NCBI GenBank assembly: GCA_030685215.1
Contig: JAUXQB010000147.1
Location: forward strand, 1-39,113
DNA: 39,113 bases
Origin: Actinomycetota bacterium
Lineage (GTDB): Bacteria > Actinomycetota > Acidimicrobiia > Acidimicrobiales > Ilumatobacteraceae
Direction of reading: 5' to 3'
Shown here in pieces: positions 1 to 39,113 of the stretch. Each line of letters starts with the position of its first letter. Position 1 is the stretch's first letter. The notes under the pieces were generated by a model. The model was not told where the DNA came from. It ran no database searches and saw only the letters and a list, made by a program, of their open reading frames with translations. The position numbers and the translations under genes were made by a program.

Positions 1-2
1 GT

Positions 3-88
3 CATCCGAGTGCCAGACGACCATGCGAGTGGCAGCCGCCCATCCGAGTGCCAGCCGCACCCCCGTCGGGACGCTCCCACTCGGATGG
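3..88. repeat. 19-bp tandem repeat (3 units) plus inverted copy at window edge
   Basis: CATCCGAGTGCCAG occurs at 3-16 and 41-54. A 12/14 variant (CATGCGAGTGGCAG) lies at 22-35, so the unit recurs exactly every 19 bp. An inverted copy (12/14) lies at 74-87, and the 11-bp arms 40-50 and 78-88 are perfectly complementary. The element sits just downstream of the minus-strand hydrolase gene. It could act as a transcription end or belong to a longer array outside the window. I see no gene in 1-125. Confidence 0.6.
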
Positions 89-125
89 TCGTCGACGACC
101 GAGCGGCCACCGGCGGGCCGCGGCG

Positions 126-2129
126 TCAGCGGGCGAAGCGCTCCGTCCAGGTGCGTTCGCCGAACAGTTCGCCGTCGCGCCACGCGTGCAGCGTGATGTC
201 GACGTGGAACCACTCATGGTCGCTGCGCACGTGCAACACGGTCTCCGTGGTGCACTCGGTGGTGGAGCCGTCTGGCAGAACGTAGGTGAGGTCGTAGCGG
301 CTGCGACCCTTCGCCCACGCCTGCGAGAGGTCGACCGTGCTCACGCCCAGCGACCCCTCGTACAGGTCGACAACCTTCGTGCCGTGCGACCCTTCGTACG
401 GCCCGCCGTAACGCGTGTGCACGCGCGTCTCGCGCGCCAGCACGTCGGTCTCGTACGTCCAGACCACGCCGTCGAGGTCACTGTCGCCCGGGCCGTCGCC
501 GGGTTCGAACTCGTCGCGTGCCGGCGGCAGCGAGGGCGCGGTCCACATCACCATGCGCACCGACCCGCGTCGCACGCCGAGCGTGAACGGTTGCGACGGC
601 GGCCAGCAATTGGGCCAGTCGCTGCCCGCGATGGCGAGGCGGATGCGGTGGCCGGGCACCAACGTCCAGGTGGTGGCTTCGAACTGCAGCTTCACGTCGA
701 TCCACTCACCGGGCACGATCGGCTGCGGCTCGGCGTCGAGCTCGCCGAACGGGTCGGTGGGCCAGATGCCGCGCTGCGCGAGGTCGAGCATGCCGCGAGT
801 GACGAGCGTGCTGGTGCCGTCGGGTGCGATGTCGCACAGCTTCACCGACACGTGACCCACCGGAGCCGACGAGCGCACCTGCATGACGACCTCGCAGTTG
901 CCGAACAGCATCAGTTCCTCGGTGTGCATCCAGTCGTAGGTGATGCTGCGCGCGTTGTCGGTGCGCTGGTCGAGCGGTTGCCCCCACGGCAGGCCGCCGG
1001 CGCAGGAGTTCCACGCCATCACGCCCACGTCGCCGGGCACGTCGGTCTCGTCGACCATCTGGTCCATCGCCCGGCCCTGGATGGAGTTGTCGCCCTCCAG
1101 GCGCGTGCGACGAGGGTTCTCCTTCAGTTCGGCGGGCGGCCACACATCGGCCTCCACCCACGTGCCCGCGTGCATCGCCAGATCCGGTTCGGGAGGCGTG
1201 GGGCGGCGCACGAAGATCTGACCGCGGCGCGCCGTGGCTCGTGGGCCGCCGCGCAGGTGCTGATCGAAGAAGCGCATCAGCTCCAGGTCGCAGTCGATGT
1301 TCGGCCCCGGCCGCGCGGTGGACGGGTCCTTGTGGCTCCACGGCCCGGCGATGAGCCGCCACCCGGGCATGTGCTCGATGGCGCGGAACGTGTTGTTGCG
1401 GTAGCCGTCGGCCCAGCCGCTGATGAGCAGCACCGGGCAGCTCATCCGCCGGTAGCCCTCGCCGCGAGGACCGGTGCGCACCGAACCGCGGCGCCACGTC
1501 GGATCGGGCTTCGGGTGCCGCAACCATTCGAGCAACCACGGCTCGTGCTGCTCGATGCGACGTCGCCACTCGTCGACCCAGCCGTCGCCGAACACGGCGG
1601 GCGTCGGTGGCAGCGCGTTCATCGAGATCATGTAGAGCGGGTAGTCGATGAGGTCGATCGCGCGCAGCACGCCGCCCATGTAGTGCACGTCGTCGGTGTA
1701 GCGGTCGTCGGTGGCGTACATCGCGGCGACAGCGGCCAGCTCGGGGATGCCTTCCATCGCCATGTGCAGCGAGTTGAAGCCCGAGTACGAGGTGCCGAAC
1801 ATGCCGACCTTGCCGTTGCTCCACGGCTGCCCGGCCGCCCACTGGATGACCGTGCGCAGGTCGCTGCGCTCCACGTCGGGGTATTCGTCGGGGGCGAGCC
1901 CGGTGGAGTTGCCGGTGCCGCGCAGGTCGACGCGCAGCACCGCGAACTCACCCTCGCCGGCGAAGCGGCGATAGCTGTCGGCATACGACGCCGTCACGTC
2001 GTTCATCCGGTATGGCAACGCCTCCAGCAGCGTCGCGTGCGGGCCCGGTCGGGCGGGAAGGTACAGCGTGGCCGCCAGCGTGACGCCGTCGTCCATCGCG
2101 ATGCGCACCAGCTGCTCTGAAACCTGCAT
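126..2129 (-). CDS. CocE/NonD family serine hydrolase (X-Pro dipeptidyl-peptidase-like)
   Basis: Alpha/beta hydrolase of 667 residues, the usual length for the CocE/NonD acyl hydrolase and X-Pro dipeptidyl-peptidase family, which cleaves esters or amides. The N-terminal hydrolase domain carries the nucleophile elbow GTSYSG near residues 112-117. The likely acid lies in the GWADGYRNN segment and the likely His in PWSHKDP. The C-terminal third is the jelly-roll domain typical of the family (segments such as HVSVKLCDIAPDG and PGHRIRLAIAGSDWPN). No signal peptide is visible, so it is probably cytoplasmic. The ATG at 2129 is 25 bp from the divergent flavoenzyme start at 2155, so the two genes share a very short promoter region. 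The substrate cannot be told from sequence. Confidence 0.9.
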   Translation of the reverse strand: MQVSEQLVRIAMDDGVTLAATLYLPARPGPHATLLEALPYRMNDVTASYADSYRRFAGEGEFAVLRVDLRGTGNSTGLAPDEYPDVERSDLRTVIQWAAGQPWSNGKVGMFGTSYSGFNSLHMAMEGIPELAAVAAMYATDDRYTDDVHYMGGVLRAIDLIDYPLYMISMNALPPTPAVFGDGWVDEWRRRIEQHEPWLLEWLRHPKPDPTWRRGSVRTGPRGEGYRRMSCPVLLISGWADGYRNNTFRAIEHMPGWRLIAGPWSHKDPSTARPGPNIDCDLELMRFFDQHLRGGPRATARRGQIFVRRPTPPEPDLAMHAGTWVEADVWPPAELKENPRRTRLEGDNSIQGRAMDQMVDETDVPGDVGVMAWNSCAGGLPWGQPLDQRTDNARSITYDWMHTEELMLFGNCEVVMQVRSSAPVGHVSVKLCDIAPDGTSTLVTRGMLDLAQRGIWPTDPFGELDAEPQPIVPGEWIDVKLQFEATTWTLVPGHRIRLAIAGSDWPNCWPPSQPFTLGVRRGSVRMVMWTAPSLPPARDEFEPGDGPGDSDLDGVVWTYETDVLARETRVHTRYGGPYEGSHGTKVVDLYEGSLGVSTVDLSQAWAKGRSRYDLTYVLPDGSTTECTTETVLHVRSDHEWFHVDITLHAWRDGELFGERTWTERFAR

Positions 2130-2154
2130 AGCCGTTCAGGGTAGCGTTGCCCAC

Positions 2155-3333
2155 ATGACGGCAGGGACAGCAGATGTGGCGGTCGTCGGCCTCGGCGGGC
2201 TCGGTTCGGCGGCCGCGTACTGGCTGGCGCGACGTGGTGCGAGTGTGATCGGGTTCGAGCAGTTCGAGCTGGGCCACGTGCGCGGCGCCTCGCACGACCA
2301 TTCACGCATCATCCGTCGCTCGTACCACACGCCCGAGTACGTGCGTCTGGCCGCGCAGGCCTACGACGCGTGGCGAGCGGTCGAAGCCGAGAGTCGCCAG
2401 CGGATGATCACCATCACGGGTGGGGTCGACCTGTTCCCGCCGAACGCGGCCATCGACCATCGCACCTACACCGCCAGCCTCGACGCCGAGCGTGTGCCGT
2501 ACGAGTGGATCGACGGCGCCGAGATCCGTCGGCGCTGGCCCGCGTTCGCCGCGGGCGATCTGGTGGCCGACGACGTGATGGGCGTCTACTCACCGCAGAC
2601 CGGCATCGTCCCCGCCGGCCCGGGCACGAAGGTGATGCAGGAGCTGGCCGTCGGCCGCGGTGCGGTGCTGCGCGGCAACTCGCCCGTGCGCGCGATCCGC
2701 CCGGTGGGCGGCGAGGTCGACATCGTCACCGACGACGGCGTCACGCGAGTCGGCAGCGTGGTCGTCACGGCCGATGCATGGACCAACCGCGTGCTCGCCG
2801 ACCTCCACCTGCAGATCCCGCTCGCCGTGCTGAAGGAGCAGGTGAGCTACTTCCCACACACCGACCTGTCGCCGTTCGGTGTCGGTCGCTTCCCGGTGTG
2901 GATCTGGATGGACGATCCCAGCTTCTACGGCTTCCCGGTGTTCGGCGACATGGCAGCGGTGAAGGGCGCCGAAGATTGCGGAGGCCGCGAGGTCGACCCC
3001 GACACGCGCACGTTCGCGGCCGACGAGGAGATGGAGCAGCGGCTGGGAGGTTTCATGCGCCGGCTGGTCGGCGGTGGCTTCGGAGCCCCCCGCACCACCA
3101 CGTGCCTGTACACGCTCACGTCGGATCGCGACTTCGTGCTCGACCGCCTGCCCGGCTACCCGCAGGTGTCGGTGGCGCTGGGCGCCGCGCACGGCTTCAA
3201 GTTCGCCTCCTGGTTCGGCCGCACCCTCGCCGGCCTCGCACTGGGCGACGAGGTGGCCCCTGAGCTGGCGCCCTTCAGCTTCACCCGCGACTCGCTCCAC
3301 GTGCCCATCGACCGCGCCGCCTGGATGGTCTGA
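2155..3333 (+). CDS. FAD-dependent sarcosine / N-methyltryptophan oxidase-like protein
   Basis: Flavin amine oxidase of 392 residues, DAO superfamily, close to monomeric sarcosine oxidase and N-methyl-L-tryptophan oxidase (about 370-390 residues). These enzymes oxidise N-methyl amino acids to the amino acid, formaldehyde and hydrogen peroxide. The N-terminal Rossmann motif GLGGLGSA follows the start directly, and SHDHSRIIRRSYH matches the family's flavin-contact segment. Cys at about residue 317 (TTTCLYTLT) aligns with the cysteine that binds FAD covalently in monomeric sarcosine oxidase. It is followed by the family C-terminal motif GAAHGFKFASWFGR. I chose the ATG at 2155 because the reading frame upstream of it lies inside the divergent gene. 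It converges on tryptophan dioxygenase, so an N-methyltryptophan-type substrate is conceivable but unproven. Confidence 0.88.
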   Translation: MTAGTADVAVVGLGGLGSAAAYWLARRGASVIGFEQFELGHVRGASHDHSRIIRRSYHTPEYVRLAAQAYDAWRAVEAESRQRMITITGGVDLFPPNAAIDHRTYTASLDAERVPYEWIDGAEIRRRWPAFAAGDLVADDVMGVYSPQTGIVPAGPGTKVMQELAVGRGAVLRGNSPVRAIRPVGGEVDIVTDDGVTRVGSVVVTADAWTNRVLADLHLQIPLAVLKEQVSYFPHTDLSPFGVGRFPVWIWMDDPSFYGFPVFGDMAAVKGAEDCGGREVDPDTRTFAADEEMEQRLGGFMRRLVGGGFGAPRTTTCLYTLTSDRDFVLDRLPGYPQVSVALGAAHGFKFASWFGRTLAGLALGDEVAPELAPFSFTRDSLHVPIDRAAWMV

Positions 3334-3354
3334 CCCGTTCGAAGGGCCGTTCGC

Positions 3355-3391
3355 GAAGCGTTCCATCGCGGATGCCGCGATGAAACGCTTC
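3355..3391. terminator. Long hairpin between convergent genes
   Basis: GAAGCGTT at 3355-3362 pairs with AACGCTTC at 3384-3391, and CATCGCG at 3364-3370 pairs with CGCGATG at 3376-3382. There is one C-A mismatch and a 5-nt loop (gatgc). A stem of this length between two converging genes is best read as a bidirectional terminator. No T-tract follows on either side. Confidence 0.75.
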
Positions 3392-3400
3392 CTGAAGTGC

Positions 3401-4201
3401 TCACAGAGCGGTGCGGATGGTCCAGAGCTCGGGGAACAGCTCGGTGTCGAGCATGGCTCGCAGGTACGAGACGCCGGCGGTGCCGCCGGTGCCCTGCTTG
3501 AAGCCGATGACGCGCTGCACGGTGGTGAGGTGCCGGAAGCGCCACAGCCGGAAGGCATCCTCGAGGTCGACCAGTTCTTCGCCGAGTTGGTACAGCTCCC
3601 AGTTCGCCTCGGCGTCGCGGTACACCTGCAGCCAGGCGGCTTCCACGCCGGGGTCGGCGACGTACGGCTGCGTCACGTCGCGCTGCAGCACATGCTCCGG
3701 CACGGGGATGCCACGGCGCGCGAGCAGCGCCAGCGCCTCGTCGTAGAGCGACGGCACCTGCAGCGCGGCCTCCACCTCGGCGAAGCGGGCGGGCCGGCCG
3801 CGGTGCGGCTCGAGCATCGCGGCCTTCTTGTTGCCGCAGGCGAACTCGATGCAGCGGTACTGCCAGCTCTGGAACCCGCTGCTGTGGCCCAGGTACGGGC
3901 GGATGGCGCTGTACTCGGGCGGCGTCATCGTGGCCAGCACGTCCCATGCGTGCACCAGCTGCTCCATGATCTTGCTCACCCGGCTGAGCATCTTGAACGC
4001 CGGCTGCAACTGGTCGTCGGCCACGTGTGCCACCGCGGCGCGCAACTCGTGCAGCATCAGCTTCATCCACAGCTCGCTGGTCTGGTGCTGCACGATGAAC
4101 AGCAGCTCGTTGTGGTCGGGCGACAGCGTGTGCTGCGCGCCGAGCACCTCGTCGAGGTGGAGGTAGTCGCCGTAGTCCATGCTGGTCGGTGCGTCGCTCA
4201 T
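3401..4201 (-). CDS. kynA: Tryptophan 2,3-dioxygenase
   Basis: Haem enzyme that opens the indole ring of L-tryptophan to give N-formylkynurenine, the first step of the kynurenine pathway. The 266 residues are slightly short of the usual 270-300. Family motifs are intact: [14 protein letters not shown] near the N-terminus, [13 protein letters not shown] with the distal His at residue 39, and [20 protein letters not shown] with the proximal haem-ligand His near residue 219. The gene begins with ATG at 4201 inside the stop codon of the upstream hydrolase (ATGA overlap), so the two are probably translationally coupled. No kynureninase or kynurenine monooxygenase is present in the window. Confidence 0.95.
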
Positions 4202-5109
4202 CGGTCGAGCGCCGCCCCGACTGCAGCGGCCGCGAGTGCGTTGGCGGCACGCCCGTCGTCGAGCGCGCCCCCTCGCGAGAAGAAGCCGTGGAACATGCCG
4301 CGGAAGTACACGTGGCTGGTGGGCACACCGAGCGCAGCGAGGCGTTGGGCGTATGCGCCGCCCTCGTCGCGCAGCGGGTCGAACTCGGCGGTGATGACCA
4401 GCGCCGGGGGAGTGGCGGCGACCACGTGGTCGGCCGCGAACTGCGGCGACACGCGAGGGTCGGCCGGGCTTCCGGCGCCGCCGCTGAGGTAGTGGCCGAT
4501 GAACCAACCCATGCCCGCCTTGGTGAGGAAGTAGCCCTCGGCGTTCTCGTCGTAGCTGGGGTGCGACCGAGTGCAGTCGGTGATCGGGTAGACGAGCAGC
4601 TGGTACACCAGCGGCACCGGCGCCAGCTGCGCCACCACCGCCGCGAGGTTGCCGCCCGACGAATCGCCGCCGACGGCCAGACGGTCCGCTCGACAGCCGA
4701 GCTCGGCGGCGTGAGCGTGCGCCCACCGCGTCGCGGTGATCGCGTCTTCCAGCGGAGCCGGGAACGGGTGCTCGGGCGCCAGGCGGTAGTCGACGCTGAG
4801 CACGGCATGACCGCTGCCGTTGGCCAGGACGCGGCACACGTTGTCGTGGCTGTCGAGATCGCCCGTGACCCAACCACCGCCGTGGAAGTAGACCAGCAGC
4901 CCGAGGTCGTCGCGATCGTTCGGACGGTAGAGCCGAGCAGGGATGCCCTCGACGTCGAGGTCGCGAGTGCGGTGGATCGGCTCGGTCGACGGCTGCTGGC
5001 GCGACTTGCGAAGTGCGCGCGCCTCGGCGGCGATCGACTCCTCGAGCGGTGGGTCGCCGAGCGCCGCGACGAGCTCGAGCAACGCGGCGGCCTGTGGGTG
5101 CAGTGGCAT
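4198..5109 (-). CDS. HSL-family alpha/beta hydrolase, candidate kynurenine formamidase
   Basis: Carboxylesterase of the hormone-sensitive-lipase group, 303 residues. The oxyanion motif HGGGW lies near residue 73 and the nucleophile GDSSGGN near residue 147. The acid is probably the Asp in [11 protein letters not shown] and the base the His in GMFHGFF. It is probably cytoplasmic, with no signal peptide. The start ATG at 5109 is where family similarity begins; an upstream in-frame extension is Arg-rich and unlikely. Its stop overlaps the start of tryptophan dioxygenase by 4 bp. N-formylkynurenine, the dioxygenase product, needs a formamidase. Eukaryotic kynurenine formamidases belong to this same fold and carry an HGG-x-W motif, so this is a reasonable candidate. 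A general esterase is the alternative. Confidence 0.85.
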
Positions 5110-5171
5110 CGTCGAAGTGTGCCACGACCGCCGCCTCCGGCACGCGCCAGCGCGGTTGTCGCGCACGACCT

Positions 5172-6386
5172 TCAGGCGTCGGGCGCGGACTCGGCGGCGG
5201 CGGGCGCGGGATCGGCGGGCGGGGCGGCCTTCTTCTTCGGCGGGGGGACGCCGACGCTGGGGGCGGCGTCGGCCCACTGCGGCCAGCGGCGGCGGCTGAC
5301 GATGCTGAGCGTGCGCAGCAGCTTCATCGCCACTTCGTCCTCCTGCGCGGGACGAGCGATGATGGTGCCGTCGGCGATCATGCGGTTGATCACTTCCTCA
5401 CCGAGCTCGGTGCGCACGATGGTGAGGGTCCACGCATTGTCCTTGCCGATGCCACCGGTCGAAATGTCGGCGTGCTCGGCGGCGAAGTCGGGGCAGCTCT
5501 TGCAACCCTCGCGGGTCCAGCCGTGGCACTCCTTGAGGTCGATCTCGTGGTACGAGCCGTCCTTCATCCAGATCTGGAACGCGCCCTTGATGTTCATCTT
5601 CACCATGTCGGCCTTCTTCAGGCCGTACTTGGCCTCGAACAGCTCGGGGAAGATGGCGTCGTCGAACGTCTTCGAACACAGCAGGCCGATGTTGAACAGG
5701 AACGGCTTGCTCACCTTGCCGGCCTTGCGGTCCCACATGATGGGCGGCGAGCTGGTCTGGCAGCCCATGCCCACCAGCGCGAGCTTGGTGAAACCTTGCT
5801 CCTTCGCCTCACGCAGTGCCAGCGGGTTCGCGCAGTAGGTGTAGCGGCTGCCGGCGGTGGCCAGCACCTCCTCCTTGTTGCGGGCCAGCACCGGCTTCGC
5901 CTTCCATGCATCGTCGGGCTCGACACCGCTGACCATCGCGGCCTCGATGTAGTCGTGGTCCATCAGCCACGTGAGCATCGCGGTGACGAACCCGCCGTCC
6001 TGGCCCTTCTCGTGCTGCGTGTCGTCCGCCGCACGGGTGAGCAGCAGCTGCTTCCAGATGCCACCCATCTCGTCGGGCTCGCGCACGCGGCCGAACAGGT
6101 GCATGTCGGCCGCCGGCTCCCACGCCCGGAACCGTGGACACGCGCGGGTGCACGTGGTGCAGCCCTTCTCGCCGTGCACGCAGTTGTCGAGACCGAGCTC
6201 CTCCTCGAGGTGGAACGGCTTGTACTTGCCCTCCTCGTGCTCGTAGCCGATGACGTCGTGCGGACAGGTGACCACGCACCCCGCGCAACCCGTGCACAAC
6301 CCGGTGGTGATGACCTCCGCGTAGAGCTCCTTCCACTGGGCGGTCCAGCGGCCGGCCTGAGCGGGAGTCTCGAGAGTGTCGGTCAT
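5172..6386 (-). CDS. FrhB/FdhB-family iron-sulfur protein (coenzyme F420 hydrogenase/dehydrogenase beta subunit-like)
   Basis: 404 residues. Two ferredoxin-type 4Fe-4S motifs are complete: C31-x2-C34-x2-C37-x3-C41-P and C69-x6-C76-x2-C79-x3-C83-P. Then follows the FrhB/FdhB beta-subunit region ([60 protein letters not shown]). Members pass electrons between F420H2 (or FAD) and iron-sulfur clusters. The last 45 residues are a Pro/Ala/Lys-rich tail that is not part of the domain. No hydrogenase or dehydrogenase partner lies nearby, so the electron acceptor is unknown. Its ATG at 6386 overlaps the stop of the upstream surface-protein gene by 4 bp, and the hydrolase gene follows after 62 bp. Confidence 0.85.
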
Positions 6387-7465
6387 GTGTCCGACTCTAC
6401 GACGCTCGGGTCTGCCGCTGCTCGTTCGAGCGTGCCCGTGCCCGAACAGGCGTGCCGGCGGGCGCTGCGCACCAGGCCGAGACCGATCGAGAACATCAGG
6501 GCGCCGAACAGGCCGACCGGCAGCGAGGAGCGACCGGTGATCGGGAGCGCCCCACCTGCCGCCAGGCTGGCGGCGGCCGGCAGCGTGGACGAGGTCGACG
6601 ACGTGGTCGGGGCGTTCGAGCCGGTCTCCGGTGTGATCGGATCGCCGGCGGGAACCGTGTCGCCGGGAACCGTGTCGCCGGGAACCGTGTCACCGGTGGC
6701 GGTGGTGGGCGGCGCGGTGTCCTGCGGCGCTTCGGTGACCACCGGGGCCACTTCGCAGCTCTCGCCGGCGGCGGGGGTGCGAGGGCCGTCGGTGAACACG
6801 TTCGTCTGGCCGGCGGTGACGGAGAGGAGGAACGCATCGACGATCTCGAAATCGAGCGCGATCACCCGGGTGGATCCGGCGGTCAGTGCCACCGTCTCGG
6901 AGTCGCCGGAGATGGTGCCGGCCTGCAGCGCGGCCTGGTACTCGGCATCGGTCGCGAACCACGCGTCGGCCGCGGCGGTGAGGTCGTGGCCGTAGTCGCC
7001 GCTGTTCTTCACCGTCACGGTGGCGTGGGTGGCACCGCCGCTGCAGGTGAGCGAGTAGCCCGTCAGCTCGACCAGGTCGAACGCAGGTCGGGTGCAGTCG
7101 CCCGTGCCGGTGACCACGCGGTCCGTGAACGCGGTGAACACGGTGACGTCGTCGGCGTCGCGGAGGATCACCTTGTCGAGGCGCTCCCCGATGGTGAGGT
7201 CGAACACCAGGTTCACGTATCCGTTCGCGGGAACCGTGGCCGACTTGGTCGAGTGCTGCAGCGAGGTCTCGAGGACGATGCTGGCCACCACGTCGGACGC
7301 GGTGTTGTTGATCACCGTGACCACGTCGGTGAGCTCGGCACAGTGGATGTTGCTGCTGAACTGCAGCGGCGGCGGGGCAGCCTCGGCAGGGGCCGTGACG
7401 AGCGACGCCGCGGCCAGCGCTCCGGCGAGGAGTGCGGTGCGGGCGAGAGCATGGACGTGGAACAT
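6383..7465 (-). CDS. Secreted protein with C-terminal LPXTG-type sorting signal
   Basis: 360 residues of unknown function. It has an N-terminal signal peptide (hydrophobic stretch ALLAGALAAASLVTAPAEA, likely cut after AEA). The body is Thr/Val-rich and probably beta-sandwich. A Pro/Thr/Asp linker contains three GDTVP repeats. LPITG near residue 307 is followed by a membrane segment and an Arg cluster (RSARRH). This is the layout of a sortase substrate, although about 20 residues extend beyond the Arg cluster, which is longer than usual. The ATG at 7465 is chosen because AAGGAG (plus-strand ctcctt at 7472-7477) lies 6 bp upstream; a longer in-frame start exists at 7531. It is divergent from glnD and overlaps the FrhB-like gene by 4 bp. 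Confidence 0.75.
   Translation of the reverse strand: MFHVHALARTALLAGALAAASLVTAPAEAAPPPLQFSSNIHCAELTDVVTVINNTASDVVASIVLETSLQHSTKSATVPANGYVNLVFDLTIGERLDKVILRDADDVTVFTAFTDRVVTGTGDCTRPAFDLVELTGYSLTCSGGATHATVTVKNSGDYGHDLTAAADAWFATDAEYQAALQAGTISGDSETVALTAGSTRVIALDFEIVDAFLLSVTAGQTNVFTDGPRTPAAGESCEVAPVVTEAPQDTAPPTTATGDTVPGDTVPGDTVPAGDPITPETGSNAPTTSSTSSTLPAAASLAAGGALPITGRSSLPVGLFGALMFSIGLGLVRSARRHACSGTGTLERAAADPSVVESDT
6650..6694 (-). repeat. Three tandem 15-bp coding repeats
   Basis: The 15-bp unit gggaaccgtgtcgcc is repeated head to tail at 6650-6664, 6665-6679 and 6680-6694; the last copy differs by one base. It encodes GDTVP pentapeptides in the linker before the LPITG signal. Such a run can change copy number by slippage without breaking the frame. 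Confidence 0.85.
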
Positions 7466-7532
7466 GGGGTTCTCCTTGACGAAGCGGTCGGTGGTGATGG
7501 ACCCATCGTCGAGAAAACCGGGTGGCGGCACC

Positions 7533-7549
7533 TGAGTATTCGTTACTCA
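7533..7549. promoter_or_regulatory. Palindrome in the surface-protein/glnD divergent promoter
   Basis: TGAGTA (7533-7538), 5 nt, TACTCA (7544-7549) form a perfect dyad 33 bp before the glnD start. A second dyad, ATCAGC/GCTGAT around tcatag, lies directly before the start codon. Either could be an operator. I recognise no known regulator consensus. Confidence 0.4.
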
Positions 7550-7582
7550 TTGCGAGTTCCGATCAGCTCATAGGCTGATGCG

Positions 7583-9922
7583 ATGCAGTCGGTCGATGCC
7601 GCCACCATCAAGCGAATGCGCACGCATCTCGTCGGCGATCCCCACCTCGCCGGGCGCACGCTCGCCAGGCGCCTGTCGCAGCAGGCCGACTCGTGGCTCT
7701 ATTCGCTGGCCTCCGACCTCCCTGCGGGGTGGGCCGTCATGGCCACCGGCGGCTATGCGCGAGGCGTGCTGTGCCCGGGCAGCGACATCGACGTGATGCT
7801 CGTCCACCCAGTGAAGGCACGCGACGCCGATGTGCGCGACGTGGCCCAACAGCTCTGGTACCCGATGTGGGACGGCGGGTTGAAGCTGAGCCCGGCCACG
7901 CACAACGTGAAGACGCTGCTCGCGTTGGCCGCCTCCGACCTCGACACCGCCACCGCGGTGCTGAAGGTGCGCTGCCTCGCCGGCGACCGCGACATGGTCG
8001 CCGACCTGCAGCGGCAGGCCGTCGAGCAGTGGCGGCGCAAGCCGATGGCGTGGCTGCAGCGGCTGCTCGACACCGGGCAGCAGCGGTGGACCAAGTTGGG
8101 CGACGTCGCCTCGCTCCTCGAGCCGGACCTGAAGGACGGTCGCGGTGGTCTGCGCGACCACGACATGATCCGGTGGGCACTCGCCGTCGACCGCCCCGAC
8201 GTCTCGGCTGCGTTCGACGGCCCGGTCGACGACCTCGCCGGGCCGGCCGACCTGCTGCTGGCCGCGCGCTGCGAACTGCACCGCGTCACCGGTCGCACGT
8301 CGAACGTCCTGCAGTTGCAGGATCAGGACAAGGTGGCCGAAGCGATGGGCTACGCCGATGCCGACTCGCTGATGCTGCAGCTGTCCGGCGCCGCGCACAC
8401 CATCGAGTGGGCGACGGAACGCTTCTGGCGCCGCATCGAGCGTCTGCTGCACGGCGGTCGCGGCACGTCGCGCACCGGAGCCACCATCGGCGCCGGCGTC
8501 ACCGTCATCGACGGCGAGGCGCACATCGCTGCCGACGCCGAGGTCGACGAACCGTCGTACGTGTTCCACCTCGCCGCCACCGCGGCCCACGCGGGGCTGC
8601 CGGTGAGCGTGCAGTCGTTGCAGATCCTCGCCAGCCGCGGTGCCGAGCCGGGCGAGCCGTGGAGCGAACGCACTCGTCGTTCGTTCCTCAGCCTGCTCGG
8701 CGCCGGCCAGGGGCTGGTGAGCGCCGTGGAGGCACTCGAGCGCTACGACCTCTTCAGCCGCTATCTGCCCGAGTGGCGGCACGTGCGCAGCCTGCCGCAG
8801 CGCAACGCGTTCCACACCTACACGGTGGATCGTCACCTGTTGCAGACCGTGGCGAATGCGAACGAGTTCGTGCGCGAGGTGTCGCGCCCCGACCTGCTGC
8901 TGTGCGGTGCGCTGCTGCACGACATCGGCAAGGGTCACCCCGGCGACCACACCGAAGTCGGCATGGAGCTCGTCGTCCGCATCGCCGACCGGATGGGGTG
9001 GCCGCCCGACGACATCGACACGCTCGTCGCACTCGTCGAACACCACCTCCTCATCGCGGAGACGGCCACTCGACGCGACCTCGGCGACCCGCGCACTGCG
9101 GCCAACGTCGCCGCGGCCGTGCAGAACCTCGGTCGGCTCGAACTGCTCGACGCACTCACTCGCGCCGACAGCCTCGCCACCGGGCCCTCGGCGTGGTCGG
9201 CCTGGAAGGCACGGCTCATCGACGAGCTCGTCGACCGCACGTCGCGGTTGCTGCGCGGCGACGGCCGCGCCGTCGAACCGTCGCGCGACGCCAACCGCTT
9301 CTCCGATCTCGTCGCCGCGGTCGCGGAGCACGGCGACATGCATCTTGAGCACGTGATGGAAGGCGAGTTCGAGGTGCTGCGCATCGCGAGCGCGGATCGC
9401 AGCGGTCTGTTCTCGCTCATCGCCGGCACGCTGTCGCTGCACGGTGTCGACGTGGTGGGCGCCGATGCGCACACCGGCCCCGACGGCACGGCGGTCGACG
9501 AGTTCCGCCTGTCTCGCGCGCAGGGCACCGCCGTTCCCTGGCAGCGCATCGAGCACGACCTGCGGGCGGCGTTGGCCGGCCAACTCGACATTCCCGGCCG
9601 GCTGTCGCAGCGCATCACCGCGCGGGCTCGCCGGCGTCCGGTAGCCGCCGCCTCCCCGCGGCGCGAGGTGATCATCAGCAACGAGGCGTCCGATTACACG
9701 ACGATGATCGACGTGCGCGCACCCGACGGCCCGTTGGTGCTGTACCGCCTGTCCAACGAACTGGTGGCGTCCGGCCTCGACATCCGCTCTGCGAAGGTCG
9801 CCACGCTCGGACACGAGGTGGTCGACGTGTTCTACGTGCACGCCAACGACGGTGGCAAGGTGCCCGACCACGAGCACGAGGCACTGCGTGCTCGTCTCAA
9901 GTCGGCACTCTCCGACGGCTGA
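7583..9922 (+). CDS. glnD: [Protein-PII] uridylyltransferase / uridylyl-removing enzyme
   Basis: Modifies and demodifies PII proteins on the T-loop tyrosine in response to glutamine (uridylylation in proteobacteria, adenylylation reported in actinobacteria). 779 residues against about 890 in E. coli, shorter at the N-terminus. Domains: nucleotidyltransferase with GGYARGVLCPGSDIDV at about 56-71; linker with LEPDLKDGRGGLRD; HD phosphohydrolase with intact LLHDIGKGHPGDHTE near residue 445; two ACT domains at about 596-645 and 706-760. All catalytic motifs are present, so both activities are expected. The ATG at 7583 is preceded by a weak ribosome site. It lies convergent to amt1-glnK1, whose PII product should be its substrate. 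Confidence 0.95.
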   Translation: MQSVDAATIKRMRTHLVGDPHLAGRTLARRLSQQADSWLYSLASDLPAGWAVMATGGYARGVLCPGSDIDVMLVHPVKARDADVRDVAQQLWYPMWDGGLKLSPATHNVKTLLALAASDLDTATAVLKVRCLAGDRDMVADLQRQAVEQWRRKPMAWLQRLLDTGQQRWTKLGDVASLLEPDLKDGRGGLRDHDMIRWALAVDRPDVSAAFDGPVDDLAGPADLLLAARCELHRVTGRTSNVLQLQDQDKVAEAMGYADADSLMLQLSGAAHTIEWATERFWRRIERLLHGGRGTSRTGATIGAGVTVIDGEAHIAADAEVDEPSYVFHLAATAAHAGLPVSVQSLQILASRGAEPGEPWSERTRRSFLSLLGAGQGLVSAVEALERYDLFSRYLPEWRHVRSLPQRNAFHTYTVDRHLLQTVANANEFVREVSRPDLLLCGALLHDIGKGHPGDHTEVGMELVVRIADRMGWPPDDIDTLVALVEHHLLIAETATRRDLGDPRTAANVAAAVQNLGRLELLDALTRADSLATGPSAWSAWKARLIDELVDRTSRLLRGDGRAVEPSRDANRFSDLVAAVAEHGDMHLEHVMEGEFEVLRIASADRSGLFSLIAGTLSLHGVDVVGADAHTGPDGTAVDEFRLSRAQGTAVPWQRIEHDLRAALAGQLDIPGRLSQRITARARRRPVAAASPRREVIISNEASDYTTMIDVRAPDGPLVLYRLSNELVASGLDIRSAKVATLGHEVVDVFYVHANDGGKVPDHEHEALRARLKSALSDG

Positions 9923-9961
9923 TCGGGTCGCACGCGAAAACGGGAAGAGCCGTGGCGGGCA

Positions 9962-9991
9962 ACCGACTCCCTGTCCGCCCAGGGAGTCGGT
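9962..9991. terminator. Bidirectional terminator between glnD and glnK1
   Basis: A perfect 12-bp stem, ACCGACTCCCTG at 9962-9973 with its complement at 9980-9991, encloses a 6-nt loop (tccgcc). It sits midway between the stops of two convergent genes. Runs of A (gaaaacggga) lie upstream and would be a U-run for the minus-strand transcript. Confidence 0.85.
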
Positions 9992-10024
9992 GTCCACCAC
10001 AGCTCTCGCCGGCGTGGTCGACGA

Positions 10025-11861
<1,837 letters not shown>

Positions 11862-11880
11862 GTTGTCTCCTGTGTGTTCG

Positions 11881-11898
11881 AGGGGCTAGAGGGGCTAG
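11881..11898. repeat. 9-bp tandem duplication in amt1 leader
   Basis: AGGGGCTAG is repeated twice in direct succession, 20 bp upstream of the amt1 start codon, in the expected 5' untranslated region. No function is assigned. Confidence 0.6.
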
Positions 11899-11951
11899 CA
11901 GAGAACTCGCCGCGGCGCTGGAGCGAGTGAGGCGCACCATACGGAGCCGAC

Positions 11952-12000
11952 GTTTCGCCGCCGTAGCCGCTTTGTTTCCGCACTGTGGCGCTCGCGTTCA
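11952..12000 (-). promoter_or_regulatory. Tandem GlnR-like box upstream of amt1
   Basis: Read on the minus strand towards amt1: GCCAC-n6-GAAAC-n6-GCTAC-n6-GAAAC (11989 down to 11952). The actinobacterial GlnR box is known as gTnAc-n6-GaAAc. Here both b-sites are exact, both a-sites differ at one base, and every spacer is exactly 6 bp, giving a strict 11-bp phase. A fifth phased element (plus-strand GTTCA, 11996-12000) may extend it. It lies 90-130 bp before the amt1 start, as expected for an activator site. Confidence 0.7.
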
Positions 12001-12044
12001 CCTGCCGGTCGCCTGACTCGCGGCCGCCATCGGTGTGGAGGCGC

Positions 12045-12184
12045 GGGAACGTTCCCGGGTCGAGCGTCGTGAGACGTGCGACCCGGGAACTGCCCCTTAC
12101 CGGAGACAGGAGTCTCCGGGCGCGTGAACGGCGAACCGTTCCGCTCTCGAGTGCCGGAGCCCGTCTCGGCACCACGACGTGGTG
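12045..12184 (-). other. Cluster of six hairpins/palindromes in the antiporter-amt1 gap
   Basis: The gap 11862-12275 (414 bp) has no gene. Its upstream half is packed with dyads: CACCAC/GTGGTG (12170-12175, 12179-12184); GTGCCG/CGGCAC (12151-12156, 12167-12172); GAACGG/CCGTTC (12126-12131, 12136-12141), with a UUCG loop on the minus strand; CCGGAGAC/GTCTCCGG (12100-12107, 12112-12119) with a 4-nt loop; a perfect 12-bp stem (12051-12062, 12079-12090) with an inner CGTC/GACG stem; and the palindrome GGGAACGTTCCC (12045-12056). It could be an antiporter 3' end with tandem terminators, a small RNA, or a structured element. I recognise no known riboswitch. Confidence 0.6.
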
Positions 12185-12275
12185 AGGTGATCGGACTGTA
12201 GCGATGGTGGATGACGCGCCCATCGCCTCTGCGTTGCCGCTCTGTGTCAGTCGTGTTCGCGTGCCCGAGTCGTGC

Positions 12276-14948
12276 TCAGCGTCGCAGCCGACGCGGTGTC
12301 CGACCCTCCGCGAGCGCCACTCTGATGCGGTCCATCGCGGGCGTGTCGAGCTTGCGGCCCAGCCGGTCGCTCACGGCAAGGCGGTCGTTGACCTGTTGAT
12401 CGGTCGTCGAGACGCGTGCCGTGTGCAGCACGACACCGGCGGTCGCGAGTGCCGAGCTCACCGCCAGCAGTGCCCCCGGTCGGTCGGGTCCGGTGACCAC
12501 CACGAGCGTGTGCCAGGGCAGCGCCGCGTTGTCGAACTCGATGTGCAGCGACGGCATGGCCACGGGGGCGAGGCGCTTGCGCAGACCGGCCTCGAACGCG
12601 AGCGAGAGCTCCTTCGCTCGCGGGCGATCGCGCGACACGACCACGAAGCTGTCGAGCACCGCGCCATCTGCCCACGTGGCGATGCTGGCGGCAGCGATGT
12701 CGAGTCCGTGCTGAGTGAGCACATCGGTCAGCCGCGCCAGGAGACCGTCGACGTCGCGGCAGGCCACGTCGATCTTCCACCGGTCGGGCTCGGGCAGTGG
12801 TGCCACCGCCACCCGGACGGTGCCGCTGCGGGGCAGTGGTTCCACCAGTTGCACCTGGCGCGCCAGCTCCTCTGCCTCGTGCGCGAGCAGGTAGGTGTTG
12901 CTCGCGAAGCGCAGGCGTTCGATGGGCGCGGGATCGGTGAGCAGTCGCTCCGCCGCCATGCGTCGCGCGCCCGCCAGATTGTTCGCCTCGCTGCCGGTCA
13001 GCTCCGGGTGCTCGAGCGCCTCGGTCACCATCGCCAACCGTGCGTCGAGCGCCTCGCGATGGCGACGTGAGAGCGGACCGAGCGCGAGCGCCAACTCGTA
13101 GGCGTCGCGTGCATGCGCGGCGCTCGCGAGGTGCGTGGCCAGTTGCAGGATCTCGCCGGGTTCGAACGCCTCGGGATCGTGTGCGCTCGCGCGCAGGAGG
13201 TGTGCGTCGGCGGCGATCGCCGCGATCCGCTCCGCTTCGTGCTCGGGCACCAGGCGGCGAGCGAGCGACAGTGCACAGGGTGCGTCGGCTTCGGTGTCGG
13301 CGCACACGTCGGCGGTGAGTGCGGCGATGATCAGGTCGTCGGTAGCCATCCCGAGAACGGGGGCGAGGTCGTCGAGGCGATCGACCACCGGGAACCGCAG
13401 CGCGCCCATCGGGTCGAGGTCGCCAAGGTCCGCGCGCCGATGACTCATCGCCTGGGCGACCTCGGGCAACGCGCGCTCGAGCACGCCGGTCACGTCGAGG
13501 AACCGCCACGCGCTCGGATTGGCGGTTCGCAGCAGACGGACGAGCGCGACGGTGTGGCCGTGGTTCCACGACACCGGTGTGTTGCGGTGCGCGGCGAACC
13601 AGTCGAGCACCTCCGCCGACGGGCGCGCGCTGATGGTGAGTCCGGCGGTGCGCAGGGCGAGTGGCACGATGAGCGAGCCGGGCGGTGTGCCGTTGAGACG
13701 GATCTCGCCCTGGGTGGTGGTGAGCCAGCCTTCGACCGGCTCGTCGGTGACATCGAGCTCCGGCGCCGCACTCGCCTTGCCGAGTCGCAGCCGCAGCAAG
13801 GGAGGGGTCATCACCGTCGTGAGCAGCACCACGATGAGCAGGGCGCCGTACTCGTCACCGTTCAGCACTTCGTTGGTGAGGCCGATCGACGCGAAGATCA
13901 GGCCGACCTCGCCGCGCGGGATCATGCCGAGTCCGATGAGCAGCTTGTCGGCCCTGGTTCCCATCGCACCAGCAGCGGCGGCCAGCTTGCCGAGCACCGC
14001 GACGACGCTCAACACTGCGGCGAGGCCGAGCACCGACGGCTTCGCCATCGCGGACAGATCCGCGTTGATGCCGATCTGCGCGAAGAACACGGGGATGAAC
14101 ACGTTGCCCACCGAGCCGAGGTCGCGGGCGATGCGATCGTGCTGGCGACTCTTCGACAGCCCGAGCCCGGCCATGAAGGCGCCGATGATGAAGGCGAGCT
14201 TGGCGGCGTCGGCCAGCTCGGCGAACGCGAGGGTGACGATCAGTGCCACGACCGTGACCGTGGCGGGCGAACTGGCGCGGCGGTGCACCGCGTCGAGCAG
14301 CCGCGGCACGAACAGCAGCCCGACGATGCCGGTGAGGACGAGGAATCCGATCGCCAGGCCGAGCGTCGACGCGACGGTGCCGACACCGACCGAATCGCCC
14401 GTGACCACCTTCACCACCACCGTCAGGATGACCAGCCCGAGCACGTCGTCGGCCACGGCGGCGCCGAGCACGATCCGGGCCTCCATGGTGGCGAGCGCGC
14501 GGAGGTCGCCGAAGACGCGAGCAGTGATGCCCACACTGGTCGCCGTCAGCGCAGCGCCGATGAAGATCGCGGTGTTCGTGCTCTGCCCGAACAGCAGCCC
14601 TATCCCGGCCCCACTGGCGAAGGGCACAGCGACTCCGATGATCGCGACGAGCAGTGAGGCCTTGCCCACCTTGCTCAGTTCGGCGAGGTCCATCTCCATG
14701 CCCACTTGCAGAAGGAGCAGCAGCACCCCGATCTCGGCGAACATCGCGAGCGACACGCCGCGTGCGTCGGTGAGCTCGATCAGCCCCAGTCCGGATGGGC
14801 CGATGGCGACACCGGCGAGGATCTCGCCGAGCACCGCTGGCAGCTTGAGTCGCTCCGCGCCCTCGGCCGCCAGCTTGGCCGCGGTGAGGACGATCAGCAG
14901 GTCGAGCAGCAGGCGTGCGAGATCGACGCCCTCTGTGGCCGCGATCAC
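12276..14948 (-). CDS. CPA2 cation/proton antiporter fused to a GlnD-like degenerate HD + ACT-ACT module
   Basis: 890 residues. Residues 1 to about 395 form a Kef/NapA-type antiporter with about 12-13 membrane segments, [10 protein letters not shown] near the start, and a transport-site Asp pair in [10 protein letters not shown] as in electrogenic CPA2 Na+/H+ exchangers. From about 405 the chain is soluble and follows the in-window GlnD segment by segment: a pre-HD stretch ([13 protein letters not shown] against the HLAATAAHAGLPVSV region), a helical part ([10 protein letters not shown] against DLFSRYLPEW), then an HD-like region near 535-580 where LLHDIGKG has become LTADVCAD, losing the metal-binding His-Asp pair. 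Two ACT domains follow (about 721-770 and 811-868). No KTN/RCK domain is present. GTG at 14948 overlaps the upstream winged-helix stop (GTGA). A longer ATG start at 15008 is possible but would overlap that gene further. Substrate and ligand are unknown; glutamine sensing by the ACT pair is inferred. Confidence 0.85.
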
Positions 14949-15244
14949 GCCGGATCGCTGGCCAGCAGCGCTTCCGCTGCGGGCACCGCGTGATCGGCCA
15001 GCATCCATCCGCGGCTGCGGACGGTGACGATCGACTCCGGGCCCAACTGCCGCCGCACTCCGACCAGCACGCTGTCGCAGCGACGCTGGTTCAGCTCTGC
15101 GAGTCCCGCTTGGCGGGCCAGCTCACGCCGACCCACTACTCGATTGCGGTTGGCGAGCAGTACGGCCAGCACAGCCCGCTCCTGTCGGCCCTGATACGCG
15201 AGGGGGTTGGCATCGAAGCTCGAAGCAGGAGCGAGGCTGGCCAT
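14945..15244 (-). CDS. Lone OmpR/PhoB-type winged-helix protein, 99 residues
   Basis: Consists of little more than one Trans_reg_C winged helix: [19 protein letters not shown], the helix pair around [19 protein letters not shown], and the C-terminal wing [11 protein letters not shown]. No receiver domain or membrane segment is present. It resembles the C-terminal half of the divergent regulator at 15349. ATG at 15244; the stop overlaps the antiporter-fusion start (GTGA), so the two are probably made together. It could be a dedicated transcription factor for this operon, or a partner or decoy of the divergent regulator. Its target is unknown, but phased repeats lie directly upstream. Confidence 0.75.
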
Positions 15245-15266
15245 GACGAGAAGCTAAGGGGTCCAG

Positions 15267-15305
15267 GTTTCGCGACTGTTCGGCGCGTGTGAACGCACTG
15301 TGAAC
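15267..15305. promoter_or_regulatory. 11-bp-phased operator between divergent winged-helix genes
   Basis: TGTGAAC occurs at 15288-15294 and exactly 11 bp later at 15299-15305. In the same phase lie GTTTC (15267-15271), GTTCG (15278-15282), GTGAA (15289) and GTGAA (15300). OmpR-family proteins bind head-to-tail half-sites one helical turn apart. GTTTC is the complement of the GlnR b-site GAAAC, and the GTTCAC form of the repeat also recalls the Streptomyces PHO box. Autoregulation is likely. Confidence 0.6.
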
Positions 15306-15348
15306 CGGGTTCGAAGATGTTCGCGGACGTGTTGTTCATCGTGCGGAA

Positions 15349-15900
15349 ATGCCGCCGCAGCGACGTTGCCATACCATCCGACAGGTGAACGAGCTCGCGG
15401 AGCGATGCAACCGGATCGCCGGCATGCCGGTCGAGTTCGTCGCCTGGCCTGCCGACGAAGGGCGTCGCCGGGCGCTCGCCCGGGCTGCCATTCCGCGCCT
15501 GCTGCTCGTGGCCCCCGACGTCGACCCGCCGGTCGTCGGCATCGACGAGGACTGGATCCGACTGCCGGCGACCGAGTCCGACGTGCTGGCGAGAGCCTCG
15601 CAACTGCTGCGCCATGGCACCCAGCTGCAGTCCGACGTGCCGTTCATCGACGGTGAGCGAGTGCTGCACCGCGCCGGCATGACGGTGGTGCTCACGTCCA
15701 CCGAAGCAGCCATCCTGTCGAAGCTGCTCGATCACGTCGGCACCGTGGTCGGCTACGACGAGCTCGCGGAGTCGGTCTGGCACCGCTCGCTCTCCCGCGT
15801 CGCGATGGAGGCCGCGATCTACCGCCTCCGGCGCCGGCTCGACGGGCTGCACGTGCACATCGCGGCAGTGCGCGGCCGCGGCTACGTCCTGTCGCTCTGA
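15349..15900 (+). CDS. GlnR-like orphan OmpR-family regulator
   Basis: 183 residues. The C-terminal half is a clear OmpR-type winged helix (VLTSTEAAILSKLLDHVG, YDELAESVWH, AAIYRLRRRLDG, and the wing VRGRGYVLSL). The N-terminal 100 residues form a short, acid-poor receiver-like domain (RLLLVAPDVDPPVVGIDEDWI) with no obvious phosphorylatable Asp pocket. GlnR, the global nitrogen regulator of actinobacteria, has this atypical orphan-receiver layout but is longer (about 220-270 residues). With GlnR-like boxes before amt1 and amt2 this is the best candidate regulator of the island. The start is uncertain: ATG 15349, GTG 15385 or ATG 15424. Divergent from the lone winged-helix gene. Confidence 0.7.
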   Translation: MPPQRRCHTIRQVNELAERCNRIAGMPVEFVAWPADEGRRRALARAAIPRLLLVAPDVDPPVVGIDEDWIRLPATESDVLARASQLLRHGTQLQSDVPFIDGERVLHRAGMTVVLTSTEAAILSKLLDHVGTVVGYDELAESVWHRSLSRVAMEAAIYRLRRRLDGLHVHIAAVRGRGYVLSL

Positions 15901-15921
15901 CCCTCTGACCGCGCCGTCTTC

Positions 15922-15960
15922 TTGCGCGATTTGTGTCGCTGAGCGACACTTATCGCGCAA
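15922..15960. repeat. 39-bp palindromic intergenic element, copy A
   Basis: TTGCGCGAT, tt, GTGTCGCT, g, then the exact mirrored complement, with a tt pair as the only mismatched step. It is a nearly perfect 39-bp palindrome in the 125-bp gap between convergent genes. The reverse complement of the element at 31761-31799 matches it at 32 of 39 positions. It may also terminate transcription here. Confidence 0.8.
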
Positions 15961-16025
15961 CTTTCCACGCCGCGAGCGGCCCGGAAGTGCCAGTGGGTGC
16001 CGGGCGAACGCCTTCTGCGGCAGTG

Positions 16026-17589
<1,564 letters not shown>

Positions 17590-17638
17590 CGTCGCTCCTG
17601 TGTTCGTGTGGGGTTGGCCGTCAGAATGGCGATGGTTT

Positions 17639-17676
17639 GTTTCGGCAGGATTTCCTCGCAGCATCGGCTCCGTGAA
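17639..17676 (-). promoter_or_regulatory. Weak GlnR-like phased site upstream of amt2
   Basis: On the minus strand GAAAT-n6-GAAAC (17654 down to 17639) is preceded, in the same 11-bp phase, by GATGC and TTCAC. Only the GAAAC-type half-sites match the GlnR b-site, and the a-sites are poor. The core TTTGTTTC-[CG]-GCA on the plus strand is shared with the site before amt1. Gap 17590-17715 holds nothing else I recognise. Confidence 0.4.
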
Positions 17677-17715
17677 CAGGCCGCCCCGTTGTGTGTGGTT
17701 GCCCGCGGCCGACGG

Positions 17716-18573
17716 TCAGTCGGTTCGCGTGCCGGGGCCGCGGTACACGAACCAGTACACCAACCCCACCAACACCGCCCCACCGATGATGTTGCCGATG
17801 GTCACCGGCAGCAGGTTGTCGATCAGGAAGTGCTGCCACGTGACGTGCGGGTAGGCGCTCGCGGTCGTGTCGCCGGCGACCCAGAACTCGTCGGACGCCC
17901 ACGACCGCTGCGCCAGAGCTACGGGGAAGAAGTACATGTTTGCCACGCTGTGCTCGAACCCGGCGGCCACGAACGCGGCGATCGGCGGCACGATGACCAC
18001 CACCTTGTCGATCAACGTGCGCGCCGACATCGTCATCCACACCGCGAGGCACACCAGGCAGTTGGCCAGCACCGCGCTCGCGATCGCAGCGCCGAACTCC
18101 ACGCTGCCCTTCGTCTCCGCGATCTGCAGGGCGCGCACGCCCACGTCGCCGGTGCCGGCCGACAGCCGGCCCGAGGCCACGACGACCACCGCGGTGGCCG
18201 CAGCGCCGACGAAGTTCGACACGTACACGACCAGCCAGTTGCGCAGCAGCGCTTTCGTCGTGACGCGCCGGCTGGCGGCGGCGATGACGATGAGGGTGTT
18301 GCCGGTGAACAGCTCCGCGCCGCTCACCACCACCAGGATCAGGCCGAGCGAGAACACGACGCCGCCGAGCAGTCGAGTGACCCCCGGTGCGCTGCCGCCG
18401 CCGGCGGTGACCACGGTGGCGAAGTTGGCGCCGAGCGCGATGAACGCGCCCGCCAGCACGCCCAGCGGCACCAGCCGGCGCAACGGCATGTTGGCCTTGG
18501 TGACGCCCACCTGCTCGGCTTTGGCGGCCATGTCGGCGGGGAGCAGAGCATCGAGCGAGGCGTCGCTGGCCAT
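17716..18573 (-). CDS. Formate/nitrite transporter family channel (FocA/NirC type)
   Basis: 285-residue membrane protein with the six-helix FNT fold. Family motifs: GAFIALGANFATV in the first segment, GAELFTGNTLIVIAA in the second, NWLVVYVSNFVGA, AGFEHSVANMYFFP, and NLLPVTIGNIIGGA. FNT channels pass formate, nitrite or hydrosulfide. Upstream of amt-glnK, nitrite is the likeliest substrate (inference). ATG at 18573. An N-terminal stretch of about 20 polar residues precedes the first helix. It diverges from an acyl-CoA dehydrogenase. Confidence 0.92.
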   Translation of the reverse strand: MASDASLDALLPADMAAKAEQVGVTKANMPLRRLVPLGVLAGAFIALGANFATVVTAGGGSAPGVTRLLGGVVFSLGLILVVVSGAELFTGNTLIVIAAASRRVTTKALLRNWLVVYVSNFVGAAATAVVVVASGRLSAGTGDVGVRALQIAETKGSVEFGAAIASAVLANCLVCLAVWMTMSARTLIDKVVVIVPPIAAFVAAGFEHSVANMYFFPVALAQRSWASDEFWVAGDTTASAYPHVTWQHFLIDNLLPVTIGNIIGGAVLVGLVYWFVYRGPGTRTD

Positions 18574-18658
18574 ACCGTCACCGTACGACGCGGCAAGCGC
18601 CCTGACCAGGGACTTTCGTCGACCGAGCGCGTTCGCCGGTGGCTGGACTGGCGGGGAC

Positions 18659-18674
18659 TTGACCCGCGGGTCAA
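18659..18674. promoter_or_regulatory. 16-bp perfect palindrome before acyl-CoA dehydrogenase
   Basis: TTGACCCGCGGGTCAA is a perfect dyad ending 10 bp before the acyl-CoA dehydrogenase ATG. Its position over the start region suits a TetR-type repressor site. It could also influence the divergent transporter gene about 86 bp away. No matching regulator gene is visible here. Confidence 0.6.
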
Positions 18675-18684
18675 TACTTGTGCC

Positions 18685-19923
18685 ATGGACCTGATCTACG
18701 CCCCCGAGGACGAAGCGTTCCGCACCGAGATTCGGAGCTGGTTGGAGACCAACCTGCCCGCCGGATGGTTCGATCCCGACTTCGAGATGACCCCCGAGGA
18801 CCGCAAGGAGTTCAACGCCGGCTGGCCCGCCAAGCTGTTCGAAGGTGGATGGATCTGCGCCACCTGGCCCAAGGAGTACGGCGGCAAGGGCCTCACCACC
18901 ATGCAGGGCGTCGTGCTCTCCGAGGAGTTCGCCCGCGCGAAGGCGCCACTGCGCGCCGACTTCTTCGGCGACACGCTGGTCGGCCCCACCATCCTGCAGT
19001 GGGGCACCGAGGAGCAGAAGAAGGAGTTCCTGCCGCAGATCCTCAACGGCACCATGCGCTGGTGTCAGGGCTTCAGCGAGCCCAACAGTGGCAGCGACCT
19101 CGCCTCGTTGAAGACCACCGCGGTGCTCGACGGCGACGAGTGGGTCATCAACGGCCAGAAGGTGTGGACCACCGGTGGCCACCACGCCGACTACTGCTTC
19201 CTGCTCACCCGCACCGACCCCGACTCGCCGAAGCACAAGGGCATCAGCTACCTGCTGGTGCCGATGCACCAGCCCGGCGTGGAGGTGCGCGGCATCACCC
19301 AGCCCGACGGCACCGCTGAGTTCTGCGAAGTGTTCTTCGACGACGCGCGCTGCCCGAAGGACAACGTGGTCGGCGGCGTCAACAACGGCTGGAAGGTGGC
19401 CAACAGCACGCTCGCGTTCGAGCGCGGCATGAGCGCCACCACCGGCTACCGCCGCTTCGAAGAGGAGTTCAAGCTGATGCTCGCCGACGCCACCGAGAAC
19501 GGCGCCATCCACGAGCCGCTCGTCCGCCAGCGCATGATGGAGTACTACACGAAGATCCAGCTGCTGCGCATCAACGGCCTGCGGTCGCTGTCGTCCACGC
19601 TCGCGGGCACCAAGGACATGGGTGTCGCTGCGCTCGGCGCCACCAACAAGATGTTCTGGACCGAGATGCACAAGGCGGCCATGGAGCTCGCGCTCGACAT
19701 CAAGGGTGCGTCGTCGATGCTCATCGACACCGGGTCCGGGGCCGGCTCGTGGCCGGGCACGTCGCGCGACAAGGGTCGTCCCGGCTACCCGGTGAGCCCG
19801 ATGATGAGTGCGTTCTTCTTCAGCCGCAGCGAGACCATCTGGGGCGGCACCAGCCAGATCCAGCGCAACATCGTCGGCGAGCGAGTGCTCGGTCTCCCCA
19901 AGGAACCCCAGACCGCCCAATAG
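18685..19923 (+). CDS. Acyl-CoA dehydrogenase
   Basis: 412-residue FAD enzyme that introduces a double bond between C2 and C3 of an acyl-CoA. Domain order is normal: helical N-terminus, middle beta domain with GFSEPNSGSDLASL and the flavin-contact stretch INGQKVWTTGG, C-terminal helical domain ending in GGTSQIQRNIVGERVLGLP. The variant with GMSATTGYRRFEEEF suggests the long-chain or sterol-side-chain type seen in many actinobacterial copies rather than a classical short-chain enzyme. Substrate not determinable. ATG at 18685, shortly after the palindrome. It stands alone on its strand. Confidence 0.93.
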   Translation: MDLIYAPEDEAFRTEIRSWLETNLPAGWFDPDFEMTPEDRKEFNAGWPAKLFEGGWICATWPKEYGGKGLTTMQGVVLSEEFARAKAPLRADFFGDTLVGPTILQWGTEEQKKEFLPQILNGTMRWCQGFSEPNSGSDLASLKTTAVLDGDEWVINGQKVWTTGGHHADYCFLLTRTDPDSPKHKGISYLLVPMHQPGVEVRGITQPDGTAEFCEVFFDDARCPKDNVVGGVNNGWKVANSTLAFERGMSATTGYRRFEEEFKLMLADATENGAIHEPLVRQRMMEYYTKIQLLRINGLRSLSSTLAGTKDMGVAALGATNKMFWTEMHKAAMELALDIKGASSMLIDTGSGAGSWPGTSRDKGRPGYPVSPMMSAFFFSRSETIWGGTSQIQRNIVGERVLGLPKEPQTAQ

Positions 19924-19942
19924 CCCCGAATCAGGTTCGCGT

Positions 19943-19981
19943 CTGCGCAGTTTTGCCCGCTCTGCGACCGAAAGTGCGCAG
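19943..19981. repeat. 39-bp palindromic intergenic element, divergent copy C
   Basis: GTCTGCGCA (19941-19949) and TGCGCAGAC (19975-19983) are inverted arms around an imperfect centre. The inner 39 bp align with the element at 31761-31799 at 25 of 39 positions, including the CGCT-x2-GCGA centre and GCGCA ends. Located between two convergent genes (gap 19924-20025). Confidence 0.5.
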
Positions 19982-20025
19982 ACCGTCGGTGCAACGCGCC
20001 CGAGCGTTGGACCGAGCCGCCGGCG

Positions 20026-21336
20026 TCAGACGGTGATGCGGTCCAACACGGGGTCGAACGGCTTCGCCGGCTTGCCGCCCACGGTGTAGGCGGCACGCAG
20101 CAGTTCGGTGGCCTGGGCGACCTGGGCCTCGGTGCGAGCGTGCACCACGGCGAGCGGGCGGTCGGGGCCGACCTGGTCGCCGAGCCCGGCGAGTTCGGTG
20201 AGACCGACCGCGTGGTCGACCGGGTCCTGCGGGCGGGTGCGACCCCCACCGAGTGCCACCACCACCATGCCCACCGCTCGCGTGTCGATGCGACTGATCG
20301 TGCCGGCTCGCGCGGGTGCGACGGCCATCTGCAGCGGGGAGCGTTCGAGGTGCTTCCACGGGTTCTCGACGAACCGTTTCGGGCCACCGAGCGCCACGAC
20401 CATCTCGCCGAACTTCTCCGCTGCGGCGCCAGAGTCGAGCGCGGCCTGCAGCATCGTGCGCGCCGCCTTGGGAGTGCGCGCGAGCCTTCCGTGCAGCAGC
20501 ATCTCGGTGCACAGCGCGAGCGTGATCTCGTGCATGCGCGGCTCGCGCCGAGCGCCGGTGAGATAGTCGACCGCGTAGGCCACTTCGAGCGCGTTGCCGG
20601 CGGCATCTGCCAGCGGGCGATCCATGTCGGTGATGAGCGCGGTGGTGGGCAGGCCGGCGCCCGTGGCGACCTCGGCGATGCTGCGTGCGAGCTCGCGTGC
20701 CTTCGGCAGCGTGGGCATGAACGCGCCGTTGCCGCACTTCACGTCCATGGCCAGCCCGTGCAGGCCGGCGGCGAGCTTCTTGGACAGGATGCTCGCGGTG
20801 ATGAGCCCGATGCTCTCGACCGTGGCCGTCACGTCGCGGATGCCGTAGAGGCGCTTGTCGGCCGGGGCCAGATCGGCGGTCTGGCCGATGATGGCACACC
20901 CGTTCGCGGCCACCACCTTGTGGAACTTCGCCATCGTCGGCGCGGCCACGTAGCCGGGGATGGACTCCATCTTGTCGTAGGTGCCGCCGGTGTGGCCGAG
21001 ACCGCGGCCCGAGATCATCGGCACGTAGCCGCCACACGCAGCCACCATCGGTGCCAGCATCAGGCTCACCGTGTCGCCGACGCCACCGGTGGAGTGCTTG
21101 TCGAGCACCGGACCGGGCAGGTCCCAGTGCAACACCGTGCCGCTGTCGCGCATGGCCTTGGTGAGCGCAACCCGCTCGGCGATGTTCATGCCCTTGAAGT
21201 AGACGGCCATCGCGAACGCGGCGGCCTGGCCCTCGGTGACCGCGCCGTTGGTGAGCCCGGCGATGAACGTGGCGATGTCGTCGTCGGCCAGCACCCGGCC
21301 GTCGCGCTTGGCTCTGATGATCTCCTGCGGGATCAT
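20026..21336 (-). CDS. deoA: Thymidine phosphorylase
   Basis: 436 residues (E. coli 440). Splits thymidine or related pyrimidine nucleosides with phosphate, giving the base and deoxyribose 1-phosphate. Recognisable segments are the N-terminal helical MIPQEIIRAKRDG, phosphate-binding KHSTGGVGDTVSL, SGRGLGHTGGTYDK, and DVKCGNGAFMP. The ATG at 21336 shares its A with the deoC stop codon (TGATG), so the pair is coupled. The product feeds the DeoC aldolase after phosphopentomutase, which is not in the window. Confidence 0.95.
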   Translation of the reverse strand: MIPQEIIRAKRDGRVLADDDIATFIAGLTNGAVTEGQAAAFAMAVYFKGMNIAERVALTKAMRDSGTVLHWDLPGPVLDKHSTGGVGDTVSLMLAPMVAACGGYVPMISGRGLGHTGGTYDKMESIPGYVAAPTMAKFHKVVAANGCAIIGQTADLAPADKRLYGIRDVTATVESIGLITASILSKKLAAGLHGLAMDVKCGNGAFMPTLPKARELARSIAEVATGAGLPTTALITDMDRPLADAAGNALEVAYAVDYLTGARREPRMHEITLALCTEMLLHGRLARTPKAARTMLQAALDSGAAAEKFGEMVVALGGPKRFVENPWKHLERSPLQMAVAPARAGTISRIDTRAVGMVVVALGGGRTRPQDPVDHAVGLTELAGLGDQVGPDRPLAVVHARTEAQVAQATELLRAAYTVGGKPAKPFDPVLDRITV

Positions 21337-22115
21337 CAGTAGGCCGACTTGCTGGAGACGGTGGTGTCGCCTGCTGCGGCTGCTTCCAGCGCGGTGAGCA
21401 GGCCGCTGGCGCCGAACCGGAACGTGGCCGGCGACACCCAGTCGGGACCCATGATGCGGTCGGCCTGAGCCAGGTACGCGTCGGCGTCGGCGAGGGTGCG
21501 GATGCCCCCACTGGGCTTCAGCCCGACGGCGGGGTCGAGCCGGTGGATGGCCTGCAGCATCACCTCGGTGGCCGCGAGCGTGGCGCTCACGGGGGTCTTG
21601 CCGGTGGAGGTCTTGATGAAGTCGGCGCCGTTGCGGATGGCCAGCTCGGCCGCCTCGCGGATGAGCTCGAGGTCGATCAGTTCGCCGGTCTCGAGGATGA
21701 CCTTCAGTCGCTTGCCATCGCCGGCCTCGACTGTGTCGCGCAGCGCAGCGACCATCGCTGTCGCACGGGCGTGGTCGCCGGCGAGCATCGCCCGATAGGG
21801 GAGGACGAGATCGATCTCGTCGGCGCCCTGTGATTGTGCGGTGCGCGCCAGTTCCACCACGTCGTCGACGGAGTCGTCGCCTCCGGGGAAGTTGACCACG
21901 GTGGCGATGCGCACGCCGGTACCGGCGAGCGCGGCCGCAGCGATGGGCACGTGGCGGGGCCACACGCACACGGCAGCGACGGAGCCGTGCGCACCGACTG
22001 CGCGTGCGCACAGCGCGGTGACATCGGCGTCGGTGGCCTGGTCGCCCAACTCGGTGAGGTCGACCAGCGCGATGGCGCGCCTGGCCCGGGAGGCTGGATC
22101 GTTCGTCACGATCAC
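21336..22115 (-). CDS. deoC: Deoxyribose-phosphate aldolase
   Basis: 259 residues, the same as the E. coli enzyme. Cleaves 2-deoxyribose 5-phosphate to glyceraldehyde 3-phosphate and acetaldehyde. TIM-barrel motifs: NFPGGDDS, EIDLVLPYRAML, KVILETGEL, the Schiff-base lysine in FIKTSTGK, and KPSGGIRT. GTG at 22115 is taken as start; a second GTG lies two codons on. It is followed directly by deoA, forming a nucleoside-catabolism operon, and lies 38 bp from the divergent AlaX-like gene. Confidence 0.95.
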   Translation of the reverse strand: MIVTNDPASRARRAIALVDLTELGDQATDADVTALCARAVGAHGSVAAVCVWPRHVPIAAAALAGTGVRIATVVNFPGGDDSVDDVVELARTAQSQGADEIDLVLPYRAMLAGDHARATAMVAALRDTVEAGDGKRLKVILETGELIDLELIREAAELAIRNGADFIKTSTGKTPVSATLAATEVMLQAIHRLDPAVGLKPSGGIRTLADADAYLAQADRIMGPDWVSPATFRFGASGLLTALEAAAAGDTTVSSKSAY

Positions 22116-22153
22116 ACGCTAACGGGCTGCGGTGATGCGGCAGACTCTCCATC

Positions 22154-22858
22154 GTGACCGAACTGCTGTACCTCCGCGACGCGTATCTCACCGACTTCTC
22201 CGCCCGTGTGGTCGGCGTGCGCGACGGCGCCATCGCGCTCGACCGCACCGCCTTCTACCCGACCGGTGGCGGCCAACCCCACGACACCGGCGTGCTCGCC
22301 GGTCTGCCCGTCACCGACGTGCGCAAGGAGGGTGCCGACGTGTGGCACACGGTGGAAGGCGGCCCGCTCCCCGCCGCCGGCGAGGAGGTGTCGGGTTCGC
22401 TCGACTGGGAACGCCGCCACCAGCTGATGCGCACGCACACCGCCCTGCACGTGCTCTGCGGCGTCATCTGGAACGAGTGGAAGGTGCCCGTCACGGGCGG
22501 CAACATGGAGCCTCTGTCAGCCCGCATGGACTTCGAGTTCGACCCGCTGCCCGATGGCTTCGGGCCGCGCATCGAGGAGCTCGTCAACGAGGCGCTGACA
22601 CACGACCATGCCATCGAGGTGCAGTTCCTGCCGCGCGACACGGCGGTGCAGGACGCCGATCTCATCCGCACCAAGGTGAACATGATCCCGGAGGCGGTCA
22701 CCGAGATCCGCGTGGTCGACATCGTCGGCCTCGACAAGCAGGCCGACGGCGGCACGCACGTGCGCAGCACCAGCGAGGTGGGCCGCATCCGTGTGATCAA
22801 GCTGGAGAACAAGGGCAAGGGCAACAAGCGAGTTCGGCTGGTGATCGAAGACCGCTGA
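22154..22858 (+). CDS. AlaX-like alanyl-tRNA editing protein
   Basis: 234-residue stand-alone editing protein related to the AlaRS editing domain, which removes wrongly attached Ser (or Gly) from tRNA-Ala. Motifs: AFYPTGGGQPHDTG, the zinc-site HTALH near residues 95-99, and GGTHVRSTSEVG near 200. The usual Cys before GGTH is replaced by Asp (QADGGTHV), which alters one metal ligand. GTG start at 22154. It may be functional with Asp as ligand, or may belong to a variant subfamily. A methyltransferase gene follows. Confidence 0.85.
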   Translation: MTELLYLRDAYLTDFSARVVGVRDGAIALDRTAFYPTGGGQPHDTGVLAGLPVTDVRKEGADVWHTVEGGPLPAAGEEVSGSLDWERRHQLMRTHTALHVLCGVIWNEWKVPVTGGNMEPLSARMDFEFDPLPDGFGPRIEELVNEALTHDHAIEVQFLPRDTAVQDADLIRTKVNMIPEAVTEIRVVDIVGLDKQADGGTHVRSTSEVGRIRVIKLENKGKGNKRVRLVIEDR

Positions 22859-22906
22859 CGTGCCAAATCGACCTCGTCGATGGGATCGAAGCCGCGAGAC
22901 TTGGTC

Positions 22907-23569
22907 ATGACCGAGCCCGAGCACATCGCGTCGACCCGTGCGGTCTACGACTTCTCCGTCGCTCAGTATGTGGGCGCCGTCGGCACCACCGTCACGGCCG
23001 CGTTCGAGCGGCCGATCGACCGTGCGATCCTCAATGCGTTCGCTGAGGACTGCGTCGCTGCGGGAGGCGGCGCGGTGCTCGACATCGGATGCGGAGTCGG
23101 TCGTGTCACGTCGTACCTGCACGGGCGAGGCCTCGACGTGCGCGGCATCGATGTCTCACCGGAGATGGTCACGATGGCGAGATCCGCTCACCCACAGCTG
23201 ACCTTCGACGTCGCAGCGATGACCGAGTTGCCGGTCGGTGACGAATCCGTCGCGGCTGCCGTCTACTGGTACTCCATCATTCACACCCCTCCTGCTTCAC
23301 TGCCCGGGGTCTGGGCCGAGCTCTTACGCGTGCTCTCGCCCGGCGGCCAGGCGTTGATGGGGTTCCAGGCCGGTGGCAACGAGGAAGTCCGGCGTGAGCA
23401 CGCCTACGGATCGGCGACAACGCTCACCTGGTACCGGCACAGCATCGACGACGTCACCGCGAGCGTCGGCGATGCCGGTTTCGTGGTGCAGACACGGATC
23501 TGGCGCAGCGCACAGTTGGCGCACGAGACGACACCTCAAGCGTTTCTCGCCTTCACGCGACCGGCGTAG
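22907..23569 (+). CDS. Class I SAM-dependent methyltransferase
   Basis: 220 residues from ATG 22907 (an alternative ATG at 22880 adds nine). TRAVYDFSVAQYV opens the protein as in the Methyltransf_11/25 group. The SAM-binding motif VLDIGCGVGRVTSYL lies near residues 57-71, with the acidic strand-2 residue in VRGIDVSPEM and the post-motif LLRVLSPGGQALMGF. The substrate cannot be inferred. No partner gene suggests a pathway. Confidence 0.88.
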   Translation: MTEPEHIASTRAVYDFSVAQYVGAVGTTVTAAFERPIDRAILNAFAEDCVAAGGGAVLDIGCGVGRVTSYLHGRGLDVRGIDVSPEMVTMARSAHPQLTFDVAAMTELPVGDESVAAAVYWYSIIHTPPASLPGVWAELLRVLSPGGQALMGFQAGGNEEVRREHAYGSATTLTWYRHSIDDVTASVGDAGFVVQTRIWRSAQLAHETTPQAFLAFTRPA

Positions 23570-23692
23570 CCGGCCGCTGTTGGGCGGACCAGGGCCACCA
23601 ACGCCACGATGATCCGGTTGTGTCGCACGCCTCTTGCGCCATCGCGGCGCCGGGGTTGTACTGAACGTGGGCCTTCCGGAGGAGGTGCTGCC

Positions 23693-24628
23693 ATGAATCG
23701 TGTTGCCATGAGTCAGGGTTGGCGCTGGTTGGCGTGTTGCGCGTTGCTGATCACATCGTGTTCGCACACGCGTGAGGTGGGCAACGGCGCCACGACGGCG
23801 CCGGCGACCTGCACGTCTGCCGGACCCACCACCTCGACGTCGACGACGACCGCATCGACCACGACGACGAGCCTGACGCCGCCGACCAGCCTGGCGCCGT
23901 CGACGACGGTCACACCGACCGTTGCGCCCACCGTCTCCTCGACGGTTCCGCCGCCGATCACGACGGTGCGTCCCCCGTCGACGACACTGTCGCCGACCGG
24001 CCCGTCGACGCTCGTGTGGCGACTACCGACGTCGCAGAAGGTCGTGGCCATCACGTTCGATGCCGGCTCGGACCTCGGCTTCACCGATCAGGTGCTCGAC
24101 ACGTTGGCGGCCTACGGGGTGCGCGTGATGTTCGGGATCACGGGCGAATGGGCCGACGACCACCCAGATGCGGTGCGTCGCATGGCCGCCGAAGGGCACC
24201 AGGTGATGAACCACTCGTACGCGCACCTCTCGTTCACCGGCGCATCGGCACCGAACCCGCTGCTGACCACGGCCGAGCGGCAGGCGGACCTGGCCGCGGC
24301 CGATGCAGTGCTGAGTGCGCTGATCGGCCGCACCACCAAGCCGTTCTTCCGGCCGCCGTACGGTGACACCGATGCGAGCGTGCTGGCCGACGTCGGCGCC
24401 GTCGGCTACCGCTACACCGTGATGTGGACCGTGGACTCGGGCGGTTGGCAGGGCCTCACCGCCGACCAGATCGTGGAACGGATCACGACGAGGGCCGAAC
24501 CGGGCGCGATCCTGGCCTTCCACGTCGGCTCGGCATCGCAGGATGCGGTTGCGCTGCCGCGGATCATCGAGGCACTCCGCTCCGCGGGTTACTCGTTCGT
24601 CACGCTGGCCGGCGCGTACGGCCTGTGA
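23693..24628 (+). CDS. Lipoprotein polysaccharide deacetylase (NodB domain)
   Basis: 311 residues. The N-terminal signal ends in a lipobox-like LLITSC, so it is probably anchored to the outer face of the membrane. A Thr/Ser/Pro linker of about 70 residues acts as a stalk, then the NodB domain follows: ITFDAGSD near 120 (catalytic Asp kept, second Asp of TFDDG replaced by Ala), metal-binding NHSYAH near 173, RPPYGD near 220, and AILAFHVGS. It likely deacetylates peptidoglycan or another cell-wall glycan. ATG at 23693 is chosen for GGAGGAGGT six bases upstream. The gap before it (23570-23692) holds at most a weak promoter. Confidence 0.9.
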   Translation: MNRVAMSQGWRWLACCALLITSCSHTREVGNGATTAPATCTSAGPTTSTSTTTASTTTTSLTPPTSLAPSTTVTPTVAPTVSSTVPPPITTVRPPSTTLSPTGPSTLVWRLPTSQKVVAITFDAGSDLGFTDQVLDTLAAYGVRVMFGITGEWADDHPDAVRRMAAEGHQVMNHSYAHLSFTGASAPNPLLTTAERQADLAAADAVLSALIGRTTKPFFRPPYGDTDASVLADVGAVGYRYTVMWTVDSGGWQGLTADQIVERITTRAEPGAILAFHVGSASQDAVALPRIIEALRSAGYSFVTLAGAYGL

Positions 24629-24635
24629 GACCTGA

Positions 24636-24652
24636 GCGCGCAGAAAGCGCGC
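24636..24652. terminator. Short GC hairpin after deacetylase
   Basis: GCGCGC at 24636-24641 and 24647-24652 enclose agaaa, 8 nt after the deacetylase stop. The position suits a terminator, but there is no T-run. Confidence 0.45.
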
Positions 24653-24707
24653 CGATTCGTGACGAACTCCGCACCGGGCTGGCACCGGAACGACACAGGC
24701 ACACGCG

Positions 24708-25064
24708 ATGGTGGCCCGCATGAACCTGTCCCTGCATCACCACACTGTGTTCTCCACCATCTCCATCGAAGGCCGCCTCGCCGGCAGCAACGTGGACGGA
24801 GCGATCGACATGTTCGCGATGGTGCCCATCGACCAGAACCTCATCGTCGACCTGTCCGCGGTCACCGCCATCGACGCCGCGGTCGCGTCCGCGTTGCACG
24901 ACGAACTGCGCAGCAGAGCGTGCGACGCGTCCGTAGTGCTGGTCGTCAGCGACATCGACGTCATCGTGCAGCTGGTGATGCAGAACGTCGACCACTTCAC
25001 GCAGCTCGTGCGCACTCGCGCCGACGCCGTCGGACTCGTCACCGGGGTGCTGGCCGACCGATGA
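24708..25064 (+). CDS. STAS-domain protein (anti-anti-sigma-like)
   Basis: 118 residues from ATG 24708 (ATG 24720 is an alternative). The sequence fits one STAS fold: NLSLHHHTVFSTISIEGRLAG, then NLIVDLSAVTAIDAAVASAL and VVLVVSDIDVIVQLVM. In phosphorylatable anti-anti-sigma factors the Asp in IDSSG is followed by Ser. Here it reads IDAAV, so control by an anti-sigma kinase is unlikely. The stop overlaps the start of the universal stress gene (ATGA). Confidence 0.65.
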   Translation: MVARMNLSLHHHTVFSTISIEGRLAGSNVDGAIDMFAMVPIDQNLIVDLSAVTAIDAAVASALHDELRSRACDASVVLVVSDIDVIVQLVMQNVDHFTQLVRTRADAVGLVTGVLADR

Positions 25065-25489
25065 GACGCGTCGTCGTCGGCGTGCGGAACACCGAATCGT
25101 CGCGCTCGGCGCTGCGCTGGGCTGCCGAGCGAGCGTTCGCGCATGCGGCGCGGCTGGAGATCGTCACTGCGGTCCACCACCCCAGCCCCATCTCCTGCAC
25201 GGTCGGCGCCGTGGTCTGCGTGCCGGACCGCGACGAGCTGGTGCAGGCCATCGCCGACGTGCAGACCGCCCTGATCGACGCCGAACTGCCCGACCGGGCA
25301 TTCCGCCCGGAGATCTCGCGCACCATCGAGTTCGGCGATCCGTACCGGATCATCCGCACCGCGTCGGCGAGTGCCGACCTGTTGGTGCTCGGTCGCGGCG
25401 GCCGCCGCCGACCCGGCGCGCTCACCCGCAGGTGCCTCGAGCGGCTCGCCTGCCCGGTGGTGCTGGTCGCCGACGGCCACCTCTGCTGA
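25061..25489 (+). CDS. Universal stress protein (UspA family)
   Basis: 142 residues, one Usp domain: RRVVVGVRNTESSRSALRWAAERA at the start, and the nucleotide-binding-type loop as GRGGRRRPGALTRRCLERLACPVVLV. The normal G-2x-G-9x-G-S/T pattern is only partly kept. It overlaps the STAS gene by 4 bp, so both are probably made together. The role in stress is inferred from the family. Confidence 0.8.
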   Translation: MRRVVVGVRNTESSRSALRWAAERAFAHAARLEIVTAVHHPSPISCTVGAVVCVPDRDELVQAIADVQTALIDAELPDRAFRPEISRTIEFGDPYRIIRTASASADLLVLGRGGRRRPGALTRRCLERLACPVVLVADGHLC

Positions 25490-25503
25490 CCGGAGCGCTC
25501 CGG
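25490..25503. terminator. Palindrome directly after usp stop
   Basis: CCGGAGCGCTCCGG is a perfect 14-bp dyad beginning right after the stop codon. It probably ends the STAS-usp transcript before the ATP-grasp operon. Confidence 0.5.
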
Positions 25504-25569
25504 GTCCGGTTCACGAACGTGTCATAGTCGCGTGATGCTGCGGAAATGCCTGGTTGACACGGTGGGTGC

Positions 25570-27009
25570 ATGAGCATGGCCCAGCTGCGCACGTCCACCG
25601 ACACCTGGGACGAACTGCTCGAACCGTCCGGTCATCCACGTGCTGCCGCCAGCGAACTGGTGCAGCAGCTGCAGGAACTCGGCCTCGCCGAGCTGCAACA
25701 GCGCCAGGACCTGGCCGAGCTCGACATCGTCGGCATGGGCATCACGTTCACGGTGTACTCCGACGGTCGCGGCATCGACCGTGCGTGGCCGTTCGACGTC
25801 ATCCCCCGCGTCATCGCCGCCGACGAGTGGCGGGCGATCGAGGTGGGGTTGGTGCAGCGGTTGCGCGCGATCAACATGTTCATCGACGACGTGTACCACG
25901 AGCAGCGCGTCGTCCGCGACGGCGTGTTCCCGGCGCATCTGCTCGAGCACTCGGTCAACTTCCGCAAGGAGTGCATCGGCGTCGACCCGAAGTTCGGCGT
26001 GTGGGCGCACATCAGTGGCAGCGATCTCGTGCGCGACTCCGACGGCACGATGTACGTGCTCGAGGACAACCTGCGCGTGCCCAGTGGCGTCAGCTACGTG
26101 CTCGAGAACCGGGCCATCTCGAAGCGCGCGTTCGCCGACCTGTTCGCGAAGCAGAGCATCCTCCCCGTCGATGCCTACACCGACGAGCTGAACCGCATGC
26201 TCTCCTCGCTGGCCCCCGACGGCATCACCGAGCCCACCATCGCCGTGCTCACGCCGGGCATCTACAACAGCGCCTACTTCGAGCACTCGTTCCTCGCACA
26301 ACGCATCGGCGCAGCGTTGGTCGAAGGCATCGACCTCGTGGTGGGCGACGACGACTGCGTGTACATGCGCACCATCAGCGGCCACGAGCGCGTGCACGTC
26401 ATCTACCGTCGCGTCGACGACCTGTTCATCGATCCGGAGGTGTTCCGCGACGACAGCACGCTGGGTGTGCCGGGCCTGATGCGCGCGTGGCGGGCCGGCA
26501 ACGTCGCCATCGCGAACGCACCCGGTGCGGGCGTGGCCGACGACAAGGTCGTCTACGCGTGGGTGCCCGACCTCATCCGCTACTACCTGCACGAGGAGCC
26601 GTTGCTGCCCAACGTGCCCACCTATCGCTGCGTGTACGACGACGAGCGGCAGTACGTCGTCGACCACATCGACGAGTTGGTGGTGAAGCCGGCCAACGAG
26701 AGCGGCGGCTACGGGTTGCTCATCGGCAACCGGGCCACGCGCAGCGAGCTCGACGAGACCATCGCGCACATCGAGGCGGATCCGCGCAACTGGGTGGCAC
26801 AACCGATCCTCTCGCTCAGCACGGTGCCCACGCTGTGCGACGGTGAGATCGAACCGCGCCACGTCGACCTGCGCCCGTTCATCCTCAGTGGGGCCACCAA
26901 CTACGTGTCGGCCGGGGGCCTCACGCGCGTCGCGCTACGGGAAGGCTCGCTCATCGTGAACTCCTCACAGGGCGGCGGCAGCAAGGACACCTGGATCGTG
27001 GAGGCCTGA
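25570..27009 (+). CDS. Circularly permuted ATP-grasp ligase
   Basis: 479 residues, the type-2 circularly permuted ATP-grasp family (former DUF404/DUF407), predicted to form amide bonds between amino acids or peptides using ATP. Conserved blocks: MGITFTVYSDGRGIDR, FPFDVIPR-like PFDVIPRVI, the acidic metal site YVLEDNLRVPSGVSYV, EHSFLAQRIG, and the Lys motif LVVKPANESGGYG, all intact. First gene of an operon with alpha-E, a fusion protein and a transglutaminase-like protein. ATG at 25570, with another ATG two codons on. The product is unknown. Confidence 0.92.
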   Translation: MSMAQLRTSTDTWDELLEPSGHPRAAASELVQQLQELGLAELQQRQDLAELDIVGMGITFTVYSDGRGIDRAWPFDVIPRVIAADEWRAIEVGLVQRLRAINMFIDDVYHEQRVVRDGVFPAHLLEHSVNFRKECIGVDPKFGVWAHISGSDLVRDSDGTMYVLEDNLRVPSGVSYVLENRAISKRAFADLFAKQSILPVDAYTDELNRMLSSLAPDGITEPTIAVLTPGIYNSAYFEHSFLAQRIGAALVEGIDLVVGDDDCVYMRTISGHERVHVIYRRVDDLFIDPEVFRDDSTLGVPGLMRAWRAGNVAIANAPGAGVADDKVVYAWVPDLIRYYLHEEPLLPNVPTYRCVYDDERQYVVDHIDELVVKPANESGGYGLLIGNRATRSELDETIAHIEADPRNWVAQPILSLSTVPTLCDGEIEPRHVDLRPFILSGATNYVSAGGLTRVALREGSLIVNSSQGGGSKDTWIVEA

Positions 27010-27941
27010 TGCTGCTGTCGCGCGTGGCAGACAACCTCTACTGGGGTGCGCGCTACCTGGAGCGAGCGGAAGACACGGCGCGGGTGGTCCGCAACTTCAC
27101 CGAGCTCATCCTCGACCTGCCTCGCGGCGTGGCCTCGAGCTGGGAGCCGCTGCTGTCGGTGGCGGGCAGCCATGCCGAATACACGGCCTCGCACACGCGA
27201 GCGAGGGAGAGCGACATCGTCCGCTTCCTCGTGGCCGACTCGTCCAACGGTGGCAGCGTGGTGTCGAGCGTGGCGGCGGCCCGCGAGAACCTGCGCACCA
27301 CTCGCGAGATCCTGCCGCGTGAGGCGTGGCAGGCAGTGAACGACCTGTACCTGTTCACCAGCCGCGACACCGAGAGCGGCGTCGATCGCCGGTCGCGAGC
27401 GCGATACCTGGGCAGGGTGATCGCCGACTGTCAGCGCCTCGACGGCGTGCTGTCGGGCATGATGCGACGCGACCAGGCGTACGAGCTGTGGCGCCTCGGC
27501 CAGATGGTCGAGCGTGCCGACATGACCACGCGGGTGCTCGGCGTGCGTGCGGCATCGCTGCTCTCCACACCGCCCGACGCACACGACTACGACGAGGTGC
27601 AATGGATGGGCGTGCTGCGCAGCGTCACCGCGATGCAGATGTACCAGCGCTCGCAGCGCGGCCCCATCCAGGGCGCGTCGGTGGTGTCGTTCCTGCTGTT
27701 CGACCCCACGTTCCCGCGCTCTGTCGCGGGATGCGTGCAGCGCATCCGTTCGGCGCTCGGCCGGCTGCCGAACCCCGAGCTGACGCTGCCGGCGGTCGAC
27801 GCGATCGACGCGCTGCTCGAGACGCTGCCGTCGCAGGCCTCCGACGGGCGAGAGCTCGACCGCGCGATGGAGCGCGTGCAGGAAGCGCTCGCCGATCTCA
27901 ACGAGTGTGTGTACGACACGTTCGTGCGCGTGGTGGTCTGA
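27009..27941 (+). CDS. Alpha-E domain protein (DUF403)
   Basis: 310 residues, all helical, opening with the family signature LLSRVADNLYWGARYLERAEDTAR and containing YELWRLGQMVERADMTTR. Alpha-E proteins always accompany circularly permuted ATP-grasp ligases and are thought to help in peptide synthesis or transfer. The mechanism is not known. The ATG shares a base with the upstream stop (TGATG). Confidence 0.92.
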   Translation: MLLSRVADNLYWGARYLERAEDTARVVRNFTELILDLPRGVASSWEPLLSVAGSHAEYTASHTRARESDIVRFLVADSSNGGSVVSSVAAARENLRTTREILPREAWQAVNDLYLFTSRDTESGVDRRSRARYLGRVIADCQRLDGVLSGMMRRDQAYELWRLGQMVERADMTTRVLGVRAASLLSTPPDAHDYDEVQWMGVLRSVTAMQMYQRSQRGPIQGASVVSFLLFDPTFPRSVAGCVQRIRSALGRLPNPELTLPAVDAIDALLETLPSQASDGRELDRAMERVQEALADLNECVYDTFVRVVV

Positions 27942-27942
27942 G

Positions 27943-30246
27943 ATGAGCATGTCGCTCGAGTTCGAGCAGTACCGGGCGCCGGTGGGCGGCTACGACGAGG
28001 TCATCGGCTCCGACGGTGTCCCTCGTGCCGGGTGGAAGACGGTCGCCCGCGCGCTGGGGGCGCTCGACCCGGCGGTGCTGCTCGAACGTCAACGCCAGAC
28101 GAATCGACTGCTCGACGCGGAGGGCACGGGGCACCTCGTCCATGAGCTGACGCTCGCCACCGATCGGCACGGCCACTCCGCGGCCTCCCGATCGCAGAGC
28201 CACCCGTGGCGGCTCGACCCTGTGCCGTTCGTGCTCGAGTCAGCGGAGTTCGATCGCCTCGCGGCCGGTGCGCGTCAGCGCATGCGCGCCATCGAGGCGC
28301 TGCTGGTCGACTGCTACGGGCCGCGCCGACTCGTCGCCGAGGGCGTGCTGCCGCCATCGCTGCTGCACTCGTTGCACGGTTTCCGGCCGGCGCTCGGCAG
28401 CCCCGTCATCCAGCGCTGGCTCGTGCACTACGCGGTCGACCTCGCGCGCGACGCTGCCGGTGTCTGGCGTGTCGTGCAGGACCTCACCGACGCGCCCAGC
28501 GGGCTCGGCTACGCGCTGCTCGACCGTTCGGCGTTCGCCCGCGTGGTGCCCGACGCGGTGCGGGCGGTCGGTGCCGCGGCCATCGGCGATCACGCCGACC
28601 TGTTGCGCCGAGCGCTCACTGCTGCCGCGCCTGCCGGTCGCGCGAGTCCGCGCGTCGTGGTGCTCAGTGCGGGTCCAGCTGACCCCACGTACATCGAGCA
28701 CAGCTACCTGGCCACACGGCTCGGCATCCACCTCGTCGAGGGTGCCGATGTGGTGATGCGCGCGGGTCGGCTGTGGCTGCGCGTGCTCGATGGTTTGGAG
28801 CCGATCGACGTCGTCTATCGACGCATCGACGACCCACACCTCGACCCGCTCGAACCCGCTCACCACGGTGGCGGTGCGGGCGTGCCCGGGCTGGTGTGGG
28901 GGGCGCGTGCGGGCGGTGTGTCGCTCGCCAACGGCTATGGCAGCGGCGTCGCAGAATCGTGCGAGCTGGCCGCGCTGCTGCCCGACACCACGCAGGTGTT
29001 GCTGGGCGAGACGTTGCTGCTGCCCGCGCTCGAGCCGGGCCGGCCGTTGGCCACCTCGCCCGTGTTCGTGGCCGACGGCACCCAGCCGTTGGAGGCACGC
29101 CCGGTGGTGCTGCGGCTGCAGCTCACGTGCGTGGGCGGCGAGATCATGGTGATGCCGGGTGGCAACGGTCGCGTGTTGGCGCCTGGCGATCAACCCGGCA
29201 CGCCCACCTCGCAACTCGCCAAGGACGTGTGGGTGGTCGGTGGTCGTCCCGCGGCGCGGCCGCCCGTGGTGGCGGCACCGCAGGTCGACTTTGCCAGCTC
29301 GGTGCCCAAGCGGGTGGCCGACGCGCTCTACTGGCTCGGTCGTGCCGCCGAACGCGCGGAGGTCGCGGCGCGTGCCGCTCGTGTCGTCAGTGTCCAGCTC
29401 GACCAGGACCCGATGCTGCTCGCGCTCGCCGACGGCGCGTGGGGCGCGGCGACGTTCGCCATGCTGCGTGCCGCGCAGGGTGCGCCCTCGTCGTCGTTGC
29501 CGTCTGGACTTCCGCTCGGCGATGCGCTCAACGACGAGCTGGCTGCCACCACCGCCGCGGCCGCAGTGCAGCTCGCGTCGCTGGTGCAGGAGGCATCGTC
29601 GGTGCGCGAGTACCTCAGCACCACCACCGGTCGGGTGCTCGGCCGCCTCGCCCGCGCGCACGCGCAGATCGTCGACCAGCAGGCGCCCGCTGACGAGCTC
29701 GACATCGTGCTCGTCGACCTCGCCGCGCTCAGCGGCCTGGCGATGGAGAGCACCGTGCGTGGTCCGGCGTGGCGGTTCCTCGACCTCGGCCGCCGCATCG
29801 AACGATCGCTCGCGGTGCTCGGCTCGGTGGAAGCCGCGCTCGGCCTCGCCGTTCCACAGCTGGCCCTGCAGCCGGTGGCCGACGCCGTGTTGTCCGCGAA
29901 CGAGAGCCTGGTGGCGTACCGGCGCAGCTACCGCAGCGACGTCGACCTCGACGCCGTGCTCGAGCTGCTGCTGCGCGACGACGCCAACCCGCGCAGCTTG
30001 GCGTACCAGCTCGATCGTCTTCGCGAGCACGTCGCCGGTCTCGGCTGGGCCGACGGTGTGGCGCTCGTGCAGGCAGCCAGCGTCGAGTCGATCGCCGCTG
30101 TGCACTCCAACGCGGTCAACGGCCGGCGGGTGTCGCTCGATTCGTACGTGCTGGCCGTGCGTGCACCGTTGCTGCAGCTCGCCGACGCCATCGTGCATCG
30201 CTGGTTCGCGGACCCGGTGAACCCCACCATCGTGCGCGGGCAGTAG
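27943..30246 (+). CDS. ATP-grasp (degenerate) / alpha-E fusion protein
   Basis: 767 residues. The N-terminal 440 resemble the ATP-grasp protein two genes upstream, and from SSVPKRVADALYWLGRAAERAE onward it is an alpha-E domain. The ATP-grasp part looks impaired. The metal site LEDNLRVPSG reads VQDLTDAPSG, and the stretch carrying the LVVKPANESGGYG lysine motif is missing: between LLPALEPGRPL and ARPVVLRLQL there are about 60 fewer residues than in the paralogue. A regulatory or scaffold role is possible. ATG at 27943, one base after the preceding stop. Confidence 0.85.
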   Translation: MSMSLEFEQYRAPVGGYDEVIGSDGVPRAGWKTVARALGALDPAVLLERQRQTNRLLDAEGTGHLVHELTLATDRHGHSAASRSQSHPWRLDPVPFVLESAEFDRLAAGARQRMRAIEALLVDCYGPRRLVAEGVLPPSLLHSLHGFRPALGSPVIQRWLVHYAVDLARDAAGVWRVVQDLTDAPSGLGYALLDRSAFARVVPDAVRAVGAAAIGDHADLLRRALTAAAPAGRASPRVVVLSAGPADPTYIEHSYLATRLGIHLVEGADVVMRAGRLWLRVLDGLEPIDVVYRRIDDPHLDPLEPAHHGGGAGVPGLVWGARAGGVSLANGYGSGVAESCELAALLPDTTQVLLGETLLLPALEPGRPLATSPVFVADGTQPLEARPVVLRLQLTCVGGEIMVMPGGNGRVLAPGDQPGTPTSQLAKDVWVVGGRPAARPPVVAAPQVDFASSVPKRVADALYWLGRAAERAEVAARAARVVSVQLDQDPMLLALADGAWGAATFAMLRAAQGAPSSSLPSGLPLGDALNDELAATTAAAAVQLASLVQEASSVREYLSTTTGRVLGRLARAHAQIVDQQAPADELDIVLVDLAALSGLAMESTVRGPAWRFLDLGRRIERSLAVLGSVEAALGLAVPQLALQPVADAVLSANESLVAYRRSYRSDVDLDAVLELLLRDDANPRSLAYQLDRLREHVAGLGWADGVALVQAASVESIAAVHSNAVNGRRVSLDSYVLAVRAPLLQLADAIVHRWFADPVNPTIVRGQ

Positions 30247-30249
30247 CCG

Positions 30250-31128
30250 GTGTCCAGGTTCCGCGTCTCTCACCGCACCGAGTACCGATACGGGCAACCG
30301 ATGTCCGACGGGTTCACCACCGCGCACCTCTCGCCGCGACCCACGAACTGGCAGCAGGTGGTGTCGGTCGACCTGCGCATCGACCCGGAACCCGACGAAC
30401 TGGAGCACACGCTCGATCAGTTCGGCAACGCGGTCACGCAGTTCGCGGTGCACCGCCCGCACACGTCGCTGGTGGTGGATTCCACCATCGTCGTCGACGT
30501 CGAGGTGCCGCCGTTCTTCGACACCGATGTCACGTGGGAGTCCATCGCTGCCGAGGCTGCTGCCGCCGAGGGGTGGCTCGCCACGGAGGTGGGGCCGTAC
30601 CTCGCACACACGCCCCAGACGCCGGCGCTGCCCGAACTGGCGACGCTCACGGTGCCGGTGTTCACGCCGGGCCGCACCATCGCCGACGCCATCAGCGGGC
30701 TGTGCCAACGGATCTACGACGAGTTCCAGTACGACGCGGGTTTCAGCGACGTCACCACACCACTGGCCACCGTGCTCGCCGAACGGCGCGGTGTGTGCCA
30801 GGACTTCGCCCACGTGTCGGTGGCCGCGCTGCGCTCGGTCGGCGTGCCGGCCCGCTACGTGAGCGGGTACATCGAGACCGAGCCGCTGCCGGGTGAACCG
30901 AAGCTGGTCGGCGTCGACGCGTCGCACGCGTGGTGCTCGGCGTGGGCCGGTGCCAGCGGCGGTTGGGTCGACTTCGACCCCACCAACAACCAGATGCCGC
31001 CGCTGCGTCACCCCACCGTCGGCTGGGGCCGCGACTTCGACGACATCACCCCCGTGCGCGGCGTGGTGATCGGCCCCAGCGGCAGCCAGTCGCTGGTCGT
31101 GGCGGTCGACGTCACCGCCATCGACTGA
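30250..31128 (+). CDS. Transglutaminase-like cysteine protease family protein
   Basis: 292 residues. N-terminal beta region (FRVSHRTEYRYGQPM, bacterial transglutaminase-like N domain) followed by the papain-like core. Triad: Cys in RGVCQDFAHV (about 183), His in VDASHAWCSAW (about 227), Asp in WVDFDPTNNQMP (about 242). In this operon type it is thought to trim or transfer the peptide made by the ATP-grasp enzymes. GTG start, three bases after the fusion gene stop. No anbu-type proteasome gene is present, unlike many such operons. Confidence 0.92.
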   Translation: MSRFRVSHRTEYRYGQPMSDGFTTAHLSPRPTNWQQVVSVDLRIDPEPDELEHTLDQFGNAVTQFAVHRPHTSLVVDSTIVVDVEVPPFFDTDVTWESIAAEAAAAEGWLATEVGPYLAHTPQTPALPELATLTVPVFTPGRTIADAISGLCQRIYDEFQYDAGFSDVTTPLATVLAERRGVCQDFAHVSVAALRSVGVPARYVSGYIETEPLPGEPKLVGVDASHAWCSAWAGASGGWVDFDPTNNQMPPLRHPTVGWGRDFDDITPVRGVVIGPSGSQSLVVAVDVTAID

Positions 31129-31144
31129 CGCCGGCTCTGCTGCA

Positions 31145-31159
31145 TGGCAAACTCTGCCA
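31145..31159. promoter_or_regulatory. Operator-like dyad before parD
   Basis: TGGCA-n5-TGCCA lies 21 bp before the antitoxin start, overlapping the expected promoter (TATAGG at about 31167 may be its -10). ParD antitoxins repress their own operons through such sites. Confidence 0.5.
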
Positions 31160-31180
31160 AGACGATATAGGCTGAGCGCC

Positions 31181-31414
31181 ATGACGACGATGAACGTGTC
31201 GCTTCCCGAGGAGTTGAAGGAGTTCGTCGACACTCAGGTGGAGCGGAACGGTTACGGCTCGACGAGTGAGTTCGTTCGAGACCTCATTCGTCGGGAGCAG
31301 GACCGTCAACAGTTGCGCGGACTGCTGCTCGCCGGTGCATCGTCTCCATCTGGGCCGATCGCCGGCGACGAGTACTTTGCAGGTCTGCGAGCACGAGTCA
31401 ACTCGGCGGACTGA
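31181..31414 (+). CDS. parD: ParD-type ribbon-helix-helix antitoxin
   Basis: 77 residues. MNVSLPEELKEFVDTQVERNGYGSTSEFVRDLIRREQ is the ribbon-helix-helix DNA-binding part, and the C-terminal tail wraps the toxin. It neutralises the ParE toxin encoded 5 bp downstream and represses the operon. ATG at 31181. Confidence 0.92.
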   Translation: MTTMNVSLPEELKEFVDTQVERNGYGSTSEFVRDLIRREQDRQQLRGLLLAGASSPSGPIAGDEYFAGLRARVNSAD

Positions 31415-31419
31415 TCGCA

Positions 31420-31743
31420 GTGACCGAGCGCCGGGCGCAACTGCGCGCACGTGCAGCCGCCGACATCGACGATGCAATCGCCCACCTCCGCGACAACGCC
31501 GGTGATGAGGTCGCGCGAGCCTTCATCGACGCTCTCGAGAACGGGGTGAACCACATCACGCGATCGCCGAGTGTGGGCTCGCTGCGGTTCTCGTACGAGC
31601 TCGGCATTCCCGAGCTTCGTGCTCGGAGCATGAGGCGCTTCCCCTACGTGATCTTCTACATGCCTCCGGGCGATCACATCGACATCTGGCGCGTGTTGCA
31701 CACCCGTCGCGACATCCCAGGCACCTTCGCTCGCGACGAGTGA
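31420..31743 (+). CDS. parE: ParE/RelE-superfamily toxin
   Basis: 107 residues. AAADIDDAIAHLRDNAGDEVARAFIDALENGV and RARSMRRFPYVIFYMPPGDHIDIWRVLHTRRD match the ParE fold. ParE proteins poison DNA gyrase. GTG start at 31420. The pair sits between operons and next to a 39-bp palindromic element and an 18-bp dyad. Confidence 0.9.
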   Translation: MTERRAQLRARAAADIDDAIAHLRDNAGDEVARAFIDALENGVNHITRSPSVGSLRFSYELGIPELRARSMRRFPYVIFYMPPGDHIDIWRVLHTRRDIPGTFARDE

Positions 31744-31760
31744 CGCCCCGGCGTGGATGA

Positions 31761-31799
31761 TTGCGCGCTCGTTTTCGCTCAGCGATAGAAATCGCGCAA
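31761..31799. repeat. 39-bp palindromic intergenic element, copy B
   Basis: Arms TTGCGCG (31761-31767) and CGCGCAA (31793-31799) with a centre TCGCT-c-AGCGA. In reverse complement it matches copy A (15922-15960) at 32 of 39 positions. It lies 17 bp after the parE stop. Confidence 0.8.
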
Positions 31800-31823
31800 G
31801 GAGCCAGCGAAGGGCGGGTCGCC

Positions 31824-31841
31824 TGGGTTCAGCTGAACCCA
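31824..31841. promoter_or_regulatory. 18-bp perfect palindrome between parE and mraY-like gene
   Basis: TGGGTTCAGCTGAACCCA is self-complementary across all 18 bases, 86 bp before the transferase start at 31927. It may be an operator or, with the nearby 39-bp element, part of the parDE transcript end. Confidence 0.5.
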
Positions 31842-31926
31842 CGGGACCTTCGCCCCTTGCTCGTCGAGCTCGGTGCGACGAACCTCGGAGTGTGCATCGC
31901 TGTCGACTCGAGTGGCGGGCTGCGCA

Positions 31927-32982
31927 GTGATCGCGCTCTTCATCGCGGGCGCGATCGCGTTCTTCACCGCACTGATCGGCTCCGGCGTGCTCGCTCGCAC
32001 GCTGCGCGCCCGTGGGCGCAGTCAGCCGATCCTGGAACTGAACGCCGACAACATCGCGGTGCCGCAGCACCAGCACAAGGCCGGCACGCCGACGATGGGC
32101 GGGCTCGCCGTGCTCGCCGGAGCGCTCGCCGGCTACCTGCTCAGCCACATCCGCAAGGGTGTCGTGTTCTCCGACCAGACGCTCGTGATGTGGGTCGGTG
32201 TGCTGGCGATGGCGGGCATCGGTTTCGTCGACGACTTCATCAAGGTGCGGCTGAAGCGGAACCGCGGCGTGCTGTGGAAGTTGAAGGGCGTCATCACGTT
32301 GCTCGTCGCGATCGGCATCGCCGCCGCACTGGTGGCCACCAGCGACATCGACACGCGGCTGTCGTTCACCAACGCGGCCACGCCGGGTTGGGAGATGGGC
32401 CCGCTGCTGTGGGTGCTGTGGGCCGGGTGCATCATCTTCGCGACCACGAATGCCGTGAACATCACCGACGGGCTCGACGGCCTCGCGAGTGGTGCGGCGA
32501 TGTTCGGCTTCATCGCCTTCGGGGTGATCGCGTTCGTGGGCTTCCGCAACCCCGAGCAGTATCCGGCCATCGTCAATCCGTACGACCTCGCGGTGTTCGC
32601 GGTCGCCTTCGCCGGCGGGTGTGCGGGCTTCCTCTGGTGGAACGCCGCGCCCGCCCGCATCTTCATGGGCGACGTCGGCGCGCTGGGACTGGGCGCAGCG
32701 CTCGCATTGCTCGCGCTGGCGACCAACACGCAACTGCTGCTGCCGCTGCTGTGCGGTCTCAACGTGCTCGAGATCGGTTCGGTCGCCATCCAGATGGCCG
32801 TGTTCAAGGCGTCCGGCGGGCGGCGCAGAGTGTTCCGCCTCTCACCCGTGCACCACCACTTCGAGATGGTCGGCTGGCCGGAGACCACGGTGATCATCCG
32901 CTTCTGGCTCATCGCCGCGGCCCTCGTGATGGCGGGGATGGGCCTCTTCATCGCCGACTTCACGCGGCTCGTTGCGCCATGA
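31927..32982 (+). CDS. mraY: MraY-type phospho-N-acetylmuramoyl-pentapeptide transferase (isolated copy)
   Basis: 351-residue membrane enzyme with about 10 helices that transfers phospho-MurNAc-pentapeptide to undecaprenyl phosphate (lipid I). Every MraY motif is present: HQHKAGTPTMGG, GFVDDFIKV with the Asp pair, NAVNITDGLDGLA, FMGDVGALGLGA with the catalytic Asp, and SPVHHHFEMVGWPE. GTG 31927 is chosen because it matches the family N-terminus; ATG 31873 adds 18 polar residues. No murein-cluster genes (murE, murF, murD, ftsW) flank it, so it may be a second copy or a relocated gene. Confidence 0.88.
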   Translation: MIALFIAGAIAFFTALIGSGVLARTLRARGRSQPILELNADNIAVPQHQHKAGTPTMGGLAVLAGALAGYLLSHIRKGVVFSDQTLVMWVGVLAMAGIGFVDDFIKVRLKRNRGVLWKLKGVITLLVAIGIAAALVATSDIDTRLSFTNAATPGWEMGPLLWVLWAGCIIFATTNAVNITDGLDGLASGAAMFGFIAFGVIAFVGFRNPEQYPAIVNPYDLAVFAVAFAGGCAGFLWWNAAPARIFMGDVGALGLGAALALLALATNTQLLLPLLCGLNVLEIGSVAIQMAVFKASGGRRRVFRLSPVHHHFEMVGWPETTVIIRFWLIAAALVMAGMGLFIADFTRLVAP

Positions 32983-33038
32983 CGGTAGTGTCCGAAACCC
33001 GCTAGTCATCGCGCCGGCGACGCGCCACACTGATCTCC

Positions 33039-34472
33039 GTGATCCTCGACGACGACCAGTGCTACCGGGCCATCCAGAGCCGCGACTCGCGGTTCGACGG
33101 CTGGTTCGTGACGGCCGTGCGCACCACGCGCATCTACTGCCGTCCGTCGTGCCCTGCCATCACGCCCAAGCGCCAGAACGTCGAGTTCTTCCGCGCTGCT
33201 GCCACCGCTCAGGCCCGCGGATACCGAGCATGCAAGCGCTGCCGCCCCGACGCATCACCCGGTTCGCCGGAGTGGAACTCACGCGCCGACGTCGTTGGTC
33301 GCGCGATGCGCCTCATCGCCGACGGGCTCGTCGACCGTGAAGGTGTCGGTGGGCTCGCCACGCGCCTCGGCTACAGCGAGCGGCAGGTGAACCGGCTGCT
33401 CGTCGCAGAGGTCGGTTCGGGTCCGTTGGCGTTGGCGCGAGCGCAGCGTGCACAGACTGCCCGCATCCTCATCGAGACCACCACGCTGCCGATCACCGAA
33501 GTCGCGTTCGCCGCCGGCTTCCAGAGCGTGCGCCAGTTCAACGACACCGTCCGCGAGGTGTACGCCGCCAACCCCACCGACATGCGCACCGCGAAGGCGC
33601 CGAGTGCGGCCGCCGGTCCGCTCACCGTGCGCCTCGCGTGTCGCGAGCCGTTCGACGGCGATTCGCTGTTCGGCTTCCTGCACACCAGAGCCGTACCCGG
33701 CGTGGAGAGCGTCGACGGCAGCACCTACCGGCGCTCGCTGCGGCTCGCACGCGGGCTCGGCGTGGTCAGTGTCACGGTCAGCGGCGGCATCGTCTCGTGT
33801 GCGCTCACGCTGCAGGACGTCGGCGATGCGCAGGCTGCCGTGCAGCGCACCCGTCGCCTGCTCGATCTCGACTGCGACCCGGCATCCATCCACGACCACC
33901 TCGGTGCCGACCCGTTGCTCGCGCCGCTGCTGGAGAAGCGACCGGGGCTGCGCGCTCCCGGGCACCCCGACGGCACCGAACTGCTCGTGCGCGCCGTGCT
34001 CGGCCAGCAGGTCAGCGTGGCGGGCGCGCGCACGCTGGCGGCGCGGCTCGTGGCAGCACACGGCGAGCCGCTCGCCGAGCCGGTCGGCGGGGTCACTCAC
34101 GCGTTCCCGTCGGCGGCCACCATCGCCGGCCTCTGCCCCACCGACTTCGCGATGCCGCGAGCTCGCGGCGCGGCGCTCATCGAGGCGTGTGCGAAGGTGG
34201 CCGATGGCTCGCTCGTGCTCGACGCCGGCAGCGACCGATCGGAGGCCGTCGCCGCGCTGGAGGCGCTCCGCGGGATCGGTCCGTGGACCGCGGGCTACGT
34301 CGCCATGCGCGCCTTGGGCGACCCCGACGTCTTCCTTCCCACCGACCTCGGCGTGCGCCACGCGCTCGACGCACTCGGCGCAGACTCCACCCCTCGCGGC
34401 GCCGCCGCACTCGCCGAGGCCTGGCGGCCCTGGCGTTCGTACGCCCTGCACCACCTGTGGGCAAGCTTGTGA
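33039..34472 (+). CDS. Ada-AlkA fusion: methyl-phosphotriester sensor / 3-methyladenine DNA glycosylase
   Basis: 477 residues. N-terminal Ada zinc domain (CRPSCP then CKRCRP supply four Cys, the first methyl acceptor), an AraC-type helix-turn-helix (about 90-185), the AlkA N-terminal domain and an HhH-GPD glycosylase core (GQQVSVAGARTLAARLV, LRGIGPWTAGYVAMRALG) with the catalytic Asp in FLPTDLGVRHALD. It senses alkylated DNA, switches on repair genes, and removes damaged bases. This fusion is known in actinobacteria. GTG start at 33039. It is followed by the methyltransferase gene 12 bp on. Confidence 0.93.
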   Translation: MILDDDQCYRAIQSRDSRFDGWFVTAVRTTRIYCRPSCPAITPKRQNVEFFRAAATAQARGYRACKRCRPDASPGSPEWNSRADVVGRAMRLIADGLVDREGVGGLATRLGYSERQVNRLLVAEVGSGPLALARAQRAQTARILIETTTLPITEVAFAAGFQSVRQFNDTVREVYAANPTDMRTAKAPSAAAGPLTVRLACREPFDGDSLFGFLHTRAVPGVESVDGSTYRRSLRLARGLGVVSVTVSGGIVSCALTLQDVGDAQAAVQRTRRLLDLDCDPASIHDHLGADPLLAPLLEKRPGLRAPGHPDGTELLVRAVLGQQVSVAGARTLAARLVAAHGEPLAEPVGGVTHAFPSAATIAGLCPTDFAMPRARGAALIEACAKVADGSLVLDAGSDRSEAVAALEALRGIGPWTAGYVAMRALGDPDVFLPTDLGVRHALDALGADSTPRGAAALAEAWRPWRSYALHHLWASL

Positions 34473-34483
34473 AGGAGCACATC

Positions 34484-35026
34484 ATGAATCGACCCGACAC
34501 CACCTTCTCCGGCCTCGGCGACACGCAGGATCTCAGCTGCACCGTCGTCGACAGCCCGATCGGTGAGCTGACGCTCATCGCCGGCCCGCGTGGTCTGCGG
34601 GCCCTGCTGTGGCCGGGCGAGCACCCGGCAGCGCATTCGCTGCCGCAACCCGACGAAGGCGATCCGGCGGCAGGCGAGGTGCTGGCGGCCACGGTGCGGC
34701 AGTTGGAGGAGTACTTCGCCGGCGAGCGACAGGAGTTCGACGTGCCGCTCGATCCGGTGGGCACCGACTTCCAGCTGTCGGCGTGGCTCGAGCTGCGCCG
34801 CATCCCGTACGGCGCCACCATCTCCTACGGCGAGCAGGCCCGACGGCTGGGCGATGTGCGCAAGTCACGCGCCGTCGGCGGCGCGAACGGCCGCAACCCG
34901 ATCAGCATCATCGTGCCCTGCCACCGAGTGGTCGGCAGCGACGGCTCACTCACCGGGTTCGGCGGTGGCATCGAGAACAAGGCGTGGCTGTTGCGTCACG
35001 AGCAAGGCGCGCAGACCCTCCTCTGA
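34484..35026 (+). CDS. ogt: Methylated-DNA--protein-cysteine methyltransferase
   Basis: 180 residues. Suicide repair enzyme taking methyl from O6-methylguanine. The active-site motif is ISIIVPCHRVVGSDGSLTG, and the helix-turn-helix part is YGATISYGEQARRLGDVRKSRAVGGANGRNP. ATG 34484 has GAAGGAG six bases upstream. It lies 11 bp after ada-alkA, forming an adaptive-response operon. Confidence 0.95.
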   Translation: MNRPDTTFSGLGDTQDLSCTVVDSPIGELTLIAGPRGLRALLWPGEHPAAHSLPQPDEGDPAAGEVLAATVRQLEEYFAGERQEFDVPLDPVGTDFQLSAWLELRRIPYGATISYGEQARRLGDVRKSRAVGGANGRNPISIIVPCHRVVGSDGSLTGFGGGIENKAWLLRHEQGAQTLL

Positions 35027-35087
35027 CGTCCGCCGAGGACTTTGTGTCAAGACTCCCGAATCACAGGCCTGGCAGCGGTTCGACAGC

Positions 35088-35099
35088 CTTTACGTAAAG
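35088..35099. promoter_or_regulatory. CTTTACGTAAAG palindrome
   Basis: A perfect 12-bp AT-rich dyad in an otherwise GC-rich 80-bp gap between the convergent ogt gene and the minus-strand hypothetical gene. It may be a protein site or part of a terminator; nothing else stands out in 35027-35106. Confidence 0.4.
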
Positions 35100-35106
35100 C
35101 CGCGAG

Positions 35107-35709
35107 TCAGCGGTGGCGGGCTCGCTGCTGCTGCTCGCGGGCCTTGCGGGCCTCGGCCTGCTTCTTCTCCTTGGCGGCCTTGCGCTTCGCCTTGGTCTCC
35201 TCGTCGGCGGTACGAGCCGGCAGCACTTCCACCTCGGGCATCTCGACGGGCGGCAGTGCCAGCGTCTCGTCGTGCTTGAGCACGCGAGTGAGCATGACCG
35301 ACGCGGCGGCCTCGCCGGCGATGGACGAGGCCAGCATCAGCCGGGTGGTGGCCAGGCCGAACTCTTCGATGATGGTGGGAGTGACCTCGAGCAGCTGCTC
35401 TTCGCTCGGGTTGTCGGAGTTGTCGCCGAGCATCTCGATGCACTTCGCGAGCGCAGGATCGGTGATGAGCGTGCTGATCTGCTCGAGCCCACCGTTCATA
35501 CGGCCGCGTGCTGCGGTGGCACGCACCGCCAGAGTGCGGGCGTCGGCGTCGGTGAAGCCGCCCTCGCGGGCACCACACAGTTCGTCGAGCGCCTCGACGT
35601 GGTCGTCGGGGAGGGAGGCCACGAGTGTGGCGAGCTCCTCGTCGGTCATGGCGGCGAATGCGCGGTCGAGCAACGACAGGGCTTGCAGGCGAATCTTGAG
35701 CTGGCTCAT
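35107..35709 (-). CDS. Conserved hypothetical helical protein, 200 residues
   Basis: I do not recognise the family. Residues 1-150 are predicted helical (SQLKIRLQALSLLDRAFAAMTDEELATLVASLPDDHV; LGLATTR-like helix LATTRLMLASSIAGEAAASVML). The last 40 are Lys/Ala/Glu-rich, ending RKAREQQQRARHR, a likely coiled coil or nucleic-acid-binding tail. No signal peptide. ATG 35709, divergent from the next gene with an 80-bp gap. Codon use matches its neighbours. Confidence 0.7.
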   Translation of the reverse strand: MSQLKIRLQALSLLDRAFAAMTDEELATLVASLPDDHVEALDELCGAREGGFTDADARTLAVRATAARGRMNGGLEQISTLITDPALAKCIEMLGDNSDNPSEEQLLEVTPTIIEEFGLATTRLMLASSIAGEAAASVMLTRVLKHDETLALPPVEMPEVEVLPARTADEETKAKRKAAKEKKQAEARKAREQQQRARHR

Positions 35710-35789
35710 CGGGCAGCAAGGCTACCGAGCCGGGCGCCGACCCGCTCCGGCACGTGACGCGCCGGGCACCGAGGCATACGCTTCGCGCC

Positions 35790-36800
35790 ATGACCGCACT
35801 GGTGTACAGCGAAGCCGATCTGATGCGCGACCACCCACATCTCGCCCCGCACGTCGTGGCCGGGCGCCTGATGCACGGAGGCTTCCACCCCGACGGCAGC
35901 TACCAACCGCCACGGGCGTTCGTGCGCGTGCCGGCACTCGACGCGTGGACCGCGGCACTCGTCGAGCGCGGTGGCTCGCCACTCGACGCACACGCATCGC
36001 TGCTCCGTGGCGAGCGCACGCCCACGGTCGAGCAATCGCGAGTGCTGCTGCGTCACGGGCTCGGCGAGACGTTCTGGAACTCGCTCACGGTCATCGGCAA
36101 GATCGAAGCTCGCGGCCGGCTGCTGGCCGAGATCGAGTTCCCCGACCTGCAACCTCACATCGTCGACGACATCTCGCACATGGCCATCGGGCACCTCGGT
36201 CGCGGCCTGCTGAAGGCACACGGCTACGACGAAGGCGGCACCGACGGCGTCGGCGCGCACGACCAGATGTGGTTCGCCGCCCGCGACCTCGCGTTCGGGG
36301 AAGGCGCCTATCCGGACGTCGACCCGCCGGAGAACATCGCTCGCCCGGAGGCAGGCGCGCGCCTGATGCCGGAGCTCCCGCCGCAGGTGGAGGGCCTGCT
36401 GTCGTTGCTGATGAACCTGCTCGTCATCGAGTTCCGCGCGGAGATCGGCTTCGCCGACACGCAAGCCATCCTGCGCACGCCCGACCTGTTCGTCGACCGG
36501 CGCGCCGAGGCCGAGGAAGCCGCGGAGATCATCGAGCGCATCCGCACCGACGAAGCCATCCACGTCTCGTCGCTGCGCCTGTACCTCGGCGAGTGTGCGT
36601 CGGTCACGTTCCGCACCGTCGACGGTGGCGCGGTCAGCGGCCAGGTGCTCATCGATCGGTTCTGGAACGGGCTGGTGCAGTGGGCCACGGTCGACCAGCC
36701 GGCGCTCACCGCGGCGGTGCAACGCGAGCTGCTGCACCGTCGCATCGAGGCTCATCCCGCAGCCGACGTGGTGCGCCACGAGTTCGACGCCGCAGCCTGA
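35790..36800 (+). CDS. Conserved hypothetical protein, possible ferritin-like di-iron fold
   Basis: 336 residues of unknown function. The helical middle and C-terminal parts carry spaced Glu/His: AEIEFPDLQPHIVDDISHMAIGH near 113-135, LLVIEFRAEIGFADTQ, and RIRTDEAIHVSSLRLYLGE near 252. E-x2-H and repeated Glu/His on helices recall ferritin-like di-iron proteins, but I cannot match a named family. ATG at 35790. It converges on the DUF4032 gene with only 16 bp between stops. Confidence 0.65.
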   Translation: MTALVYSEADLMRDHPHLAPHVVAGRLMHGGFHPDGSYQPPRAFVRVPALDAWTAALVERGGSPLDAHASLLRGERTPTVEQSRVLLRHGLGETFWNSLTVIGKIEARGRLLAEIEFPDLQPHIVDDISHMAIGHLGRGLLKAHGYDEGGTDGVGAHDQMWFAARDLAFGEGAYPDVDPPENIARPEAGARLMPELPPQVEGLLSLLMNLLVIEFRAEIGFADTQAILRTPDLFVDRRAEAEEAAEIIERIRTDEAIHVSSLRLYLGECASVTFRTVDGGAVSGQVLIDRFWNGLVQWATVDQPALTAAVQRELLHRRIEAHPAADVVRHEFDAAA

Positions 36801-36816
36801 GCCGCCCTCGCGGGGC

Positions 36817-38031
36817 TCACAACTCGTCGGGTGTGATGACCTGCTCGGGCGGCGCGAGCGAGAGCACGTCGGCCACGTACGACTTCACCGCTTCGTCGAT
36901 GCCGACATCGCCGCCGGCACGCTCCGACAGGAACCAGCGATGCTCGAGCACCTGGTGGTACAGCTCGGCTGGTTCCAGCTTGTCGGCCATCTCGGCGGGG
37001 ATGCCGCCGAGTGCTCGCTCGAACCGCTCGTCGAGCCAGCGCGCCGCCGCCACCGACTCCACCACCTTGCGCCCGCTGCGCTGCTCCTGCACCGCGCGGT
37101 AGCGACTGATGTCGTTGAGCAGCCGCCGCGCCTGGTTCTCACGCGCCTCCAGGCCGGTGAGCGCGCGCAGCTTCTGCGTGTGGTAGCCGTGCTCGACCAC
37201 GCGTGGCACCAGCCGCAACTTGGTGCCATCGACCGCGGTGACCAGTTCCAGCTCCGACGCGTCGAAGCCGAGGTCGTGCAGGCGGCGCAGTCGTTGGTCC
37301 ACGCGGAACGTCTCGTCGGCGTTGAACTCGTCGACGCCGGTGAGCTCGAGCCACAGCCGCTCGTACGAGTTCTCGATGGCGAGCGCCGTCTCGATCGGAT
37401 CGATGCCGGGCGCCAGCTGGCCACCCATCTGCAGGTCGAGCAGCCCGCCGAGCACGTTCTCGGTGGCGATCTGCAGGTCGAGCGTGCGTTGCCCGCGGCT
37501 CAGGCTCTCGTGGCGCTCGCCGGTCTCGACGTCGATGATGTAGGCCGACAGCGCGCCCGCGTCGCGGCGGTAGAGCGTGTTCGACAGCGAGCAATCGCCC
37601 CAGAAGAACCCGGCGAGGTGGATGCGCACGAGCAGGCCCGCCAGCGCGTCGAGCAGGCGCTCGCCGAGGTACGGGATGCGCAACCCGCGGCCGGAGAGCA
37701 GTGTGCGGTACGGCAGCGAGTAGTCGAGGTGGCGTGTGATCAACAGCCCGTCGGCTTCGTCGTCGCGACCGGTGACGACCCCCACCACTTCGGCCGTGGG
37801 CAGGTCGGCCTCGAGCAGCTCCCGCAGCAGCCGCCATTCACGCTCGGCGAGCGGGTCGGGCAGCTCCTTGACCACATACGAGATTTCGCCGACCTCGAGC
37901 AGTCGCACCACGTGGCGGTGCAGGCCAGCGACGCGCTGCAGGCCGGGGATGGTCCACTCGTCGAGCGGTTGCTCGAGCGGCCACTGGACGATGCCGGTGT
38001 GCTCGGTCGGCTTGGCCAGTTGGAGGCGCAC
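36817..38031 (-). CDS. DUF4032 protein with kinase-like N-terminal domain
   Basis: 404 residues. The N-terminal part resembles the lipopolysaccharide-kinase (protein-kinase-like) fold: VVKELPDPLAEREW (lysine region), LAGFFWGDCSLSNTLYRRD (catalytic-loop-like GD-x-SxxN), and AYIIDVETGE (DFG-like position). The C-terminal part (about 220-390) matches the DUF4032 region typical of actinobacteria. GTG start at 38031, six bases after the ABC ATPase stop, so it is probably in the same operon. The phosphorylated target is unknown, and activity is inferred only from the fold. Confidence 0.8.
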   Translation of the reverse strand: MRLQLAKPTEHTGIVQWPLEQPLDEWTIPGLQRVAGLHRHVVRLLEVGEISYVVKELPDPLAEREWRLLRELLEADLPTAEVVGVVTGRDDEADGLLITRHLDYSLPYRTLLSGRGLRIPYLGERLLDALAGLLVRIHLAGFFWGDCSLSNTLYRRDAGALSAYIIDVETGERHESLSRGQRTLDLQIATENVLGGLLDLQMGGQLAPGIDPIETALAIENSYERLWLELTGVDEFNADETFRVDQRLRRLHDLGFDASELELVTAVDGTKLRLVPRVVEHGYHTQKLRALTGLEARENQARRLLNDISRYRAVQEQRSGRKVVESVAAARWLDERFERALGGIPAEMADKLEPAELYHQVLEHRWFLSERAGGDVGIDEAVKSYVADVLSLAPPEQVITPDEL

Positions 38032-38037
38032 CGGGCC

Positions 38038-39113
<1,076 letters not shown>

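Follow-up and report, generated by a model that had tools for sequence, protein, structure and literature searches.

A gene of Actinomycetota that joins a NapA-type antiporter to a GlnD-like tail lacking the nucleotidyltransferase

We describe a gene of Actinomycetota in which a CPA2 antiporter continues, in one reading frame, into a soluble tail that resembles the signalling protein GlnD. The antiporter-GlnD fusion is real, and we propose that it works as an electrogenic NapA-type exchanger of Na+ (or another monovalent cation) against H+ whose activity would be set directly by the dead-GlnD tail acting as a nitrogen sensor. We regard this functional reading as evenly poised between right and wrong.

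RESULTS

One frame encodes the antiporter and the tail

The gene lies in a window of 39,113 nucleotides (the whole stretch of DNA that was analysed), for which an earlier note had reported one continuous antiporter plus GlnD-like frame at 12276-14948. These coordinates are right and the strand is minus (Table 1); the plus strand of the interval has stops in the frame read. On the minus strand a single frame spans 12276..15008 and yields 910 amino acids from an in-frame ATG at 15008, while the GTG at 14948 yields the N-terminus VIAATEG. The 890-aa product of the GTG start appears likelier, because several homologues begin near this position; residues are numbered here on the 910-aa frame. Pfam matched Na_H_Exchanger (PF00999) at residues 49-405 (E = 1.5e-60) and ACT (E = 7.2e-13). 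NCBIfam matched the CPA2 model TIGR00932 (E = 1.4e-52) and the GlnD model TIGR01693 at residues 677-900 (E = 8.7e-19), all NCBIfam matches being below the model cut-offs and that to TIGR01693 far below, as expected for a partial GlnD. An AF2 model of the whole fusion, computed from a 35-sequence alignment, reached a mean pLDDT of 86 and a pTM of 0.51, too low to predict how the two halves are placed relative to each other.

Table 1. Features of the fusion gene and of its surroundings in the window
Feature	Position	Strand	Basis
Fusion gene	12276..14948	minus	GTG start, 890 aa + stop
NapA-type CPA2 antiporter domain, residues 32-406	13791..14915	minus	Pfam PF00999, phmmer, Foldseek
Asp pair D187-D188	14445..14450	minus	aligned with NapA D156-D157
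K341	13986..13988	minus	aligned with NapA K305 (TM11)
GlnD-derived helical linker and degenerate HD-like domain, ~residues 424-720	12849..13739	minus	hhalign without ACTs, AF2
LTADVCAD where GlnD has LLHDIGKG	13296..13319	minus	joint alignment
ACT domain 1, ~residues 732-810	12579..12815	minus	Pfam ACT-type match 745-792, AF2
ACT domain 2, ~residues 822-901	12306..12545	minus	Pfam ACT 835-889, AF2
Ammonium transporter Amt, downstream	10422..11861	minus	PF00909 E=1.1e-99; same strand as fusion
P-II protein GlnK	10025..10363	minus	PF00543 E=3.2e-29
Complete GlnD, convergent	7583..9922	plus	NF002895 697.7 bits, above cut-off
Second Amt, upstream	16390..17664	minus	PF00909 E=2.8e-119
Second GlnK	16026..16364	minus	PF00543 E=1.3e-32
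Winged-helix (OmpR/PhoB-type) regulator, divergent from fusion	15349..15900	plus	PF00486 only, E=2.2e-12

The membrane half resembles NapA

In a search of PDB sequences, NapA of Thermus thermophilus ranked first (4bwz; phmmer E = 1.6e-60 over residues 32-406), followed by KefC (E = 3.3e-16), and Foldseek of the whole-protein AF2 model returned NapA 5bz2 with a TM score of 0.91 (of target) and an rmsd of 2.1. By sequence and predicted fold the full membrane domain is homologous to NapA. The CPA2 antiporter with an Asp pair that had been noticed earlier is thus borne out by PF00999, by the NapA match and by the Asp pair itself, which together with the TM11 lysine is invariant in 18/18 aligned fusions. 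The site comprises five residues (D, D, K, R and E), and all of them are kept in 20/20 fused, short-tailed or tail-less members and likewise in 13/13 solitary antiporter relatives. The QD motif of the KefC type is not present, the fusion having DD instead, and no RCK/KTN (TrkA_N) domain was matched by Pfam in the fusion at an E of 0.001. K305 of NapA forms a salt bridge with D156 of the DD motif, whereas KefC has QD instead of DD and is electroneutral (passages of PMC11150392). Because DD and the TM11 lysine mark electrogenic Na+/H+ exchangers, the site residues predict such an exchanger for the antiporter half.

The tail resembles GlnD without its enzymatic parts

Comparison by hhalign of 25 C-terminal halves with seven GlnDs of the class gave a probability of 99.6 and E = 4.6e-24 over 441 columns, collinear with GlnD 300-779. 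The ACT domains do not carry this match alone, because the part preceding them matched GlnD by itself (E = 3.6e-8, score 68; controls: at most 27.1 over 40 column shuffles and 19.3 when reversed). The same part gave E = 0.27 against the nucleotidyltransferase part of GlnD, no Pfam match to PF01909 or PF08335 was obtained in the fusion, and the hhalign match begins only at GlnD 300. From the collinear match, together with TIGR01693 matches in 25/25 C-terminal halves, the tail reads as GlnD minus its nucleotidyltransferase.

In order to follow the HD positions, 34 fusions and two stand-alone C-terminal halves (n = 36) were aligned jointly with seven GlnDs and numbered according to E. coli GlnD, in which the positions listed below are HD metal ligands, as is known for the HD family. 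Equivalents of His464, His471 and Asp597 are each kept in 0/36 sequences, that of His556 in 1/36, that of His514 in 4/36 and that of Asp515 in 31/36; the stretch containing His524 is deleted in 34/36. A separate AF2 model of the C-terminal half (mean pLDDT 87.6, pTM 0.72) has both ACT domains formed. The top Foldseek matches of this model were sub-threshold: they included ACT enzymes (aspartate kinase, ACT-like domains; target TM 0.72-0.76) and also a tRNA nucleotidyltransferase (TM 0.34), as suits an ACT pair that follows a nucleotidyltransferase-associated helical part. No GlnD was found among the PDB sequences searched.

The earlier note had described about 485 soluble residues tracking GlnD from the pre-HD linker to the C-terminus, with the nucleotidyltransferase absent, the HD motif ruined and two ACT domains retained, and each of these points held when examined by profiles, Pfam, the 36-sequence alignment and the AF2 models. 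It had also suggested comparing this half with GlnD by profile and by structure: the profile comparison gave a match, whereas Foldseek gave none with E up to 0.001. A role of the tail as sensor rather than enzyme is supported.

Residues of the ACT ligand regions

GlnD is the bacterial glutamine sensor and its ACT domains are held to bind glutamine (parts of PMC3173338 and PMC4285133). The Asp of the ACT2 loop is found in 13/14 fusions and the Gly also in 13/14 (GlnDs: 27/27 and 23/27), and for the ACT1 loop the respective counts are 13/14 and 11/14 (GlnDs: 27/27 and 26/27). A simple motif (regex) search over 34 fusions recovered the ACT2 loop in 28/34 and the ACT1 loop in 23/34. By descent, glutamine would be the likeliest ligand.

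ACT domains bind many amino acids, and the tail might gate the antiporter by reading an amino acid or nitrogen metabolite other than glutamine. Such a ligand would fit residues specific to the clade: a Trp in the ACT1 hairpin (14/14 fusions and 2/2 stand-alone C-terminal halves, 0/27 GlnDs), a Pro-Trp preceding ACT2 (14/14 fusions) and the loss of a Tyr after the GLL of ACT2 that is present in 22/27 GlnDs but in 1/14 fusions. We consider another ligand rather doubtful, though a serious contender, as the loop Asp and Gly are mostly kept and GlnD ancestry and the amt neighbourhood favour glutamine. Separately, we observed that the in-window GlnD (7583-9922) is short, with 779 aa, and that its second ACT domain has DGPLVL where most GlnDs show an Asp-x-x-Gly loop.

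The fusion recurs and its tail is under purifying selection

Among 100 relatives searched (own genome included), 23 carry the protein as one match that extends over 870 residues or more. Within the class, one uninterrupted match covers no fewer than 870 of the 886 positions in 19 of 296 genomes, and beyond these G119 and G258 carry the fusion in two pieces of one frame; the genomes come from several orders. A survey of 396 genomes of the phylum yielded the full fusion in two outside the class (G381 and G395, one family), the second class being represented by five examined genomes. The best 80 loci of a named collection include 23 unbroken full-length fusions, titled mostly Acidimicrobiia, Ilumatobacteraceae or Actinomycetota; L045 is titled Acidobacteria, yet has the same neighbours as the other fusion loci. 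Among the matches listed, 47 loci (L066 to L112) comprise the antiporter part only.

dN/dS values of the C-terminal half range from 0.035 to 0.355 in 10 pairs and those of the antiporter from 0.043 to 0.252 in nine fusion pairs, with the C-terminal half evolving faster in 7/9. The C-terminal half is under purifying selection. The assembly consists of 340 contigs, one of which is the window, and an assembly join, named by the earlier note as what would speak against the fusion, could in principle have produced it. We reject such an assembly or sequencing chimera as practically negligible: the single frame is found again in several orders of the class as well as in another class of Actinomycetota, 23/23 full-length named loci run without a stop from the antiporter start to the C-terminus, the C-terminal half is under purifying selection and the trees described below fit one origin. 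Spread by plasmid was also discarded, the C-terminal half having no match in the plasmid collection. As a side observation, many ~1 Mb genomes of the class in family f50 carry a solitary NapA-like antiporter of ~410 aa without tail.

Origin and natural variants

In a tree of the C-terminal halves built on shared columns, the fusions and the stand-alone half of L139 separate from the rest with a support of 0.963, and the fusions with both stand-alone forms separate from all 27 GlnDs with a support of 1.000. The fusion group stands beside GlnDs of other classes (0.930) and not beside the in-window GlnD; branches in this tree are long, and it is thus moderate evidence. The in-window GlnD shares only 20% identity with the C-terminal half of the window, and against the profile of the C-terminal halves GlnDs from other actinomycetotal classes reach higher scores (up to 209 bits) than do GlnDs from the window's own class. 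An origin from the in-window GlnD was considered and is unsupported by this long-branched tree. In the antiporter tree, 20 fused, short-tailed and tail-less members stand apart from 13 solitary homologues. The simplest history suggested by these sequences would be one dead GlnD, one fusion and later losses.

Several variants were found. A short-tail clade (L058, L060-L063, L141; 593-598 aa) combines the antiporter with a conserved dead-HD tail of ~190 residues without ACT domains and still adjoins amt, usually also glnK. L142 has the antiporter without tail in a 435-aa frame. Conversely, L139:9655-11112 encodes the C-terminal half by itself, 484 aa starting with MRPADGWL, and immediately precedes glnD; its position within the fusion group of the tree suggests loss or separation of the antiporter at this locus. 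L148:1474-3078, from another class of the phylum, encodes a stand-alone, dead GlnD half without nucleotidyltransferase and HD beside malate synthase. Branching outside the fusions, it could represent the kind of protein that was fused.

That the short-tail clade and one tail-less member survive at the same locus, with the antiporter kept beside amt, is what one would expect if the tail were a remnant that serves, if anything, for dimerisation or stability as a structural element, and its faster evolution relative to the antiporter points the same way. We nevertheless judge a leftover tail quite improbable, considering that dN/dS is well below 1 in all 10 pairs, that the full-length frame is kept across classes and that the ACT folds are intact in the AF2 model.

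The fusion is often encoded beside amt

Two amt-glnK pairs and a convergent glnD flank the fusion in the window. An Amt gene lies within 6 kb of 32/53 distinct fusions and of 20 of the 28 among them that have at least 3 kb on both sides, loci with near contig ends being left out of the 28; it is located downstream or upstream, usually within 700 bases. Nine near-duplicate rows (97/100 residues: L042, L044, L064, L126, L127, L128, L129, L131 and L162) had been dropped before arriving at 53, and several of them adjoin Amt as well. By our own arithmetic, with the 1-4 Amt genes found in a genome of 2-4 Mb, adjacency by chance would be on the order of one per cent. Many loci also have glnK close by, and both families of the second class have Amt upstream of the fusion. 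The amt, glnK and glnD neighbours support the link to nitrogen drawn earlier.

The neighbourhood would also suit a glutamine-controlled exporter of ammonium (NH4+/K+) that relieves ammonium overload, as proposed in the earlier note by analogy with AmhT: amt adjoins 20/28 well-flanked distinct fusions. This analogy is weakened by the membrane half, since the nearest solved relative is NapA and the invariant DD and TM11 Lys site is of the electrogenic Na+/H+ type, not the QD of the K+/H+ exchanger KefC, and we consider ammonium export unlikely.

No Amt gene is close to the other eight of the 28 well-flanked fusions. Amt-less loci fall mainly into two groups: the first comprises reduced genomes with an F420 dehydrogenase-like gene directly downstream of the fusion, the second has a winged-helix regulator directly upstream. 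The regulator of the window (15349-15900, 183 aa) has no Pfam receiver match, and in the distant loci L055, L160, L161 and L163 a homologue immediately precedes the fusion. It is possibly GlnR-like; family models gave only general OmpR/PhoB-type matches below cut-off. A three-part fusion including the regulator in L163 was dismissed, the regulator being in another frame. We also observed that an F420-dehydrogenase-beta-like gene (5172-6386) and an acyl-CoA-dehydrogenase-like gene (17608-19923) are conserved neighbours in many loci of the family, for which no reason is evident. Rfam gave 0 matches in the window, and a scan of 9900-15400 gave 0 promoter-like and 2 terminator-like elements (1.5 expected).

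Several fusion genomes lack P-II and another GlnD

We surveyed 37 genomes for P-II: 33 with the fusion (the copy of G059 being interrupted by masked bases) and four with variants. No P-II protein was found in 8/33 fusion genomes (G001, G004, G019, G043, G044, G059, G077 and G183; completeness 89-98%) in a search at E 1e-10, and none came over cut-off when E up to 1 was allowed; 13/14 control genomes were positive. PF08335 was absent in 7/8 of these genomes, and in G077 its sole occurrence is as two copies within a 1478-aa frame that looks like GlnE. The best TIGR01693 match in each of the eight is the fusion itself, Amt is kept in 7/8, and in G001 and G004 amt begins 77-107 bases after the fusion. 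The tail therefore cannot need a P-II partner in these genomes, and the fusion is their sole GlnD-type protein.

These genomes bear on the idea that GlnK docks onto the dead GlnD part and then would control the antiporter. GlnK is a substrate of GlnD (part of PMC4285133) and glnK is near in many loci; the genomes without P-II disfavour docking as a general role, and we regard it as very unlikely. The tail is probably a direct, P-II-independent nitrogen sensor that acts in cis. Furthermore, we tentatively suggest, with somewhat less than even confidence, that the GlnD-antiporter provides a P-II-bypassing route from the glutamine pool to ion flux and is the only GlnD-type sensor left in several Actinomycetota, where it would operate alongside Amt with no P-II protein present.

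DISCUSSION

In the proposed mechanism the cytoplasmic tail would be a dead GlnD that keeps its helical scaffold and two amino-acid-binding ACT domains. It would sense the nitrogen state of the cell, to judge from its ancestry most likely as glutamine, and could change the activity of the attached antiporter directly, P-II not being the messenger. This step is modelled on the RCK tail of KefC, a 13-TM CPA2 antiporter controlled by a C-terminal ligand-binding dimer (passages of PMC11150392). Glutamine might either open or close the exchanger. Because the fusion is often encoded beside amt, we propose that the antiporter probably balances the proton, charge, pH or sodium/cation effects of ammonium uptake and assimilation against the glutamine pool. 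Transport by AmtB involves NH3 and H+ and carries a net charge (part of PMC10433425). A search among openly licensed papers yielded none that describes an antiporter fused to GlnD or to ACT domains.

If the proposal is true, glutamine as the universal nitrogen signal would act on membrane energetics without an intermediary, a connection generally held to run via P-II proteins and transcription. The control of ammonium uptake in Actinomycetota without P-II or GlnD would become testable. The system offers experimental handles: a soluble module of ~490 residues for ligands, a transporter of known fold for gating, and a natural series of variants with full tail, dead-HD tail without ACT domains, no tail or a stand-alone sensor.

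With respect to known systems, NapA of Thermus thermophilus (CPA2; PDB 4bwz, 5bz2) shares the whole membrane domain, the DD motif and the TM11 lysine with the fusion, but its PDB chain stops with the membrane domain (384-394 residues) where the fusion adds a GlnD-like tail of 480 residues. GlnD, the PII uridylyl-/adenylyltransferase, has the linker, the position of the HD fold and the two ACT domains in common with the tail, in the same order; unlike GlnD, the fusion is without nucleotidyltransferase and HD ligands and is joined to a membrane protein. In the K+/H+ exchanger KefC a CPA2 antiporter is likewise followed by a regulatory tail that binds ligands; this tail is a nucleotide- and glutathione-binding RCK domain in KefC (passages of PMC11150392) and HD-ACT-ACT in the fusion. 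Finally, Arabidopsis ACR11 is a stand-alone, non-enzymatic relative of the ACT pair of GlnD and a proposed glutamine sensor (part of PMC3173338); unlike the fusion it is soluble, resides in the chloroplast and comes without an HD-like part and without a transporter.
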